From Lachnospiraceae bacterium (GTDB taxonomy: Bacteria > Bacillota > Clostridia > Lachnospirales > Lachnospiraceae), in assembly GCA_017503735.1 (NCBI GenBank), contig JAFVSN010000039.1:24079-88078 (forward strand): DNA of 64,000 bases, read 5' to 3'. The position numbers and the translations under genes were made by a program. How positions within the stretch are numbered: position 1 is the stretch's first letter; the number at the start of each line of letters is the position of its first letter. Under the pieces are notes generated by a model that had not been told where the DNA came from, searched no databases, and saw nothing but the letters and a program-made list of their open reading frames with translations. Shown here piece by piece: positions 1-64,000 of this stretch.

Positions 1-5
1 AATAC

Positions 6-1085
6 TTATTTCCCTTCCATATACAACTTCAGCTTCTCCATACTCTGTTGAACCCTCTCGTTATCCCGAAGTCGTTTCATATACCAAGGATTCTGCATCA
101 CCTGAACCAGTTCATCCCGGAATGCATCCAGACTCACCAAGGCACCGTTTGAAATAAACCGTATATCCTCTCCCAAATCACCGAAGAATAGGGACTTCTC
201 AAAACAATCCTCTGCATGCATCATATTTTCTACATACTTCTCAAAGTACTTTGCTGCCTCTTCTTCCTCGCCGGAACGCAAATAGCACTCCATCATCTGC
301 GTCGCTCCCCGATAAAACGGAATGCCCAGTTCCTGTTCCATCCGACACATCATATCCGCATAGGTCCGCTCTTTTTCACTGTCCTTCGTTGCCACCGCAA
401 TCCCTGCCATACGTGACAGACAAATCAATGCATTCTGCACACACTCAAACAAAAACTGCTCACATTCCTTCCGGGCGGCCTCATAATCCTTCTTCACATA
501 CAAAAGCAATGCGTTTAAATGTCTTGCATTAAAATCAAAATCCGGGAGTGTGGCAAGAACATTCTCTGCCTCCTCAAACCTCTGACTTGTAATGTAAAAG
601 CTTGCCAGATAACGCTTCGCTTCGAACTTCATCTCCGTCTCTTCGGACTTGCACAGCGTAAGAAGAAGCTCCTCCATGATTTGCATCTGTTCCTCTGTTG
701 CCGCTCTCTGTACCTGCAACCTCATTAACCATTTCACATATGCCATCTTTAGCGGTTCGGAGTTCGGATACGCTTGGAGCTTTTCCTTCCAATACTGCAT
801 TTCTGCAACCGTTCCCCCTGTTCTACCGATTTCTTCTGCGGCATCCGCAAACTCCTTCACTTTTTCCGGAGATACTGTTTCTTCATAGGACAGCAATGTG
901 TTTAAGTCGGTATGTAATGCTCTCGCGAGGGGTGCAAGCAGCATAATATCCGGCATGGAGCTGTCCGTCTCCCACTTGCACACTGCCGGTTCCGAAATCC
1001 CCAACAGATTCGCTAGCTCCCTCTGCGTCATATTTGCCTGCTTCCGTAAGCGGCAAATCCTCTTTCCAAATGTCTCAATAGCCAT
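6..1085 (-). CDS. XRE-family transcriptional regulator with helical C-terminal domain
   Basis: Predicted cytoplasmic DNA-binding regulator of 359 aa. Residues ~8-62 form a canonical XRE helix-turn-helix (MTQRELANLLGISEPAVCKW). The remaining ~290 residues are alpha-helical with TPR-like periodicity, as in peptide- or stress-responsive XRE proteins; no enzymatic motif is seen. The ATG is preceded by AAGGAGG at good spacing. The gene is complete, with its stop codon at 6-8. A CAACT-CA-AGTTG inverted repeat and a plausible promoter lie just upstream, so autoregulation is likely but inferred. Its ligand and targets are unknown. Confidence 0.85.
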   Translation of the reverse strand: MAIETFGKRICRLRKQANMTQRELANLLGISEPAVCKWETDSSMPDIMLLAPLARALHTDLNTLLSYEETVSPEKVKEFADAAEEIGRTGGTVAEMQYWKEKLQAYPNSEPLKMAYVKWLMRLQVQRAATEEQMQIMEELLLTLCKSEETEMKFEAKRYLASFYITSQRFEEAENVLATLPDFDFNARHLNALLLYVKKDYEAARKECEQFLFECVQNALICLSRMAGIAVATKDSEKERTYADMMCRMEQELGIPFYRGATQMMECYLRSGEEEEAAKYFEKYVENMMHAEDCFEKSLFFGDLGEDIRFISNGALVSLDAFRDELVQVMQNPWYMKRLRDNERVQQSMEKLKLYMEGK

Positions 1086-1105
1086 AGTCTCAGCCTCCTT
1101 TTCTT

Positions 1106-1170
1106 CAACTTGAGTTGTTTCGATTAGGATCCTATGGCTTTATTATAGCATGGGAGTAGGGGGAGGACAA
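1106..1170 (-). promoter_or_regulatory. Promoter and inverted repeat upstream of the XRE gene
   Basis: On the minus strand, a -10 TATAAT (1142-1147) lies 17 bp from a weak -35 TTGTCC (1165-1170). A CAACT-CA-AGTTG inverted repeat (1106-1117) sits between the promoter and the ribosome site, where a repressor could bind. The function is inferred from position. Confidence 0.5.
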
Positions 1171-1276
1171 TTGAGGGAAAGTTAAGTGTGGGTTAAGAGG
1201 GGATAACCATCAGGAAGGTTCCAAAAAATATCCACCTTTCATCCTACACATAGAAAATGGCGGAAAATTCTTTTAT

Positions 1277-2011
1277 TTACAAAATAATAAATTCTCCATC
1301 CTTACATATTTGCGTAAGTTGTCTATCCTTAATACGATACGCTTCCCCGTACAGTGTCGTTTGTCCGTTCTCAATCATGAGATAACTGCCATCATTCAAA
1401 GCAATAATTTCATGACCCACACTATCCTCAAAGGTAATGTCCTCAATTAAACGCATCCCGTCCAAATACTCATCTCTAAGCTTTTGAAAATGCGGATAAA
1501 TATTGATATTTGTTATGCCAAGTCCCGGAATCCAACGCTCATAAAGCGGGTCAACTGCCTCACCTTCAAGCTCCGGACCTGCATAAACAACCTCTGCACA
1601 GTTCATGGAACCGGCACTCCAAGCGACCACAATCCCATTGTAATCTAACAAACGTTCTTTCAAACGAAGCTGCTTCATAAACTTGTTTTGTGTAGGCACA
1701 TGGCCTCCCGCCAAAATAATCACATCCATATCCGGTAAGTTTTCAATAATGTCCGGGTTTCTGTCATCACACTGCGCAAGATACGAAACACTCAGCCCAC
1801 TCATAGAGAGGGCTTCTTTTAAACAAGCATATACCCCATCATTCTTCTCATGGTTATCCGGATTCGCACAAACAATCAGCACCCTTGCATCCTGTGTCCA
1901 AATGGATTTCAACCTGTCTAACAACCCATTTTGTTGAATCAGAACATCCGGTATTCTTTTCCCGTTCACCTTAATAGCCCCTCCAAGAGAGCTTGTCAAC
2001 ATTGCTTTCAT
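1277..2011 (-). CDS. Peptidase E-like protein (peptidase family S51, class I glutamine amidotransferase fold)
   Basis: Cytoplasmic 244-aa protein with the S51/PepE signature: LAGGHVPTQ at ~100-108 and the nucleophile elbow VAWSAGS with the candidate Ser at ~132. Family members cleave N-terminal Asp-Xaa dipeptides or are cyanophycinase-like. The first ~40 residues are longer than in minimal peptidase E. GGAGG precedes the ATG. A second, divergent S51 protein is encoded at 59147-59815. Substrate cannot be assigned. Confidence 0.85.
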   Translation of the reverse strand: MKAMLTSSLGGAIKVNGKRIPDVLIQQNGLLDRLKSIWTQDARVLIVCANPDNHEKNDGVYACLKEALSMSGLSVSYLAQCDDRNPDIIENLPDMDVIILAGGHVPTQNKFMKQLRLKERLLDYNGIVVAWSAGSMNCAEVVYAGPELEGEAVDPLYERWIPGLGITNINIYPHFQKLRDEYLDGMRLIEDITFEDSVGHEIIALNDGSYLMIENGQTTLYGEAYRIKDRQLTQICKDGEFIIL

Positions 2012-2048
2012 AATACTTACCTCCGCAAATCCAATTTATTTGCCTATA

Positions 2049-2954
2049 CTAACACAATTCATACGCAGTTTTCATATTCGTAATAAGTTGCTCACACTCT
2101 TCAAGGCTTTCTCCATTGGCAAGTTCTTCTCTGAAAAGCCAAATGACCGTTTCAATATACAAACAGCGCAATAAAGTCTCACAGGGAATCCCAACGCTTT
2201 CACCAAGCTTTTTCACAAAATCAATGATTATCTCCTTTGGCTCAGAGACTAAATCGTCTCTGAATTCATCCAGTATAAATCTCGATAAATCAAATACCGG
2301 GTCACCTGCTACACCTTTTGGGTCAATCACCGTATAGCTACCATTTTCATTCTTAAGTATATTTTCGTGGTGTAAATCACCATGTAACAGAACATTGCGC
2401 GAATACTTCCTACCTATCTCTTTCAGCATGCTCTCGGCGCTTTCAAGATATTGACGGAGCTCTTCACAATCCTTACGATTTTTTGTCCCTTCCTTTCCCG
2501 CATCAAACCATTCGGAATATGTAGGGAATGTACTGTCCGGCAAGTCAGGTTTGTGTAGTACTTTAAATATGGCCCCTACAATCTTTATCCGTTCCTCACG
2601 GCGTGCGCTTTCATATAAAGTATCAGCAGGAATAATTCGTTCCATTATATAAACCTTATCCTCAAGTGAATACTCATAAAGTTTGCAGAAATTCTCTCCT
2701 TGAAACTGTATCAATGACCTTATTTCTTTTCTATCTTCACCAAACTCACTGTTAATAAGAATTTTGAATATTACTCTCCCATACCGTTTTGAAACCGCAT
2801 AGAAAATCAGACTGTTAACGGAAAGCGATTGCTGAAATGCTATTTCGGACAATTCCCATTGATCTTTGTATTTTTCTACAACACGAATTCGCTCGTTATA
2901 TCGTTCCGCACCTAACTTATTTATAAATCGTTCTGCTTGCGTATATGTCAACAA
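2049..2954 (-). CDS. Aminoglycoside phosphotransferase-fold (APH) kinase
   Basis: 301-aa protein of the APH/choline kinase superfamily. The catalytic loop LLHGDLHHEN (~190-199) has the HGDxxxxN pattern, and VIDPKG (~207-212) supplies the metal-binding Asp. Such proteins phosphorylate small alcohols, sugars or antibiotics; this one is not close enough to a named resistance enzyme to claim a substrate. It appears to start at TTG with AAGGTGGG upstream, since no ATG is available near the conserved start. It stands alone between the S51 gene and the defence-like cluster. Confidence 0.8.
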   Translation of the reverse strand: MLTYTQAERFINKLGAERYNERIRVVEKYKDQWELSEIAFQQSLSVNSLIFYAVSKRYGRVIFKILINSEFGEDRKEIRSLIQFQGENFCKLYEYSLEDKVYIMERIIPADTLYESARREERIKIVGAIFKVLHKPDLPDSTFPTYSEWFDAGKEGTKNRKDCEELRQYLESAESMLKEIGRKYSRNVLLHGDLHHENILKNENGSYTVIDPKGVAGDPVFDLSRFILDEFRDDLVSEPKEIIIDFVKKLGESVGIPCETLLRCLYIETVIWLFREELANGESLEECEQLITNMKTAYELC

Positions 2955-3040
2955 ATCAATCCCACCTTCCTAAGTATAATGCCATAATTATAGCAGAATG
3001 CTAAGACAAATGCCAGTTTCTCCCTCATCTGTGAGACTGC

Positions 3041-3967
3041 TCACTTCACTCCCTCTTCTCCACACCGCGGGCAAATGCCATTTTCATCAATATCTTTAAA
3101 TCCAATATTACAATTTATACATTTAAGCCATAATTGCGAATTTATTTTAGCATCCACACAAGCATTCATGAAATCTTTTCCATACTGAGTAAGTTTATAA
3201 CATACTAATGACCCATAAGGATCAAAATCATTTAAATTCTCCAATGTATGTTTTTCTAATGAATAGTTATCTTCGTTCTTATATTTGTTAATCTTAAAAG
3301 ACGAAATCAAATTATGATGTTCTAACACATTCAATGCACCTATAACCATATCATTTGACTCTCTAAATTCACCATTTAATATCACAATATTGTAGTAAAA
3401 AAAGACATTCTCCTCTTCGACTCCTGATGGTTCTGCCTCATCGGATAAAACGTAAATCCATCTTTTGTCTCCTATTCCACGTTTTCTAAATGTGACTCCA
3501 ATAATTCTGTAGTCATCACTCGCTATATATATTTTACGCAATACCTCTGCTTCAATACTTCCAAGTTGCAATAACGTATACACAAAAGAAGTATGAATAG
3601 TGTTTTTCTTATCCGTATTTGAGGCATTAGCCAACAATTCTGAAAACATTTCAATCAGATTCTTCGACTCTTCTTCGTCTCCAAATAAATACTTCACATG
3701 CTCCAACAATGGGCTTGCCACTGCTGATTTTGGAAGTTCTCGCCTTGCTTCAGGCACTTTATTAATTGACTCTGCGATAAATTTTTTATATTTATCTTCT
3801 AGCTGTCCAGCAGTTAAACCCAAAAAGGTAAATGGCAATGCTACAAATTTTAAAATATCTTCGCCTACTTTTCCTACTCTTTTTAATGAAGGCTGTAACG
3901 TATCTTTATATACATCTTTTACCAGATCATTGCTACTCAAAAACTTATCTTTTAATTCTTCTTTCAT
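3041..3967 (-). CDS. Abi-alpha (DUF4393) family protein with C-terminal zinc ribbon
   Basis: 308-aa protein. Residues ~20-200 match the DUF4393/Abi-alpha pattern: a short hydrophobic stretch (KFVALPFTFLGLTAGQLEDKY), then the LLEHVKYLFGDEEESKNLIE and MFSELLANAS motifs. The last ~25 residues hold two CxxC pairs (CINC and CPRC), a probable zinc ribbon. Abi-alpha proteins have been linked to abortive infection, but the mechanism is not established. It is the last gene of the cluster running from 11.2 kb, separated from the previous gene by 163 bp that holds a gene remnant. Confidence 0.7.
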   Translation of the reverse strand: MKEELKDKFLSSNDLVKDVYKDTLQPSLKRVGKVGEDILKFVALPFTFLGLTAGQLEDKYKKFIAESINKVPEARRELPKSAVASPLLEHVKYLFGDEEESKNLIEMFSELLANASNTDKKNTIHTSFVYTLLQLGSIEAEVLRKIYIASDDYRIIGVTFRKRGIGDKRWIYVLSDEAEPSGVEEENVFFYYNIVILNGEFRESNDMVIGALNVLEHHNLISSFKINKYKNEDNYSLEKHTLENLNDFDPYGSLVCYKLTQYGKDFMNACVDAKINSQLWLKCINCNIGFKDIDENGICPRCGEEGVK

Positions 3968-3970
3968 CAG

Positions 3971-4087
3971 CTAACACACCCTTTTCATATCAATATCTTT
4001 TCTAAAAATCTCTTCAATATCACTTTCCTTCATTCCCAACTCCGCAAAAGTAACCCATACTATTTTGAGGGTGAGGTACCGGAAATA
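3971..4087 (-). pseudogene. Possible C-terminal remnant of a lost gene
   Basis: A 38-codon open stretch with no usable start reads like the end of a folded protein (VWVTFAELGMKESDIEEIF, then RKDIDMKRVC and stop). It sits between two intact genes on the same strand. The text is protein-like, but the parent family is not recognised, so this may be chance. Confidence 0.25.
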
Positions 4088-4130
4088 CTAATTAACTTTT
4101 TCTTTCAATATTGAATCATTTTACCCCACG

Positions 4131-4748
4131 TTACCATACACCATTTTTAATATCTTCTGTTCTTATCTCAACACTTCTTCCATAAACAATAGTCATATCC
4201 ATATCTTTGGTAGCCCGATAAATGTTGGGATATAGTTGCTTAGTTTTTTCAAGATTTTTAGCGGTTCTATGATATTTTGTTGGATCCAACTTCGGATTTT
4301 TAGCATGTACTTCTTCCCAATTTATAGTTCTTATAGGATAAATTCCTTCACTCTCGCAATCAATTCTATCATATTTCAAAATATTTACACGTTTTTCATC
4401 GTCTAAAACATATCTTTCTGGAATAATGCTTTTAAAAAGTGAAACAAACTCATTTAAACTAAATTCACCTTTTGCACCGCCAATCTGAAAATACTCTTTA
4501 AACTTCTTATAATTTGCATTCCCATCTATAGTAAATTTGTACCCTCTCTCTACTGGAATCTCTAAAGTATTACCCAAACCTCTTTTGATAAAAATCAATT
4601 TCCAATTGCCCCTTGTATCAAATATAACCATAGAATCAATTCCATTATAAAGATGGTCAAACGTTGCTATGTCAACGCTTATTCCTCTCATTGAAAAAAA
4701 CAAGTTCTTTAATTCTTCTATATATCTACTGTAATGAAATTCCGTCAT
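4131..4748 (-). CDS. Uncharacterised protein, possibly DUF6037-like
   Basis: 205-aa soluble protein with no membrane segment. It has alternating beta-type segments in the N-terminal half (VIFDTRGNWKLIFIKRG) and a charged helical C-terminus. The layout resembles small DUF6037 proteins found in accessory regions, but I am not certain of the family. It starts 50 bp after the cyclase-like gene with GGGGA before the ATG and probably shares its transcript, so it could be a partner or effector of that protein; this is inference only. Confidence 0.6.
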   Translation of the reverse strand: MTEFHYSRYIEELKNLFFSMRGISVDIATFDHLYNGIDSMVIFDTRGNWKLIFIKRGLGNTLEIPVERGYKFTIDGNANYKKFKEYFQIGGAKGEFSLNEFVSLFKSIIPERYVLDDEKRVNILKYDRIDCESEGIYPIRTINWEEVHAKNPKLDPTKYHRTAKNLEKTKQLYPNIYRATKDMDMTIVYGRSVEIRTEDIKNGVW

Positions 4749-4798
4749 TCAAAATTCCCCTTCTGTGTATAATACTCAAACATAAGAAACTCTTAATT

Positions 4799-5512
4799 TT
4801 ACAATCTAAACGTCCTGTAAAAATATTTTTTCAAATAAACATATTTATCGCGAATTGAACTATCTGTTGTAGTTGACAACACATGAAGGATATGGTCGTG
4901 AACCTTCTTACAATATTCAGCTTGGTCATTCTTTTCTAAGTCACTTAAACATGGCAAATAATCTACACAATAAAATTCATCTGAATCGCAGAAAACAAGT
5001 TCGTTCATTCTAGGCTGAATCTGTTCTTGAGTTCCTTTTACACCTAAATCAAATGTTTCCTTAGTAAAAATAATTCTTGGATATTTCGCACTCTTTTCCT
5101 CTAACTCATATGCTTGCGATAAGCCTTTCCCAAATGTAACGTCTTCTTTTGCGTAAAGATCATCTAATACGATGGCCCCTCGCACAAGAATTGGTGTCGT
5201 TAATTTTAAAAGCTTAGCTTGAAATATCGCACAAGCACTTAATAAACACAAGAGTGCATTCTCAATATCTGCCTCAATGTAAAAACAAATGCTATCAGAC
5301 ATAACCTTACAATGAAGATACTCTGGTCCGGACACTTCTACTGCTTTTCCATTTTCTCCTCGATAGAGCTTTATTAAAGGATTTTTAATTTCTTTAAAAA
5401 TATTTAGAATATCCTCACAAGAAGCCTTATTTATAGTATTTCTAAAACCCAATAGGTCAAGAAAAGCCACATAACATTTGCTATATCGATTGCTATCTGC
5501 ATTTTTGGTCAT
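4799..5512 (-). CDS. Class III nucleotidyl cyclase-fold protein
   Basis: 237-aa protein with the core arrangement of class III nucleotidyl cyclases. A YVAFLDLLGFR strand carries the first candidate metal Asp, a KVMSDSICFYI strand the second, and VRGAIVLDDL leading to GKGLSQAYELE corresponds to the G...VN.AARL segment of cyclases. Proteins of this kind are common in defence islands; bacterial cUMP/cCMP (Pycsar) cyclases share the fold. Whether this one is an active cyclase and which nucleotide it uses is not known. The start was chosen at the ATG 8 nt behind AAGGAGG rather than an upstream in-frame ATG. No obvious membrane effector is adjacent. Confidence 0.65.
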   Translation of the reverse strand: MTKNADSNRYSKCYVAFLDLLGFRNTINKASCEDILNIFKEIKNPLIKLYRGENGKAVEVSGPEYLHCKVMSDSICFYIEADIENALLCLLSACAIFQAKLLKLTTPILVRGAIVLDDLYAKEDVTFGKGLSQAYELEEKSAKYPRIIFTKETFDLGVKGTQEQIQPRMNELVFCDSDEFYCVDYLPCLSDLEKNDQAEYCKKVHDHILHVLSTTTDSSIRDKYVYLKKYFYRTFRL

Positions 5513-5590
5513 CGCAAATTCCTCCTTATTGTAATTCACTTCAATACTACAATCTTCAAGCTAAAATCCATTTTGATTTCTCGCTCTCAC

Positions 5591-7414
5591 TTAACTTTGA
5601 AACATTTCTTCATTCCACACCAGTTTTACAAGTTGCACCAACAGATAAACTCTCTCTATGATTTCAGTCTTTCCAAATTGATCATAAGCCTTAAAATTCA
5701 AATCATTTTCAGCAATGAATTTCTTAAATTGCGGATTGTTCTGGTATGCAAGCTGTCCTAATGACTCCGTGTAAATATTTCCCTCATTAGAACAGTACTT
5801 TGCCAATTTGTAGGAATACTTCGCATCGTTAAGGCTGGCATTAATACTCTTATGTAGCAACAACAGGGCTCCAACACTATTTCTCCACCGTCTGAAGTCT
5901 TCCTGGTCCGCATACTCGTCCGTAAACCACTCATAGTGGTCGGTGATAATGTGTTCAACTTCAAACGGATTTTTGGTCTGCGTATTCATATAGTTGCAGT
6001 AATTCGAAGCCACTCCCGTACTTTCTTCAATAAAGCCCGTCACACGTGCAAGTATATTTTTGATGTACTTCTTTGTAAAGCTATTCAGACCCAAATCCGG
6101 CAATGCCACTTCCGCCTTGAAATCCAAATTAATATACTGCTGCATCAACTTCTGTTTCAATGTCGGAACATCACACATACGAATATCCTTAGTCACGTTA
6201 AATATAAAATTCTTGATGGTACTGTAATCCACAGACCGATAATTAGTGACTCTGGATACAATCAGAATATCAATAAAGCGGGCAGTCAGATTAATTTTCT
6301 CAATGATAACAGGCCAAGAGTCCTCAAAACAAATTGGTGCCAAAAGAAGTTGTGGTTGCAACGTGAAATTGACCTGTGCATTATAATAAACATACTTCGT
6401 TGCTTCAGTGAAGGTTGTCTCGGCCTCTCTAATTTTTTGATACACCTCTGCAAATTTTGCAAACTTGCGGATGAACATTTCAAAGTCAGCTGTAGTGTCC
6501 AGTCCCAACTTATCACGTTCATCTCGAACCCATTTATGGAAAGAGCCACCGATGATGTCAAAATCCTTGTTTACAGCACCAGCCTTGGTCTCACGGATAG
6601 TTTCCGCATAATGCGCACGTAACCAAGCTTTAATAAAGGTCTCATCCCCTTTATCATCGTCTTTTTTCAAAACAAGAACTCTTTCCTTCCACAGTTCATT
6701 CATCTTCTCTCGAACCTTATCATCCTTGATTTCCGACAGAATATATCCTTTCAGCATTTCGGTTGAAGTCAGACTAAGACCACGGTCATTCATGGTAACA
6801 AACACCTTGTGGGCATCCTGTTCCGTAGTAGCAACAATTTCAATAAAGAATACCTTCTCAGCAAGCCAATCGCAAAAATGCAACAGCATATCATCCGTGA
6901 TGTCAGCCGGAAAAACATCCGTAATATCAATATAGCGACCATATAAATTACGCACGGACTCCCCACAATCGGTGATATCAAACTCCTTCTCCGTAAATAT
7001 AGCTTCCATGCATTCCTGACGGTCATCAACATTAATATTAAAAGATTTTGTTCCAAAAGACTCGGAAAAAATCATAGTCTCAATCATATTATAACTTTGA
7101 CCTATTTTCTTTAAGCGGTTATTCAAATACATCAGTAATAAGGTCAAAGACGAAAAACGCTGTTGTCCATCTATGATAGCATTTTCCCTTCCTGCGAGCA
7201 CGATAGACCCCATAAAATATGCACCATAATCCGCCACCGCAGGGCGAGCATCACCAGGCTTATAATTATCAAGAAATTCCGAGGTTAAGTCATCAATCAA
7301 CTCCTCTATATGTTTCCGTTGCCACATATACTCACGCTGGTAATAATGAATAGAATATTTTGTGTTCTGCAACAGTTGTTTTAAGTTTTTCGGTGAACCC
7401 TCTATCTTCTTCAT
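5591..7414 (-). CDS. GmrSD-like DUF262/DUF1524 protein (type IV restriction-like)
   Basis: 607-aa protein fusing an N-terminal DUF262 (ParB/GmrS-like) NTPase domain with a C-terminal DUF1524 (GmrD-like) HNH nuclease domain. The DUF262 hallmark DGQQR lies near residue 90 with YFMGSIVL just before it. The HNH core appears as FEVEHIITDHYEW (~490), followed by RRWRNSVGALLLLHKSINAS. In characterised relatives (GmrSD, BrxU, SspE) nucleotide hydrolysis is coupled to cleavage of modified phage DNA. No modification gene is present nearby, which fits a modification-dependent enzyme. AGGAGG precedes the ATG. It lies mid-cluster among putative defence genes. Confidence 0.88.
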   Translation of the reverse strand: MKKIEGSPKNLKQLLQNTKYSIHYYQREYMWQRKHIEELIDDLTSEFLDNYKPGDARPAVADYGAYFMGSIVLAGRENAIIDGQQRFSSLTLLLMYLNNRLKKIGQSYNMIETMIFSESFGTKSFNINVDDRQECMEAIFTEKEFDITDCGESVRNLYGRYIDITDVFPADITDDMLLHFCDWLAEKVFFIEIVATTEQDAHKVFVTMNDRGLSLTSTEMLKGYILSEIKDDKVREKMNELWKERVLVLKKDDDKGDETFIKAWLRAHYAETIRETKAGAVNKDFDIIGGSFHKWVRDERDKLGLDTTADFEMFIRKFAKFAEVYQKIREAETTFTEATKYVYYNAQVNFTLQPQLLLAPICFEDSWPVIIEKINLTARFIDILIVSRVTNYRSVDYSTIKNFIFNVTKDIRMCDVPTLKQKLMQQYINLDFKAEVALPDLGLNSFTKKYIKNILARVTGFIEESTGVASNYCNYMNTQTKNPFEVEHIITDHYEWFTDEYADQEDFRRWRNSVGALLLLHKSINASLNDAKYSYKLAKYCSNEGNIYTESLGQLAYQNNPQFKKFIAENDLNFKAYDQFGKTEIIERVYLLVQLVKLVWNEEMFQS

Positions 7415-7509
7415 AATATATCCTCCTAAAAGTTTCCAAAAATATAATTCAAATCAATACATACCTAACATTCAAAAGCACTTACATATGCTTCCAAAAT
7501 GCCCGTAAA

Positions 7510-9498
7510 TCAATAAGAACTTTTACCACTACACCTCGGACATTTTGCAAATCCCTGTACTCGCGTATGAATCTGTGCATTCCATGACATTCCACACACG
7601 GAACATATCCACCAAACATTTCTTCCGCTACCAATCCTAATACTCTGAATATCAATGTCCTCATTCCTTTCAATATCAAACTCTTTAAATATAGGATTGT
7701 TTTTCAGAAGACGTTCCTCCCCCTTTATTGTCTTATTCGTCGATGCTTTTTTACGTCCACAGACTGGACATCCCGTTCCTAATGAAGTTCGTGAGTTGAT
7801 TTTTGCTTCCCACTCTTGTCCACAGATACATTTCCACCAAACTTTTTTATTAGAACTCGCTGTAACTTCGCATGGAGAAATCTCATTCCTTGCTTCATTC
7901 CACTCTACTGCGATATCAGGACGAATAGTTGCCAAATCATTGTAACCTACCAAAACTTTTTTCCCAGAACATACCGGACACCCACAACCATTACTCCGTG
8001 TATGAACAACTGCTTGCCAACTATGTCCTAAACTACATTTCCACCATACTTTAATCTTGGACTTAGAAAATACCGCACTCGGTTTTAAATCCCCATTTTT
8101 CTCATAGTCCCATTCAGCAAGCAATTCAGGAAAATTTTCTGCTAAAGAATTATCTATTCTGGATTGATAAACCATTGCATAAATATGTTCTTTCTCCTTC
8201 TGTAAATCAACTACCGGAAACAATAACTCTTTTTCACGTTCTCGACAAATCTCATACACATATGCAATAGCTTTTTCTATCTCCTCGACCGAATCATCTG
8301 TAACATAATATTTTAGTGCCAAAGACTTATACAACGGTGCACCTTCTTCACGTATACGAATCAATGTGATTCCATGTTCAAAACATAGTTCATCTTTTCG
8401 TCTATCTTTTTCCTCTTTTTTATGCCACTCTGCACCATCATATTCTATTGCAATATTCAGTTCCGGAATATATATATCCAGTTCGCTTTTTCCCAACCAT
8501 TGAGTCCTGTAGTTTTCTTCTACGTTTTCAAAAACTTTCCTCACATAGTATAAGATTGCCTTTTCAGCAAAAGAAATCCGCTGTCCTTTTGAACACATTG
8601 GACAACCAACTCCCTTAACTCGATTACTGATAATAGCTTGCCATGAATGTCCTCTCTCACATTTCCACCATACTTTACATTCAGAACCACGGCCTACCTT
8701 TGTTGGATCGACATTGTCATTTTTACTATAATCCCATTCTTCCATGAGTTCAGGGTATAAAGTGTCTAAATCATTATAGCCACTTAATATCCTACTTCCA
8801 CTTATTTCACGCTCAGGAACAGTTCTTCCTTTTATTACTACTGCTTTTACTTGTTTTCTTTTAGAACAATATAGGCAACCATTTCCATGTATACGATCAC
8901 CAATAATTGACTGCCATGAATGTCCTTTTTCACACTTCCACCATACCTTTTTATCATGCCCAAATGTTATTTCTGTTGGATTCACATTCTGATTCTTTTC
9001 ATAGTCCCACTCCAGAACTAAATCAGGATATTGAGATGCAACATCATTATAACCACGCAAAACTACTTTATTTGCACAAACCGGACATCCGCTCCCCAAT
9101 GTTCTTCTTTTTACAGGAGCCTGCCATGAGTGTTGCTTTTCACATTTCCACCATACCCTTTTATCCGACTTAGGAGTCACTTCCGATGGTTGTAATACTT
9201 CATTCTTCTCATAATCCCACTCCTCCGCAAGTTCCGGATATTGGCTTTCGAAATCATTAAAACCTTTTAGTATTCTATGTCCGGAACAATACGGACATCC
9301 TTGACCTTTATTTCTGTTACTAACTAAGGCCTCCCACGAATGCCCTTTTTCACACTTCCACCAAACATTTTTCCCTGCGCATGCAGAAACATGCTCTGGC
9401 AGTAGTGACCCATTCTTTTCATAATCCCACTGCTCAATTAGTTCTAATCTTGCATTTTCTTTACACCATTCAAATAATGACTGTTTCAAGCTATTCAT
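7510..9498 (-). CDS. Seven-repeat zinc-ribbon (DUF4379-like) protein with internal Vsr/DUF559-like endonuclease domain
   Basis: 662-aa protein made of about seven copies of a ~55-residue unit. Each begins WDYEKN and continues VWWKC..GHSW...(I/V)..R..G.GCP.C, i.e. four zinc-ligand cysteines per copy. Four repeats (~20-290) precede and three (~440-660) follow an endonuclease-like insert (~300-400). The insert has SELDIYIPELNIAIEYDG and TLIRIREEG, the pattern of the Vsr/DUF559/PD-(D/E)XK group. Long zinc-finger strings in this family are thought to bind nucleic acid. The start overlaps the DUF6602-like gene by 8 bp, so the two are translationally coupled and probably work together. A sequence-guided nuclease is the simplest reading; the target is unknown. 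Confidence 0.8.
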   Translation of the reverse strand: MNSLKQSLFEWCKENARLELIEQWDYEKNGSLLPEHVSACAGKNVWWKCEKGHSWEALVSNRNKGQGCPYCSGHRILKGFNDFESQYPELAEEWDYEKNEVLQPSEVTPKSDKRVWWKCEKQHSWQAPVKRRTLGSGCPVCANKVVLRGYNDVASQYPDLVLEWDYEKNQNVNPTEITFGHDKKVWWKCEKGHSWQSIIGDRIHGNGCLYCSKRKQVKAVVIKGRTVPEREISGSRILSGYNDLDTLYPELMEEWDYSKNDNVDPTKVGRGSECKVWWKCERGHSWQAIISNRVKGVGCPMCSKGQRISFAEKAILYYVRKVFENVEENYRTQWLGKSELDIYIPELNIAIEYDGAEWHKKEEKDRRKDELCFEHGITLIRIREEGAPLYKSLALKYYVTDDSVEEIEKAIAYVYEICREREKELLFPVVDLQKEKEHIYAMVYQSRIDNSLAENFPELLAEWDYEKNGDLKPSAVFSKSKIKVWWKCSLGHSWQAVVHTRSNGCGCPVCSGKKVLVGYNDLATIRPDIAVEWNEARNEISPCEVTASSNKKVWWKCICGQEWEAKINSRTSLGTGCPVCGRKKASTNKTIKGEERLLKNNPIFKEFDIERNEDIDIQSIRIGSGRNVWWICSVCGMSWNAQIHTRVQGFAKCPRCSGKSSY

Positions 9499-10300
9499 CC
9501 TTTTTTATATATGCTTTTTCTATGAGATATGGTTCTTTCCCTTCGGGCAACGGATAAAAAAATTCTCTTAGTCCATCTGGCAATTCCTCTAAATAGCGTC
9601 CTTTTGTATATCTGTATACAAACTCTTGCAAATTAGATATAAAATACCCCATAGCTAACTTATCTGGCATTTTATAAATGCTATAATAGGCTTCTCGTCT
9701 TTCCAAACAATGATTCCATAACTTTACAAATACTTTGTCTGAGTATACAATATGATTTACACAACTTAACAATCTATTTCCATGCGGTTGATTAAACGAT
9801 TCTGTTTTCAATATATCAGAGTAATCCAGTTGTTCAACATTATTGACGATTGTTTCTACACTGAGAATACCGTCATAAGAAAAAATACCATTAAACAAAT
9901 TCCGCGCTTCGTTCCCACATATCACTTCTGCATTATAATTAGCTTTGTTTATGTATTCCTTCAAATCTCCTCCGTTTCTAATATTACTTTTAACCTCAAT
10001 TATCCCTAATACACTTTCAGGAATAACTATTACAAAATCACCTTCTGAAAAAAACACTGGATAAGTTGAATCATAAATAATTATGTCAATCTGCTTTGTA
10101 ATTCCTCTATTACTTTTTACAAAACCTGTACCAATTGATATATTATTAGGTAAAACTCTTTTTAAATAATTCATTAGTACTACTTCTTTATGTCGCCCTT
10201 CTTCGCCCCAATGACTGTCACCAATAATATTTCTTACTCTGTTTTTATATGCTTCAAACTCTGATGCTACTGATTTTTGATATTCAATATAATTGCTCAT
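9491..10300 (-). CDS. DUF6602-like PD-(D/E)XK nuclease-fold protein
   Basis: About 269 aa. The N-terminal helix with HWGEEGRHKEVVLMNYLKRV and LPNNISIGTGFV is followed by QIDIIIYD and VLGIIEVKS. This is the D-x(n)-ExK active-site layout of PD-(D/E)XK nucleases as seen in DUF6602 proteins. I chose the second in-frame ATG because GGAG lies 8 nt before it; the first ATG (10312) is also possible. The 3' end overlaps the zinc-ribbon nuclease gene by 8 bp. No methylase or helicase accompanies the pair. A DNA-cleaving role is inferred from fold and neighbourhood. Confidence 0.75.
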   Translation of the reverse strand: MSNYIEYQKSVASEFEAYKNRVRNIIGDSHWGEEGRHKEVVLMNYLKRVLPNNISIGTGFVKSNRGITKQIDIIIYDSTYPVFFSEGDFVIVIPESVLGIIEVKSNIRNGGDLKEYINKANYNAEVICGNEARNLFNGIFSYDGILSVETIVNNVEQLDYSDILKTESFNQPHGNRLLSCVNHIVYSDKVFVKLWNHCLERREAYYSIYKMPDKLAMGYFISNLQEFVYRYTKGRYLEELPDGLREFFYPLPEGKEPYLIEKAYIKKDE

Positions 10301-10351
10301 CGAATTCTCCATATCCTTTTTATAATTACGTCTCTTCTCTTAAAAAAAAGC

Positions 10352-10762
10352 TTATTTAGGCGAACAAGCCCCTCCATTAACCATACGTACATAATCCGAC
10401 ACCCCTGCATGGTTCGCTATTCCACCAAAATTTCCTCGTTTACTTTTTGGCTTTCCCAATGATTTCATCAAATAAGACGGCTTGTCATCTCTTGGTATCT
10501 TTACTCCCAACAAGGGAGCTTTCGCGAATATCTTTTCGCATTCCGAATAATCATACCCATTCGTTTTTCTATAAAGAATAATACGCGTCCAATCCTCTTT
10601 CGGTATTTCAAATCTTGACTTAGGTTCACTCTTAAGTACACTTGTATAACACTTATTACACCCACATTTTTCACATATTCTTTTTGTAGCATAATCATAC
10701 TCCAAACATCTAGGACAAACATATAAACTCTTTTTTAGCCTTTGTTTAACTCTTCTTTTCAT
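10352..10762 (-). CDS. Small zinc-ribbon protein of unknown function
   Basis: 136-aa basic protein. The N-terminus carries YVCPRCLEYDY and ICEKCGCNKC, two CxxC pairs forming a probable zinc ribbon. The rest is charged and not recognised. AGGAGG precedes the ATG. It begins 11 bp after the preceding small gene and is ~50 bp before the DUF6602-like gene, so it belongs to the same transcript. It could be a nucleic-acid-binding accessory to the two downstream nuclease-like proteins; that is inference from context. Confidence 0.65.
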   Translation of the reverse strand: MKRRVKQRLKKSLYVCPRCLEYDYATKRICEKCGCNKCYTSVLKSEPKSRFEIPKEDWTRIILYRKTNGYDYSECEKIFAKAPLLGVKIPRDDKPSYLMKSLGKPKSKRGNFGGIANHAGVSDYVRMVNGGACSPK

Positions 10763-10773
10763 TCACTGCCCTC

Positions 10774-11184
10774 CTACTTCATTCTAAGACCTGCTATATC
10801 TGCCAAATGTTTTGTCATCTCATATTTCTGTTCTCTGTTATCATTCCAACTATAACAACATGTCACCTGCGTATTTTCCGGCCACACATAACGAATCACT
10901 CCCGTTCGTAACGCATTACTTAGTACTTGACTCCCTCTATATTTTCTTTTTACATACCAATGTAAATCTTCATAGCCACATCTTAGTATAATAGCTTGCT
11001 TTTCTCCTTTATCTGTTATAATCAAAAATTCATACTCGTCCGCACTATAAGAGTATCCACCTTCCCCATTATAACACCTTTGTCTCTCTATCCTTTTACT
11101 ATAATAGATATAATTTTCTATTATCACGTCGCATTCGCACAAATCTATTTTTTCCAAAATCGACTTTAATTGCTCGTTAGTCAT
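10774..11184 (-). CDS. Uncharacterised small protein, first gene of the island
   Basis: 136-aa soluble protein with a tyrosine- and arginine-rich middle (YYSKRIERQRCYNGEG) and no recognised domain. The ATG at 11184 was chosen because GAGGTG lies just before it; an in-frame TTG 12 nt upstream is less likely. A strong promoter lies 66-95 bp upstream, and the 11-bp gap to the next gene indicates an operon. Confidence 0.6.
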   Translation of the reverse strand: MTNEQLKSILEKIDLCECDVIIENYIYYSKRIERQRCYNGEGGYSYSADEYEFLIITDKGEKQAIILRCGYEDLHWYVKRKYRGSQVLSNALRTGVIRYVWPENTQVTCCYSWNDNREQKYEMTKHLADIAGLRMK

Positions 11185-11249
11185 AGAACACCTCAAACAT
11201 CTTTTTCTATGTTATATTTCATTTCAAAAACAGTAACTCGTTTTTATTA

Positions 11250-11279
11250 ATTATACCATATCAATCTGTTATTAGTCAA
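11250..11279 (-). promoter_or_regulatory. Promoter of the 3-11 kb cluster
   Basis: On the minus strand, -35 TTGACT (11274-11279) and -10 TATAAT (11250-11255) are separated by 18 bp, upstream of the first island gene. A near-consensus sigma-A promoter. Confidence 0.7.
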
Positions 11280-11398
11280 TTTAAACCCTTGTTTTCAGGT
11301 GTCCTCCAAGTGTCGTCACCTCCCCTTCCCCCTCCCCACCCACACTCGCCTCTCCTCACCCACTCCCTTCTCCCCAGTCCATCCTCCCCAAAACAAAA

Positions 11399-11424
11399 TG
11401 GACCTGCCAAATGGCAAGTCCATA
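11399..11424 (-). terminator. Terminator after tRNA-Ser
   Basis: Read on the minus strand, ATGGACTTGCC pairs with GGCAGGTCCAT across a short loop, followed by TTTTGTTTT. It lies 10 bp beyond the tRNA 3' end. The adjacent 11290-11395 stretch is very pyrimidine-rich with no gene seen. Confidence 0.75.
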
Positions 11425-11434
11425 GTCGCTAAAG

Positions 11435-11520
11435 CGGAGACGGAGGGATTCGAACCCTCGTGCCCTTGCAGGCAAACTGATTTCGAGTCAGTCTCGTTAC
11501 GGCCTCTTCGATACGTCTCC
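11435..11520 (-). tRNA. tRNA-Ser (anticodon CGA)
   Basis: 86-nt gene folding into a class II tRNA. The acceptor GGAGACG pairs with CGTCTCC, discriminator G. The anticodon stem ACTGA/TCAGT encloses loop CTCGAAA, giving anticodon CGA. A long variable arm (TTGCCTGCAAGGGCA) and the T-loop GGTTCGAATCC are present. CCA is not encoded. It reads UCG serine codons. An intrinsic terminator follows. Confidence 0.97.
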
Positions 11521-11559
11521 GAATATTTATGGTAACAGCTTACGCTGTAGTACCCTGTA

Positions 11560-12537
11560 TTATGCGCCGACGGCAGTGAGTAAGAAAAGTTCTACTGCGA
11601 TGCGCTCGTCGATGCGTCCGGTTTTGATTTGCCCCTCAAGTTCTGTTCCGTAGGTAATCAGATGCAGGAGCTGCTGTTTTGTAAAATTCTTTGCCTGGGA
11701 CAGGCATTTGCCTACCGCGAACGGTGGCATTCCGGCTTTGGATGCAATGGCGGAACGATCCAGTCCCTGTCGGTTCATCTCCGCTGCCTGTAAGATCATA
11801 TTGCACTGGCGCACCATAAGGTACAGCACCGTCATTGGCTTTTCCCTTACGGAAAGCAGGTCGTGGTAAAGCTCTAAGGCAAGCTTTTTATTCTTTGCTC
11901 CCAGGGCATCCGTCATGGCAAATATCTTTCCGGAAATCTGTTCCGTGGTCACCGTCAGGATGTCTTCCTTTGTCACCACTTCCCGGTCGCCGATGTAGCA
12001 AACCAGCTTCTCGATTTCAGTCTCGATATTCTCCATATCGGTACCGATGCGTTCCAACAGCACCCGCAAATCATCTCTGCTGATTTTCTTGCTGTCTTTG
12101 TTTAAAAGCTGGGCAATCCAAACGCTTATATCGTCCTCGCTGAGGCCGTTCATCTCACAGACATAGCCGCAGTCCTTCACAGCCTTATACATCCGGCTTC
12201 GTTTGTCCACCTCGGACTCGTTAAAAATCAGTACCGCCGTGTCCGGCAAGTTTCCTATCTCATCCGCAAAATCACACGCATTCTTAAAGGCTCCGGTATT
12301 TTCCAGAACAATCACGCGATGCTCCGCAAAGAAAGGCATGGTCTCCGCCAGATTCCGGACTTCGTTCCAGTCGGTATCTTTGCCGGAGAACACGGATAAG
12401 TTCATCGTATCTCCCCCGCCAAGGGCTCCTGCCTTTAATTTGGAAGTATAGAGGCGGCGCAGGTACATTTCCGACCCGTATAGCAGGTATACGGTCTTGT
12501 ACTGCCCGGTTTTGATATGCTCCTTAATTCCCTTCAT
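11560..12537 (-). CDS. holA: DNA polymerase III delta subunit
   Basis: 325-aa clamp-loader subunit that opens the sliding clamp. The N-terminal signature VYLLYGSEMYLRR is typical of HolA, followed by the AAA+-like region (AVLIFNESEVDKRSRMYKAV) and helical collar domain (PFAVGKCLSQAKNFTKQQL). The true start is the ATG at 12537, preceded by AAAGGAG; the longer frame adds 29 residues that do not look native. In many Clostridia holA follows comEC, whereas here ~8.4 kb separates them. Confidence 0.92.
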   Translation of the reverse strand: MKGIKEHIKTGQYKTVYLLYGSEMYLRRLYTSKLKAGALGGGDTMNLSVFSGKDTDWNEVRNLAETMPFFAEHRVIVLENTGAFKNACDFADEIGNLPDTAVLIFNESEVDKRSRMYKAVKDCGYVCEMNGLSEDDISVWIAQLLNKDSKKISRDDLRVLLERIGTDMENIETEIEKLVCYIGDREVVTKEDILTVTTEQISGKIFAMTDALGAKNKKLALELYHDLLSVREKPMTVLYLMVRQCNMILQAAEMNRQGLDRSAIASKAGMPPFAVGKCLSQAKNFTKQQLLHLITYGTELEGQIKTGRIDERIAVELFLLTAVGA

Positions 12538-12680
12538 AGGCACTCCTTTAACATGGTACACCACAAACGAAACGGTACACTTAACGTACCAATCTATTGT
12601 ACATGAAAGAGGGAAAAATGGCAAGAGGGAATTTTGTATTTTCCGTAGCTGTTACCAACAATTTCAAACACCGACTCTCC

Positions 12681-13097
12681 TCAATACTCCCCCTCAAGCG
12701 CTATCACCGTCCCCAGTGCAATCCTTCTCCCATCCGTAAACACCAGCTCACCGGCATACCCATCCACCTTCTTCACCCTCCCGGTCTCTGTTTCATAGGC
12801 TCCGCCGGACTTCTTCTCATCGGGTTTGAAATAAGTCACGGTGACTTCCGGCTGTTCCGACATATGCTCCTGTAAATACTGCAAACGGAGGTCCAGCAGT
12901 TCCTTACTGTTTTCGTCAAGTTCTATTTCATCCTCCGTCAGTCTGGCAGTCTCTTTGATCGCCGCTTCATGTCCGGTCAAAGCTGCAAAAGGGGCAAACT
13001 GCGCCGCACGATCCAAAAGAGGCATCTGCGGATGCTTCCGCGATACATGGTGCGGTAACTCTATAATATCGTCATATCGATGCTCGTCTTCTCTCAT
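12681..13097 (-). CDS. YolD-like protein, partner of the Y-family polymerase
   Basis: 138-aa protein of the YolD-like family. The motif MPLLDRAAQFAPFAALTGHE (~25-44) is diagnostic, and the C-terminus is a small beta domain. YolD-like genes regularly accompany UvrX/UmuC-type polymerases, as here, where it lies 85 bp downstream of the polymerase. A role in damage-inducible translesion synthesis is inferred from this association; biochemical function is unknown. Confidence 0.8.
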   Translation of the reverse strand: MREDEHRYDDIIELPHHVSRKHPQMPLLDRAAQFAPFAALTGHEAAIKETARLTEDEIELDENSKELLDLRLQYLQEHMSEQPEVTVTYFKPDEKKSGGAYETETGRVKKVDGYAGELVFTDGRRIALGTVIALEGEY

Positions 13098-13182
13098 CCC
13101 GATGTCCTCCTTTCCGATAAGGCTTCTCTCTCGTTATCTGTGCCCTTAATCCTCCGCCATTTGCACGCCCCCGCGCCAAACA

Positions 13183-14700
13183 CTACGCCTTATGTCCTCC
13201 GATTTGGTTATTCCGTTCCACGGTCATGGCGCCTTCCTGCAGGTTCATGCCCTTTATCATGGCGTTTTTACCGAAACGCTTCTTTACGGAAAGCATGGCT
13301 TCCTGAAGTTTGCGTTCCTTCTCCCGCTCTTTCTTTTCCGTCGCCTGTTCCTTCTGAAGTGCCGCATAATCTGTAAATAAATCAAGCTGTTCAAACTCCG
13401 TCTTTTCCGCTACAGTGCTTTCTTCCACCAAATGATTTGCCACCACCGTAATCCGTCGTACCAAAAGTTCCGGGTTTACAATGGCATCATACAGTTCCAT
13501 CACCTTATCGATAATCAGCTTTGTGGACGAAGTCTGCCGACCTAGATTCGTCGTACCGTGGGCATGCTTCGGCACCCGGCGTCCGTATCCGTCCACCGTC
13601 ACTTCTCCGGTATAATGAATGTCCGGGCGGGTCATGTTCTCGATATCGTACCCTACCGTCAGCACAATCTGATCCGTTACCAACTTCTTTTCTACCAAAT
13701 CTAGCACCAAAAGGTCCATCATTTCCCGTACAATAAGTTTTCCCTTTTCAAATTCGTAAGGCTCCTGTAGCACCTGACCGGAACTGACGCTGTTTACCTC
13801 CGGCTTATAAGCCTTAATCATTTCAATGGTGGTCGGCTCGTATCCCCAGGCATGGTCTATAAGCAGTTCCGCATTCACGCCAAACAGCTTGTACAACAGT
13901 TCTTCATTGTAAAACTCTCCCGGTCCGCCGAGAGAACACCGGGCAATGTCTCCCATGGTATAAAGTCCCACTTCTTCCAGCTTCTTTTGATAGCCGCGCC
14001 CCACCCGCCAAAAGGCAGTCAAAGGCCGATGGCTCCACAAAAGCCTCCGGTAGCTCATTTCATCCAATTCCGCAATCCGCACGCCGTCCGCATCCGGCGT
14101 TACCTTCTTCGCCATAATATCCATGGCCACCTTGCATAGGTACAGATTCGTTCCGATGCCCGCCGTCGCAGTGATGCCGGTCTCCGACAGTACGTTTTTT
14201 ATCATCTTTGCCGCCAGTTCCTTCGGCGTCAGTCCATAAGTATTCAGATACTGGGTCACATCAAGAAACACTTCGTCAATGGAATAGACGTGAATGTCCT
14301 CCGGTGCCACATACTGCAAATACACATTGTAAATCCGGGTACTGTACTCCAAATACAGTGCCATCCGTGGCGGCGCCGTGATATAGGAAATCTCAAGTTC
14401 CGAATGAGCATCCAACTCCTTAGAAAAGTAGGACGTTCCGGAAAACTGTCGTCCCGGAGCTTTGTTCCTCCGTTCCGCATTTACCTCTTTTACTCTTTGT
14501 ACCACCTCAAACAGCCGTGCCCGGCCCGGAATTCCATACCGTTTTAACGACGGTGAAACCGCCAGACAAATGGTCTTCTCCGTCCGTTCCGCATCCGCCA
14601 CCACAAGATTTGTGGTCAACGGGTCCAAGCCCCGCTCCATACACTCCACGGAGGCATAGAAGGATTTTAGGTCGATGGCGATGTAGGTTCGGTTTTCCAT
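13183..14700 (-). CDS. Y-family DNA polymerase (UmuC/UvrX-like)
   Basis: 505-aa translesion polymerase. The N-terminal catalytic motif AIDLKSFYASVECMERG holds the first metal Asp, and VYSIDEVFLDV (~160) the second acidic pair. A helix-hairpin-helix region (FWRVGRGYQKKLEEVGLYTM) and a little-finger domain follow. It is longer than DinB (~350-410 aa), like B. subtilis UvrX/YqjW. The ATG is preceded by AAGGAGG. The adjacent yolD-like gene supports the assignment. No LexA box was identified with confidence. Confidence 0.9.
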   Translation of the reverse strand: MENRTYIAIDLKSFYASVECMERGLDPLTTNLVVADAERTEKTICLAVSPSLKRYGIPGRARLFEVVQRVKEVNAERRNKAPGRQFSGTSYFSKELDAHSELEISYITAPPRMALYLEYSTRIYNVYLQYVAPEDIHVYSIDEVFLDVTQYLNTYGLTPKELAAKMIKNVLSETGITATAGIGTNLYLCKVAMDIMAKKVTPDADGVRIAELDEMSYRRLLWSHRPLTAFWRVGRGYQKKLEEVGLYTMGDIARCSLGGPGEFYNEELLYKLFGVNAELLIDHAWGYEPTTIEMIKAYKPEVNSVSSGQVLQEPYEFEKGKLIVREMMDLLVLDLVEKKLVTDQIVLTVGYDIENMTRPDIHYTGEVTVDGYGRRVPKHAHGTTNLGRQTSSTKLIIDKVMELYDAIVNPELLVRRITVVANHLVEESTVAEKTEFEQLDLFTDYAALQKEQATEKKEREKERKLQEAMLSVKKRFGKNAMIKGMNLQEGAMTVERNNQIGGHKA

Positions 14701-14731
14701 ACGATGCCTCCTTTCTGTAGTCTATAACGAA

Positions 14732-14806
14732 TTAAATGTGTCGCTCTGTTAATACCTGAAATTCCGGTCTGGTAACAAAAAGAAGCATAGGTAACTTTCT
14801 CCTTAT
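14732..14806 (-). pseudogene. 3' remnant of a Nudix hydrolase gene with a frameshift
   Basis: Directly after the phosphatase stop codon, the minus strand reads KVTYASF, then, after skipping one extra T, VTRPEFQVLTERHI and stop. This equals the C-terminus of the intact Nudix gene at 62470-62952 residue for residue, with many silent base differences. It is therefore the tail of a lost paralogue that carries a +1 frameshift. Confidence 0.8.
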
Positions 14807-15361
14807 CTACATCTCGTATTCCACCACTTCACAATTCCCGAGAGAAAACTCGTGCATTTCTTCAAAGGAAAGTCCCCTTAGTTGCCGATTGATTACTCTG
14901 GATACAAACCCGTGACAGACAAGCAATACCCGTTTCTCCGGGTACTTATCCTTTAATATCGCCAACCCTTTTGCCACTCTGGAATCAACTTGTCTTGTTG
15001 TCTCTCCTCCGGTTGGTGCATCATCTAATTGTCTGGTGCATTTTCGCGCCCAAAGTTCCGGATACTTTTCCTGTGCTTCTGCTCCGGTCAATCCTTCGTA
15101 TACTCCTACACAAACTTCCCTGAACTCTTCCATCACCATGAGCGGTACATCCTTATGATATACACAGATTTGCTCTGCTGTCGCCCGCGCCCTCTGTAAC
15201 GGCGATGTCACAATCACATCAAAGGATTCTTTCGCCAATTTTTCTGCAAGCTCCTTTGCCTGCTCGATCCCTCTTTCATTTAACGGCACATCCGTACTTC
15301 CCGCATACCGTTTTTCTACGTTAAACTGTGTCTCCCCGTGACGCACTACATACAAAATCAT
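14807..15361 (-). CDS. Histidine phosphatase superfamily protein (phosphoglycerate mutase-like)
   Basis: 184-aa cytoplasmic phosphatase. The N-terminal YVVRHGETQFN (RHG motif, catalytic His) and C-terminal VLLVCHGFVSRVI (second His) mark the family, and TSPLQRARATAEQI is the conserved middle segment. Substrates range from alpha-ribazole phosphate to phosphoglycerate and are not predictable here. ATG at 15361 was chosen (GGAGG 8 nt upstream) over an upstream GTG. Its end abuts a Nudix remnant, suggesting a deletion joined here. A second member is at 40661-41353. Confidence 0.85.
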   Translation of the reverse strand: MILYVVRHGETQFNVEKRYAGSTDVPLNERGIEQAKELAEKLAKESFDVIVTSPLQRARATAEQICVYHKDVPLMVMEEFREVCVGVYEGLTGAEAQEKYPELWARKCTRQLDDAPTGGETTRQVDSRVAKGLAILKDKYPEKRVLLVCHGFVSRVINRQLRGLSFEEMHEFSLGNCEVVEYEM

Positions 15362-15406
15362 CTTGTCCACCTCCTCTTTTCAATATACAACTTTTTCTCT
15401 ATAAAA

Positions 15407-16129
15407 TCAAGAACCTTTGTTCGAACGCAACAAAACGCCTTCCTTTTTATCTCGCTTTTTCCCTGCTATTATATGAAAAATAGGACATCTCGCATCACTT
15501 TCCTGTTCATTACATCTGCATACAAGGGAATACCCCTTCTGCACTATATTGAACTCAACATTTAACATATCTATACTCTGCAGAACACTTCTTGAATACT
15601 TATATTCATATTCTTCGTTCTCTACCGCCCGGAATGATAGCATAGGTTTCACCACAAAATGAATCTCCCAATTGGGGTTAGGATGCTCCAGAACATAACT
15701 GTACTTATCTGCAAAAAAAAACTCTCCGGCTTCCTTTTGTACAGAGTATTCATTCACAATTTCATGATTCGTAAACATATGAAAATGTACCTGTTGAACC
15801 TCTTGTCTTTTCCCTCCGTTTGCAACAATGATAAAAGAATCATGATACTCCGGATGCATCACGCATATGTCCTTTGCAACTTCTAAAATTTTCACCAAAT
15901 ATTTGCTAAAACAATCTAACTTCATTTGCTGTAAATTCTTTATTGCCCGTTTCGGTGAAATAATCATATGGTTTTCATAGGAAGGACGCGGATGATAAAA
16001 TGCAAGTATTTCCTTGTCATTATATACTTTTTTCACGGGGATAGCCCAACTGCAGCATCGAAATGCATTTCCTACTATTTTCCCCATAAAGGAACCTTTT
16101 GCTAGATGATATAGTAGCTTCTTAATCAT
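15407..16129 (-). CDS. HIT-like nucleotide-binding protein
   Basis: 240-aa protein. Its middle matches HIT proteins: ILAFYHPRPSYENHMIISPKR, then GGKRQEVQQVHFHMF, where the family H-x-H-x-H appears as Q-V-H-F-H. The first histidine is replaced by Gln while the middle (usual catalytic) and last remain. HIT proteins hydrolyse or transfer nucleoside phosphates. It starts inside the Nudix gene (8-bp overlap), so coupled translation and related nucleotide chemistry are likely. The C-terminal ~90 residues are not recognised. Confidence 0.65.
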   Translation of the reverse strand: MIKKLLYHLAKGSFMGKIVGNAFRCCSWAIPVKKVYNDKEILAFYHPRPSYENHMIISPKRAIKNLQQMKLDCFSKYLVKILEVAKDICVMHPEYHDSFIIVANGGKRQEVQQVHFHMFTNHEIVNEYSVQKEAGEFFFADKYSYVLEHPNPNWEIHFVVKPMLSFRAVENEEYEYKYSRSVLQSIDMLNVEFNIVQKGYSLVCRCNEQESDARCPIFHIIAGKKRDKKEGVLLRSNKGS

Positions 16130-16580
16130 CTTTCCAATCCTCCACAATCGGGATATGTGTCGCTGCAATCTTCACTTCTCGCAATTCTTCCTTGCTGAAA
16201 AAACGTAACTCCCGCGACTCCTCGCTGCATATCAGTTCCGGCAATTCTTCTAATCTTGCCCGATACACAGCCGTAATGATTCTCCACACATTTCCGTCCG
16301 GATAGCCGGCAATACGGGACGGGTCATCATAGATGTGATAAAACTCCATCTGCTCTTCCTGCAACATCAAGCCCGTTTCTTCAAATGCCTCGCGCATAGC
16401 CCCTTCTACCAATCGTTCCTCCGCTTTTAGTCCTCCACCGATAACCGCCCATGTATCGCTGTCTGCCCGGTGCTCCATCAACAATTTCCCGTCGCATTCC
16501 AACAAAATACAGGTCCCGATGCGATTCCCCTTCGGTTCCGGTGCATTCTTATCCTTGTAGTAAAATTGTGCCTGTGTCAT
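16122..16580 (-). CDS. Nudix hydrolase
   Basis: 152-aa pyrophosphatase with a complete Nudix box: GGGLKAEERLVEGAMREAF followed by EETGL, matching GX5EX7REUXEEXGU. It begins at ATG 16580 behind GGAGG; longer starts exist but lack a ribosome site. It forms a two-gene unit with the HIT-like gene. Upstream lies the 16.7-17.1 kb inverted-repeat array, about 120 bp away, so the array could sit in its leader if transcription starts further upstream. Confidence 0.9.
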   Translation of the reverse strand: MTQAQFYYKDKNAPEPKGNRIGTCILLECDGKLLMEHRADSDTWAVIGGGLKAEERLVEGAMREAFEETGLMLQEEQMEFYHIYDDPSRIAGYPDGNVWRIITAVYRARLEELPELICSEESRELRFFSKEELREVKIAATHIPIVEDWKDD

Positions 16581-16702
16581 TGTTTTCCTCCGTTTTGTCT
16601 TAGCCTCTAATAAAAACATACAACCTTTCCCCAAGGGCAAGTCAAGTACATAATCAACGGTAAGTGCCCCGAAACAATTTTGCGCTTCCTATGCGGTCAG
16701 TG

Positions 16703-17096
16703 TACCATGAACAACTCTGTTTTCCTTTCCGTCATGGTAACATTTTTCAGCCTTCGTTATCTTTTACCATGAGATTTCATATTTTCCTGTTCTATCATGG
16801 TACTCTTTTTTCTTCAAAAATTATTTTTACCATGACAACCTTTATTTTTACTACATATCATGGTACGAAATCGCTCTACACTTCGCTGAAAGAGTCTTGT
16901 CCGTACATATTTTTGACAAAATCACGTATTCTGTACCATGACCATTCCTTTATTCCTTCATCCTCATGGTAATAAAAAAAAATTCTCTCTGATTTTGTAC
17001 CATGAGAATTTCAATTTTTCTCAATATCATGGTATTTTCCAATTCCCATAGAAAACGCATACCATGATATTTCCCTTTTCTCATATCTTCATGGTA
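16703..17096. repeat. Array of six phased inverted-repeat units (TACCATGA...TCATGGTA)
   Basis: Six units of 37-38 bp each start with TACCATGA and end with its reverse complement TCATGGTA: 16703-16739, 16765-16802, 16828-16865, 16934-16971, 16998-17034 and 17060-17096. The 21-22 bp interiors differ in sequence but are T/C-rich on the plus strand. Gaps are 25, 25, 68, 26 and 25 bp, so starts are 62-64 bp apart except for one. As RNA each unit could form an 8-bp stem; as DNA the pitch is near six helical turns. No gene lies within. The region 16581-17265 otherwise holds only an element fragment and a terminator. Confidence 0.85.
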
Positions 17097-17152
17097 ATTT
17101 CCGTCACCGGCATGTTGGCCGGACACTCTGCACGTGCCCGCACTTCGGGTAT

Positions 17153-17184
17153 AAACGCTCAATCACGGGTGTGTGCGCATTTCC
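17153..17184. repeat. Fragment of the dispersed structured element (copy C)
   Basis: The stretch matches the conserved core of the elements at 19111-19290 and 30611-30749 (CGCTCA-TC-GGG-GTGT-CGCAT) but lacks the following hairpin and flanking arm. It is a truncated or degenerate copy. Confidence 0.4.
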
Positions 17185-17192
17185 TATAAAGC

Positions 17193-17224
17193 AAAAAGAG
17201 TCCCGCGTTTGCAGAACTCTTTTC
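17193..17224 (-). terminator. Terminator after the tautomerase gene
   Basis: Minus-strand hairpin AAAAGAGT/ACTCTTTTT with a ~16-nt loop and T-rich end, 42 bp downstream of the stop codon at 17266. Confidence 0.65.
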
Positions 17225-17265
17225 CCTCTTATTCAGTAATTTTCTGATGCAACGCTATTTCTTCC

Positions 17266-17607
17266 CTAGAAATTCCGTCCGTTCCATCCCCAGTCATTTA
17301 CACCGTGGTAAGTCACATATACTGCATTTGCCGGAATTCCCAGTTCTGTTTCATAGAGCTTACAGATGCGCTCGGTCATGCTTTCATAGGCACTCTTTGC
17401 ACCTGCGCCGAATAAGCTAACCGAAACATACGCTCCTCTGTCCAGCTTCTTTCCGCCCATATACAGGTCATAATTATCCTCAAAACCAACCATCAAAAAG
17501 CTTTCCGGCTTTCCCAGTAAAGCCACGGCCTTTCCAAGTTCTGCCTTTAACACATCCCGTTTCTCCTGGGGTACCGCTACCGTAATCTTAGAATCAATAA
17601 ATGGCAT
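17266..17607 (-). CDS. MIF/tautomerase superfamily protein
   Basis: 113-aa protein of the macrophage migration inhibitory factor family. Pro2 becomes the catalytic N-terminal proline after Met removal (MPFIDSKITV), and the C-terminus VNDWGWNGRNF matches the MIF end motif. Family members are trimeric keto-enol tautomerases, e.g. of phenylpyruvate, acting in the cytoplasm. GGAGG precedes the ATG. It stands alone between trpB and the inverted-repeat array. A link to aromatic metabolism is suggested only by the neighbouring trpB. Confidence 0.85.
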   Translation of the reverse strand: MPFIDSKITVAVPQEKRDVLKAELGKAVALLGKPESFLMVGFEDNYDLYMGGKKLDRGAYVSVSLFGAGAKSAYESMTERICKLYETELGIPANAVYVTYHGVNDWGWNGRNF

Positions 17608-17680
17608 CTAAAAAACCTCCTTCGAATAAAAATCTCACTTACAAGCTAAAACATTACACTTTCCTATCACATACAAACAA

Positions 17681-17707
17681 GGCGCGCAAACATTTCGCTT
17701 ACGCGCC
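17681..17707 (-). terminator. Terminator after trpB
   Basis: Minus-strand hairpin GGGCGCG/CGCGCC followed by TTGTTTGT, 12 bp after the trpB stop codon. Confidence 0.7.
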
Positions 17708-17718
17708 CTTTTGTTTTA

Positions 17719-18936
17719 TTATCTGATACCGTATCTCTCGATGACATAGTCCATATCCTTGTCGCCGCGACCGGAAAGGTTAATGAGCACAGAACCCTTG
17801 CCCATCTTCTTTGCTAACTTCATGCCGTATGCCACCGCATGGGCACTCTCGATAGCCGGGATAATTCCCTCTAAACGGGATAAGGTAAAGAACGCATCGA
17901 TGGTTTCTTCATCATTTACCACGTCGTACTTTACTCTTCCGATATCGTGTAAAAATGCATGTTCCGGACCGGAAGACGGGTAGTCAAGACCGCTTGCTAC
18001 GGAATATACCGGAGCCGGCTCGCCGTTGGCATCCTTTAACATCAGGCTGTTGAAGCCGTGCATAACACCTTCTGTACCGTACTGAAGGCTTGCTGCGTGG
18101 TCACCGAGAGCTGTACCGCGACCAAGCGGTTCAATACCGTAAATATCAACCGGATCGTTTAAGAATCCTGCGAACATACCTGCCGCATTGGAACCGCCGC
18201 CTACGCATGCTACCACAGCATCCGGAAGCTCACCGGTCATTTCTATAAACTGTTCTCTTGCTTCGATACCTACGATGCTCTGGAAATCACGTACCATTAA
18301 CGGGAACGGATGCGGACCCACAACGGAACCGATGCAGTACATGGAATTCTTGTAATCCTTTGCATATGCCGCAAATGCTGCATCTACCGCTTCCTTTAAA
18401 GTCTGAAGGCCATGGGTAACCTCTACCACATTTGCGCCGAGAATCTTCATACGAGCCACATTCGGAGCCTGCTTCTTAATGTCCACAGCACCCATATAGA
18501 TGTCACACTCAAGGCCGAAGTAAGCCGCTGCCGTAGCCATTGCCACACCGTGCTGTCCCGCACCGGTCTCAGCGATTACCTTCTTCTTTCCCATATACTT
18601 TGCAAGAAGTACTTCACCCATGCAATGGTTCAATTTGTGTGCACCGGTATGGTTCAGGTCTTCACGCTTTACATACAACTGCACATTGCCCAGAGAACCG
18701 GACAAACGCTCAAGATAAGAAACCGGTGTTGGTCTGCCCTGGAATTCCTTACGGATACGGCGAAGCTCTGCGATGAACTTTCTAGACTTACAAATCGTGT
18801 GGTACGCTTCAGAAATTTCATCCATTGCTTTCTTCAAATCCGGCTCAATGTAAGAACCGCCGTACTTACCGAAGTAGCCGTTCTCATCCGGGTAATTCTT
18901 AAAATAGGTTTCGAAATCAACATTATTCATCTTCAT
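17719..18936 (-). CDS. trpB: Tryptophan synthase beta chain
   Basis: 405-aa PLP enzyme joining indole and serine to give tryptophan. The PLP-lysine motif [11 protein letters not shown] (~85), the allosteric [10 protein letters not shown] loop, the phosphate-binding [10 protein letters not shown] and the C-terminal [10 protein letters not shown] are intact, so it looks active and of the TrpB1 type. ATG 18936 was chosen (AGGAGG 8 nt before); another ATG lies 6 nt earlier. No trpA or other trp gene is adjacent, so it may complement a distant trpA or salvage indole. Transcription is governed by a tryptophan T-box whose leader also contains a dispersed element and a possible leader peptide. Confidence 0.96.
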
Positions 18937-19023
18937 AATCATATCCTCCTAATATCTGTTCTATTTGCTATATTTTTGTTTTATTTATGGCAGCCAAGCC
19001 GCCCTTTACATTACCGCTTTCTT

Positions 19024-19083
19024 TTACTTTTCATTTACTTTCCGGGACACGCTTTGGCGTCGCCATCGTTTGGTTAATAACAT
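19024..19083 (-). CDS. Possible 19-aa leader peptide upstream of trpB
   Basis: ATG at 19083 preceded by AGGAGG with 7-nt spacing, followed by 19 codons (MLLTKRWRRQSVSRKVNEK) and TAA. It contains one Trp codon. It lies between the dispersed element and trpB, ~90 nt before the trpB start. The strong ribosome site is the only evidence for translation; it could influence trpB expression or be fortuitous. Confidence 0.4.
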   Translation of the reverse strand: MLLTKRWRRQSVSRKVNEK

Positions 19084-19110
19084 ACACGCACCTCCTAAAA
19101 TCATTTCTCG

Positions 19111-19290
19111 TGTAGGCACACGCTTCGTACTCACCCGTCCACACTTCGTTTCGGTCCGTCCAGAACCAACGTCCCCCGGACGTTGTGGACCTTCGCGACA
19201 TAGTCGCTCAGTCGTGGGCGTGTTCGCATGACTACGCTCCTGTTTGTGTGCAAGCACACACAGGTTGCTCGCATGCTCACTTTGCCTACA
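19111..19290. repeat. Dispersed structured element, copy A
   Basis: A 180-bp element closed by TGTAGGCA (19111-19118) and TGCCTACA (19283-19290). Inside are hairpins AACGTCC/GGACGTT, GCGAC/GTCGC, and a bulged hairpin with lower helix CCTGT/ACAGG and upper helix GTGTG/CACAC around loop CAAG. The stretches GTCGTGGGCGTGTTCGCATG and GCATGCTCACTTTGCC are nearly identical in copy B (30611-30749), while helix sequences differ in a compensatory way. It begins directly after the T-box terminator tail, inside the trpB leader. An RNA or DNA structure under selection is likely; which strand matters is unknown. Confidence 0.75.
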
Positions 19291-19291
19291 T

Positions 19292-19578
19292 AAAAAACGT
19301 CCTTGACAGAATTGTAGTTCTGTCAAGGACGAATAACCTAACTATCCGCGGTGCCACCTTGCTTCACGAAAAAAATCGTGCTCCTTAAAGGATACTGACA
19401 TATCCCGGACAACTAACGTATGTCCTTACGTCGCAGAATACTCTGTGCACCGCACATTTGACTGCGCCCTCCGCGGTCCATTTGATAACCTGTGTTTCAC
19501 CCGACTCTCAGCAACGCGGGCTCTCTGTGGAAGCATAATTACCGTTATCTCCGCCTCAACGGTTTGGTCATATAACAT
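19292..19578 (-). promoter_or_regulatory. Tryptophan-type T-box leader with terminator
   Basis: A tRNA-sensing riboswitch controlling trpB. In transcript order: an AGAGAG...GCTGAGAG stem I, a specifier loop in which UGG (19480-19478) sits in AAAUGGACC, the T-box sequence AAGGTGGCACCGCGG around 19346-19360 that binds the tRNA acceptor end, and a terminator formed by CGTCCTTGACAGAA and TTCTGTCAAGGACG (19298-19331) plus TTTTTT. The UGG specifier predicts uncharged tRNA-Trp as the inducer. Confidence 0.93.
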
Positions 19579-19584
19579 GTTATA

Positions 19585-19614
19585 ATTAAAGCACTTTCAC
19601 GCGATTTTGTCAAT
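19585..19614 (-). promoter_or_regulatory. Promoter of the trpB T-box leader
   Basis: -35 TTGACA (19609-19614) and -10 TTTAAT (19585-19590) with an 18-bp spacer on the minus strand, just upstream of T-box stem I and 34 bp beyond the preceding gene. Confidence 0.6.
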
Positions 19615-19647
19615 AGTTATTTTCTTAGTCGGCACAAAACAATTTTC

Positions 19648-20466
19648 TTACTCCCCACAAAATAATTTTCGTATAAGACCATCTAAGCTTTTCGTATTCA
19701 GCGCTTTCCTTCCTGTTTCATACGTGACAAATAAGTTAACTCCTAGATATATCTCGTTTTTCTCATATGTGTTTAACTTAAACAACGCCGTATCCACATA
19801 ATTCATATCATCCATCATTCCGAAATGCTCCAGGTAGACCTCTTCTCTCATCGGCATCTTAAGAATCGTAAAATCAGGGTACATCTTAACACCACTCTCT
19901 AACACAAGAGGATATTCGTACCGGTACGGTATTCCCATTGCATATAACTTATCCGCAATAATTTTTTCTGATTTTGATCTAACCCGTTCTCCCTTCTCTG
20001 TCATTATAATATTCTCATCATCCTCAAAGGTTTTCCCTTTGTATTCCACCGCTTGCCACTGTTTTATAAACTCCTCATCCGATAAAACAGGCGAATTTAT
20101 CAGTGCTTTCCGATGGGGATTCGTTTTTTGGTACAACTTCTTTAAGCTGGTTCTATCATACGACTCCAAGAATCGTTCAATAGCTTTGATACGTTCTTCC
20201 GCCGTTTTAATCACAGACATATCATAGTCACGTTGGGCTAGTCTGCTTGCCAAGTCAATCTCGTTCTTCCTAAGATATCTTCCATTATCTCTATTCTCAT
20301 TATCACTTCCGTTCTCCGTGTTTCTATAATAGTATTCTACAACACCGTTCCAATTTCTAACACGTAGATTTCCCTTCGGCGCTTTATCCAGCCTTTTTTT
20401 GGCCTTCACTACATAACCTTTCAGTTGAAGTAACTCCTTTTTTAACATTGATTCCATTGTTTTCAT
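19648..20466 (-). CDS. PD-(D/E)XK nuclease-like protein next to the repeat array
   Basis: 272-aa protein with an N-terminal coiled-coil/helical part (~1-130) and a C-terminal segment reading RVRSKSEKIIADKLYAMGIP, YEYPLVLESG, MYPDFTILK and EVYLEHFGMMD. The order E - D - E-x-H is that of DUF559-like PD-(D/E)XK folds with ExH in place of ExK, so catalysis is uncertain. GGAGG precedes the ATG. Its start lies only 18 bp from the first unit of the nine-unit inverted-repeat array, which suggests a functional or regulatory link but proves none. Confidence 0.6.
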   Translation of the reverse strand: MKTMESMLKKELLQLKGYVVKAKKRLDKAPKGNLRVRNWNGVVEYYYRNTENGSDNENRDNGRYLRKNEIDLASRLAQRDYDMSVIKTAEERIKAIERFLESYDRTSLKKLYQKTNPHRKALINSPVLSDEEFIKQWQAVEYKGKTFEDDENIIMTEKGERVRSKSEKIIADKLYAMGIPYRYEYPLVLESGVKMYPDFTILKMPMREEVYLEHFGMMDDMNYVDTALFKLNTYEKNEIYLGVNLFVTYETGRKALNTKSLDGLIRKLFCGE

Positions 20467-20483
20467 TACTTTCCTCCATTTCC

Positions 20484-20942
20484 TACCAATTAATCTCTTA
20501 GTATCTCCTTTTTGTTGGGCGCTTCTGAATAACAGTTACCAACTTATTTCCTTTTTTTGTTTTTCGTTGGTTTTTCTACATCCCTCCTTACCAACTTCTT
20601 TTATCATTTCTCTTTTTCATTGGTCATCCCACATCCCACCTTACCAATTTCTTTTGTCATTTCTCTTTTTCATTGGTCATCCCACATCCCTCCTTACCAA
20701 CTTCTTTTATCATTTCTCTTTTTCATTGGTCATCCCACATCCCTCCTTACCAACTTTTCTTTCTATTTTTTCTTCTCATTGGTTTTTTCTTCCTTCTGAT
20801 TACCAACTTATCTTCTGTTTTCCATTTTTATTGGGTTTAATCCTATTTTCCATACCAATAATACTCTTTTTCTTTCCATTCCATTGGTCATCATCCCAAT
20901 CCATCTCCCAATCATATTCCTTATTACTTCCTTTTGTTGGTA
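20484..20942. repeat. Array of nine phased inverted-repeat units (TACCAA...TTGGT)
   Basis: Units of ~36 bp open with TACCAA and close with TTGGT or TTGGG. They start at 20484, 20537, 20589, 20642, 20695, 20748, 20801, 20853 and ~20907 (the last imperfect), a pitch of 52-54 bp. Units starting at 20589, 20642 and 20695 and their 17-bp spacers are nearly identical; the others keep only ends and spacing. Interiors are T/C-rich on plus. On minus, several units present AAGGAGG followed by ATG and a 7-codon frame (MTNEKEK), possibly by chance. The array fills the interval between comEC and the nuclease-like gene. Confidence 0.88.
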
Positions 20943-20976
20943 TCACAGCTCCTTTTACCACCAATATCAGAAAAAA

Positions 20977-23697
20977 TCAGTCTTCCACCTCAAAGATTCC
21001 TCCCTTCCCCACCTTCACCGTCACACATCCGCTTTCATCCGTCCGGTATACCCGGCTGTTCACGCTGTGCAACACCGCCAGCGTTTCTTCATGAGGATGT
21101 CCGTAACGATTATCCTTTCCGCAGGAAATCACGGAAATCTGAGGTTGCAGTGCAGAAATAAATTCTTCCGAAGAGGCTGTCCGGGACCCGTGATGAGAAA
21201 CTTTTAGTATCTCCACAAAAACACCATCATCCAACCGTTCCCTGTCATCCGACGCTCCCCCTCCGTCAGGCATTGTCCCGCCAACCGACGCCTCTTCTTC
21301 CGGTAGCTCATCGCCACCCCACGGACTCCTTCGCTCCAATACGCCCTTCTCCAAAAAACGTAACTCTCCTTCCTTCTCCATATCTCCGGTCAAAAGCATA
21401 TCAAACTCCCCGTAGGATGCCAACAACACCATAGACGCCGCATTCTTGTTCTCATACACAATTTCTTTCTCCGGTGCCAGACAGGAAAACACCAAATTCC
21501 TTCCCACCTTCATCCGATCACCAGCCTTTAGGTAAAGAACTTCAACCCGTTTTTCCTTTGCCAACGTCACAAGGGAGCGATAGGCTTCATCCACCTCAAA
21601 TTCCGCGCTCATGCCCGATACCCCATTCTCTGTTATCTCCGCAATTTGGTCTCCCTCTGTCTCCCAAAACCCATACCGCTCTGGCAATACAAGCCTTTTT
21701 ATCACCGGCGTTCCGGCATACCCCGGCACGCTTTCCCGGTATTCCGTATATACCGGCATTGCTTCTAATATCTCCTTCACGCCGCTTATATGGTCACTGT
21801 CGGTATGACTGATAAACGCACAATCAATTACCCGGATTCCCTGTGACTTCAGATAAGGCAGGATTCGTTTTTCCCCTACTTTTTGTATACTACTGCTTCC
21901 TCCATCCATCATAAGCACGGCACCGCCCCGTTCCCGAAGAACAATCCCGTCTCCCTGCCCCACATCAAGAAAGGCTGCTTCAAACCGGGCGCAGGGCGTC
22001 GGGAGCAAGAAAACCGGCAAAAGGAGCAGCACGCAGAATAACACTCTTGCTTTCTCCAATCCGGACCTACATCCTCGCAGGATAACTCCCAGATATGTTT
22101 TCCCACTGTACCCCCTTATCACACGCTTTCCCCCTCGTCCCATCCACACAAACACGCACGCGGCAAGTACGGCATAATACAATCCTATCTGCCAAAGCTC
22201 CGGTCTGCCGAACAGCAACAAGGAACCGGGAAGTGTTTCTGCCCACCGGCACAACAGCTCATACACGAACAGAATTCCCTTTGCGCCTCCCGCAAAGAAA
22301 TAACCGAGCCAAGGAAAAAACAGTCCCAATGCACCGGACAAAAAACCGCATAACAGCAAAATCGTCATCAAAGGCACCACCAGCGGATTCAAGAAAAATC
22401 CGTAGGTTGGATATTCAAAAAAGTGATACACGGTAATGGGAAAGGTCACTGCCTGAAGGGCAAGACCGAAGACAACCATACTTTTGACTTTCTCTCTTAT
22501 GTACTCCCGTCCCCGAACCCAGCCGCTGTTCTCCCTTTCTGCTACAATACGAGCTTCTGTCTCCCCCGTCTCCTTTCCCCGCAGCAGTACCGCCAGTACC
22601 GACGCTCCGTAGGCAGCCGCAAAAGACAACTGAAAAGAAGCGGTATAAAGTGCTCCGGGGCTCCCCCATAAAATCACAATGACACTGACCGACATAGCAG
22701 ATAACGTATCATAGGTCCGTCCCAGAACCGTAGCTAAAAGAAGCAACAGAAACATGATAACAGCACGTTTTGTGGAGGTTCCCGCTTCCACAAAGCTTCC
22801 GTACAACAAAACACCGCCACAGGCAACGGGAATGGCACCGTTCCGTCCCAAAATTGTCTTTCGTAACAATTCGTATAACGCAGTCCCGATGAAGGACACA
22901 TGCAGTCCCGAAATGGCCAGAATATGCGAGATTCCACCACGCTGGTACAACTCCTGTGTTTCATCAGATAAAAGCGCCCGTTCTCCCAAAAGCATGGAAG
23001 AAATAACACCGGCCCCCTCTGCTCCCAGATAGGTCACATAATGATTCAACAACTTGTTTTTTGCTTGAAATAGTGCCTGACTCAGGCGATGATAAGAAAA
23101 TGATTGAATTCGAACGGATTTCCCGTAAACCGCTCCCGTAATCCCCATGGAAAAATAATAAGTCTTTGCATCAAACCCTCCGGGGTTCGGTGCATCTTCA
23201 AAAACGCTGCCGCTACCGTACACCAGAATTTTCTGTCCGTACTTCAACTCCCCGTTTTCCCCAAACATATCCTCCGTATAAACAAGCAACCGTCCCACCG
23301 GCCTGTACACCGTTTTCTCTCCCCAATAAGGAGCGACCTCTGCATCCTTAAGTTCCAGCCGGATACCGTCCTTTGTCCGCCGGATATGAGAAATCGTCCC
23401 TTCTGTCAGCACTTCCCTTCCGTCTTTCATACAGGAGGTAAACGCATTGGCATTTTGTTTGTACTTGGCCTGCTCCAGATGCATCACACCGCACCCGATT
23501 AACAGAAACACCGGAGCAAACAACAACAGCTTATCCGCTACCGATACCCGTCTTTGTCCCGTTCCCAGATGTTTCAAAAACCACACGCAGGCCACCGTCA
23601 CCCCAACGGCCGCAGTTATCGCAACTCCCGCCGAATACTTTGCTAAAACAATCCCCGACATAAACGCGGCGGCACAAAGTACCGCCGGACGCTTCAA
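20977..23697 (-). CDS. comEC: ComEC/Rec2 DNA-uptake channel
   Basis: 906-aa polytopic membrane protein. N-terminal membrane segments and a DUF4131 region (to ~200) are followed by the competence domain with GGISHILAISGLHVSFIG (~255-272) and many helices to ~560. A C-terminal metallo-beta-lactamase domain has FLDVGQGDG, ISHTDSDHISG and KVSHHGSRTAS. It forms the channel through which single-stranded DNA crosses the membrane. The frame shown starts at TTG; the nearest good ribosome site (AAGGAGAGG) lies ~25 nt earlier with no standard start codon behind it, so the exact start is uncertain. It is the last gene of the comEA-to-comEC run. Confidence 0.93.
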   Translation of the reverse strand: MKRPAVLCAAAFMSGIVLAKYSAGVAITAAVGVTVACVWFLKHLGTGQRRVSVADKLLLFAPVFLLIGCGVMHLEQAKYKQNANAFTSCMKDGREVLTEGTISHIRRTKDGIRLELKDAEVAPYWGEKTVYRPVGRLLVYTEDMFGENGELKYGQKILVYGSGSVFEDAPNPGGFDAKTYYFSMGITGAVYGKSVRIQSFSYHRLSQALFQAKNKLLNHYVTYLGAEGAGVISSMLLGERALLSDETQELYQRGGISHILAISGLHVSFIGTALYELLRKTILGRNGAIPVACGGVLLYGSFVEAGTSTKRAVIMFLLLLLATVLGRTYDTLSAMSVSVIVILWGSPGALYTASFQLSFAAAYGASVLAVLLRGKETGETEARIVAERENSGWVRGREYIREKVKSMVVFGLALQAVTFPITVYHFFEYPTYGFFLNPLVVPLMTILLLCGFLSGALGLFFPWLGYFFAGGAKGILFVYELLCRWAETLPGSLLLFGRPELWQIGLYYAVLAACVFVWMGRGGKRVIRGYSGKTYLGVILRGCRSGLEKARVLFCVLLLLPVFLLPTPCARFEAAFLDVGQGDGIVLRERGGAVLMMDGGSSSIQKVGEKRILPYLKSQGIRVIDCAFISHTDSDHISGVKEILEAMPVYTEYRESVPGYAGTPVIKRLVLPERYGFWETEGDQIAEITENGVSGMSAEFEVDEAYRSLVTLAKEKRVEVLYLKAGDRMKVGRNLVFSCLAPEKEIVYENKNAASMVLLASYGEFDMLLTGDMEKEGELRFLEKGVLERRSPWGGDELPEEEASVGGTMPDGGGASDDRERLDDGVFVEILKVSHHGSRTASSEEFISALQPQISVISCGKDNRYGHPHEETLAVLHSVNSRVYRTDESGCVTVKVGKGGIFEVED

Positions 23698-23788
23698 AAA
23701 AATAAACCGATTCCCTATGATACCTCTCCTTCCTATTGACTTCCCACGTTCTGTCCGCCACGCAAACCCCTTCGCTTGCAGGCAGACA

Positions 23789-24709
23789 TTATTCCTTTTC
23801 TATAATATCCAGATTCCGTTCATACAACCGGGTTAAATCCATTTTCTGATACAACTTCTCCGGCTTCCCTTCGATTAAAAACTGCACCTGATAAATCCCC
23901 GGAAGCTCCGCCAACGTATTTACAACGGAATAAATCACCGTCTCCTCCGACACCTCCGGAAGCTTGTCCAGGAAATCTTTGCTCAGATTCACCGTGCAAA
24001 CATTGTCCTTTGTGGAAACCTCCAATACATTCACATCCTCAGACAAAACCGGATACATATTTTCTGCCACCGGACCGTCAATCAATTGGCGCAATACAAT
24101 TTCTTCTTCCGTTACCGAACCCACATACGGAATCTTTAAATTGGATGCAAGCAATGCCGTTCCTTCCTTATTGGCATAATACACCGTTGCATATAAAAAC
24201 TGATAATAACTTGCTTCCGGTCCCGTGCTGTCAATAAAATCCGATTCCTTCATAATTCCTACCGGTATATTCTGGGCGTTCATAAGGGGTTGTCCCCCCA
24301 CATAAATCTCCACCGAATCCACCTTTTCCGTCTGACATAAGGTTTTCACGATTGCGGCACGCATCAAAACTTCCCGAATCCCGGATACCGTCTGATAGCT
24401 TTCGTCAAACATAAGCGTCACAAGACCGTTTGCACCGATAAAAACATCCGGAAGAACCACCGTGTCCGGAATGGCAGCTAACGCATTTGTCCCCTTCGGA
24501 GTACGAAGTGCCTTCATCAGCTCCGTAACCAGTTCGATTCCTTCTTCACTCTTCGTTACATACCATTCTTCCACCAGTCCGGTTTCTTCTTTTTCCGGGT
24601 AATAAATCAGAAGATCCCCTTCCCACAAGGTCGGTTCCGGCTTCCCTTTACACCCGCAAAGCAGAAGAAGCAATATTCCGAAGAAAAACATCCATCCTTT
24701 TCGTTCCAT
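23789..24709 (-). CDS. GerMN-domain lipoprotein
   Basis: 306-aa secreted lipoprotein: hydrophobic signal FFFGILLLLLC with lipobox LLCGC near residue 19. Two GerMN-type domains follow, the first around LMFDESYQTVSGIREVLMRA and the second around VNLSKDFLDKLPEVSEETVI. GerMN proteins occur in spore germination and also in two-component operons like this one. It lies 11 bp after the histidine kinase, so it may sit at the membrane with the kinase sensor; that is inference. Confidence 0.85.
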   Translation of the reverse strand: MERKGWMFFFGILLLLLCGCKGKPEPTLWEGDLLIYYPEKEETGLVEEWYVTKSEEGIELVTELMKALRTPKGTNALAAIPDTVVLPDVFIGANGLVTLMFDESYQTVSGIREVLMRAAIVKTLCQTEKVDSVEIYVGGQPLMNAQNIPVGIMKESDFIDSTGPEASYYQFLYATVYYANKEGTALLASNLKIPYVGSVTEEEIVLRQLIDGPVAENMYPVLSEDVNVLEVSTKDNVCTVNLSKDFLDKLPEVSEETVIYSVVNTLAELPGIYQVQFLIEGKPEKLYQKMDLTRLYERNLDIIEKE

Positions 24710-24720
24710 CTTCTGCCTCC

Positions 24721-26136
24721 TTACTGTACCGTCATTACAAAGCTGAGCGGAATACGCACCGTGAAAATGGAGCCTACCCCCGGTATGCTTTGTACTTTAA
24801 TCAAACCTTTATGCATCTGTACCGCACTTTTGGTAATGGAAAGCCCCAGACCTGTTCCGCCGGTTTCTCTGGAACGAGCCTTATCCACCCGGTAAAAACG
24901 GTCAAAAACAAGACCCTGCTCCTCCTCCGGAATTCCCACACCCGTGTCTTCAATCTTTACATAGAAAAACTTGTGGTCCGAATTTAGGGAAACCATTACC
25001 TTACCGCCGTCCCGGTTATACTTAATGGCATTTTCGATCAGATTACTGAATACTAAGGAAATCTTTACTTCATCCACTTCCGCCAGCACCGTACGGTAAC
25101 TCTCAAATACCATCTCAATGCCCCGCTTTAACGCAAGCGGCTTCAGACGTTTTAAAATAATCTCCAACAGTTCGTTGATATTGACTTCCGCAATATTTAA
25201 TTCTCCGGAGGTCTTATCCAATTTTACCAAAGACAACAAATCATTTACGATTTTTGCTTCTCTGTCAATTTCGGCATTGATATCCGTAATAAATTCCCGG
25301 TACATTTCAATCGGTACGTCCGGTTCCAGCACAAGGGAATCCGACAGCACCTTAATGGCCGTCAGCGGTGTTTTTAACTCGTGGGACACGTTGGAAACAA
25401 ACTCCTGTCTGGATTTTTCCGTAGCCGCAACCCGGTCCATCATACGACCGACTGCACCTGCAATCCGCTCTACTTCTAAATAATTCCCGGTTTCGATTAT
25501 CTGGGTACCGTCATAAGACTCTGTTACTTGTTCGATACGCCCCGAAAGGGTACGCAAAGACTTGGTCATCACTCCGGAAACCACCAAAGCGACCACCAAC
25601 AGAAGCACGGCAACACCGATCATCAGCACCACCGTATTCTCTTGAAATAAATTATGTTCCGCAATCACATCTGCCAAAGAACCTTCCAACACCATTGCGC
25701 CGATGACCTGCCCGGAACTCTCCGCCGTTACTCCTACCGAAATCGGCATTACCACTTGGGCAATCCCTTCCTCTTCATTGTAGTAAACTTTCGTTTCGCC
25801 CCGCATGGCACAAATAGGTTCCTCGGAAATCAAAGTTTTTCCTTCCTCACGCCCCGCAGTATCCTTTACCACCACAAGACTGTTATTCACCAGTACAATA
25901 CGCCCGGCAAACGTTGACGACAACACTTGAAGTTGCGCCGTAATATCCGGTTGCATCTGTTGTTGTAAATAACCGCTTTGGGCAATCCGGCCCGCAAGCG
26001 CAATCCCCTGCTCCTTGATTTGCTCCAGCCGGGTCTCATATCCTTGTTTCCAATGTAGCGTTTTCATAATCTGCATTCCTGCGTACAGCGGCACCAAGCC
26101 CACAACAAGCAAAATACATACCAAATGAACCCGCAT
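24721..26136 (-). CDS. Sensor histidine kinase (HAMP-HisKA-HATPase)
   Basis: 471-aa membrane kinase. First helix VCILLVVGLVPLYAGMQIM, an extracytoplasmic sensor of ~140 residues, second helix VVLMIGVAVLLLVVALVV, then HAMP, the H-box FVSNVSHELKTPLTAIK, and ATPase motifs DTGVGIPEEE and GGTGLGLSITK. I place the start at ATG 26136 (GGAAGAG upstream), just after the response regulator stop; a longer frame overlapping that gene by 83 bp is less likely. It forms a WalK/PhoR-like pair with the upstream gene. Confidence 0.9.
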   Translation of the reverse strand: MRVHLVCILLVVGLVPLYAGMQIMKTLHWKQGYETRLEQIKEQGIALAGRIAQSGYLQQQMQPDITAQLQVLSSTFAGRIVLVNNSLVVVKDTAGREEGKTLISEEPICAMRGETKVYYNEEEGIAQVVMPISVGVTAESSGQVIGAMVLEGSLADVIAEHNLFQENTVVLMIGVAVLLLVVALVVSGVMTKSLRTLSGRIEQVTESYDGTQIIETGNYLEVERIAGAVGRMMDRVAATEKSRQEFVSNVSHELKTPLTAIKVLSDSLVLEPDVPIEMYREFITDINAEIDREAKIVNDLLSLVKLDKTSGELNIAEVNINELLEIILKRLKPLALKRGIEMVFESYRTVLAEVDEVKISLVFSNLIENAIKYNRDGGKVMVSLNSDHKFFYVKIEDTGVGIPEEEQGLVFDRFYRVDKARSRETGGTGLGLSITKSAVQMHKGLIKVQSIPGVGSIFTVRIPLSFVMTVQ

Positions 26137-26158
26137 ACTCTTCCATGCTTTTAGAAAT

Positions 26159-26851
26159 TTACTGAACCTTGAAAAAATAGCCAACCCCCCATTTTGTATG
26201 TATATAATCCGGCTCGCTCGGATTCTGTTCAATCTTCTCACGCAATCTTCTTACATGTACATCCACCGTTCTTACATCCCCCGGATACTCGTATCCCCAG
26301 ACAATGTTTAACAGATTTTCTCTGCTGTATACCTTGTTCGGATTGGACATTAAAAGTTCCAAAAGGTCAAACTCCTTCGCCGTCAGGTTAACCTCCAGCC
26401 CCTTTAAGAACACTCTTCTTCCGTCCCGTTCCAAACGGATATCCCCGATGGCAAGTCTGTTCTCGCTATCATTCTGCTCCGTCTGCTTTCTGCTCCGACG
26501 CAAAATGGCCTTAATACGCGCCTTTACTTCCAGAATATTAAACGGCTTTGTAATATAGTCGTCCGCTCCGTACTCCAGACCCATAATCTTATCGATATCC
26601 TCACTTTTTGCGGTCAGCATCATAATCGGCACATCGGAAAACTCTCTGATTTGCTGGCACACCTCAAACCCGGAAAGCTTCGGAAGCATCAAATCCAACA
26701 AAATCACATCGTAAGAATTGGCCTTTGCCGCAGCAACCGCTTCTTCTCCGTCATAAGCGCAGTCCACCAAAAGTCCTTCCTGCTCCAGACTGAACTTAAT
26801 GCCCTTTACAATCAATTTTTCATCGTCTACTACCAAAACTCTCTTGTCCAT
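26159..26851 (-). CDS. OmpR/PhoB-family response regulator
   Basis: 230-aa DNA-binding regulator. The receiver domain has acidic residues at VVDDEK, phospho-acceptor Asp53 in ILLDLMLPK, and K in ITKPFN. The C-terminal winged helix shows LTAKEFDLLELLMSNPNKVY and TVDVHVRRLREKI. It is encoded directly upstream of its kinase. Its position between comEA and comEC is notable, though no evidence in the sequence links it to competence control. Confidence 0.93.
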   Translation of the reverse strand: MDKRVLVVDDEKLIVKGIKFSLEQEGLLVDCAYDGEEAVAAAKANSYDVILLDLMLPKLSGFEVCQQIREFSDVPIMMLTAKSEDIDKIMGLEYGADDYITKPFNILEVKARIKAILRRSRKQTEQNDSENRLAIGDIRLERDGRRVFLKGLEVNLTAKEFDLLELLMSNPNKVYSRENLLNIVWGYEYPGDVRTVDVHVRRLREKIEQNPSEPDYIHTKWGVGYFFKVQ

Positions 26852-26863
26852 GATGTCACCTCG

Positions 26864-27541
26864 TCATTCTGCTACAATAGAATCTTTTATCTGTTCAAAC
26901 ATGGCATCGCCGATGCCGGAAACATTTTTGATTTCCTCTATCTTTTGAAACGGTCCTACTTTTTCCCGATACCGTAAAATCGCCTCAGCCTTTGATTTTC
27001 CTACACCGCTTAACGTCATCAGTTCTTCCGTATCCGCAGTATTGATATTCACCGGTCGTTTCTGCGCTCCGGCACCCGCCTCCCCGTGGGATGCCGTATC
27101 GTTTCCCTTCACACGTTCCTCTACAGAAAGGGCCTTGGTTTCTTCCGTTGTGGGAACATACACTTTTTGACCGTCGGTAAGAACCGCAGCAAGATTGTGA
27201 TAAGCGGTATCCGCTCCTTCGCAAAACCCGCCTGCCGCTTTTATACCGTCAATGACCCGGCTTCCCGCAGGCAACCCATACACCCCCTCATTCTCCACCG
27301 CTCCGCATACATGTACGTAACGCATAGGTTCCGTAGGAACCGTCTCTGCCGTTTCGTTCTCCGGTTCCGGTGTGAAAAGGGGTTGTGTCTGCATCTCTTC
27401 GTTGTTGCTTTGTTCTTCCTGCTTTACCTGCACAATTTCCCTCATCTGCCGGTTCTTTCCGTGCATCCCGAGCCAGACGGTTCCGCAGACCAGCAAAAAG
27501 CATCCCGCAACAACAACTTTTATCCGTTTTCTTTTGTCCAT
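26864..27541 (-). CDS. comEA: ComEA-like DNA receptor (SLBB and helix-hairpin-helix)
   Basis: 225-aa membrane-anchored DNA-binding protein. N-terminal anchor VVVAGCFLLVCGTVWLGMHG, acidic linker, SLBB domain (VHVCGAVENEGVYGLPAGSR), linker, and a C-terminal helix-hairpin-helix pair (VNINTADTEELMTLSGVGKS and IEEIKNVSGIGDAMFEQI). ComEA binds incoming double-stranded DNA and passes it to ComEC, encoded 3.9 kb downstream in the same direction. ATG 27541 with GGAGG is preferred over an upstream start. Confidence 0.92.
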   Translation of the reverse strand: MDKRKRIKVVVAGCFLLVCGTVWLGMHGKNRQMREIVQVKQEEQSNNEEMQTQPLFTPEPENETAETVPTEPMRYVHVCGAVENEGVYGLPAGSRVIDGIKAAGGFCEGADTAYHNLAAVLTDGQKVYVPTTEETKALSVEERVKGNDTASHGEAGAGAQKRPVNINTADTEELMTLSGVGKSKAEAILRYREKVGPFQKIEEIKNVSGIGDAMFEQIKDSIVAE

Positions 27542-27669
27542 ACATCCTCCCGTCAGGGAATGCAACGGACCTATTCTCTCAGCTTCTATTGTAACGGAAC
27601 TTTCCTAAAAAAACAAGTGGTTCCGGCATCAAATTACAGCGATTTCATCAATCTAAACTCATTTTTAAC

Positions 27670-28113
27670 TCACTTTGTTCCGGCAGACTTAAACCAGATT
27701 ACTCCACCCACGGTTACGGCTGCGGCGCAAAGCTTCTGCCAAGAAAAAGGAACCTTTTCCGTTCCGAACAATCCGAAAACTTCAATCAGGTAAGAAGCTA
27801 CCAACTGTGCGGTTACAATAAACATGGCCGACTTTGCCGGTCCCAGAATCGCCACACTTTTGATTACCGTAAATGTAATAAATGCCCCTAAAATTCCGCC
27901 CAGCAAAAAGTACTTCGGGCTTACCTGCAAAAGGGAGCCGATTGCCTTCTCTTTTCCGGAAACGAACCATGCCACCACACAAACCAACAACGCGGAAAAC
28001 TGTACGAAACCGGCGGCGGTCCAGATACTGGTCTGCTTTGTCACCCCCGCATTCCAGACTCCCTGAATGCTCATAAGTGCACCGGATATAATTGCAATGA
28101 GAAATCCTAACAT
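27670..28113 (-). CDS. DMT-superfamily small transporter (YdcZ/DUF606 type)
   Basis: 147-aa protein with about five hydrophobic helices spread over its length (e.g. FLIAIISGALMSIQGVWNAG, LLGGILGAFITFTVIKSVAI). It matches single-repeat YdcZ/DUF606 members of the drug/metabolite transporter superfamily, which usually act as dimers or pairs. No second half is encoded nearby, so a homodimer is likely. Substrate unknown. It is divergent from the plus-strand gene at 28309. Confidence 0.8.
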   Translation of the reverse strand: MLGFLIAIISGALMSIQGVWNAGVTKQTSIWTAAGFVQFSALLVCVVAWFVSGKEKAIGSLLQVSPKYFLLGGILGAFITFTVIKSVAILGPAKSAMFIVTAQLVASYLIEVFGLFGTEKVPFSWQKLCAAAVTVGGVIWFKSAGTK

Positions 28114-28308
28114 AAATCTACCTCCTTATTATCGGAAGTATGTGCACATTTTTTACAAATATTCGGTGAAAAAGGGTTGTATTTCCGCACAAGATATGCC
28201 AAGATAGTAATGAAAATATGCAGAGCAAAAAAGCACCCGGTATTTCGGGAACCATCCGAAACCGTCTGCAAAACAATTCCGCAACAGAATTCTGCGTTGG
28301 AGAGACTC

Positions 28309-29184
28309 ATGAAAAAAACACAGCAAAAAAATCATCTACAATTCAAGACAAAACGTTTTCTGGCAGGGCGGATTCTTGCGCTGCTTCTTTTGTTCTGCCT
28401 TTCTCCCCTTTCCAACGTGTTTTACAGTATGGCGGTAATGGGCGTTTACAGCAAAATGAACGAGAAAACAAGTCTTTTGGCATCGGAAGGAATCAAGCTT
28501 TCCATTCCGGGCGGTCTTTCCACTTTGCACTCCGACTGGTATCCCTTTGTCATGACCTTTGAAGCCAACAGCGGATTTCGAAGCTTTGTGGGGGATTCTT
28601 CTCTTGATTTGACCATTTTGTATAATTTTCCGGCGTTCTCCCCGGTAAAAGGATGCAGCCGGCTTTACGATACAAAATCCCCCTATTACAACAGCTTTTA
28701 CGGCGCTTATCTGGTAAAAGACAAGGACGGCACCCCTTACGGTTTTATCCTCCGGGAGGACGGTTCCTTATACCCGGATGCCGCGGAAGTTGCGGAAGTT
28801 CCGAAATACGACTTTTGGCAGCTGGTCCTCTCCGAATTCGGTCTTACAAGAAAGAATGCCGTTTTTGACTGGAACATTACAGAGATTTCCGAGCCCCTTT
28901 CTTATGCCGGCGAAGATGGTTTTTACCGTATGGATGCCGCCTTGACCGTAAACGGTTCCTCCCACGAATACAACGGGTTTACCCCGTCTTATCTCCAGTA
29001 CGGAAAACCGAATTTTCCGGTTACGGCCCCGTTGGCACCAATACCCATGTACGGCAGACTGTACGGCAAATATTTAGAGGACAAGCAAGTATCTCTCTTT
29101 TACTATATTGTAGCGGCAGATATGGAAGTTTTGGAAGCATGTGATAAAGAAATTCTTTCCAAAAGTTCATTCACTTACCGATAG
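28309..29184 (+). CDS. Uncharacterised membrane-anchored extracytoplasmic protein
   Basis: 291-aa protein, one of only two plus-strand genes. Lys-rich N-terminus, then a single hydrophobic segment (ILALLLLFCLSPLSNVFYSM, ~20-40), then a ~240-residue presumably exported domain rich in Tyr, Ser and Pro (SDWYPFVMTFEANSGFRSFV). ATG 28309 follows GGAGAG; upstream in-frame ATGs lack ribosome sites. No family was recognised. It is flanked by genes on the opposite strand and appears to be monocistronic. Confidence 0.7.
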   Translation: MKKTQQKNHLQFKTKRFLAGRILALLLLFCLSPLSNVFYSMAVMGVYSKMNEKTSLLASEGIKLSIPGGLSTLHSDWYPFVMTFEANSGFRSFVGDSSLDLTILYNFPAFSPVKGCSRLYDTKSPYYNSFYGAYLVKDKDGTPYGFILREDGSLYPDAAEVAEVPKYDFWQLVLSEFGLTRKNAVFDWNITEISEPLSYAGEDGFYRMDAALTVNGSSHEYNGFTPSYLQYGKPNFPVTAPLAPIPMYGRLYGKYLEDKQVSLFYYIVAADMEVLEACDKEILSKSSFTYR

Positions 29185-29242
29185 CCCCATAAGACCTGCC
29201 ATCCCTGGAATTTCCTCCTCCGTCCGATCGCTTCCATCGGTT

Positions 29243-29512
29243 TTACACAAGCTTCTCCCCACCGTAACGCTTCATGATATATGCTTTCACGCTTGCATCC
29301 CGTTCTGCCAGTTTGTTGCAGGCCTCCGCAGCAGTCTTTTTCTTTTCGAGAATCAACGCTTCGTCTGCACCCTCCACTCCAAAGCGCTGCAAATAGCCCT
29401 GAAGACATACATAAACCACATACTCCGGAAGCAACAGTTCTTCATTTCCCGTACTGCTTCTCATATCTGCCAATGCGTCTGCAAGGTCAAGAGATTTCTT
29501 TACCTTATATCT
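29243..29512 (-). pseudogene. Probable C-terminal gene remnant
   Basis: An open frame of ~89 codons with protein-like composition (LADALADMRSSTGNEELL, VVYVCLQGYLQRFGVEGADE, MKRYGGEKLV) but no convincing start codon or ribosome site; it is bounded upstream by TGA. It could be a short gene starting at TTG 29473, but looks more like the end of a truncated gene. Family not recognised. It occupies the otherwise empty 29185-29544 interval. Confidence 0.4.
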
Positions 29513-29544
29513 TCAGTTATTTCACGCAAAAAGTAAACTTCATA

Positions 29545-30192
29545 TTACTTCGTCATCTGACGCTTCCGAAGCACCAGATAACTTCCCAGACACACCGCCG
29601 CACCGAACAACACTCCGCCGAATATCAACAACGCACAATGCATGAAAAACTCATCCGGAAGAAGCAAAATAATCGGGTCGGTGCGGTAATCGAAGATCCA
29701 ATAGTCGTTGTTAAAGAACAATTCATGGAAAATTACAAACACCTGATCCCAAAACAACGCAACCAGAATCCCCAGTACCACCGGCAGACCACAGGACACA
29801 ATAGCGGTCATTTTCAAATACCGGTACTCCTTCTTCTTTGCCATAAACACAATCCCTGCCACTCCGAAAAGCCCGCAAAACACCGCCAGATACTTAAAGA
29901 GATCAAAGATTTCCTTTACCTCTTCAAAATGAATCTTTCCGGTTTCGGACATGGGCAAAGTAGGAAACTCTAAGTTTCCGTCCTTCCAAGCCATGTTATA
30001 GTCGATAAGTGCATCGTAATTTTCACGAATCTCCGCTTCGGAATACCCGGAATACGCCGAAATCCCAAGGGTCTCCATATCATGATAATAAAGCGGCCGG
30101 AACGCTAACGTTCCCACTACGGAACTCCCGATGATCGCTAATGTCAACACCAGGGCCAGGCCCGCCTGTGCCCACCAAAGTCCTTTTTTCAT
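29545..30192 (-). CDS. TIGR01906-family integral membrane protein
   Basis: 215-aa protein with an N-terminal helix (AQAGLALVLTLAIIGSSVVG), an exported loop containing ENYDALIDYNMAW and HFEEVKEIFDLFKYL, and three more helices ending in LRKRQMTK. This layout and the Y-x-x-L-I-x-Y-N motif fit the TIGR01906 family of unknown function, common in Firmicutes. The gene is followed at a short distance by a gene remnant. Role unknown. Confidence 0.75.
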   Translation of the reverse strand: MKKGLWWAQAGLALVLTLAIIGSSVVGTLAFRPLYYHDMETLGISAYSGYSEAEIRENYDALIDYNMAWKDGNLEFPTLPMSETGKIHFEEVKEIFDLFKYLAVFCGLFGVAGIVFMAKKKEYRYLKMTAIVSCGLPVVLGILVALFWDQVFVIFHELFFNNDYWIFDYRTDPIILLLPDEFFMHCALLIFGGVLFGAAVCLGSYLVLRKRQMTK

Positions 30193-30290
30193 ACCGTTTC
30201 CTTTCCCTGTCTCTCTCCTTAATAAAGAGCTGTCGCACGAACAAACAAGCTCTCACTCATTCAGCTCTTGCGTTTAGTATACTCTAGAAT

Positions 30291-30482
30291 AAAGATAGTT
30301 GCGGCTACATGATATATTTTTCGAATTTGTCCGAAGGACCGCGTTTTTAGCTGAGTCGAAATCACCTCTTAACGGTTCTAAGTCTCGAGGCCACACCCGA
30401 GAGACGTTTAGAACCGGTTAGAGGAAGTTTGACGAAGCGTTGCGCTTTGAGAAAAATAAATCATGTAGCCGCAACTATCTTA
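30291..30482. mobile_element. 192-bp MITE with 32-bp terminal inverted repeats
   Basis: Ends AAAGATAGTTGCGGCTACAT and, on the other strand, TAAGATAGTTGCGGCTACAT continue for 32 bp with 30 matches. The element is flanked by identical 8-bp TCTAGAAT copies (30283-30290 and 30483-30490), the expected target-site duplication. Inside is a second hairpin (CCTCTTAACGGTTCTAA against TTAGAACCGGTTAGAGG). It encodes no protein. The insertion point lies within a loop flanked by GCTCTTGCGTTT (30264-30275) and AAACGCAAGAGC (30496-30507). The mobilising transposase is not in this window. Confidence 0.8.
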
Positions 30483-30556
30483 TCTAGAATCCTCCAAACG
30501 CAAGAGCGGGGCTTCGCATTTGCTCGTGTGACACGAGCCCTTCCCTATTATAAAAC

Positions 30557-30593
30557 AAAGCGTCCTTCCATTGCAAGGATGGAAAGACGCTTT
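30557..30593 (-). terminator. Terminator of the ABC exporter operon
   Basis: Minus-strand hairpin AAAGCGTC...CCAT with ATGG...GACGCTTT and a TGCAA-type loop, followed by GTTTTAT. It lies downstream of dispersed element B, which is therefore probably in the exporter transcript's 3' untranslated region. Confidence 0.75.
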
Positions 30594-30610
30594 CTCTTAA
30601 TTTTATTCGC

Positions 30611-30749
30611 GCGTGTAGTCCCGGGGTCCTTCGGACCTTACCCCCACCTCGCGGCCAATGCCGCTCGGTCGTGGGCGCGTTCGCATGACTTTGCAACTGT
30701 CCGGAAGCAAGCTTCCACAGTTGCTTGCATGCTCACTTTGCCTACACGC
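30611..30749. repeat. Dispersed structured element, copy B
   Basis: A 139-bp element closed by GCGTGTAG and CTACACGC. It shares its core and 3' arm with copy A (19111-19290). Hairpins: GGTCC/GGACC, GCGGC/GCCGC, and a bulged hairpin with ACTGT/ACAGT below and GGAAG/CTTCC above loop CAAG. It starts 4 bp beyond the exporter stop codon. Confidence 0.75.
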
Positions 30750-30752
30750 ATA

Positions 30753-32666
30753 TTAGGTCGCGATACCCGCAAACTGGTTCTGATACAGTTTTGCGTACTC
30801 GCCGTTTTTCGCTAACAGTTCATCGTGGTTGCCTTCCTCTACGATGACACCGCCCTTTAATACCACAATCTTATCCGCATCCCGAATGGTAGACAAACGA
30901 TGCGCAATAATCAGGCTGGTACGGTTCTTCATGAGAGCAAGCATTGCCTGCTGGATGTGCATCTCGGTACGGGTATCAACGTTGGAGGTTGCTTCATCCA
31001 GAATCAAAATCTGCGGATTTGCAATAACCGCACGGGCAATGGCAAGAAGCTGACGCTGTCCTTGGGATAAGTTGCTTCCGCCTTCCGTCAGCACCGTATC
31101 GTAGCCGTCCGGCAAACGATTGATAAACTTATCCGCCTTGGCGGTCTTTGCCGCAAACTTAATCTCCTCTTCCGTAGCATCCGGATTTCCGTAGCGGATA
31201 TTGGCACGGATAGTATCCGCAAACAATACCGTATCCTGCAATACAATCGCGATGGAATCACGAAGGGTTTTCTTCGGAATCTCCGTAATATTCATGTTGT
31301 CCACATAAATCTTTCCGCCGTCCAGCTCGTAGAACCGGGTCAACAGATTTACAATCGTAGTCTTACCGGAACCGGTAGCACCGACAATTGCGATTCTCTG
31401 TCCCTTCTTTACGGAAAGATCAAGACCCTTAAGCACCGGTTCATCCGGCACATACCCGAAGCGGATATCTTCAAATTCGATATTACCCTGAATCTGGCTT
31501 GCCTCTACGTCAAGCGTTCCTTCATCAATTTCATTCGGCGTATCCATAATCTCGAAAATACGCTCCGCACCGGCTAACGCGGTCATAATGGACGCGTACT
31601 GGTTTGCAATCTGGTTAATCGGATGATTAAACTTCTTGGAATACTGGAGCATTGCCTGAATATCACCTGGGGTCATACGACCGCCTTTTACCATAAAGAA
31701 GATACCGAAGGCTGCTACCAATACATACTGTAAGTTTCCGAGGAAGTTCATGCACGGTCCCATAATGGAACCGAACACTCTGGACTTAATGCTGGTCTTA
31801 CGAAGTCCCTCGCTGATTTCGTTAAATCGTTCAATGGACTCCCCTTCCTTTCCGTAAGCCACAACCGTCTTATAGCCGATCACCATTTCTTCCACTTCTC
31901 CGTTTAACTTACCCAGTAACATCTGCTGCTCCACAAAGTAACGGCGCATGAACTTTGCCAGCTTCGCGGAAACAAGCAGGGTAAGCGGTACGGTAACAAA
32001 GGCTACCAGCGTTACAATCACATTACAGCGAAGCATGAAGAACAACGCTCCGAAGAAGGTTAAAATACTGGAAAACAGTGACGCAATGGACTGGGAAACC
32101 GCATTGGACACATTTTCCACGTCATTGGTCATACGGGACATCAAATCACCGTGACGGCGGTTATCTGTCTCCGCAATGGATAAGCGGCTGATTTTTGCGA
32201 ACAGGTCGTTCCGCATTGCATAAACCGTATCCTGCGAAATCTTTGCGGACAAAATACTTTGCAAATAAGTAAAACCCGCACTGAATGCAAACAAAAGAAT
32301 CATCTTAAGCAAAATCTGCTTTAAACTTTCAAAGTCTACTACAAACTTTTTATCTACCAGACGAATGGTATCGATTGCCTGGCCCTGTAAGGTCGGTCCG
32401 AACAAATCAAGAATCGTCACCGCACTCATGGTAAGTAACAGTGCAAGCAAAAAGTATTTACTTCTGCCGATGACCTTTACAAGACGAAGCAACGTCTTTC
32501 CGGTATTCTTCGGCTTTTCCTTATTGAGGCGGGCACCCATCATTCCTCCCGGGCCTCCTCTGCGTCCTCCCGGTCCGAAGCCCGGTCCCGGACGTCCCTG
32601 TGTCATTCCCTGTGCCGGCATGCCTTTCGGCGGCTGCCCCTGTGGCGGTCTGTTCTGATTACTCAT
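30753..32666 (-). CDS. ABC exporter subunit (heterodimer, canonical ATPase)
   Basis: 637-aa fused membrane-ATPase half-transporter. A Pro/Gly/Met-rich, probably disordered N-terminus (~1-45) precedes six helices (from ~60) and an ATPase domain with Walker A GATGSGKTT, signature LSQGQ and Walker B ILILDEATSNVD, including the catalytic Glu. Start at ATG 32666 behind AAGGAGG, overlapping the upstream gene end by 8 bp. With that gene it forms a heterodimeric multidrug or lipid exporter of the BmrCD/LmrCD kind. Substrate unknown. Confidence 0.92.
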   Translation of the reverse strand: MSNQNRPPQGQPPKGMPAQGMTQGRPGPGFGPGGRRGGPGGMMGARLNKEKPKNTGKTLLRLVKVIGRSKYFLLALLLTMSAVTILDLFGPTLQGQAIDTIRLVDKKFVVDFESLKQILLKMILLFAFSAGFTYLQSILSAKISQDTVYAMRNDLFAKISRLSIAETDNRRHGDLMSRMTNDVENVSNAVSQSIASLFSSILTFFGALFFMLRCNVIVTLVAFVTVPLTLLVSAKLAKFMRRYFVEQQMLLGKLNGEVEEMVIGYKTVVAYGKEGESIERFNEISEGLRKTSIKSRVFGSIMGPCMNFLGNLQYVLVAAFGIFFMVKGGRMTPGDIQAMLQYSKKFNHPINQIANQYASIMTALAGAERIFEIMDTPNEIDEGTLDVEASQIQGNIEFEDIRFGYVPDEPVLKGLDLSVKKGQRIAIVGATGSGKTTIVNLLTRFYELDGGKIYVDNMNITEIPKKTLRDSIAIVLQDTVLFADTIRANIRYGNPDATEEEIKFAAKTAKADKFINRLPDGYDTVLTEGGSNLSQGQRQLLAIARAVIANPQILILDEATSNVDTRTEMHIQQAMLALMKNRTSLIIAHRLSTIRDADKIVVLKGGVIVEEGNHDELLAKNGEYAKLYQNQFAGIAT

Positions 32667-34410
32667 TTGCAGCACCTCCTTCCATATATGCACCGGACTT
32701 CATCTGAGAATCATAAATGTCACGGTACGTCTCACTGCACTGCAACAACTCTTCATGGGTTCCGCAATGCAGGATGGTTCCTTCTTCCAAAACAGCGATA
32801 CGGTCTGCCTGTTTCACACTGGCAATACGCTGTGCAATCATAATAATCGTGGTATCATCAAGCTTCTCCTTTAAAGCACGTTGAAGCTTTCCTTCCGTCA
32901 CAAGGTCGAGGGCGGAAGTGGAGTCATCTAAAATCAACACCTCCGGCTTACGAAGCATGGCTCGTGCAATGGACACTCTCTGCTTCTGACCGCCGGAAAG
33001 GGATGCACCCTTTTCCGCAATATAGGTATCATATTGTTCATTGAACCCCTCGATGAAATCCGCCGCCTGGGCAATGGCAGCCGCTTCCTTGATTTCCTCT
33101 ATGGTTGCTTCCGGATTACCCCAACGGATATTGTTGGCTACCGTATCAGAGAAGAGTTCACTCTTTTGCATCACATAACCGATTTTCTCACGAAGGGCGG
33201 TCAAATCATATTCCTTTACATCTACTCCGTCCAAAAGAACGGTTCCTTCCGTCGCATCGTAAAAACGCGGCAGAAGATTTACAAGGGAAGTTTTACCGCA
33301 ACCGGTGGCACCGATAATGGCAAGAGTCTCTCCCTGCTTGATTTTTAAATTGATATCCCGAAGCACCGGATCACCCTGGGTTCCCGGATAACGGAAGGAT
33401 ACATTTTTAAACTCAACGGTTGCCTTTCCGGTTCCTTCTTTCACAGATCCTCCCTCGATTACCGGGTCCGCATCAATCACTTCGTTAATACGTCCTGCGG
33501 AAGCCATGGCACGGGATACGGACTGGAACATCATGGAAACCATCATGACAGACATCAAAATCTGGGTTACATAGTTAATCGCTGCCATAATGGAGCCGGT
33601 GGTCATCCCTGCATTTTCGATATGTATCTGGAAACCGCCGATGTAAATAATCGCAATTACCGCAAAGTTCATCACCAATGTAATAACCGGTCCGAACAAA
33701 GCCATAATCTTTAATACCTTAAAGTTTGTTCCGCGAAGTTCGTCATTGACTCCTTCAAAACGCTTGATTTCGTAATCTTCCTGTCCGTAAGCCTTTACCA
33801 CTCTGGCACCGCCTACATTTTCCTGTACTACGGAATTTACCTTGTCGAGTTTTTTCTGTACCACGGAAAACAACGGGGTTGCCTTCATAAGAATAAAGGT
33901 CACCATGATAATCATCACCGGAAGGGCACATGCAAGCACTGCACCGAAGCTTAAATCCAGCGTCAGCATCATCAAGGCTCCGCCGATAAAAAACATAGGG
34001 GCACGGACACACATGCGAAGCAACATCTCCACAAACTCCACCACCATGGCAATGTCGTTGGTCATACGGGTTACCAAAGAACCGGTAGTAAAATCGTCTG
34101 TCTGTTCAATGGAAAGCGACATTACCTTTTTGTACGCATGCACACGTAAATCTTTACCAAAGCTCTGGGCTGCTCTTGCCGCCGTATAGGCACAAAACAC
34201 ACCGAAAAATCCGCCTACAAGAACAATGATCAGCATCAAAATGCCGGTACGGATCACATAACCCATGTCTCCGTTTTCAAGCCCTCTGTCCACAATACCG
34301 GACATCAGCTTCGGTTGCAACAAATCCGCAAACACTTCTCCCATCATCATGAGCGGAGAAATCACTGCGAAAAACCAGTAGGGTTTCAAAAACCGAAATA
34401 ATTTTTTCAT
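32659..34410 (-). CDS. ABC exporter subunit (heterodimer, degenerate ATPase site)
   Basis: 583-aa half-transporter: six helices (PYWFFAVISPLMMMGEV onward), Walker A GATGCGKTS, signature LSGGQKQRVS, and Walker B VLILDDSTSALD, where Asp replaces the catalytic Glu. Such an asymmetric pair, one canonical and one weakened ATP site, is typical of heterodimeric exporters. It is the first gene of the operon. The upstream gap (34411-34607) holds the previous gene's terminator. Confidence 0.92.
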   Translation of the reverse strand: MKKLFRFLKPYWFFAVISPLMMMGEVFADLLQPKLMSGIVDRGLENGDMGYVIRTGILMLIIVLVGGFFGVFCAYTAARAAQSFGKDLRVHAYKKVMSLSIEQTDDFTTGSLVTRMTNDIAMVVEFVEMLLRMCVRAPMFFIGGALMMLTLDLSFGAVLACALPVMIIMVTFILMKATPLFSVVQKKLDKVNSVVQENVGGARVVKAYGQEDYEIKRFEGVNDELRGTNFKVLKIMALFGPVITLVMNFAVIAIIYIGGFQIHIENAGMTTGSIMAAINYVTQILMSVMMVSMMFQSVSRAMASAGRINEVIDADPVIEGGSVKEGTGKATVEFKNVSFRYPGTQGDPVLRDINLKIKQGETLAIIGATGCGKTSLVNLLPRFYDATEGTVLLDGVDVKEYDLTALREKIGYVMQKSELFSDTVANNIRWGNPEATIEEIKEAAAIAQAADFIEGFNEQYDTYIAEKGASLSGGQKQRVSIARAMLRKPEVLILDDSTSALDLVTEGKLQRALKEKLDDTTIIMIAQRIASVKQADRIAVLEEGTILHCGTHEELLQCSETYRDIYDSQMKSGAYMEGGAANE

Positions 34411-34529
34411 CTTCCTCTCCTCCTTTACCTTTTTTGCTTCTTTACATCTTGTGAATCAAAAAAGTTTACGCCAACAAACAAAAAACGTTGCACGAAACCA
34501 ATTAATTAGAATTATAACTCACACAAAAA

Positions 34530-34570
34530 AATAAGTCAAGGAACAGACTCTGTCTATTCTGTGACTTATT
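34530..34570 (-). terminator. Terminator after the GGDEF gene
   Basis: Minus-strand hairpin AATAAGTCA...TGACTTATT with inner GACAGA/TCTGTT pairing, followed by TTTTTTG, 38 bp after the stop codon at 34608. Confidence 0.8.
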
Positions 34571-34607
34571 TGTGAATTCTTTTCAGTTTTCTCCCTATAA
34601 GAAAAAC

Positions 34608-36521
34608 CTACTTCTTCGCTTTTTCCGCTTTCTTTCTGTTTTTCTCCACATACATCCGCTTATCCGCTTCCCCGATACAATCATCCAATATACTGTACGG
34701 ATCTAACCGGATCAAGTCGTAACCGGAACTGATCGACATCTCCGCTCCGCCTTCATGCTTTGCATTATACTTCTTAATTGCCTTCTGCACTCTGGTCCAA
34801 TAGTTTACCGCTTCCTGCTCGGAAAAGACCGTTCCCATCACAACGAATTCATCTCCGCCGTAACGCACCACGTAAGCATCTCCGGCTTCCTCCTGTAAAA
34901 TCCGTCCCGTATCCCGGATAATGCGGTCGCCTTCTTCATGACCGTAAACGTCATTAATTTTCTTCAAACCGTCGATATCCGCAAAGGAAAGATGCAAAAA
35001 CATCTGACGGTCGATACATTTTTCTTTTACGATTGCAAAATAACGCTCCATCCCGAACCGGTTGTATACCCCGGTCAATGGGTCACGGATTGTTGCATCG
35101 TCTAACTTTACCATGGCATTGATTAACATGGTGTGCTTTCGCATATTCTCCACGGAACTTCCGATGGAGTTTAACCATATAATATACAACGGATTCCCGA
35201 TTGGGAAGGTACTGTCCGCGAAAACAAGATATCCGTAATTCCGATCCAAATAATGTAACGGTGAAAAAATATAAAGTCTCGGTTCCCCATCCTCCTGAAA
35301 CAGGGTATCCAATGCATATTTCGAAGGAAACGGCTCCTTTTCAAAGAACATTCCGTCTTTGTACGCAATCACAGGGCCCGCATCTTCCGTATAGGCTAAC
35401 CACTCCGCCGCACTTCTTGTCTCCTGCTCCACCGTAGCATTCCGGAACACATTATTAATAAATCCCTTGTTTACACAGCAATAAAATTCTCCCGGGTTCA
35501 CTTGTCTTACAAAATCCTGTACAATGTTTTTCCAACTGTCAAACCCTACGGTCTCCGCAATATTTTTCTCAAAATTAATCAGATGGTGAATCATAATCCG
35601 TCGTGTAAAATCGGACCCCCCGCCTTTTTTTGCAAAACTTCTGATGATCTCTTTTCTTACCGAACCGTCACGTGCTTCGTCTAACATTACCTCATCCGAA
35701 ACTCTGTAATCCTGTTCCGCAGCTTCTCCCTTCATCAGTTGTAACAAAGCTTCACATGCCTGTAACCCTACTTCGAACGAATTTACCCGTACCGAAACAA
35801 TCTGCGGATAATGAACGCGACACTCATAGGAATAATCATAACCGGTGATGACCACATCCTCCGGTACACGATACCCGTTCTTTGACAAAACATCATATAC
35901 CGTAATAGCCATGGTATCATTGGAACAAACAATTGCCTCCGGGAACGGAAGAGAAGATTCCAACACAGCTTTTGCAGCCATTTCACCACCGATTACATAA
36001 AAGTCTCCGTGGGTGATCCGTTCCTCCTCCACCGGAATACGATTTTCTTTTAACACATCCAAATAAGCTTTATAACGTGCTTCCGCATCTACATTTCCGT
36101 CGATTCCCTTTACAAAATGAAGATTCTTCATTCCGCGGTCTTTGACCAGATACTCCATGAGATCGCGCATTCCGGCATAGTTGTCCGACCACACCGCCGG
36201 TGCATTTTTATATTTGCAACCGATGGTCACAATCGGTGTGGAAACAGTTTCCAACATCTGCTCGATGCATTCCTTATTCTCTTTCATATGAAAAGCGTCC
36301 GCAGACAAAATAATACCGTCAAACAGATTCAAATCCGGCAACATGGCAATATTTACTTCACCCTGATTGTGACGCTCTTTTTCATAAACTCCCGTAAACC
36401 AAACAAATACAGCTACGTTGCAACCGTTAAACATGCCGCACTGTTCGATTCCCTTTAAAACCTCTGCCTGGTTATCCGTATCAAGAGCTGTCATTATCAC
36501 CGCGATGTTTTTCCGTTTCAT
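34608..36521 (-). CDS. Diguanylate cyclase with sugar-receptor-like (LacI/RbsB) sensor domain
   Basis: 637-aa protein. Residues ~1-290 are a periplasmic-binding-protein/LacI-type domain (IAVIMTALDTDNQAEVLKGI, VVITGYDYSYEC) without signal peptide or membrane segment, so sensing is cytoplasmic. A middle domain (~310-450) is unassigned. The C-terminal GGDEF domain (~460-625) has DPLTGVYNRFGMERYF and RYGGDEFVVMG, intact for c-di-GMP synthesis. No RxxD inhibitory site is seen at the usual position. Followed by a terminator, preceded by the flagellin gene, consistent with motility control; the ligand is unknown. Confidence 0.88.
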   Translation of the reverse strand: MKRKNIAVIMTALDTDNQAEVLKGIEQCGMFNGCNVAVFVWFTGVYEKERHNQGEVNIAMLPDLNLFDGIILSADAFHMKENKECIEQMLETVSTPIVTIGCKYKNAPAVWSDNYAGMRDLMEYLVKDRGMKNLHFVKGIDGNVDAEARYKAYLDVLKENRIPVEEERITHGDFYVIGGEMAAKAVLESSLPFPEAIVCSNDTMAITVYDVLSKNGYRVPEDVVITGYDYSYECRVHYPQIVSVRVNSFEVGLQACEALLQLMKGEAAEQDYRVSDEVMLDEARDGSVRKEIIRSFAKKGGGSDFTRRIMIHHLINFEKNIAETVGFDSWKNIVQDFVRQVNPGEFYCCVNKGFINNVFRNATVEQETRSAAEWLAYTEDAGPVIAYKDGMFFEKEPFPSKYALDTLFQEDGEPRLYIFSPLHYLDRNYGYLVFADSTFPIGNPLYIIWLNSIGSSVENMRKHTMLINAMVKLDDATIRDPLTGVYNRFGMERYFAIVKEKCIDRQMFLHLSFADIDGLKKINDVYGHEEGDRIIRDTGRILQEEAGDAYVVRYGGDEFVVMGTVFSEQEAVNYWTRVQKAIKKYNAKHEGGAEMSISSGYDLIRLDPYSILDDCIGEADKRMYVEKNRKKAEKAKK

Positions 36522-36571
36522 TGCGCTCCTCCTATTTTCCGGTAGTGCTTATCCTTTGACGAAACCTTCCG

Positions 36572-37324
36572 TTATCCAAGCAGCTTTAATACGCCTGCAT
36601 GATTGTTCATCTGTGCCTTCATGGCAAAAATACGGTACCGGGATAAAATATCCTCCCGATTCTTATTCGTGACTGCCAAACCGTAATCCGTATCACGAAT
36701 CCTGCTGTTGGCTGCCATCAGATTAAGTCCCGCATTCTCGTTATAATTTATGGTATGGCCGAGGGCATTGGTCTTTGCACCCAAACGGCTTCTTGCCTTG
36801 CTCACTGCCTTTATGGCATTGTCAATACTGTCCAAAGAGAATTTGCCGGTCACATTAAAGTCTGCAATTCCCAAGGAATCCAAAGTAGAATTCTCCATCT
36901 GAATCTTAAGACCGCCGCCGGACGGGTTGGTTGCCAAAGAAAGATCCGCCATACTACCGTCCAAAAGCTTCATGGTGTTGAACTCCGTTCCTCTTGCCGC
37001 ATCCTGAACGGACTGTTTCAAACCGTCAATCTCCATCTGAATCAGTTCCTTATCCGAGGAAGAATAAATCCCGTTGCCTGCCTGTACCGCAAGCTCCCGG
37101 ATTCTCTGTAACGAATCCTGTATCGTAGAAAGAGCCCCGTCGGCCACATTCATCAGATTCATGCCGTCTGCCGCATTGTTTGTGCCGACCGCATATCCGT
37201 TTGTCTGCGCCAAAAGCTTCTCACTGATTGCAAGACCCGCCGCATCATCCGCCGCGCTGTTAATACGTTTTCCGCCGGCAAGAGAGGTAAATAAACGCTG
37301 TGACTGAATTGCCGATACACTCAT
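36572..37324 (-). CDS. Short flagellin or flagellin-like protein
   Basis: 250-aa protein with conserved N-terminal LAGGKRINSAADDAAGLAIS and IQDSLQRIRELAVQAGNGIY, a minimal central region, and a C-terminal helix (LMAANSRIRDTDYGLAVTNK) ending in HAGVLKLLG. The first ~20 residues of ordinary flagellins (the start of D0) are missing: the protein begins MSVSAIQSQRLF. ATG 37324 follows AAAGGAGG. A sigma-A-type promoter is upstream and no sigma-28 site was seen. It may be a minor filament subunit or a specialised flagellin. Confidence 0.85.
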   Translation of the reverse strand: MSVSAIQSQRLFTSLAGGKRINSAADDAAGLAISEKLLAQTNGYAVGTNNAADGMNLMNVADGALSTIQDSLQRIRELAVQAGNGIYSSSDKELIQMEIDGLKQSVQDAARGTEFNTMKLLDGSMADLSLATNPSGGGLKIQMENSTLDSLGIADFNVTGKFSLDSIDNAIKAVSKARSRLGAKTNALGHTINYNENAGLNLMAANSRIRDTDYGLAVTNKNREDILSRYRIFAMKAQMNNHAGVLKLLG

Positions 37325-37374
37325 AGGAACTCCTCCTTTCCGTTTCCGAAGAAAAAATAGTACTTTCTTACTAT

Positions 37375-37404
37375 ATTGTATCACAAGAATAAGTATTTTG
37401 TCAA
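37375..37404 (-). promoter_or_regulatory. Sigma-A-type promoter of the flagellin gene
   Basis: -35 TTGACA (37399-37404), 18-bp spacer, -10 TACAAT (37375-37380) on the minus strand; the -35 lies 4 bp after the kinase stop codon. Confidence 0.65.
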
Positions 37405-37407
37405 TTT

Positions 37408-38364
37408 TTACTGACGAATTAAAGCCTCAATTTCTTCTTTTTCCGGCATTACCGCAAGGGCTCCTTTTCTTGTGGTAATGATTGCCGCTGCCCCATTGGC
37501 AAACCGGAGCATTTCCTCTAATTCTGCCTTTTTATAATCCCGGAAACCGTTCTTTAAAATGTAATGTAACACACATGCGTGGAACGTATCTCCCGCACCG
37601 GTTGTCTCTACGGTATCCACCCGGTATGCCGGCCATTCCGCAAAGGAGGAATTTGATAACGCCATACTGCCGTTTTTTCCGAGGGATACTAAAATCAACG
37701 AAATATCATACTTTGCCTTTAACCGTTCCGCTGCCTTTTTGTAATCCCTCTCTCCGGTCAGCCACTCGATTTCATTATCCGATATTTTCAAAATATCACA
37801 GTGTTCCAAACCGTAAATTGTTCGTTCCTTTGCAATCGCAAGACTTTCCCACAGAGGTGCCCGTAAATTCGGGTCAAAAGAAATCAAAGCCCCCGCATGC
37901 TTTGCCACATCAATAGAATCTTCCGTTGCTTTCTTCCCGTCTTCCGTGGTCATGGACAAGGTTCCGAAATGAAACACTCTGCAACCCAACAATAATTCTT
38001 CCTTTACATCGGCGGAAGTCAGCATCATATCCGCCCCCGGATTACGGTAAAAGGAAAACTCCCGGTCCCCGTCCGCTTTGGTATGAACGAACGCCAGTGT
38101 CGTATTCACAACCGGGTCATCCACCAGGCCGGTTGTATCGATTCCCACATCGGCAATTACCTTACGCAGACGTTTTCCGAATATGTCCGCTCCCACCTTA
38201 CCTACAAAGGCGGTACGATGTCCAAGCTTACTTAACATGGCAAGCACATTACACGGTGCCCCGCCCGGATTTGCTTCCAGCAAAGGATTTCCCTGGGGGC
38301 TGAGTCCGTTTTCCGTAAAATCGATCAACAATTCACCTAATGCGGTTACATCTATGTTTTTCAT
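37408..38364 (-). CDS. PfkB-family sugar kinase, fructokinase-like
   Basis: 318-aa cytoplasmic kinase. The N-terminal ALGELLIDFTENG and NPGGAPCNVLAMLSKLG signature, and the C-terminal TVETTGAGDTFHACVLHY with the catalytic Asp, are complete. The motif set resembles fructokinases (ATP + D-fructose to fructose-6-phosphate), but related 2-keto-sugar kinases cannot be excluded. ATG 38364 follows GGGAGG. No sugar transporter or glycosidase is adjacent. Confidence 0.88.
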   Translation of the reverse strand: MKNIDVTALGELLIDFTENGLSPQGNPLLEANPGGAPCNVLAMLSKLGHRTAFVGKVGADIFGKRLRKVIADVGIDTTGLVDDPVVNTTLAFVHTKADGDREFSFYRNPGADMMLTSADVKEELLLGCRVFHFGTLSMTTEDGKKATEDSIDVAKHAGALISFDPNLRAPLWESLAIAKERTIYGLEHCDILKISDNEIEWLTGERDYKKAAERLKAKYDISLILVSLGKNGSMALSNSSFAEWPAYRVDTVETTGAGDTFHACVLHYILKNGFRDYKKAELEEMLRFANGAAAIITTRKGALAVMPEKEEIEALIRQ

Positions 38365-38436
38365 GCCACGACCTCCCTTGTTCTTTTGCTGTAAGTATAT
38401 CAATTTTTCACAAAAAAGTAAACTTCAAATCCGTAT

Positions 38437-39810
38437 TTATACGAAACGTTCCGTTTCCGCGTGAAGCACTTCCGCCACTGCCTTATTCTCTCCCATCTCA
38501 TCAGCTACCGTATTGATATCTTCCACCAGCATATTTGCATGTTCCGTTACATCCGCCACACTTTCCGCACTTTCCTCAATGGCAACTGCGATCCCGTTGA
38601 CCGTCTGATTGATTTCATCCACAACCTGTAGCAGAACCTCTGCCATCCGGTGAAACTCGGTTACGATTTCATTCACATGCACCGCATCCCCGTTATACTG
38701 CTTTCCGGAATCTACAAAGCCGTCATAATCCGGTAAGATCGCCTCATTTATATACGTTACGATTGCATTGGAACAGTCTGTTAACTCCTGCACAGCCGCC
38801 ACCACTATTTTATTGATTTCCTGGATATTATCCGCCGTCTGCTTACTGGAATCCGCCAATACTCTGATTTCATCCGCAACCACCGCAAAGCCTTTTCCCG
38901 CTTCTCCTGCTCTGGCAGCTTCAATGGAGGCATTTAACGCCAACAGATTCGTCTGACCGGAAATCTGTAAAATCTCATCGGTCAGTGCATTAATCCGCTC
39001 AACTTTCTTACTGTCTTCAATGGCTCTGCGCAGTTTCGCAATATTCTCTCCCACAACCGCTCCGGTATTCTGCTTATTCTCAATGGCTTTTTGCTCCAGC
39101 TCCTCCGCTCTTTGCTGCATGGCATCCGCATAGGTTACCAGATCCTTTGTTGCCCCGGTCAGGGTATCCACCTGTTGGTTGGCATTCCGGGTATTTTCCC
39201 GTATGGTAGCAACAGAAGCCGTAATCTCTTCCATCGTAGCGGATAACTCCTCCATGTTTGCGGAAATGTCCATGGAACTTGCATTCACACCGGTCACTTT
39301 TCCTACCACATTGTCTACCACCGTATGTAATTTATCGGAGCACACCGTTACCTGTCCCATGGTCTGCTGTAACGTGGCAATAAACGAGTTGATTCCCACC
39401 GCAAGCTGGCCAATCTCGTCCTTTCCCCTTACAACAACCCGTTGTGTCAAATCTCCTTTTCCTTCTTCAATCTCCACGATCATTCCCTTTAACTTCCGGT
39501 TCATGGCAAGCATCGGCCGAAGCACACCGGAAATTGCAATGGACACCACCAAAACCGTAGCGAGCACAGCGATGATCATCTTTGTTGTATTGGAAGATTT
39601 CATGCCCTCAAACAACTTGTTCTGCTCCGCCAAAAGCTTCTGCACCTCCGGTGTAACTTCCGTCAGATGTTCCGAAATTTTTACAGATTTCTCAACCATC
39701 ATATTGGTAGCAATATTAGATTGTATGCAGGTAACCAACAACAAAAATGCCAACAATCCGATGGGAATCATCACCTTCCACTTAATACTCATATTTCTTA
39801 CAAACTTCAT
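38437..39810 (-). CDS. Methyl-accepting chemotaxis protein
   Basis: 457-aa receptor. First helix [17 protein letters not shown], a short (~45-residue) extracytoplasmic loop, second helix [24 protein letters not shown], then a signalling domain with the hairpin [20 protein letters not shown] and [20 protein letters not shown]. The very short sensor loop suggests detection of a partner protein or membrane state rather than a large ligand. Signals go to CheA/CheW, which are not in this window. Confidence 0.92.
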
Positions 39811-39882
39811 ATCGCTTCTCCTTTCGTGGGTCCCATTCCTTTGTTCCTCATAGTTCTATCCTCTTAAAAATTTCTACTCTCC

Positions 39883-40455
39883 CTACAGGTCCTTCCGATT
39901 TTTCAGAAGTCCTTCGTTTACTTTCTGAACCCGTTTCATGATTTCCTTCTTTGAGGCGTCCACATACCCTATGGCCACATAGGATGCGACCCCGTGCACA
40001 TAGTAATTCAGGTTGTTTAAATACTCTTTTGCCTCTTTCTCCTCCATTCCGTATTCCGATTTTAGCATGAATAAAATACGTTCATAGTTTTCAGAGCGTA
40101 ATAAATTCAACAATGCACTCATCTTCTCTTCTTCGTGCTTCATCATGTACAGATACTTGTACAAATTCGGAAAATCAAAGGCCAGATTGATATATCCCTT
40201 TGCAATCCCCGTTACAATCTCGGATACCTTTTCTCCTTTTACGGAAAAGAAGGATTTTAACTGTGTCAGACAATACACCAACAATTCCTTACGAAACCCC
40301 TCCATACTGCCGAACTGTCTGGAAATCGGCTGTGTGGAACACCCCAGTTCCGCCGCTACCGTCTTGATATTAATGGAAGCATACCCTTCCCGCAACAATA
40401 AATCAAATGCGGTTTTTAATATCGCTTCTTTTTGTATCTTCGGTGAACTCGGCAT
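39883..40455 (-). CDS. TetR-family transcriptional regulator
   Basis: 190-aa repressor-type protein. N-terminal HTH (TAFDLLLREGYASINIKTVA, then AAELGCSTQPISRQF) and a helical ligand domain. AGGAG precedes the ATG. Three evenly spaced TAAAC-nn-GTTTA palindromes lie 43-84 bp upstream, suggesting autoregulation. The regulated transport or metabolic gene is not obvious, as the upstream neighbour ends in a terminator. Confidence 0.88.
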   Translation of the reverse strand: MPSSPKIQKEAILKTAFDLLLREGYASINIKTVAAELGCSTQPISRQFGSMEGFRKELLVYCLTQLKSFFSVKGEKVSEIVTGIAKGYINLAFDFPNLYKYLYMMKHEEEKMSALLNLLRSENYERILFMLKSEYGMEEKEAKEYLNNLNYYVHGVASYVAIGYVDASKKEIMKRVQKVNEGLLKNRKDL

Positions 40456-40497
40456 TTCATCATCTCCTTTCCTGTTTTTTCCTTCTCACATTTATAA

Positions 40498-40539
40498 TAA
40501 ACCCGTTTACAATAAACGTGTTTATTATAAATGCGTTTA
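40498..40539. promoter_or_regulatory. Three tandem TetR-type operators
   Basis: Palindromes TAAACCCGTTTA (40498-40509), TAAACGTGTTTA (40513-40524) and TAAATGCGTTTA (40528-40539) are spaced at exactly 15 bp. Together they form a ~50-bp imperfect palindrome (40494-40543) upstream of the tetR gene. Confidence 0.75.
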
Positions 40540-40600
40540 TTATATCATGCTCCGTTCTTTTTTTCAACCCCTTTCGAATCTAATTTCCAATAAAGCAAAA

Positions 40601-40635
40601 AAGCAGATGAATTTGTTTCACAAATCCATCTGCTT
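40601..40635 (-). terminator. Terminator after the 40.7 kb phosphatase gene
   Basis: Minus-strand hairpin AAGCAGATGGATTTGT against ACAAATTCATCTGCTT followed by TTTTTGC, 26 bp past the stop codon. Confidence 0.85.
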
Positions 40636-40660
40636 CTTATCCTAAACATGTACGGTTTCC

Positions 40661-41353
40661 CTACTCATAAACAAGGCCTTCCGCCGCTCCTTCTATCCCC
40701 GCAATATGTCGTGCATCGTTTACTATTTCAAACTTGGGAGCAACAAGTGCGCCTTCTTTTTCGGAAAAGGACACCACCGTCACCGCCGTATAATCCGGGC
40801 AAATCGCAGAGCACACAAACGGGAACGGCAAATGAAACAAATGCGCCAACGCCGCAGAAGATGCACCTCCGTGACTGACCAACACAACGGTTCCGTACAA
40901 TACCTTCCCTACACGGTAATAGTCCCCTTCTCTTGTATAGCCCAGACCGGATAGCCAGGCATCCAGCCCTCTTGCCAGGGCATCCCCCGACGCCGCCACT
41001 TTATTATTCCGGTACTGTTCCGTTTCCCGCCATGCCGGGTTCAGAAGGTCTTTTCCCTGTTCCACCAGATAATCCGAATTCAACCACGGGTGACCGTTTT
41101 CGTAAACAGGTGAACCGTCTGCGGAACCCCACTTGATTTCCCGCATAAACTCCAGCCCCTCTACACCGAGACCGAATTTTTCATCGATATGTACTGCCGT
41201 TTCCATGGCACGTCCGTGGGTGGAAGAAAAAATCTTCTCTACCGGTTCTTCCTTTAATCGTTCCGCCACTGCCGCGCCGTGCTTATGTCCCAAAGGGGTC
41301 AGGCAATCCAAATCATAATTGGGATGTCCGTGCCTTACAAATATAATACGCAT
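40661..41353 (-). CDS. Histidine phosphatase superfamily protein
   Basis: 230-aa phosphatase with IIFVRHGHPNYD (catalytic His) at the N-terminus, FSSTHGRAMETAVHI in the middle and TVVLVSHGGASSAALAHL at the end. It begins 2 bp after the flavin oxidoreductase stop codon and is translationally coupled to it. Its longer, uncommon middle region sets it apart from the 14.8 kb member. The substrate is unknown. Confidence 0.85.
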   Translation of the reverse strand: MRIIFVRHGHPNYDLDCLTPLGHKHGAAVAERLKEEPVEKIFSSTHGRAMETAVHIDEKFGLGVEGLEFMREIKWGSADGSPVYENGHPWLNSDYLVEQGKDLLNPAWRETEQYRNNKVAASGDALARGLDAWLSGLGYTREGDYYRVGKVLYGTVVLVSHGGASSAALAHLFHLPFPFVCSAICPDYTAVTVVSFSEKEGALVAPKFEIVNDARHIAGIEGAAEGLVYE

Positions 41354-41355
41354 AC

Positions 41356-42438
41356 CTACCTACTCCTTAATCTCTTTGCCTCTGCCGGACATTTATGTGC
41401 CGTAAACGGTCCGAACTGACAAGCCTGACATTCAAAGCACTTCGTATACGATGTTCCGTCAATTACCGCATTGGCAAACTCCGGGTCTGCCAAAATCGCC
41501 TTTGCCACATCCACGGTATCCACATACTCATTCTCAATCAGATAATGAATCTGTTCCGGTGTCCTCAAACCGCCCACGCAGGATACCGGTACTCTCCCGT
41601 TAAAATGATCTTTAAAATAGGCACCGATACTTTGAATATCCGTAACCTTGCTATCCCGGAACGGTGCCACGGTTTCCAAAGAGCTCATACCGGAAGACAC
41701 TTGCAAATACTCACAGCCTGCCTTCACATACTCCTCCGCCACCGCAAGAGCATCCTCCAAGGTACTGTCGCACCCCGAAGTCCGCACGGAAATCAAAAAC
41801 TCCGGTCCGCACAGTTCTCTTACTTTTGCAATCATTTCACTGCAAAATCTGGCTCTGTTTTCCGCCGAACCGCCGTAAGCATCCCTTCTGAAATTTGCCG
41901 CCGGTGACATAAACTGATTGATGAGATATCCGTGACAACCGTGGAATTGCACACCGTCATAGCCTGCTTTCTTTGCACGCACCGCCGCATCTACAAAGGA
42001 CTGTTGCATCGCATGAATCTCATCGATACTCATTTCCACAGTGGTATATTCTCCGCGAAAGCCCTGTCTTGTTACGGCAGACGGACCGATAGCCGGACCG
42101 CATTCCGGATTTGAAGTATACCCGGTGTGATTTAACTGGATAATCACTACCGCACCGTACTTGTGACAACCGGCAGTAATCTCTTTGTGCCCTGCAATCT
42201 GCTCGTCGTTCCAAAGTCCCATATGATTTTTCCCGAATCTGCCTCCCGGCGTCACTGCCGTAGCCTCCACACAAATCAGTCCGCAGCCGCCCTTGGCACG
42301 CTCTGTATAATGGGCAATGAGCTTCTCATTTGCCATACCGGAATCGTCGGTAAAATCGAATTTTACCGTAGGAGCAAAGGTAATTCTGTTTTTTAACGTA
42401 TGCGTTCCGATTTGAATCGGGGTATTTGTTTTTGTCAT
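41356..42438 (-). CDS. Old-yellow-enzyme-type NADH:flavin oxidoreductase
   Basis: 360-aa FMN enzyme. TIM-barrel motifs include LKNRITFAPTVKF, GYDGVQFHGCHGYLINQFMS and YGGSAENRARF; the C-terminal CFECQACQFGPFTAHKC has four cysteines. It lacks the [4Fe-4S]-linked second domain of 2,4-dienoyl-CoA reductases, being barrel-only, although the Cys cluster hints at a metal or iron-sulfur site. Likely reduces activated alkenes. Expression uses a promoter embedded in the hairpin immediately upstream. Confidence 0.85.
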   Translation of the reverse strand: MTKTNTPIQIGTHTLKNRITFAPTVKFDFTDDSGMANEKLIAHYTERAKGGCGLICVEATAVTPGGRFGKNHMGLWNDEQIAGHKEITAGCHKYGAVVIIQLNHTGYTSNPECGPAIGPSAVTRQGFRGEYTTVEMSIDEIHAMQQSFVDAAVRAKKAGYDGVQFHGCHGYLINQFMSPAANFRRDAYGGSAENRARFCSEMIAKVRELCGPEFLISVRTSGCDSTLEDALAVAEEYVKAGCEYLQVSSGMSSLETVAPFRDSKVTDIQSIGAYFKDHFNGRVPVSCVGGLRTPEQIHYLIENEYVDTVDVAKAILADPEFANAVIDGTSYTKCFECQACQFGPFTAHKCPAEAKRLRSR

Positions 42439-42443
42439 AAAAA

Positions 42444-42490
42444 ATGCACCTCCAAGCTCTATTTTATTGCACTTGGAGGTGCATTGTCAA
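42444..42490 (-). promoter_or_regulatory. Composite terminator hairpin / promoter / ribosome site
   Basis: A perfect 13-bp stem (ATGCACCTCCAAG / CTTGGAGGTGCAT, arms 42444-42456 and 42472-42484) followed by TTTTTT ends the upstream acyltransferase transcript. The same DNA holds -35 TTGACA (42485-42490) and -10 TAAAAT (42461-42466) with an 18-bp spacer that contains the whole first stem arm. The second arm supplies the GGAGGT ribosome site 9 nt before the ATG at 42438. Confidence 0.7.
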
Positions 42491-42517
42491 TCCATATTAT
42501 GTAACTCCCGTTTCGTA

Positions 42518-43852
42518 CTACGACGCAACCGTGGCATCCTCCTCCAAGGCTCCCGTCAGACTTTCATATACCTCGTTCATAATCTCTCTTGCCTTACTTT
42601 CCGACACAGCATCTAACTTATGTCCCAAAGAAATCGTTAATACATCTCTTAAGGAAGTCACGCCGAAAGTACAGTTGCAGGCCGGCATCAGGTTCGGAAT
42701 AAAATACGCATCCCGGATTACAAAATCCTCTGACGCAGCCCGGAAGGAAACGTCTCTGATATTCGACATCTCAAAGTTTTCGCTACCGTAGCTTAAGGAT
42801 AATGCGGTCCGCATCATTCCCAACACTTCCATGTCCCGGAACAGTCCGTATCTGGCATAATAAGCCGCCCCGAAGGCATCCGCACTTAACAGCATAAACG
42901 TGTACAAGGTATCCAATACCTCTTCGGTCTGCATTCGTTTTTCCTTAATACAGGCATCGGTAATCGCAACATTTTCCCAAAAATCAATGCTCCGGTCGTA
43001 TCGGAGCAACGGCTTAATACAGGAGGCGAAATTTCCCATACCGTCCTTTCCCTTTAAATCAAAGAAGCCTCTGGTGTCCGCGGAAATGATTGCCTCGATT
43101 TCTTCACCCTGTAACATAGCCCCCGCAATGGCGGTGCTGATTGCCGCACTGATGGTTACGCCATGTTCCTTACACTTTTCCCGTAATTTCAAAAACATGG
43201 GACGTTTGATATTTCTGCAAACCAATCCGTATCCTACCGAAGCATTATGGGTCTCTATCATCTTCTCATAAGACTCCCAGGAAAACTCCACCTGCTTTTC
43301 CTCACATTTATCACTTACCGCCAACAAACCTTCTCTTACTGCCTCCGGAACCTTATATTCCGGTAAAAGGTCTGCTTCGCAAAGTTCCGGGTATGCCTCT
43401 CTGTATTGCGGCGTCTCTCCGGTACGATAAGCAAACAGTAAATCATCCAATAACATCTTTACCGACATACCGTCGCCGTACATGTGCTGACATACCATCA
43501 ATACATAGAACCGGTCTGCTCTTATGACCACTCCCACTAAAACTCCCGGAGTCTCCAACAGATTAATCGGCTTTAAAATCATTTTGCGAATTGCGTTTTC
43601 CCAGGTAATATTCTGCAACTCATCAAATTCTTTTAATGCAATGTGTTTTCCTTCCTCCGAAAACCACATCTTTCTTCCCGTCTTTTTTACAATACACTTT
43701 GTCAACGGATGTGCTTCCTCCAGACGTAAAATCGCCTGTTTCATCTTTTCGCTGTCATACCGGCCTTCCACCGTTACCTTAAGCGTTACATATGCCGTCG
43801 GCATATAGTAAAACCCTTGTCCCGCTACAATCTCCTTCTCGTTTGTCCCCAT
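42518..43852 (-). CDS. Condensation-domain/acyltransferase superfamily protein
   Basis: 444-aa protein resembling PapA/condensation-type acyltransferases. The HxxxDG motif is present as CQHMYGDGMS (~130), and the second half contains the bridging region (ISADTRGFFDL, GNFASCIKPLLRY). Such enzymes transfer acyl groups to hydroxyls or amines, or form peptide bonds. Neighbours (an AMP-dependent acyl ligase at 44.8 kb and a patatin-like hydrolase at 46.6 kb) suggest a small lipid or ester pathway interleaved with glycosidases. No carrier protein gene is seen. Confidence 0.75.
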   Translation of the reverse strand: MGTNEKEIVAGQGFYYMPTAYVTLKVTVEGRYDSEKMKQAILRLEEAHPLTKCIVKKTGRKMWFSEEGKHIALKEFDELQNITWENAIRKMILKPINLLETPGVLVGVVIRADRFYVLMVCQHMYGDGMSVKMLLDDLLFAYRTGETPQYREAYPELCEADLLPEYKVPEAVREGLLAVSDKCEEKQVEFSWESYEKMIETHNASVGYGLVCRNIKRPMFLKLREKCKEHGVTISAAISTAIAGAMLQGEEIEAIISADTRGFFDLKGKDGMGNFASCIKPLLRYDRSIDFWENVAITDACIKEKRMQTEEVLDTLYTFMLLSADAFGAAYYARYGLFRDMEVLGMMRTALSLSYGSENFEMSNIRDVSFRAASEDFVIRDAYFIPNLMPACNCTFGVTSLRDVLTISLGHKLDAVSESKAREIMNEVYESLTGALEEDATVAS

Positions 43853-43884
43853 GTTTTTGCTATTCCTTTCTCCTTTTTATATTT

Positions 43885-44820
43885 TTACCCAAGTGCAACG
43901 GATTTCACACCGTCGCACTTAGCAATGGTATCAATGGAACCGTCCTCGTTGTAAGTAAACTCTGCCACACATACGGAACGATGGAACAAGCTTCCTCCCG
44001 GAAGTTCACCGGTGTGGTAGAACAGATAAGAATGCCCCTTAAAATCACATACCCCCGGATGATTGGTGAATACACCGCCTTCTTCCGTCATCAGTACACC
44101 GCCGTACTTCCACGGACCGGTCGGAGATTCGGAAATCGAATACGCAAGATGCTCATCCTTTTTATCCAAACCGAACGCTGCATAAACCATGTAATACAAG
44201 CCGTTTCTCTTATAAAACCACGGACCTTCCGCATAAGTGGTTCCGGTCATATGGCTTCCCTTTGCAAAGGACTCCTCCACCATCGGAATCTTTACAACAC
44301 CCACTTCCTTGTTATAGGAAATCATATCTTCATTTAAAAGCACATAGCGAAGTTCCGGATTACCGAAGTACAGATAAGCCTGGCCGTCATCATCAATAAA
44401 CACCGTCGGATCGATATCGTTCCAGTCGCCTTCATCCACCAGCGGATACCCCAAATCCTTAAACGGACCGGTCGGGCTGTCGGATACGCCTACCGCGATT
44501 GCCATACCGCCGTCCTTTTTATGTACCGGACAATAGAGATAAAACTTACCGTTACGCTCCACTGCCTGCGGTGCCCACGCTCTGTCGTCCGCCCAACTGA
44601 TATCATCTAAGGAAAAAATCGGACCATGCTTTTCCCAGTTCACCATATCCTTGGTGGTAAAGCAATACCAGTCCACCATGGTATAGAAATCATTTACCAG
44701 CACATCTTCATCGTGTGTGGTATACAAATACAACGTATCTCCCAACACCATCGGTGCCGGGTCTGCGGTATAAATCGATGTGATAATCGGGTTTTTGCAA
44801 AAAAGTTTTTTCTCTTCCAT
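43885..44820 (-). CDS. Glycoside hydrolase family 43 protein
   Basis: 311-aa five-bladed propeller enzyme without signal peptide, hence cytoplasmic. The three GH43 acids are visible: Asp in IYTADPAPMV, Asp in NDIDPTVFIDDDGQ and Glu in TYAEGPWFY. GH43 enzymes cleave arabinose- or xylose-containing oligosaccharides. It lies 24 bp from the acyl ligase gene on the same strand. The exact substrate is not predictable. Confidence 0.88.
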   Translation of the reverse strand: MEEKKLFCKNPIITSIYTADPAPMVLGDTLYLYTTHDEDVLVNDFYTMVDWYCFTTKDMVNWEKHGPIFSLDDISWADDRAWAPQAVERNGKFYLYCPVHKKDGGMAIAVGVSDSPTGPFKDLGYPLVDEGDWNDIDPTVFIDDDGQAYLYFGNPELRYVLLNEDMISYNKEVGVVKIPMVEESFAKGSHMTGTTYAEGPWFYKRNGLYYMVYAAFGLDKKDEHLAYSISESPTGPWKYGGVLMTEEGGVFTNHPGVCDFKGHSYLFYHTGELPGGSLFHRSVCVAEFTYNEDGSIDTIAKCDGVKSVALG

Positions 44821-44843
44821 AAGTAAATCCCTCCTGAAATAAA

Positions 44844-46544
44844 TTAGTAATTGTAGCTGTCATACTGCTTTTCCAACGCACGGTAATCAATTTTTCCCAT
44901 GCCGGTCAACGGAATCTTTTCCACCGGCACCACTGCCACCGGTTTTCCCCGCTCTTCTACATTCTGTTCACAGAACTCCCGAATTTCCGCACACTCTTTT
45001 TCGGCATCCGTTCCCGGCAACAATTCCACCAATGCAAGCGGATAATGGCCCTGACTATGTTCCCGGTCTTTTACCCCGATTACAGCACAGTTCCGAATGT
45101 TTGCCCGGTCCACAATTAAACTTTCTAAGTTAATCGGGAACACCTTATGCCCGTCAAACCGGGTAATCATACGTTTCATCCGCCCCTTAATATACAAGAA
45201 TCCATCCTCATCCATATAGCCCAGATCCCCCGAATGAATCCAAAGTTTTCCGTCTCCGTGGGTTCGCATTACATACGCGGTTTCTTCCGGATTATTAAAA
45301 TAGCCTTTCATCATAGACGGTCCGGTTACGCAAACCTCCCCGCTTTCACGATAGCCCAGCTCTTCTCCTGTTTCCGGATCAAAAATTCCTACCGTAACAT
45401 TTAAGGACGGAATTCCCACGCTTCCCTGTTTATAAATATGGTTTGAGCAAAAGGTAGCGGCAGCGGATAACTCCGACATCCCGTACCCTTGCGCTAACGG
45501 ATACTTCATGTTGTGTTTCTTTCGGAACCGGTTCAATTTACGTTCCAAACCTTCATTCATACTGTCACCGCCGGATGCCAACGTATAAAGAAACGACATG
45601 TCCAGCTTTTGTACCTCTCTGCTTCCGATCAGCAGTTCAATGAACACCGGTGTACTTATCATATGCTGAGGCCGGAACATCCTTACCAGTTTTCCGATTT
45701 CTCCGGGAACAAATCTCGGAATAGGCACAAGCGTGATTCGCATACATAACGGCATATGCATTCCGCAAACCATTCCGTAAGCGGAAAATATGGGAATAAT
45801 TCCGAGAAATCTGTCTCCGTCTTCCCGGAACAAAGAAGAGTAAATAAAATTCATACTTACCGCATTCATGGAATCATTGGTCATCATAACACCTTTCGGT
45901 CGCCCCGTGGTTCCTCCGGTATACGTAATTGCAACCAGCGCATCGCCTACATACGGAGCTTCCTTTGCCGTGAAGGATTTCCCTTTTTTAAGAAAATCCG
46001 ACCACCGAATAATCTTATCCCCGTATGGAACTTTTGTCTTTACGGAACTTGCTTTTACCAGCCGTTTTAGCACCGGCAACGCTCCTGCCGCAGACTGTAC
46101 GATAACAATTTCCGGATTTAATTCTTCCAAGCTTGGAAGTAATTTCGAAAATGCAACATCCAGTACCAGAAGAACCTTGGAACCGGCTCCCTGCATCATC
46201 CTTTTGATGCTTCCTACATCCATTCTTGGATCGACCGTATTTGCCGCCGCACCGATTTTATTCAGCGCATAAACTGCCACAATCGTTTCCGGTACCGCCA
46301 CCGACAAAAAGGAAACGATATCCCCTTCCTTTACCCCCAAGGCCGCAAAGGAATCCGCACAGGCATCCACTTGCCGCATCAGTTCCCGAAAACTGATATC
46401 CCGTCCGTAATAATGCAATGCCGGTTTATCCAGGCGGTCTTTGTTCTGCTCTATCACATAATCATACGCCTTACAACGGGGTACCTCCGCATTTTTTGCT
46501 TCCTCGGAATAATACTTTAGCCAAACCTTCTCTTCTGTAATCAT
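44844..46544 (-). CDS. AMP-dependent acyl-CoA synthetase/ligase
   Basis: 566-aa adenylate-forming enzyme. Core motifs: ITYTGGTTGRPKGVMM (P-loop), QGYGMSELSAA, HSGDLGYMDEDGFLYIKGR and the C-terminal lysine in PLTGMGKIDYR. It activates a carboxylic acid as acyl-AMP and probably transfers it to CoA. With the condensation-type acyltransferase and patatin-like hydrolase nearby, a fatty-ester or lipid role is plausible. No thiolation domain or carrier protein is present. Confidence 0.9.
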   Translation of the reverse strand: MITEEKVWLKYYSEEAKNAEVPRCKAYDYVIEQNKDRLDKPALHYYGRDISFRELMRQVDACADSFAALGVKEGDIVSFLSVAVPETIVAVYALNKIGAAANTVDPRMDVGSIKRMMQGAGSKVLLVLDVAFSKLLPSLEELNPEIVIVQSAAGALPVLKRLVKASSVKTKVPYGDKIIRWSDFLKKGKSFTAKEAPYVGDALVAITYTGGTTGRPKGVMMTNDSMNAVSMNFIYSSLFREDGDRFLGIIPIFSAYGMVCGMHMPLCMRITLVPIPRFVPGEIGKLVRMFRPQHMISTPVFIELLIGSREVQKLDMSFLYTLASGGDSMNEGLERKLNRFRKKHNMKYPLAQGYGMSELSAAATFCSNHIYKQGSVGIPSLNVTVGIFDPETGEELGYRESGEVCVTGPSMMKGYFNNPEETAYVMRTHGDGKLWIHSGDLGYMDEDGFLYIKGRMKRMITRFDGHKVFPINLESLIVDRANIRNCAVIGVKDREHSQGHYPLALVELLPGTDAEKECAEIREFCEQNVEERGKPVAVVPVEKIPLTGMGKIDYRALEKQYDSYNY

Positions 46545-46627
46545 GCGCCTTCTCCATTCGCTAATAAGATTTCGACCTTTCTTTTGTTCCTTTCCGCTTT
46601 ACCTGTTCCGCCACCCGCATATTATCG

Positions 46628-47488
46628 TTACTCCGGTAGTTTCAGCCACTGCGCCAACTTCGGCAAACAAGCCAGTCCGTCGGCACGTCCTCTTTCATAC
46701 GCACCTTCAATCTTTTCCACATTATGACTGATTCTTCCTATCTCCAAAGGCGTCTCCGGCCGGATTACAAAGATTTTTCCATCCTGTTCCAACTGCCGGA
46801 TTTCCTCTACCGTTTGATTATACCCTTCGGCTCTGTGCTCCAGAGCAGCCGCAAACTTCGGATACTTTTTATAAAACAGGTTTACCAGTCTTTTGCTCTC
46901 CGGTTTTTTCCGGTACTCCGGGGGACGGGTTAAAATTACCACGTTTTTTTCATACCCCATCTCCATAAACGCACGAATCGGAATACTGTCACTGCATCCG
47001 CCGTCCAGCCATTTTTTCCCGCCGCATTCCACGATACGGGATACAAAGGGCATGGAGGCCGAAGCCCGCAGGTAGTCCATCTCCTCCACCATATCCTTGA
47101 TTCTGATGTATTCGGCTTCTCCGGTTTCCACATTGGTGCAAGTAACATAAAATTCCGTTTGAGATTTTTTAAATGCCTCGTTATCATACGGGTCCAGATT
47201 CTCCGGCAATTCATGATAACAAAACTGATTTCCCACCAAATCTCCGGTGGTCAAAAGACTGTAAAAACTCATATACCGTTTATCCCTACAGTACTTTTTA
47301 TTATAGCGGACCGTTCTTCCCATCTGCCCCGAAATATAAGAGCACCCTGTAATCGCTCCCATGGAAACCCCGATTACTCCGTCAAAGTAAATCCCCTGTT
47401 CCATAAACACATCCAAAACACCGGCAGTGTACATTCCCCGCATGGCACCGCCTTCCAGCACCAAGCCTGTTTTCTTCTTTGACAACAC
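46628..47488 (-). CDS. Patatin-like phospholipase
   Basis: 286-aa serine hydrolase: oxyanion loop LEGGAMRG, nucleophile elbow GVSMG and catalytic Asp in WLDGGCSDSIP. The family releases fatty acids from glycerolipids. The start was set at GTG 47488, because GGAGG lies 7 nt before it and an upstream TTG would place the ribosome site inside the frame. No signal peptide; acts in the cytoplasm or at the membrane face. Confidence 0.85.
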   Translation of the reverse strand: MLSKKKTGLVLEGGAMRGMYTAGVLDVFMEQGIYFDGVIGVSMGAITGCSYISGQMGRTVRYNKKYCRDKRYMSFYSLLTTGDLVGNQFCYHELPENLDPYDNEAFKKSQTEFYVTCTNVETGEAEYIRIKDMVEEMDYLRASASMPFVSRIVECGGKKWLDGGCSDSIPIRAFMEMGYEKNVVILTRPPEYRKKPESKRLVNLFYKKYPKFAAALEHRAEGYNQTVEEIRQLEQDGKIFVIRPETPLEIGRISHNVEKIEGAYERGRADGLACLPKLAQWLKLPE

Positions 47489-47531
47489 TTTGCTTCCTCC
47501 TATCAAATTCTCCCAAAATCTATCTTCGTCG

Positions 47532-49724
47532 TTACCTTGCCTCTACAATGTGAATTAACTTCCCCTTATAGTCGCCCCACAAGTTTTCCACCAGAATCCC
47601 GGCCTGCATCAAGGTATTTCCGAAATAAGTACGGTCTTCTCCCTCGATGCGGTATTTCTTATCCGGACACAATCCTTTCAGCAAAATCCGTCTGGAATGG
47701 GCATTCGGTCTTCCCATTACCTGAATAAACGTTACCAGTGCTTCGGATTTATCCTTTGCCACGACCATGTAACAATCATACATACGGTTCTGCCGGTAAG
47801 ATGCCACACGGTAATAATCGCCGGTGCGTACGAGATCGTTGTACTTGTGGTACATTGCCACCTGACCCGGAATCATTTCCTGGTCTTTCTCCGGAATCTT
47901 TGTTACATCCAATTCGTACCCGAAGGTGCCGGCCAGTGCCACATACCCTCTTGTTTCAAACGGCGTCACACGACCTACCGTATGGTTCGGGCAGTCACTG
48001 ACATGGGCTCCCATGGCGGATAACGGATAAATTAACGCGGTCCCTTCCTGAATGATCAAACGCTCGATGGCGTCCGTATCATCGGAACACCAAATCTGCG
48101 GGCTGTAGTAAAGCATCCCGGCATCAAATCTTGCACCGCCACCGGAGCAGTTTTCCAGCAAAAGATGCGGAAACTCCGTTACCAGTCTTTCCTGCAAACG
48201 ATACACACCCAGTACATACCGGTGATAAAGTTCTCCCTGGCATTCTGCGGTCAGCCCATAGCTTCCCAAGTCGGAAAGCGGCCGGTTCATATCCCACTTT
48301 ACATATTCGATATTGGCACTTCGTAATACCGTTGCAATCAAATCAAAAATGTAATCCTGAATCTCCGGTCGGGACATATCCAGTACATACTGGTTTCTTG
48401 CAAGGCCGCCGGTTCTTCCCGGCACCTGAATGGCCCAATCGGGATGGGTACGGTACAAATCGGAATCCGGGCTGATCATTTCCGGCTCCAGCCAGATTCC
48501 GAACTTCATGCCCAGTTTATTCACTTCATCAACCAGATACTTTAAGCCTCCCGGAAGCTTCTCTTCATTTACAACCCAATCCCCCAAAGCCCGATTGTCA
48601 TCGTAACGGTTTCCGAACCAGCCGTCATCCATCACTAACATTTCAATGCCCAGTTTGGAGGCTTCTTTTGCAATGGAAAGCAACTTCTCCGTATTAAAAT
48701 CAAAATAGGTCGCTTCCCAATTGTTAATTAAAATCGGACGTTTTTTGTCTCTGTATTCACCGCGAATCAAATGATTTCTATACAAATCGTGAAAGGCATG
48801 ACTCATGCCGTTTAAGCCTTCCGCGGAATACACCAGTACCGCTTCCGGCGTCTGAAAGCTTTCTCCCGGATTTAACTTCCAGCAAAAGCCTTCCGGATTA
48901 ATTCCGGTCATCAAACGGACCGTATCAAACTGTCCCCTGTCCGCCAAAGTTAAGAAGTTGCCGGAATAAATCAGATTGATGCCGTATACATCCCCCGCAT
49001 CCTCCGTGGCCGTTTTATCAAGCAATGCCATAAACGGGTGGGTCTGATGGCCTTCCTCCCCTCTTACGGAAGACATACTCTGTACTCCGTAGTTGACCGG
49101 AGTCCTGTTCATATGACGTTCCCTTGCCCAGGAACCGGTCAATAAAATCTTGTCGTATTCCCGATTGTCCATATCCATGGAGGCAGACATAATGCGCTCC
49201 ACAAATACCGGTGCATCACTTTCGTTATACAACCGAACGCTTCTTACCACTGCGTCAATGCCTTCAAAAATGCTATAGGAAAGCACTGCTTTTACCTGTA
49301 ACACCCGATCGGCGAGCACAAGCTCCAAGGTCTCGGTGTCATCCTCGTTTCCCCAGGTTGCAGGTAAACCCTCCAGTGGTTTCTTTCCCTTATAAATGCG
49401 GTAGTCCTCCAAGGTAAGCTGCAATGCCCTGTGCCCACCGTTACTTCGCACCACAATAGCACTTTCACGGAAATCCCCCACACCGCCGGTAGGATATTCC
49501 ATCGGAAAACAATCCAGGAAAGAAAGCCGGTCCCGCGCATTGCGTTCCGGGGTAAACGGGTGCTCCCCGGCTCTCATCAAATAAGTAACATCATCGTCTT
49601 CCAACCTTCTTCCGAAATACGCATGTCCCACAAAGCCTTCCGCATCTGCAATCCCGATCACGTAAGAAGCTGCTTTTGTGTCCAACCGGAAGCTTTTCGT
49701 TTTTTCGTTGTACTTAATTGCCAT
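47532..49724 (-). CDS. Alpha-galactosidase, glycoside hydrolase family 36
   Basis: 730-aa cytoplasmic enzyme of typical GH36 length. N-terminal beta-sandwich, then the barrel with LVMDDGWFGNRYDDNRALGD, the nucleophile Asp in YVKWDMNRPLSD and the acid/base Asp in IWCSDDTDAIERL, followed by a C-terminal beta domain. It removes alpha-1,6-galactose from raffinose-type oligosaccharides. GAGGAG precedes the ATG. No dedicated transporter is in the window. Confidence 0.93.
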   Translation of the reverse strand: MAIKYNEKTKSFRLDTKAASYVIGIADAEGFVGHAYFGRRLEDDDVTYLMRAGEHPFTPERNARDRLSFLDCFPMEYPTGGVGDFRESAIVVRSNGGHRALQLTLEDYRIYKGKKPLEGLPATWGNEDDTETLELVLADRVLQVKAVLSYSIFEGIDAVVRSVRLYNESDAPVFVERIMSASMDMDNREYDKILLTGSWARERHMNRTPVNYGVQSMSSVRGEEGHQTHPFMALLDKTATEDAGDVYGINLIYSGNFLTLADRGQFDTVRLMTGINPEGFCWKLNPGESFQTPEAVLVYSAEGLNGMSHAFHDLYRNHLIRGEYRDKKRPILINNWEATYFDFNTEKLLSIAKEASKLGIEMLVMDDGWFGNRYDDNRALGDWVVNEEKLPGGLKYLVDEVNKLGMKFGIWLEPEMISPDSDLYRTHPDWAIQVPGRTGGLARNQYVLDMSRPEIQDYIFDLIATVLRSANIEYVKWDMNRPLSDLGSYGLTAECQGELYHRYVLGVYRLQERLVTEFPHLLLENCSGGGARFDAGMLYYSPQIWCSDDTDAIERLIIQEGTALIYPLSAMGAHVSDCPNHTVGRVTPFETRGYVALAGTFGYELDVTKIPEKDQEMIPGQVAMYHKYNDLVRTGDYYRVASYRQNRMYDCYMVVAKDKSEALVTFIQVMGRPNAHSRRILLKGLCPDKKYRIEGEDRTYFGNTLMQAGILVENLWGDYKGKLIHIVEAR

Positions 49725-49784
49725 AGGTCCGCTCCTCTCCTGTCCGTCGTATCCTAAAAGATCCCTTCTGTCGCACCGATGGGA

Positions 49785-50813
49785 TTAAAGCTTCTCCGCA
49801 AGATCAAGAATCAACCGTTCGGTTTTCTCCCAACCGAGGCAAGGATCGGTAATCGACTTACCGAATACATGCTCTCCTACCGCCTGTGCACCGTCCTCCA
49901 AATAGCTTTCAATCATCAGTCCCTTTACAAGACGCTTAATTCCCTCGTTCTGATTCCGGCTGTGTACCACGTCTTTTGCAATACGGATTTGCTCCAAATA
50001 CTTCTTCCCGGAATTGTTATGATTGGTATCTACAATAACCGAAGGGTTACTTAACCCCATTTTTTCGTAAAGTTCTTCCACCCGAAGTAAATCTTCATAA
50101 TGATAATTGGATACACTTCTTCCGGCGTAATCAGTGTACCCCCGCAGGATTGCGTGGGCATACGGATTTCCTTCGCTGGTAACCTCCCAACCACGATAAA
50201 GGAAGGTATGGCTGGCCTGTGCCGCCGCAATGGAATTCATCATAACAATAAAATCTCCGCCGGTCGGATTTTTCATACCCACCGGTGTTTCCAACCCACT
50301 GGCCGTAAGTCTGTGCTGCTGGTTCTCCACCGAACGGGCACCTACCGCATTATAAGAAAGAATATCGGAAAGGTACCGGTAATTTTCCGGATAAAGCATT
50401 TCATCGGCACAAGTGTAATCATAATCCCGCAAAGCAGCCAAATGCAGCTCTCGGATGGCAATGATACCCTTATACATATCCGGCTTTTCCTCCGGGTCCG
50501 GCTGATGTAACATGCCTTTATATCCCTGTCCGTTGGTTCTCGGCTTGTTGGTATAAATTCTCGGAATGATAATCATCTTGTCCGACACTTGCTCTTCCAG
50601 TCTGCGCAGTCTGGAAATATACTCCAGTACCGGTTCACTATGATCCGCGGAACACGGTCCGATTACAAGAATAAACTTATCCGACCGGCCGTCAAACACA
50701 GCACGGATACTCTCATCCCGCTCCGCCTTCACCTTTCCCATACGCTCGGTAAGCGGAAACTCTTTCTTTACTTCCTGCGGAATTGGAAGTTTTCTGTGGA
50801 AATTCATTTGCAT
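49785..50813 (-). CDS. 3-Deoxy-7-phosphoheptulonate (DAHP) synthase, class I
   Basis: 342-aa enzyme that condenses phosphoenolpyruvate and erythrose-4-phosphate, the first step of aromatic amino acid synthesis. Motifs: LVIGPCSADHS, IPRIYTNKPRT, GARSVENQQHR, PVGMKNPTGGD and VIVDTNHNNSGK, as in AroF/AroG/AroH. Which paralogue it matches, and so its feedback effector, cannot be told from the window. It has its own promoter (50889-50917) and no T-box. Confidence 0.94.
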   Translation of the reverse strand: MQMNFHRKLPIPQEVKKEFPLTERMGKVKAERDESIRAVFDGRSDKFILVIGPCSADHSEPVLEYISRLRRLEEQVSDKMIIIPRIYTNKPRTNGQGYKGMLHQPDPEEKPDMYKGIIAIRELHLAALRDYDYTCADEMLYPENYRYLSDILSYNAVGARSVENQQHRLTASGLETPVGMKNPTGGDFIVMMNSIAAAQASHTFLYRGWEVTSEGNPYAHAILRGYTDYAGRSVSNYHYEDLLRVEELYEKMGLSNPSVIVDTNHNNSGKKYLEQIRIAKDVVHSRNQNEGIKRLVKGLMIESYLEDGAQAVGEHVFGKSITDPCLGWEKTERLILDLAEKL

Positions 50814-50888
50814 GTTTATTACCTCTGCTTTCTTTGCAATCTATTTGAAAACTGCATCTTTTATTTCGTGTAAAAAACACTCTTTTTT

Positions 50889-50917
50889 ATTATAATATTG
50901 TACCGTCTTTTTTTCAA
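50889..50917 (-). promoter_or_regulatory. Promoter of the DAHP synthase gene
   Basis: -35 TTGAAA (50912-50917), 17-bp spacer, -10 TATAAT (50889-50894) on the minus strand, 76 bp before the start codon. Confidence 0.7.
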
Positions 50918-50989
50918 GGAGAGAATGGAAGGGAACGCGATAAAAGAACACATTCCTTTGTTTACGATTGCTTCACCCGGTCACGTAAA

Positions 50990-51022
50990 AACGCCTCAGA
51001 ACCATTACAGATTCTGAAGCGC
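50990..51022 (-). terminator. Terminator after the 51 kb XRE pair
   Basis: Minus-strand 11-bp stem GCGCTTCAGAA/TTCTGAGGCGT followed by TTTTACG, ~50 bp downstream of the 51075 stop codon. Confidence 0.75.
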
Positions 51023-51074
51023 TTTCGCTACTTTATTCTCTTAACCCTTCGTTATGTATATACCTTTAAAACTG

Positions 51075-51320
51075 TTATAAAACAATCTCCACATGCGCTC
51101 CGTCTGCACTGTCAATTTCTACAAGCTTCCAGTTCTTGTGGTGTTTTTTATATTTTTTTACCTCTTTTATTAACACACGCAATTGCCCTTTTGAAATATG
51201 AATTCCTTCCTTTCGGCACCGTCTGGCTATAAAACCTGCTGTCATCCTGTTGATTGCCAATCCGAGCGGGATTCTGAGATTCAATATCTTTCTTGACGCT
51301 TCTGTTATGTATATTCTCAT
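51075..51320 (-). CDS. Small basic protein, partner of the adjacent XRE regulator
   Basis: 81-aa basic protein. The first two thirds are helical; the end (KLVEIDSADGAHVEIVL) mirrors the end of the upstream XRE protein (LMEVESGEGDTVRIFVE), a SHOCT-like hairpin seen in several Firmicutes regulators. It starts 3 bp after the XRE stop codon, with GGAG overlapping that codon, so the two are co-translated. A protein-protein partner role is inferred. Confidence 0.65.
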   Translation of the reverse strand: MRIYITEASRKILNLRIPLGLAINRMTAGFIARRCRKEGIHISKGQLRVLIKEVKKYKKHHKNWKLVEIDSADGAHVEIVL

Positions 51321-51323
51321 AAG

Positions 51324-51824
51324 CTACTCCACAAAGATGCGTACGGTATCACCTTCACCGGATTCCACTTCCATGAGATTTCCCATAACGCCATACTGTA
51401 CCAAATTCACAATCTGCTCCAAATCAATGTTTTTTAATGCACTGTTTCCGGAAACCTGCGAAAGATCCATGCCCATTTCCAGTGCAACCAACACCAACGC
51501 CATCGGAATATTCATCCTAACATGGTCACCGTCACAACTGTCTACATTAAAACGAAGCATCATCTCCTTAATATCCTTTCGCTCTTCCGGAGCAAGAACT
51601 CTTGCAACAGGCGCTGTTTCCTCTTTCCCGGATAACAATTCATCCACAGTTACCCCTAAAATCTTTGCTAATTTCGGAAGAGATGTAATATCCGGACAGG
51701 ACTGGTCGTTCTCCCATTTACTTACGGCCTGTGCACTTACCTCCATCTTCTGAGATAATTCTTCCTGTGTCATTCCCTTCTCTTTTCTAAGAGTAGCAAT
51801 TCTTTTTCCGATTGTCATTTCCAT
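51324..51824 (-). CDS. XRE-family regulator
   Basis: 166-aa protein. Residues ~5-60 are a strong XRE domain (MTQEELSQKMEVSAQAVSKW). A linker and a C-terminal segment ending LMEVESGEGDTVRIFVE follow; this end is shared with the downstream 81-aa protein. AAAGGAG precedes the ATG. The upstream region (51825-52114) holds several short TTGG/CCAA-type inverted repeats around 51975-52015 that could be operators. Confidence 0.85.
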   Translation of the reverse strand: MEMTIGKRIATLRKEKGMTQEELSQKMEVSAQAVSKWENDQSCPDITSLPKLAKILGVTVDELLSGKEETAPVARVLAPEERKDIKEMMLRFNVDSCDGDHVRMNIPMALVLVALEMGMDLSQVSGNSALKNIDLEQIVNLVQYGVMGNLMEVESGEGDTVRIFVE

Positions 51825-52114
51825 AAATATAATTCTCCTTTCACAATATTCCTGTTTTTAGTTACGTGGCCACAAGAGCTTTTGCAATCAGTTCCCCTGC
51901 TCTTGCCCATATGTTACCATGCGGCACTCAAAAAAAAACATGGAATAAAGGTTGAAAATCGACCATTTTTCTCCCCTGTTGGTTGTTTTTTCACCCAACC
52001 ATCGGTTGAATGAACGGTTTTTGAGGGTTTCTCCTTTAAATACCTACATCTTTATCGCTTTTCCTACAATCTCCCAATCGAGAAAAACCATCCTCCCACG
52101 GTAATTTTCCATGC

Positions 52115-52240
52115 TTACCCTTCAATACTTCCCGGATTAAGTAAGAACTCGTAAATGTTCACTGTCAAAATTCCATTTTCATCATAGTGTTTTGGAACGA
52201 TGTCTTTCGTTACCACTATTTTTTTTGAAAGAATCCTCTA
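52115..52240 (-). pseudogene. Possible C-terminal gene remnant
   Basis: About 40 codons without a good start end in a protein-like sequence (KHYDENGILTVNIYEFLLNP and stop). It may be the tail of a lost gene. The rest of 51825-52359 shows no gene; at 52311-52351 a ~21-bp direct repeat (GTAGCAGTCAAGAA, two copies) is present. Confidence 0.25.
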
Positions 52241-52359
52241 TTTTTCTAAATGGTCTTACGGGCATATTTCGGATTACGTGGACGATTACGTGGTCAAAAC
52301 GTGGACATGTTGTAGCAGTCAAGAAAAGTTTGTAGCAGTCAAGAACACCAAACTGAAAG

Positions 52360-53238
52360 TTATCTCTCAACCTCAACAATCAGTTCGGAGAATATTCCTG
52401 ATGTGCTGATTATGCTTCCAGCGTTTTCGTTTTCTTCACTTTCAACTATTTCACCATTTTTACGAATGATGAGCTTGCATTTTTTGCCGTTATTTGAAAA
52501 TTTGTAATTATCTGCATTTTCAATGTGAACAATCGCTTTCGCTTTGAACTGGTTTATATCAAGTTTTGTGCAGTTACCTGAAATGAAAATTTCATAATCA
52601 GTCTTTGCGGTAAGCTCCAGACTTCCCTCTATGTCCCGGATAAAAACCTTTTCTGCGTCGCCGTCGTACTCAAGTCGGCTGAGACGTAAATCCTCAATAA
52701 GAAGTTCCTTAACGCTTGCTGAAACCTCTGTATGCTCAGTAAACTTTTCAGGGAGTAAAAGAGTAATATCCACGCTTTCCTGTGCTTCAAAACGGCTGAC
52801 GCCCTTTTTATTTACAAGTTCAACATCCAACTTATTACTCTTTTCGTCAAGTTTCACCTTGAAAAGAGAGCCAATTTCAGCAAGTATTTCGGAAGAAAGC
52901 ACAATGTGGATTTTTTCATCCACGCCTGTCTTGATGATAATTTTCCTTGCACCGCCCAAGTTTATATCAAAATGCTTGCCGGTGTCGATGTCATAAACCG
53001 TTTCGCTCTCGAAAACCAACCGCTTTTCTTCCTGCTTTTTGACCTCTTCAAGCACAAGCTCATCGAGAGTAAGCTTGAAAAGCTCTGCGAGGATAATCAT
53101 ATTTTCAACATCAGGGAGACCTCGCTTGGTCTCCCATTTTGTTATCGCTTGACGGCTTACTCCTATTTTCTCAGCAAGTTGTTCCTGAGAAAGTCCCTCT
53201 TTTAATCTGTACTGCTTTAACTTATCACAAAAATCCAT
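52360..53238 (-). CDS. XRE regulator with beta-rich DUF4097-like C-terminus
   Basis: 292-aa protein. The N-terminal XRE domain (LSQEQLAEKIGVSRQAITKW) is followed by a ~200-residue repetitive beta-strand region typical of DUF4097/adhesin-like folds (SVKELLIEDLRLSRLEYDGD, KVFIRDIEGSLELTAKTDYE). It is encoded 12 bp after the ABC permease as the last gene of that operon, so it probably regulates the transporter in response to an envelope signal. No membrane segment is seen. Confidence 0.8.
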   Translation of the reverse strand: MDFCDKLKQYRLKEGLSQEQLAEKIGVSRQAITKWETKRGLPDVENMIILAELFKLTLDELVLEEVKKQEEKRLVFESETVYDIDTGKHFDINLGGARKIIIKTGVDEKIHIVLSSEILAEIGSLFKVKLDEKSNKLDVELVNKKGVSRFEAQESVDITLLLPEKFTEHTEVSASVKELLIEDLRLSRLEYDGDAEKVFIRDIEGSLELTAKTDYEIFISGNCTKLDINQFKAKAIVHIENADNYKFSNNGKKCKLIIRKNGEIVESEENENAGSIISTSGIFSELIVEVER

Positions 53239-53250
53239 TTTTGTCTCTCC

Positions 53251-55578
53251 TTATTCCTTAATGAGTGCATATGCTGAAATCTTTCTTATCGGCATACACA
53301 AAATAATACTTATCATAATGTTTACTAAAATCTGAGCTACTGCAAATAGCATTAAAAAGCCAAATGAAATCTCAATGTTATTTTTCATAACACCTAAAGC
53401 TTCAAAAACAAATTGATAGATAGCCGGCATATAAAAAATTGCCAAAAAGCTTGAAAGCACAATTGCCACCATCGACACAGGCATAAATGAACCTGTTGTC
53501 TGTACAATAAGCTGTGAACTTGTGTAGCCCATTGCTTTGTAAATACCTAACTCCTGTCTTCTTTTTACAAGTAGAGACTTGATAACAATGTATAGAATAA
53601 ATAATACAATAAGAATTGTTACCGCAAAAATTGCCGCTACAAGCACCACAGTGATACCCATATACATATCCTGTGCTTCCGTTTGAAGTTTGTAAGAATT
53701 CACTGTGTCTGCTACCAATGCAGAGTAATCGGATTTATATTCATTTGTAATCTTTTCGGCATTTTCAGCATGTTCAAGATACACATAAAAATATGGAGTC
53801 TGATTTTGGTTAAAGAGACTATTGTATCCTTCTATGCTCAGTTCACAAAGCTCGCCCTGTAAGTTTACGCTTTGCACAAAGCCTGTGACCTGAAAGCTTT
53901 TTGTAATACCATCCACCGTCACTCTGACTGTGTCGCCGATTTTAATATTTTCTTCAAAAGCACTGCCCAGAGCGATTTCATCTGCTTCTTTCGGATTTTC
54001 ACCCACATAACATACATCATTTCTCACCTTTGAGAAGTCCTCGCAGGCAAAAGCAGTCACCGTTTTCTCTTCAATTTTAACAATTGCAGACATATATTTC
54101 AATGAATTTTGCACACGATTATCGTTATCAAGTTTTAACTCAAGCTCACTCATGCTGTCGCTTTTAGGATAAATAATCACATCTGCTACTTCGTCTGACA
54201 AAGCAGACATAAAGTTATCCGGCTCAACCACTACATTGTAGAACAGTGTGCCTGAAAATGCTATGAGAACCGTCAGCACGAAAGACACCAAAAAGAGCAT
54301 CACATTCTGTTTTGTAGAAGCTATCATCTGCTTTAAGACAAGCAGGAATTTTGTGTTGCCCCTTGTTTCTTCAAGCGGAAAATAATTTTTCTTTGTATGC
54401 TTTGAACTTGTGTTACCTCTTAAGCCGTCAATAGGCTGAGTTTTCTTGATCTTTCGTGCGGATATATATGTAAAGAACGCAACAACACCGCAAAGAATAC
54501 AACCCACACATACAAAGCTCAATAAATCAAATCTGACAGCAAAGGAAAAACCCGACTGAACAGTAAGCACCGAGCAAAGCACAGGAAGCAAAGCGTAAGA
54601 CAAACCAACGCCGAGGATTGCAAACAATAGCGAAACAAGCGCGTAAGGCAGCGTGATACTCGCTACAATCTGAGCACTTGTGTAACCCAGAGCTTTGAGC
54701 ACGCACATATTTGTAATTTCGGACTCAATGGCATTTTTAACTTTGAAGTTACTGAGGAATACGCTGACTGCAAGGATGATTAGTGCAAAAGCGGCTAAAA
54801 TAAGTACAAGCAGATCCGTAACCATTGTTCGTGTACCTTTTACGCTTTCGCTGTCAAGAATTGATAAAGCCATAACACCTTTGTTCTCAATTGCTTTGCT
54901 GACATCATCTTTCACTTCATCAAGGCTTGCATCGCTCTTTACGCTCATTGAATATTCAACCACAGCCTTGTCACTATAAGAATCCACAAGCTCTGCAAAC
55001 TCTTCTTTTGGCAAATATGCACACAGCAAACCCGAACCGTAGTTGCCGTACTGCATTTCTTCAATTACACCTGCTACTGTGAAACTATGGTATTTACCGT
55101 CAATTACATAAATGATTTCGTAATTCAAAGCAAATCCACCAAAGTTAGAAACATAAAGCGGAATGTAGATTGGATTGTCAACATCATTTTCGCTTTCATT
55201 CACAATCTCAAAATTGTTAAGAGTACGCTTGTCATCAATGTTATAAAACACTGTGTTCATTGTAAAATCCGCACCGTTGAAATCTTTGACTGTAGCTTCT
55301 GTCATAATAGCGGTATGACTTTCGGTTTTCTCTACCTTTTCGGTTTCATCAATTGCTTTTTCAAGTTCACTGCTATTCTGAACCTCGGGAACAATTGCGT
55401 TGAGTGTTGCGGCGCTTAACTTATCAAACTTTGTATCATAAGCACTATCTACCTGACACAGCAAAACCGCCGCACAATTTAATATCAGAGCAGTTATCAG
55501 AATGATAACGCCGAATGATACAAAGGAGGATTTCTCTTTTTTTAAGTTGTATAAAATCTGATTTGCTATTTTTTTCAT
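53251..55578 (-). CDS. FtsX/MacB-type ABC transporter permease
   Basis: 775-aa permease with the duplicated arrangement of peptide-resistance transporters: one N-terminal helix, a ~220-residue extracytoplasmic domain, three helices (MVTDLLVLILAAFALIILAV and following), a second extracytoplasmic domain, and a final set of helices ending AYALIKE. It partners the ATPase encoded 2 bp upstream. Likely roles are efflux or mechanotransmission against antimicrobial peptides; the substrate is unknown. Confidence 0.9.
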   Translation of the reverse strand: MKKIANQILYNLKKEKSSFVSFGVIILITALILNCAAVLLCQVDSAYDTKFDKLSAATLNAIVPEVQNSSELEKAIDETEKVEKTESHTAIMTEATVKDFNGADFTMNTVFYNIDDKRTLNNFEIVNESENDVDNPIYIPLYVSNFGGFALNYEIIYVIDGKYHSFTVAGVIEEMQYGNYGSGLLCAYLPKEEFAELVDSYSDKAVVEYSMSVKSDASLDEVKDDVSKAIENKGVMALSILDSESVKGTRTMVTDLLVLILAAFALIILAVSVFLSNFKVKNAIESEITNMCVLKALGYTSAQIVASITLPYALVSLLFAILGVGLSYALLPVLCSVLTVQSGFSFAVRFDLLSFVCVGCILCGVVAFFTYISARKIKKTQPIDGLRGNTSSKHTKKNYFPLEETRGNTKFLLVLKQMIASTKQNVMLFLVSFVLTVLIAFSGTLFYNVVVEPDNFMSALSDEVADVIIYPKSDSMSELELKLDNDNRVQNSLKYMSAIVKIEEKTVTAFACEDFSKVRNDVCYVGENPKEADEIALGSAFEENIKIGDTVRVTVDGITKSFQVTGFVQSVNLQGELCELSIEGYNSLFNQNQTPYFYVYLEHAENAEKITNEYKSDYSALVADTVNSYKLQTEAQDMYMGITVVLVAAIFAVTILIVLFILYIVIKSLLVKRRQELGIYKAMGYTSSQLIVQTTGSFMPVSMVAIVLSSFLAIFYMPAIYQFVFEALGVMKNNIEISFGFLMLFAVAQILVNIMISIILCMPIRKISAYALIKE

Positions 55579-55579
55579 A

Positions 55580-56347
55580 TTACCATCCCATTTCTGTTAA
55601 AAAGTTGTTTAGCTTTGCTTCACGGTCTTTACTGTCATTTGTATAACCCCCAAGGTCACACTCACCGTAGATCTTGCCGTCCTTAACATACAACACACGG
55701 TTTCCCCTTAATGCTGTTTTCTTGTCATGAGTTACCAATATAATGCTCTGACCATCATTATGAAGCTTTGTAAAAACATCAAGAACCGCAGTTGAGTTAT
55801 TTGAGTTCAGTGCACCTGTGGGCTCATCGGCAAAGAGAATCTCTGGTTTATTTATAACTGCCCTTACAATGCCTGCTCGCTGAGCCTCACCTCCCGACAC
55901 CTGAGATGGAAACTTTTTGCGTGTTATCTCAGGAATATTAACAAGCTCGAAAAGCTCTTTGGCGTATTTCACTGAGTCCTTTTTGCTTGCTCCTGACAAT
56001 GCACTCGCCGTAAGTACATTATCCATAAGGCTCATCTTATCAAGAAGATAGATTTGCTGAAAAACAAAACCACAGTTCTTTCGTCTAAAAATTGCCAGCC
56101 TATCATCACTTAAAGATGTAATTGTTTTGTCGTTCCAAACAACCTCGCCCGAGCTGGGCCTGTCCATTCCCGAAAGGGAGTACATCAGTGTGGACTTGCC
56201 TGCACCTGAACTACCCATAATCACAGTGAAGTCACCCCTATATATATTAAGGTCTAGATTTTCAAAAATTGTCTGTTCTGTGTCACCTGTGATAAAACTC
56301 TTTTTAAGTTTAGTTGCCTTGATAATGATTTCTTTTTTGTTGCTCAT
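55580..56347 (-). CDS. ABC transporter ATPase (MacB/LolD type)
   Basis: 255-aa ATPase with Walker A MGSSGAGKSTLMY, Q-loop, signature VSGGEAQRAGI, Walker B EILFADEPTGALNS and H-loop LVTHD. The family is typical for permeases of the FtsX type, here encoded 2 bp downstream. GGAGG precedes the ATG. It is the first gene of the three-gene ATPase-permease-XRE operon. Confidence 0.93.
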   Translation of the reverse strand: MSNKKEIIIKATKLKKSFITGDTEQTIFENLDLNIYRGDFTVIMGSSGAGKSTLMYSLSGMDRPSSGEVVWNDKTITSLSDDRLAIFRRKNCGFVFQQIYLLDKMSLMDNVLTASALSGASKKDSVKYAKELFELVNIPEITRKKFPSQVSGGEAQRAGIVRAVINKPEILFADEPTGALNSNNSTAVLDVFTKLHNDGQSIILVTHDKKTALRGNRVLYVKDGKIYGECDLGGYTNDSKDREAKLNNFLTEMGW

Positions 56348-56435
56348 AGCAATACCTCCATCAGCATATTGATTTACACTCGCATCTTACACAAAATGAA
56401 AAAGTAGCACCACCAACACCTGTTTACAAATCAAA

Positions 56436-56466
56436 AAGCGGACGCTACTTTCCGTAGCATCCGCTT
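56436..56466. terminator. Bidirectional-looking hairpin upstream of the ABC operon
   Basis: AAGCGGACGCTAC pairs with GTAGCATCCGCTT around a TTTCC loop; T-run on the minus strand and A/T on the plus. It insulates the ABC operon from upstream transcription. Confidence 0.65.
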
Positions 56467-56682
56467 AAAATCAAGTTTTTCGACATATGAATCCCAAATA
56501 AATCTTTTCTCCAAGAATAGCATACGCCATGCGTATATTATGCAAGACGTTTAAATTGCCCAATATCTCCTAACAGATAATTCTTTAGTAAGTTAATTTC
56601 TTCTGCCTTCACTCAATCAAAGAGAGAAGAAAATTCAAAGTTGCCGTTCTGTTTCAGCAAATCAATTTTACCATAAAAAAAA

Positions 56683-56710
56683 TCCCCTCGCAACCGAAAT
56701 TGCGAGGGGA
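56683..56710 (-). terminator. Intrinsic terminator
   Basis: Minus-strand TCCCCTCGCAA/TTGCGAGGGGA stem followed by TTTTTTTT. It terminates transcription from the AlbA_2 operon and the remnant beyond it. Confidence 0.85.
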
Positions 56711-56718
56711 GATCATTC

Positions 56719-56877
56719 TTAAATCACATAAACATTCACGGAAATATCTTCCCATTGTTTATGTCTGAGGTATTGTCCTCGGGACTCACGATAGGCTCTG
56801 GCACTGGTTTCATCCAGTGTCATCCTATAGTAAATCTTAAAAGTCCTACCTATTGTTGATAGCAGCCTGGTTAATAG
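56719..56877 (-). pseudogene. Gene remnant (C-terminal ~52 codons)
   Basis: Open frame without an upstream start reading RLLSTIGRTFKIYYRMTLDE, TSARAYRESRGQYLRHKQWE and DISVNVYVI then stop, bounded upstream by TGA. Composition is protein-like and a strong terminator follows directly, as expected for a real gene end. Family unknown. An ATG within it could give a 34-aa peptide but lacks a ribosome site. The rest of 56348-56993 shows only the two hairpins. Confidence 0.4.
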
Positions 56878-56993
56878 TCAATAAAAGGAGTAGTAATCCC
56901 CAGAGTAAAAAATCATCTTTTCTTGCAAAACCCATACAGGACATAGCAAGGATAGACTAGACGCCTTGGCACTACTAATCTTTCGTCCAGCCT

Positions 56994-57227
56994 CTACACA
57001 CTCAGCGCATACAACTCATCCGGACACAAATCCTGCCCATCCGGCCACACGACAGTATAGCCGTCGGTTGAAACTGCACTGAAATAACTCACATCCTTTA
57101 ATTGTCCATACCAAGAGCCTTTGATGTATGGCTTCACGTCAAAAGTCTTGACCTCACCATTATCAAAGGTAACCTCTATCAAATAGTTTTCTTTTGCCTT
57201 AACAGCATTTGCAGTCGGTCTCAACAT
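56994..57227 (-). CDS. DUF2442 domain protein
   Basis: 77-aa protein with the DUF2442 pattern: YLIEVTFDNGEVKTFDVKPY, then FSAVSTDGYTVVWPDGQDLC and DELYALS. The fold is a small beta domain of unknown role, often encoded beside DUF4160 proteins, none of which is present here. AGGAGG before the ATG overlaps the stop region of the AlbA_2 gene, so it is the third gene of that operon. Confidence 0.85.
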   Translation of the reverse strand: MLRPTANAVKAKENYLIEVTFDNGEVKTFDVKPYIKGSWYGQLKDVSYFSAVSTDGYTVVWPDGQDLCPDELYALSV

Positions 57228-57239
57228 TGCGGACACCTC

Positions 57240-58730
57240 CTATTTCAACTGATATGTTCTATTTCGATTTTCTCCAATAGTCACAACATCTTCCATCTCA
57301 TTCAGTAATACTCTTGTTCTTGACTGGCTCAAACCAATATATTCAGCTATGTCGCTTGCTTTTGATTCTCCATTCTGCTCAAGATAATTTCTGATTTTTC
57401 CAATGTTATCTGCTGTTTTCTTCGCTTGTTTTTTATCGTTTGTTTTTATCGCTTGTTTTTTATCGCTTGTTTTTATCGCTTGTTTTTTCTTGAACGAAAG
57501 TACCAGTACCGTTCTATCCGGATCAAACCTTTCCTCAATCACCGGCTCTTCCCAACCCTCGTCTGCCCAAACATTAAAGATGTTTGGTACACCGCTTCCG
57601 GCACGTTCCCCGATATTGATAAGATTAAACATTTTCATAAGGGCTTTGTTTCGCGGATCGGATTCACCGCCAAGACGCATCTGCTTTTTACCGGTTCTGA
57701 CATAACCCGGATTTGCTAAAACAAGCTTATCCGGTTCCTTACGGATAACAACACCGCGTAAGCCGTGATAGTCCGCGTTAATCAAACAATTCGCCAAAGC
57801 CTCACGAAGTGCCTTATGTACCGGAGTATCGTCAATACGCTCACCACCAACCATTTTAAACGGCACCTTAATATCCTTGATAATCTTATTATAAACCCTA
57901 AAATAGAAGTCACATACATTTCCGGACCATTCACCGGAGCTGGACTGTAATCTGTCACTCCAACGAGTTGTCGGATCCAATTCTTCTCTATAGTCTAAGA
58001 AATACTCCGGAAAATGACGAACAATATTGTACTCGTCGCCAAACATCAACATGCCTGCCGCCGTAGGATGCAGCTTCCCATCCTCCCCAGAAATACCGGC
58101 CGCTCCGATACTTCTCAGATATTCATGATCACTCAAACGTTCAAAAGGATGACCCTCTTTCAAGGAACGATGGCTGTTACGATATCCGTGAACGGTATCA
58201 TAATTTAAATCCTCCATCGGCACTTTATCCAGCACTTCCATGTCCATGGTGCGCTCCGTCTGGTCGCGAAGCATAGTCTTAACCTGCAATCTGGTACAAT
58301 GATAATCTCCCTCAAAATTGCGCCGAAAGGTCCCGTTGAAAATATCATTGTTGATGTACACCGGCTTCTGCTCCCGCTTTGCCATAGGCACATAAATAAC
58401 CATGATAACATCTTTATTATCCCCAACCTCATACGTCTGCACATCCTCTTCCGAAAGAAGGTTGAAACTCACCTTCTTGGAACTATTAATCCCATCCCAA
58501 AATTCCTTCCGAAGTCTTGATGCATTCCGAAGTCCGGTAGTTTGCCAACTGCCGTCTTTTTCTTCCTTAACCCCAAGGATAATGACACCTCCGTAACAGT
58601 TCGCAAACGCAGAATACGTGTCCCATAAAGAAACCGGCAAACCACCGGTGGCCTTTTTCACTTCCCTCCTATTGTCTTCTCTGTATTCATCAAACTGTGA
58701 AAGGTCAAATATATTCGGCACTCTTATCAC
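57240..58730 (-). CDS. AlbA_2 (Schlafen-type) putative DNA-binding/ATP-binding protein
   Basis: 496-aa protein: N-terminal AlbA_2 domain (ESYSAFANCYGG-type core visible as LWDTYSAFANCYGGVIILGV), middle region (ALREALANCLINADYHGLRG, LANPGYVRTGKKQMRLGGES) as in RecG-related transcriptional regulators, a low-complexity Lys-rich linker with three 9-residue repeats (KKQAIKTSD-like, ~423-450), and a C-terminal winged HTH (ASDIAEYIGLSQSRTRVLLN). It overlaps the upstream small gene by 4 bp (ATGA). Probably a regulator or nucleic-acid enzyme; function unproven. Confidence 0.85.
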   Translation of the reverse strand: MIRVPNIFDLSQFDEYREDNRREVKKATGGLPVSLWDTYSAFANCYGGVIILGVKEEKDGSWQTTGLRNASRLRKEFWDGINSSKKVSFNLLSEEDVQTYEVGDNKDVIMVIYVPMAKREQKPVYINNDIFNGTFRRNFEGDYHCTRLQVKTMLRDQTERTMDMEVLDKVPMEDLNYDTVHGYRNSHRSLKEGHPFERLSDHEYLRSIGAAGISGEDGKLHPTAAGMLMFGDEYNIVRHFPEYFLDYREELDPTTRWSDRLQSSSGEWSGNVCDFYFRVYNKIIKDIKVPFKMVGGERIDDTPVHKALREALANCLINADYHGLRGVVIRKEPDKLVLANPGYVRTGKKQMRLGGESDPRNKALMKMFNLINIGERAGSGVPNIFNVWADEGWEEPVIEERFDPDRTVLVLSFKKKQAIKTSDKKQAIKTNDKKQAKKTADNIGKIRNYLEQNGESKASDIAEYIGLSQSRTRVLLNEMEDVVTIGENRNRTYQLK

Positions 58731-58996
58731 TCCTCCCTTTTCAACGCCTCATAATACGCCTTATACCGGTACGCCGTCCGTCTGCTGATATCCCCCTGAT
58801 TCACAATCTCCATAATCGTCATACCGTCTTCGTACTTCACAACAAAATCATTATAAGAAGCGGTCCATGACGCATCATGCTTCTTGCGACCGACTGGTTT
58901 TTGAGAACGATACCGCTCCAATTCCTCACGCAGAGCTTGGTTCTCTTTTTCCAGCTCTGATATATACTTCAATGCTTCTTCCAGCGTCTTTATCAT
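58727..58996 (-). CDS. Small coiled-coil plus HTH protein, probable autorepressor
   Basis: 89-aa protein: an N-terminal coiled coil (~1-30, EALKYISELEKENQALREEL) and a C-terminal resolvase-type HTH (YEDGMTIMEIVNQGDISRRT, AYRYKAYYEA). It is the first gene of the operon and sits behind a promoter bracketed by two matching 24-bp operators, which makes autoregulation the simplest reading. GGAGG lies unusually close (4 nt) to the ATG. Confidence 0.75.
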   Translation of the reverse strand: MIKTLEEALKYISELEKENQALREELERYRSQKPVGRKKHDASWTASYNDFVVKYEDGMTIMEIVNQGDISRRTAYRYKAYYEALKREE

Positions 58997-59007
58997 ATAG
59001 CCTCCGA

Positions 59008-59076
59008 GGTGTCATTATTATTTGTGACACCGTTATAACAGCAAACAAGAAGAGTGTCAATTTAATTATTGGCACT
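59008..59076 (-). promoter_or_regulatory. Promoter with two 7-10-7 operators
   Basis: -35 TTGACA (59055-59060) and -10 TATAAC (59032-59037), 17-bp spacer, minus strand. Two inverted repeats with identical geometry flank it: GGTGTCA-N10-TGACACC (59008-59031), just downstream of the -10, and AGTGTCA-N10-TGGCACT (59053-59076), covering the -35. Centres are 45 bp apart. Confidence 0.85.
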
Positions 59077-59088
59077 CCCATAAAAATT

Positions 59089-59130
59089 AAGACCTCCGTC
59101 CGAAACTCTTGTATCCCGAACGGAGGCCTT
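59089..59130 (-). terminator. Terminator after the second S51 gene
   Basis: Minus-strand AAGGCCTCCGTTCG/CGGACGGAGGTCTT hairpin followed by AATTTTT, 17 bp after the stop codon. Confidence 0.8.
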
Positions 59131-59146
59131 ACCTCACCTTATCTCG

Positions 59147-59815
59147 TTATTCCCCTTTTAATCTCTCCACCTCAAACGGCCCAATCTCGCCTTTGCTTAT
59201 CCAACGGATGTTTCCCACATACGAGATATCGTCGCCTTTCACAAAGATGGCGCTTTCATCTTCCATGGCACAAATCGGCAAATCCTGCTCTTTCGAAATC
59301 TGCAACAAAGTTTGCACCAGCTCCTGATTGTCCGGTGTAACATGCGCTTTCATCGTAATATCAGCCAGGCCAAGACCGTCATACGGCACGTGAGATTCCC
59401 ATACATCAATTGCGTGTTTTGCCATGTTTATTGAACCGGCGCTCACGCCTAAGATAACCGCAGAACTGTTATGTATTTCCTCTGCTATGCCTTTCTCGCA
59501 AATCAACTGAAATTGCTGCGTTGCGTGTCCACCCATAAGAAAAATGCAGGAGGCCTCCCGAATCAACCTTTTGGCATCCGCCGCATCGGTTCTGTTATCA
59601 ATCACACAATATCGTTTGAACGGCATATCGCATTCCGCAAACATGCCATGCATCCCTGTGGAGTCACTGTCATTCTGCTCATACTCCGAAGGCCATGCAC
59701 TTACAAAAACAAGACTCTCCCGCGCACTCAACTCTTCCCTAAGCCGACTGACAATGTCCGCCGGAAAATGCCGTGTCGGGAAACCACTGAAAAAGCCTAG
59801 TAGTTTTTGATTCAT
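59147..59815 (-). CDS. Peptidase S51 family protein (peptidase E-like)
   Basis: 222-aa protein with FLMGGHATQQ and the nucleophile elbow VILGVSAGSINMAK, the S51 signature. The length fits peptidase E (about 230 aa). GGAGG precedes the ATG. It differs strongly from the S51 protein at 1277-2011, so the two are not a recent duplication. It probably hydrolyses a small peptide or modified amino-acid polymer; substrate unknown. Confidence 0.85.
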   Translation of the reverse strand: MNQKLLGFFSGFPTRHFPADIVSRLREELSARESLVFVSAWPSEYEQNDSDSTGMHGMFAECDMPFKRYCVIDNRTDAADAKRLIREASCIFLMGGHATQQFQLICEKGIAEEIHNSSAVILGVSAGSINMAKHAIDVWESHVPYDGLGLADITMKAHVTPDNQELVQTLLQISKEQDLPICAMEDESAIFVKGDDISYVGNIRWISKGEIGPFEVERLKGE

Positions 59816-59834
59816 ACCTCTTACCTCCCGTAGC

Positions 59835-60764
59835 TTACCCTTTCCTATAAATCCAAGTATACACCTCTATATCATACCCAATTTTTCTATAAAACTCATT
59901 TCCGCCACCGGTCAGAAATCTGCCTCCCTTTTCCTTAAATCTCCGATAATGCGCGGTAAGTGCAGCAGCGGCCAGCCCTCGATGCTGATATTCCGGTATG
60001 GTACACAAAGGTTCCATATAGGCCAGCTTGTTTTCCGGTACCCACCACATGCCGGAGAAGCACACATACTCCCCTTCCTCATTGGCAATGATAATATTAT
60101 GTTCATAGGTGGAATGCGGTGGCGGTGCCATTACATTACCCAGCACACCGATATAGGACTTATGGGGACTCCATTCCGTTTTATCATTCGGCACATCCCA
60201 ATTTTCAAAGGGACCCAATTCCCACTCATTGAATCCTTTCCACGTACATCTGGTAAGCTTTACCGCATCAACCTCGGCCGGATCCACATAATGAAACCCT
60301 TTCGGAAGCTCATAGTTTAATGCGGATGTCGTCATATCCAGACGATACTCTCTTTCTTTCTTCCATAGTTTATATCCTCTTTTTTCAGCAGCTTCCATCA
60401 GAGCCTTTTGCCCTGCCGAGAAGGCAAACTCCTTTTCACCGTTCACATCCGGAAACGCCTCGACTGCATATGCAATCATCTCATCTGCCAGCTCCTCATA
60501 TCCCGGACGCAAAACAAAATGCAGATTGGTCACCGGATCTTCATAAAAAACAAATCCCACAACCATATCTTCATCCATCCAAAACCGGCACAAATGCAGA
60601 TAACTCTTATTCATCCACGTGGATGTCAGCGCATATTCAAAAAACGGTGCCTCCGCATTTTCGATTCCGTTCTCCCCGGTATCCTCATACACTTCCACCA
60701 TAAAATCCCATGCCATGTTAACATCGGTTAATACCTGAAACTGCTTTGTCGTTATTTTTCCCAT
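59835..60764 (-). CDS. GNAT-family N-acetyltransferase
   Basis: 309-aa protein; the acetyl-CoA fold is in the C-terminal third: YEHNIIIANEEGEYVCFSGM and PLCTIPEYQHRGLAAAALTA (motif A, Q/RxxGxG/A type). The N-terminal ~170 residues look like a second, degenerate GNAT-type domain. Acceptor unknown. It is separate from the S51 gene by 19 bp and may share its transcript. Confidence 0.85.
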   Translation of the reverse strand: MGKITTKQFQVLTDVNMAWDFMVEVYEDTGENGIENAEAPFFEYALTSTWMNKSYLHLCRFWMDEDMVVGFVFYEDPVTNLHFVLRPGYEELADEMIAYAVEAFPDVNGEKEFAFSAGQKALMEAAEKRGYKLWKKEREYRLDMTTSALNYELPKGFHYVDPAEVDAVKLTRCTWKGFNEWELGPFENWDVPNDKTEWSPHKSYIGVLGNVMAPPPHSTYEHNIIIANEEGEYVCFSGMWWVPENKLAYMEPLCTIPEYQHRGLAAAALTAHYRRFKEKGGRFLTGGGNEFYRKIGYDIEVYTWIYRKG

Positions 60765-60907
60765 AAAACTTCCCTCTTTCCGTCATTCTATAGATCCATT
60801 ATACAAAACAGAGTTTCATCAGGCCAGTACCGAAAATCGTTATAATTATTGTCGCTCCTGTCTTGAACAAAGAGTTTCGCTTGCGACACCTTCCAATCGT
60901 ACGAAAA

Positions 60908-60933
60908 AGACGCCTGCCAATCGGCAAGCGTCT
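60908..60933 (-). terminator. Terminator after the CD3324-family gene
   Basis: Minus-strand AGACGCTTGCC/GGCAGGCGTCT stem with TTTTTC tail, 6 bp after the stop codon. Confidence 0.85.
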
Positions 60934-60938
60934 CTCAT

Positions 60939-61196
60939 TCATCCATATACAATTTTTTTGATTGTGCTATATGCCAAATGATACTTTTCTGCCAGTGCCT
61001 CCATCGAAACCCCTTCTTTATAGAGCCGATGGATTTCCGCATTACGTTCTCTGTAAAACATCCGGGAACCGTTTACTGCTCCCCACTCCGATTTACCTGA
61101 TACCTTTGGAATATAAAGCACATCTCCGTCAATATAAGTTTGAATCTGCCGCAACAAATATTCCGGCAAAATTTCTGCTGCATTTGTGTATTTCAT
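60939..61196 (-). CDS. CD3324-family small DNA-binding protein
   Basis: 85-aa protein: N-terminal LPEYLLRQIQTYIDGDVLYI and a C-terminal HTH (LYKEGVSMEALAEKYHLAYS, TIKKIVYG), as in the CD3324 family common in Clostridia. AAGGAGC lies before the ATG. Monocistronic, with a terminator directly behind the gene. Its role is unknown, probably regulatory. Confidence 0.85.
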   Translation of the reverse strand: MKYTNAAEILPEYLLRQIQTYIDGDVLYIPKVSGKSEWGAVNGSRMFYRERNAEIHRLYKEGVSMEALAEKYHLAYSTIKKIVYG

Positions 61197-61257
61197 AGTT
61201 ACCGCTCCTTATCTATTCCTGAATAAATAAAGTGCAGAAACAGCAGAACATATAGTG

Positions 61258-61354
61258 TTATTCGCCCATACAGAAATCTATATGTCTGCTATTCTGCATG
61301 GGCAAAAGTCGCTTGGACTCCGTTTTGGTATAATGCACGTAATTTTCGATCCAT
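61258..61354 (-). pseudogene. Frameshifted small conserved peptide gene
   Basis: GGAGGAGGAG precedes ATG 61354 and a frame MDRKLRALYQ that soon goes out of register. A different frame of the same stretch continues TESKRLLPMQNSRHI, DFCMGE and stop at 61258. Read together they look like one ~33-residue protein of a type I recall from Clostridia, broken by a small deletion. A perfect 9-bp hairpin (GGTACATGT/ACATGTACC, 61397-61427) lies upstream. The remainder of 61197-61644 shows nothing clear. Confidence 0.45.
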
Positions 61355-61644
61355 AATTCTCCTCCTCCCTGTAAATAAAGGGTCTGTTGGGTCTTGGGTA
61401 CATGTGGTTCGAAAACTTACATGTACCTCATGAGGTCTATTATAACATACTTTTCACTATTTTAAAATATAATGAAATCCAAACTTTTCCTCATCCTACC
61501 ATCGTGTACATTCGCAATAAATCACAGCTTATTCCTTACGACACTATTCAAATATAAATTTTTGAAAAAAATTTAACAGCGGGTTAGAAATTTGAAATCC
61601 ATATTGATATTCTAGATTCAGAAAACAAAAAGGAGGACTTCAAC

Positions 61645-61893
61645 ATGAAGCAATATACTTTCTTAATTACACCTTGGCCGGTAGCCAATCGTTGGAATCT
61701 GTGTGACCCACTCAAGCAAACGCTTGAACTTACTCTTCCAGGAATTTCTTTCAAAGGTGCCCTGCAATACCTTCTTAAATCCCTCGAGTTTGATAAGTAT
61801 TTTCGTTTCCATACTAGTGTCTGCGTATATTGGAAATCGGACAATGGGAAACTATATTCCATACCCCAATATGAAGATATAGAATTGCAATAA
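61645..61893 (+). CDS. Uncharacterised small protein
   Basis: 82-aa soluble protein on the plus strand (FLITPWPVANRWNLCDPLKQ, YWKSDNGKLYSIPQYEDIEL). No family recognised. A strong AAAAGGAGG site precedes the ATG and a strong terminator follows, so this is a real, self-contained transcription unit. One of only two plus-strand genes in the window. Confidence 0.7.
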   Translation: MKQYTFLITPWPVANRWNLCDPLKQTLELTLPGISFKGALQYLLKSLEFDKYFRFHTSVCVYWKSDNGKLYSIPQYEDIELQ

Positions 61894-61907
61894 TATCCCC
61901 TCAAACA

Positions 61908-61953
61908 AATCAAGATAAGGCGAAGCGCTAATATAATTCGTCTTATCTTGATT
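61908..61953 (+). terminator. Terminator of the 61.6 kb plus-strand gene
   Basis: AAATCAAGATAAG pairs with CTTATCTTGATTT (inner CGAA/TTCG), followed by CTGCT on plus; nearly symmetric, so it may also end minus-strand transcripts from the GNAT gene. Confidence 0.75.
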
Positions 61954-61996
61954 TCTGCTATGCCATTTGTTACAAACCAACGAACATTCACATTTC

Positions 61997-62413
61997 CTAT
62001 TCTTTGTACACATACACTATATCATCATCTGCCTTACTAATTCCTCCGGCCTTCTCGTAGCACCTACAAGCAGACAAATTACTCTTATTCGTTATCAAAA
62101 ACAGTTTCCCGCAACCTATGCACTTTGTATGTGTAACAATATATTTCATCAACCCTGTTCCGTAACCATGTCTCTGATAACCTTCCATGATATCATTCGC
62201 ATGAAGATAAAAATCGCTTCTTCCGTCCGGCTTGAATAACACATAGCCATACGCAAAACCGACGATTGCATCCTTTTCTTTCGCCACATAACCAAAGGCG
62301 TTTTTCTCTCCCAAAAACTCCTCAAGATAAGCCTCGTCATATTTTGTATTTTCATCATCCACAAAATATTTCATCAATTGAATATCCTGCTTTTCGAACA
62401 ATTTGTATTCCAT
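61997..62413 (-). CDS. GNAT-family N-acetyltransferase
   Basis: 138-aa acetyltransferase with motif A around MEGYQRHGYGTGLMKYIVTH and motif B near LFLITNKSNLSACRCYEKAG. The layout resembles AAC(3)-I/AacC-type GNATs, but substrate or resistance activity cannot be claimed. AAGGGGG precedes the ATG. Confidence 0.85.
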   Translation of the reverse strand: MEYKLFEKQDIQLMKYFVDDENTKYDEAYLEEFLGEKNAFGYVAKEKDAIVGFAYGYVLFKPDGRSDFYLHANDIMEGYQRHGYGTGLMKYIVTHTKCIGCGKLFLITNKSNLSACRCYEKAGGISKADDDIVYVYKE

Positions 62414-62469
62414 AAAATCCCCCTTAATTCAAATCGGCTAATCACTACAATTGGAATCTGTATAAAGAA

Positions 62470-62952
62470 CTAAATATGTCGTTCTGTTAATACTTGAAAT
62501 TCTGGCCTAGTAACAAAGGAGGCGTAAGTAACTTTTCCATCAAAGTTTAACATTTTTTCAAAACGATAACGTAGAACAGGAGAACTTATGTAATCCAACA
62601 CCTTTTCCTTAGGCACCCAGATGACTTCGCTCGATTCTTCAGATGTACAACATTCCCCCCTTTCATACTCACAGATAAAATCAAATATAACCTTCGTAGG
62701 AACAGGTGTAACACCATCATAAAATGTATATTTCCCTACATTAGAGTACACCCCACAAAGGCATTTTATCTTGGCCTTAATACCGCTTTCCTCCATAATT
62801 TCTCGTAAAACACCTGCTTCCAAATCTTCTCCCTCTTCAATCTGACCGCCTGTAGCATCATAACCACGATTAAGAGTTTTAATGATTAAGATGTTCCCTT
62901 TTGCGTCAAAAACATAACCCGCAGCGGCAACGATGTGTGTAGGAAACCCCAT
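62470..62952 (-). CDS. Nudix hydrolase
   Basis: 160-aa pyrophosphatase with Nudix box GGQIEEGEDLEAGVLREIME followed by ESGI. ATG 62952 was chosen because AAGGAGG lies 8 nt before it. Its 3' end is duplicated as a frameshifted relic at 14732-14806, showing that a paralogue once existed there. Substrate unknown. Confidence 0.9.
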   Translation of the reverse strand: MGFPTHIVAAAGYVFDAKGNILIIKTLNRGYDATGGQIEEGEDLEAGVLREIMEESGIKAKIKCLCGVYSNVGKYTFYDGVTPVPTKVIFDFICEYERGECCTSEESSEVIWVPKEKVLDYISSPVLRYRFEKMLNFDGKVTYASFVTRPEFQVLTERHI

Positions 62953-62986
62953 AATAAATACCTCCTTCATCTGTATAAATTCTAAT

Positions 62987-63409
62987 CTACCTCTCTGTTT
63001 GCTCAGTCATAATTCCCCAGCGTATTCCAAACTTATCAACAAAAACAACACGACAAGAACTATACGGAGTAGCTTCCATCTGGTATATCGTTTTACTTCC
63101 TTCTTTCATAACTTCATATGCCCTCTGTACTTCTTCTTTTGTGTCATACATGATGGTAAGGAAGTTGGAATAACAAACCGAAAACTCAATATCTGCATGG
63201 TCACTCATGATTATTCTTTGGTCGCCTAATACCAACTCTGCATGATAAATATAATCTTTTTGTTCTTCGTTAAGAAGTGGCATATATGCCGGGTCGTTGG
63301 CATCCCGATAGGTTACCAAACAAGTTATTTTACCGTTGAATGCCTTTTCATACATTTGAATTGCTTCTCGACAAGTTCCTCCAAAATTAAGAGTAGGCGT
63401 AATCTGCAT
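62987..63409 (-). CDS. VOC-family (PhnB-like) protein
   Basis: 140-aa vicinal-oxygen-chelate fold protein. ITPTLNFGGTCREAIQMYEK at the start and YHAELVLGDQRIIMSDHA, then VVFVDKFGIRWGIM, match the PhnB/YjdN subfamily. These are usually small dimeric enzymes or binding proteins of unknown substrate. It runs in the same direction as the HhH gene 30 bp upstream. Confidence 0.85.
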   Translation of the reverse strand: MQITPTLNFGGTCREAIQMYEKAFNGKITCLVTYRDANDPAYMPLLNEEQKDYIYHAELVLGDQRIIMSDHADIEFSVCYSNFLTIMYDTKEEVQRAYEVMKEGSKTIYQMEATPYSSCRVVFVDKFGIRWGIMTEQTER

Positions 63410-63439
63410 ATCTATAATCCTCCGCTATATTCCAATTTA

Positions 63440-63970
63440 TCATCCTATCAAAATATCCGTAAATGCCCTTGCAACTGCTATGTGGGTCTTAACTTCCTTC
63501 ATCAACGGGACCTTTAAACTCAGATTTTCTTCCTTTATTACGCACTCTGTCTTTTCAATGATTTCTTGCGGTGTGGACCGTGCAATATCCGCCAAGGAGC
63601 GAAACCCAGCCTTAAAATAAAGCATCGCTCTCGTGCTCTTTACCCCAGGCAAATGATACAGTTCTCGAAAAGATTGTATTTCTTCCTCTTCTTCACATAC
63701 AGTCGTAATCTCTTTTAATTTCACCGGTTTTATATCGTACAAAACCAGAAACGCTCTAAAAAGACACACCATTTCAATATCCGGTAACCCCGCTTCCAAT
63801 AACGACTCATCGGATAATTTCATGCAATCGGATTTTGTATGGCATCCCATTTTATTCAGATTTTCTACGAGAATGTCTTTGTATGGAATTAAAGAATAAT
63901 ATCTTGTCAAAATACAATCCTCATTCAATAGGACTTTTATTGCCTCTGTCTTATAATCCGTATTCAACAT
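63440..63970 (-). CDS. Helix-hairpin-helix (DUF4332-like) protein
   Basis: 176-aa helical protein. The C-terminal half contains ELYHLPGVKSTRAMLYFKAG and FRSLADIARSTPQEIIEKTE, the tandem HhH pattern of DUF4332-type proteins. Such domains bind DNA non-specifically or act as protein scaffolds. GGAGG precedes the ATG. The gene is complete. Confidence 0.75.
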   Translation of the reverse strand: MLNTDYKTEAIKVLLNEDCILTRYYSLIPYKDILVENLNKMGCHTKSDCMKLSDESLLEAGLPDIEMVCLFRAFLVLYDIKPVKLKEITTVCEEEEEIQSFRELYHLPGVKSTRAMLYFKAGFRSLADIARSTPQEIIEKTECVIKEENLSLKVPLMKEVKTHIAVARAFTDILIG

Positions 63971-64000
63971 AACACCTCCGGCAGAAAAATACCAATTTAC

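Follow-up and report, generated by a model that had tools for sequence, protein, structure and literature searches.

What is a row of nine short inverted repeats doing in front of a nuclease-like gene in a gut bacterium, and is it read as DNA or as RNA? The question is raised by positions 20484..20942 of the window, the 64,000-nucleotide stretch of a Lachnospiraceae bacterium contig (JAFVSN010000039.1) analyzed here. An earlier note had described nine inverted-repeat units at a pitch of about 53 bp, 34 bp past the stop codon of comEC and 18 bp ahead of a nuclease-like gene of 272 aa (19648..20466, minus strand), for which we use the working name nuc. The ORF positions agree with this placement, and the nine units and their pitch are confirmed by the sequence, by the spacing of the arms and by a shuffle control, the best 5-mer inverted-repeat count being 6 in the array and at most 2 in 1000 dinucleotide shuffles. 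Read on the nuc strand, these are unit 1 (20907..20941, ACCAAC .. ATTGGG), unit 2 (20854..20888, ACCAAT .. ATTGGT), unit 3 (20802..20835, CCCAAT .. GTTGGT), unit 4 (20749..20783, ACCAAT .. GTTGGT), unit 5 (20696..20730, ACCAAT .. GTTGGT), unit 6 (20643..20677, ACCAAT .. ATTGGT), unit 7 (20590..20624, ACCAAT .. GTTGGT), unit 8 (20538..20571, ACCAAC .. GTTGGT) and unit 9 (20485..20519, CCCAAC .. ATTGGT), each left arm ([AC]CCAA) starting at the higher of the two coordinates and facing a TTGG[TG] partner.

The half-site is thus CCAAY. Successive left arms lie 53, 53, 52, 53, 53, 53, 53 and 52 bp apart, a pitch of 52-53 bp (five helical turns) where 52-54 bp had been stated, and the partner arms follow 28-29 bp downstream (start to start of the 6-mers), with four to six of the six bases complementary. 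Units span 34-35 bp, not 36 bp as first thought. The TACCAA and TTGGT ends that the note considered to be kept are not constant, an arm being altered in three of the nine units (left CCCAA in units 3 and 9, right TTGGG in unit 1). Nor have all interiors diverged completely, as it held: TRF reports 3.7 copies of period 53 with 92% matches in the middle of the array, where three to four units are near-identical. A scan of the whole window found no promoter or terminator near the array, and at the stringency of the search pattern the window's own genome has no further ACCAA array. The window also contains short tandem repeats of 13 bp (57406-57488) and 15 bp (40491-40544).

The nuc protein, the presumed binder of the array, combines an N-terminal domain with a nuclease domain of the PD-(D/E)XK type at its C-terminus. 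Neither Pfam nor NCBIfam has a family scoring above cut-off, and a family model for it is absent from the four libraries searched; its C-terminal half matches the nuclease domain of PDC-S68 (PADLOC, E 3.5e-28). The AlphaFold model (pLDDT 94.8, pTM 0.78) runs from a helix (2-28) through a beta-hairpin and a second helix (67-105) to an alpha/beta domain, and its weak Foldseek matches include the R2 endonuclease and PD-(D/E)XK enzymes such as DrdV and Bax1 (best E 0.0067), the nuclease domain having a distant fold likeness to viral and phage nucleases, one of them listed as a homing endonuclease. All 73 aligned proteins share E167, D198, E213 and H214, and the conserved acidic core (E167, D198, E213) in the modeled alpha/beta fold places nuc in the PD-(D/E)XK superfamily as a putative nuclease. 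Searched alone, the N-terminal domain matched no known DNA-binding fold (best match a coiled-coil prefoldin, weak, E 0.26), and a sequence search of solved structures gave nothing relevant. The protein is conserved: four pairs whose dS does not exceed 1.0 have dN/dS of 0.01, 0.09, 0.11 and 0.13, and a fifth (dS 2.0) has 0.10. At least 571 relatives are found among the contigs scanned; the best 80, which were kept, are mostly titled Lachnospiraceae or its genera, with some Treponema and Fibrobacter. Cultured relatives bearing both nuc and an array include Butyrivibrio hungatei XBD2006 and an Oribacterium isolate (loci L142, L160). Among 398 genomes drawn from the phylum, some part of nuc is matched in 22, and the full-length protein in five, all from the window's family and one with six copies. 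At three loci (L185, L186, L191) the N-terminal domain stands alone as an ORF of 104-113 aa; the adjoining ORF resembles, by eye, a nucleotidyltransferase, perhaps forming a toxin-antitoxin pair.

Arrays of this kind go with nuc. After removal of duplicate loci (L043, L087, L099, L114, L146), 66 of 105 non-redundant nuc loci bear an array under a strict criterion (at least three units, and a count exceeding by more than one the highest of four shuffles), most of them with other half-site letters. The 67 arrays at these loci comprise 62 upstream and five downstream of nuc, one locus having both. The 39 loci that fail include short contigs, diverged arrays and loci that show no array; diverged units can be seen by eye at L092, L122 and L166, and none at L149. 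A lag scan found repeats in 69 of 103 regions upstream of nuc, compared with 6 of 192 control regions from the window's own genome (one of the six a nuc array) and 29 of 429 flanking regions (five of them downstream arrays, at L089, L106, L137, L140 and L143). Perfect inverted repeats most often have an outer span of 34-40 bp, each such length occurring at 19-32 of 100 loci against 5-15 of 102 in gene bodies and 8-15 in shuffles.

The note had proposed asking whether the array is tied to the nuc gene family or to comEC, and the answer is the gene family, with orphan arrays elsewhere. A link to comEC was rejected: comEC is found in just 7 of 97 upstream neighbors, and nuc also stands beside rpsI and others. 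The largest clusters among the 97 upstream and 107 downstream neighbors, named by eye and with duplicate loci included, are comEC (7, two of which are one locus), holA (6) and rpsI (4), and these neighbors include no constant second gene. Also rejected was an obligate cis array, with one orthologue of the window nuc (in G007) standing without any; that genome has three CCAAC arrays at 53 bp away from its comEC-locus nuc. At two loci (L068 in G005, L071 in G006), RelE/XRE toxin-antitoxin-like pieces, recognized by eye, lie between comEC and the T-box, where nuc would be expected. The T-box leader of the window (19322-19568, minus strand; 87.9 bits, Rfam gathering score 93) precedes a trpB-like gene, and the same stretch is present in several relatives.

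Two simple identities for the array can be set aside here, as the note had done. It is not a CRISPR, which would have constant repeats, unique spacers and cas genes: in the window array interiors and linkers repeat along with the arms, and no second neighbor gene recurs. Nor is it a simple VNTR. Ordinary slippage would account for the three to four near-identical units in mid-array, but like geometry recurs with different letters at 66 loci, and in position-matched orphan arrays (described below) half-sites are far better conserved than the remainder, which leaves slippage as the whole explanation with a negligible probability.

The spacings themselves come in whole turns of DNA. Each of the 289 spacings no longer than 100 bp is 42, 51-54, 61-65, 72-75, 83-85 or 95 bp, with class means of 42.0, 52.9, 63.1, 74.1, 83.9 and 95.0, or four to nine turns. 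Counting each class once per array (79 values), the spacings fit best to a period of 10.54 bp (R = 0.905), the B-DNA turn, and the estimate of about five helical turns made in the note from one locus is thereby borne out across 66. Without two near-duplicate loci the period is 10.53 (R = 0.908, 75 values); L121 and L161 were left out of part of this recheck and of the half-site complementarity test described below. Among tandem repeats in control regions, R is 0.16 over all 28 lengths; the 13 of at least 40 bp give 0.31, where 0.25 is the mean for random values. Because arrays of related genes are not independent, the cleanest evidence for phasing comes from nine arrays of mixed class (two of them near-duplicates), in which spacings change by steps of 9.5-12.5 or 21 bp. 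A looser lag scan put the best period at 10.83 (R 0.88), with R 0.84 at 10.5. The 27 nuc-side spacings above 100 bp phase less well (R 0.58). Among orphan spacings above 100 bp, R is 0.88 for 11 from TACCAT arrays and 0.72 for three from TACGG arrays, and pooling all 14 lowers R to 0.58, the period that then fits best being 9.60.

The note had taken the conservation of ends and phase to mean either binding or folding of each unit. Folding would fit an array of RNA hairpins acting as an antitoxin upstream of a nuclease, as in type III toxin-antitoxin systems (ToxIN). The position upstream of a nuclease-like gene is the expected one, the gene-sense purine fraction exceeds 0.5 in 56 of 67 arrays, and RNA folding of the window array gives z = -3.8, although any inverted-repeat array tends to such a value, which is therefore not discriminating. 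Selection on hairpins should match a change in one arm by a change in its own partner, and none is seen: complementarity to the own partner is 2232, and 2226 +/- 5 for shuffled partners (63 arrays, 416 in-register units), a value reached in 310 of 2000 permutations (z = 1.1). The arms thus behave as half-sites, not as hairpins. An earlier test without register selection had found within-unit complementarity above shuffles (z = 6); this excess is attributed to mixed registers, and the in-register test supersedes it. The helical quantization of spacing, the downstream and orphan arrays and the PD-(D/E)XK-like nuclease domain likewise speak against RNA, and the type III explanation, which was dropped after the spacing analysis, the downstream arrays and the covariation test, is now very improbable. 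Of the two possibilities raised in the note, binding is favored; folding is disfavored because half-sites do not co-vary within units and because arrays occur downstream of nuc and remote from it. Half-sites that vary independently are better explained by a protein bound along one face of the DNA than by hairpins.

If a protein reads these half-sites, the letters that it reads differ between copies of nuc. In the window's own genome, CCAAY stands beside the window nuc and TACCAT beside a second copy (contig C56), while a genome with six nuc copies (G202) has six different half-sites, each in at least three units counted without shuffle control. Arrays on both sides of one nuc carry the same half-site at L106, L169, L171 and L190, a comparison made partly without shuffle control and with just two units on one side of L190. 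Across 63 loci, the link between half-site similarity and protein similarity is weak yet exceeds chance (Mantel rho 0.13 with the N-terminal part and 0.18 with the C-terminal part, reached in 7 and 0 of 2000 permutations; L121, L161, L143 and the downstream L106 array were left out). At the comEC locus of one relative (G003), where the nuc orthologue is 70% identical, most half-sites read CCGAC and not CCAAY, a minor shift. For the cis arrays of two orthologous pairs, identity is 0.96 and 0.91 at half-sites versus 0.64 and 0.65 elsewhere; in a comEC-locus pair whose half-site has itself shifted (L017/L019), it is 0.59 versus 0.64. By these sequence comparisons, the half-site follows the nuc copy and not the genome.

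Arrays are also found at a distance from the nuc whose half-site they bear. A second array in the window (16702-17096; six units, half-site TACCAT, spacings 62, 63, 106, 64 and 62) lies between a MIF-like gene (17266-17607, minus strand; PF01187, E 1.6e-8) and a NUDIX-like gene, and the whole-window scan shows no adjoining nuc. It shares its half-site with the array beside the genome's other nuc on contig C56, and the window nuc, 2.5 kb away, has a different one. From trpB to the NUDIX gene, just 136 bp are left in G003 and 94 bp in G001. The own genome (G000) has about ten TACCAT arrays: apart from the one in the window, TACCAT clusters occur at eight locations, one of which adjoins the second nuc, and at another on contig C9. 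Unit numbers track the gene: five genomes of the genus with a nuc beside a TACCAT array have 47 (own), 65, 26, 9 and 8 TACCAT units, the other five 10, 1, 1, 1 and 0, and a control with the arms 8-14 bp further apart, used because the mirror image of TACCAT is itself and a mirrored control is unsuitable, finds 0-5 in all ten. The genome with 10 units (G001) has no nuc match, yet five of its units lie in two clusters; in G003 the TACCAT nuc is interrupted by an internal stop, yet that genome has an intact orphan array. Counts of TACGG units in genomes of other genera are 355, 95 and 74, against 26, 27 and 19 for a mirrored control, and the remaining five of eight genomes show little excess (47/14, 37/25, 27/22, 26/30, 24/9). 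The pattern CCAAY..RTTGG has a high background, with 19-126 matches in seven genomes and 26-52 for its mirrored control (63 versus 52 in G000).

These orphan arrays have a regular build. The 21 TACCAT examples contain 3-7 units, 20 of them 5-7, and in about half the first three units are separated from the last two or three by a whole-turn gap (74, 95, 104-107 or 116 bp), an architecture seen among L235-L251, L269 and the second array of the window. None of the nine that were checked contains an ORF of at least 110 aa. At one locus (L239, G007:C17), a TACCAT array with a 63-bp pitch adjoins a CCAAC array with a 53-bp pitch. Several occupy matching positions in different species, namely the rplA-rplJ gap in four species and sites at pheT and PFOR in two each, and there are two further pairs, L247/L235 (matched at one flank only) and L252/L254 (identical throughout). 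In six position-matched pairs, 359 of 364 half-site positions agree (0.99), a figure somewhat favored by the arrays having been found by motif, compared with 1065 of 1505 positions in the remainder (0.71). Because arrays with unrelated interiors sit at matching positions across species, orphan arrays appear to be old. Excluded from these pairs were L251 and L241 (G000 and G007), which are 69% alike over 354 bp (half-sites 69/69, remainder 189/292) with equal spacing pattern and no other flank match, and which could have arisen by copying to a new place or by rearrangement, or could reflect the end of a contig.

Such dispersal invites the thought that the arrays are selfish repeats with a helper enzyme, as REP/BIME sequences are with RAYT: the nuclease would create, spread or amplify non-autonomous arrays, and selection would act on the repeat population. 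The dispersed intergenic arrays do bear the half-site of a resident nuc, unit number correlates with the presence of a matching nuc, one genome has 355 TACGG units, L251 and L241 look as a moved copy might, and excerpts of the RAYT work (PMC2817692, PMC3116915) follow the same logic. However, most of the orphan arrays compared share their position between at least two species while their interiors are unrelated (an empty-site comparison covered one site), nuc has no match to an HUH/Y1 transposase, and recognition seems to be of phased double-stranded DNA. We consider this explanation rather unlikely.

A different role for dispersed sites is chromosome organization, as with MatP at matS, and by analogy nuc or a partner might bridge distant arrays. 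The ten or so arrays of the own genome, the lack of sizable ORFs in the nine checked, the 5-7 units of almost all orphan TACCAT arrays and their conserved half-sites would all suit such a function; the invariant catalytic residues would not, nor would the finding that, at the stringency of the pattern, the window nuc has just its cis array in its own genome. Chromosome organization is the least favored of the three roles weighed here and in our view improbable.

The explanation that we prefer, and which as a whole we hold to be probable on balance, is that the arrays are double-stranded DNA binding sites for the nuc next door, each copy having its own half-site, and that they park or regulate it. 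Its components differ in strength. That the arrays are bound as DNA by some protein is highly probable, and that this protein is nuc is likely. Parking or regulation of the nuclease as their main role is a tentative choice with less than even chances, favored over a REPIN-like repeat population and, after that, over chromosome organization. Each unit of about 35 bp would be a dimer site of two inverted half-sites about three helical turns apart, nuc presumably binding as a dimer. Linkers between units are whole turns, so that half-sites face one side and dimers can assemble in order; nuc dimers would then line up on one DNA face. Each nuc copy would read its own half-site in the array next to its gene; several copies would also have such arrays at other genomic locations. 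Dispersed arrays keep their half-sites, so binding cannot as a rule lead to cleavage and loss of the sites. The arrays might instead keep the nuclease parked and regulated on the host chromosome, through autoregulation or sequestration, and perhaps act as a mark of self. A fuller version, in which scattered phased arrays keep a site-reading nuclease harmless and perhaps direct it, the DNA serving as antidote or self mark under private half-site codes, is more doubtful still.

A nuclease-like gene of gut bacteria accompanied by rows of inverted sites at whole-turn spacing points to a protein-on-DNA system. From sequence alone, selection can be seen counting whole turns of DNA (classes 4 to 9, 10.54 bp) at many gut-bacterial loci, and an unnamed nuclease-like family, mainly of Lachnospiraceae, becomes tied to private DNA codes. 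Direct tests are thereby opened of whether each protein reads its half-site, of the effect of a half-turn, and of why a nuclease should have dozens of sites.

How does this compare with known systems? Iterons, matS and ParB sites are protein sites that are helix-phased or dispersed over the chromosome, but the cognate gene here belongs to a nuclease-like family. Among nucleases, the EDxHD or Vsr-like homing endonucleases form a natural comparison class, and the R2 endonuclease is distantly similar in fold to the nuclease domain of nuc. Unlike homing endonucleases, nuc is hardly found in phages (3 of 50,697 records and 8 partial matches in IMG/VR), and it is rare in plasmids as well (6 of 72,556), one match in these phage and plasmid collections spanning most of the protein. 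The C-terminal domains of the PADLOC models PDC-S68, PDC-S69 and HEAT_CxxC_PDDEXK share the nuclease domain with nuc but have other N-terminal parts, at model lengths of about 1200 aa for S68 and 290 aa otherwise, and no strong repeat array was seen at the loci of the larger proteins examined. ToxIN resembles the window locus in having a tandem repeat array upstream of a nuclease gene. Of the 67 nuc-side arrays, 62 lie upstream and five downstream, and other arrays are remote. ToxIN differs from this, and also in that no RNA-level constraint is seen here, and in fold, the family-library searches having found no ToxN, CptN or TenpN family in nuc and its fold matching PD-(D/E)XK enzymes. Beyond the PD-(D/E)XK superfamily, nuc and its arrays are placed in no known family. 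Among the papers listed in searches of an open-access library, none describes the system by its title or the opening of its abstract; it appears to be new, though papers outside that library may describe it.

Closest in logic are REP, BIME and REPIN sequences with RAYT (TnpA-REP). In excerpts of two studies, each repeat type has a distinct RAYT gene, with several pairs per genome, and repeats lie both beside that gene and dispersed between genes, in numbers that correlate with it (PMC2817692, PMC3116915). The nuc arrays share the tie to a gene copy, the cis and dispersed locations and the several pairs per genome, and dispersed units track the cognate gene as well (8-65 with a TACCAT nuc; 10, 1, 1, 1 and 0 without). 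The enzymes differ, RAYT being an HUH/Y1 protein of the IS200/IS605 kind and nuc a PD-(D/E)XK-type protein by PADLOC and fold comparison, with no HUH/Y1 tyrosine transposase listed for it and no Pfam family above cut-off. Unlike REP, the units here are interrupted inverted repeats of about 35 bp with independent half-sites and spacings quantized in helical turns; absent within-unit covariation and helical phasing argue against the single-stranded hairpin recognition of REP/RAYT. The flanking rule differs too, an array being detected on one side only at 65 of 66 loci, and where two sides are seen the orientation is inverted at L169 and direct at L106. The nuc arrays would add to REP/RAYT another, unrelated example of a gene accompanied by its own repeat population across the genome.
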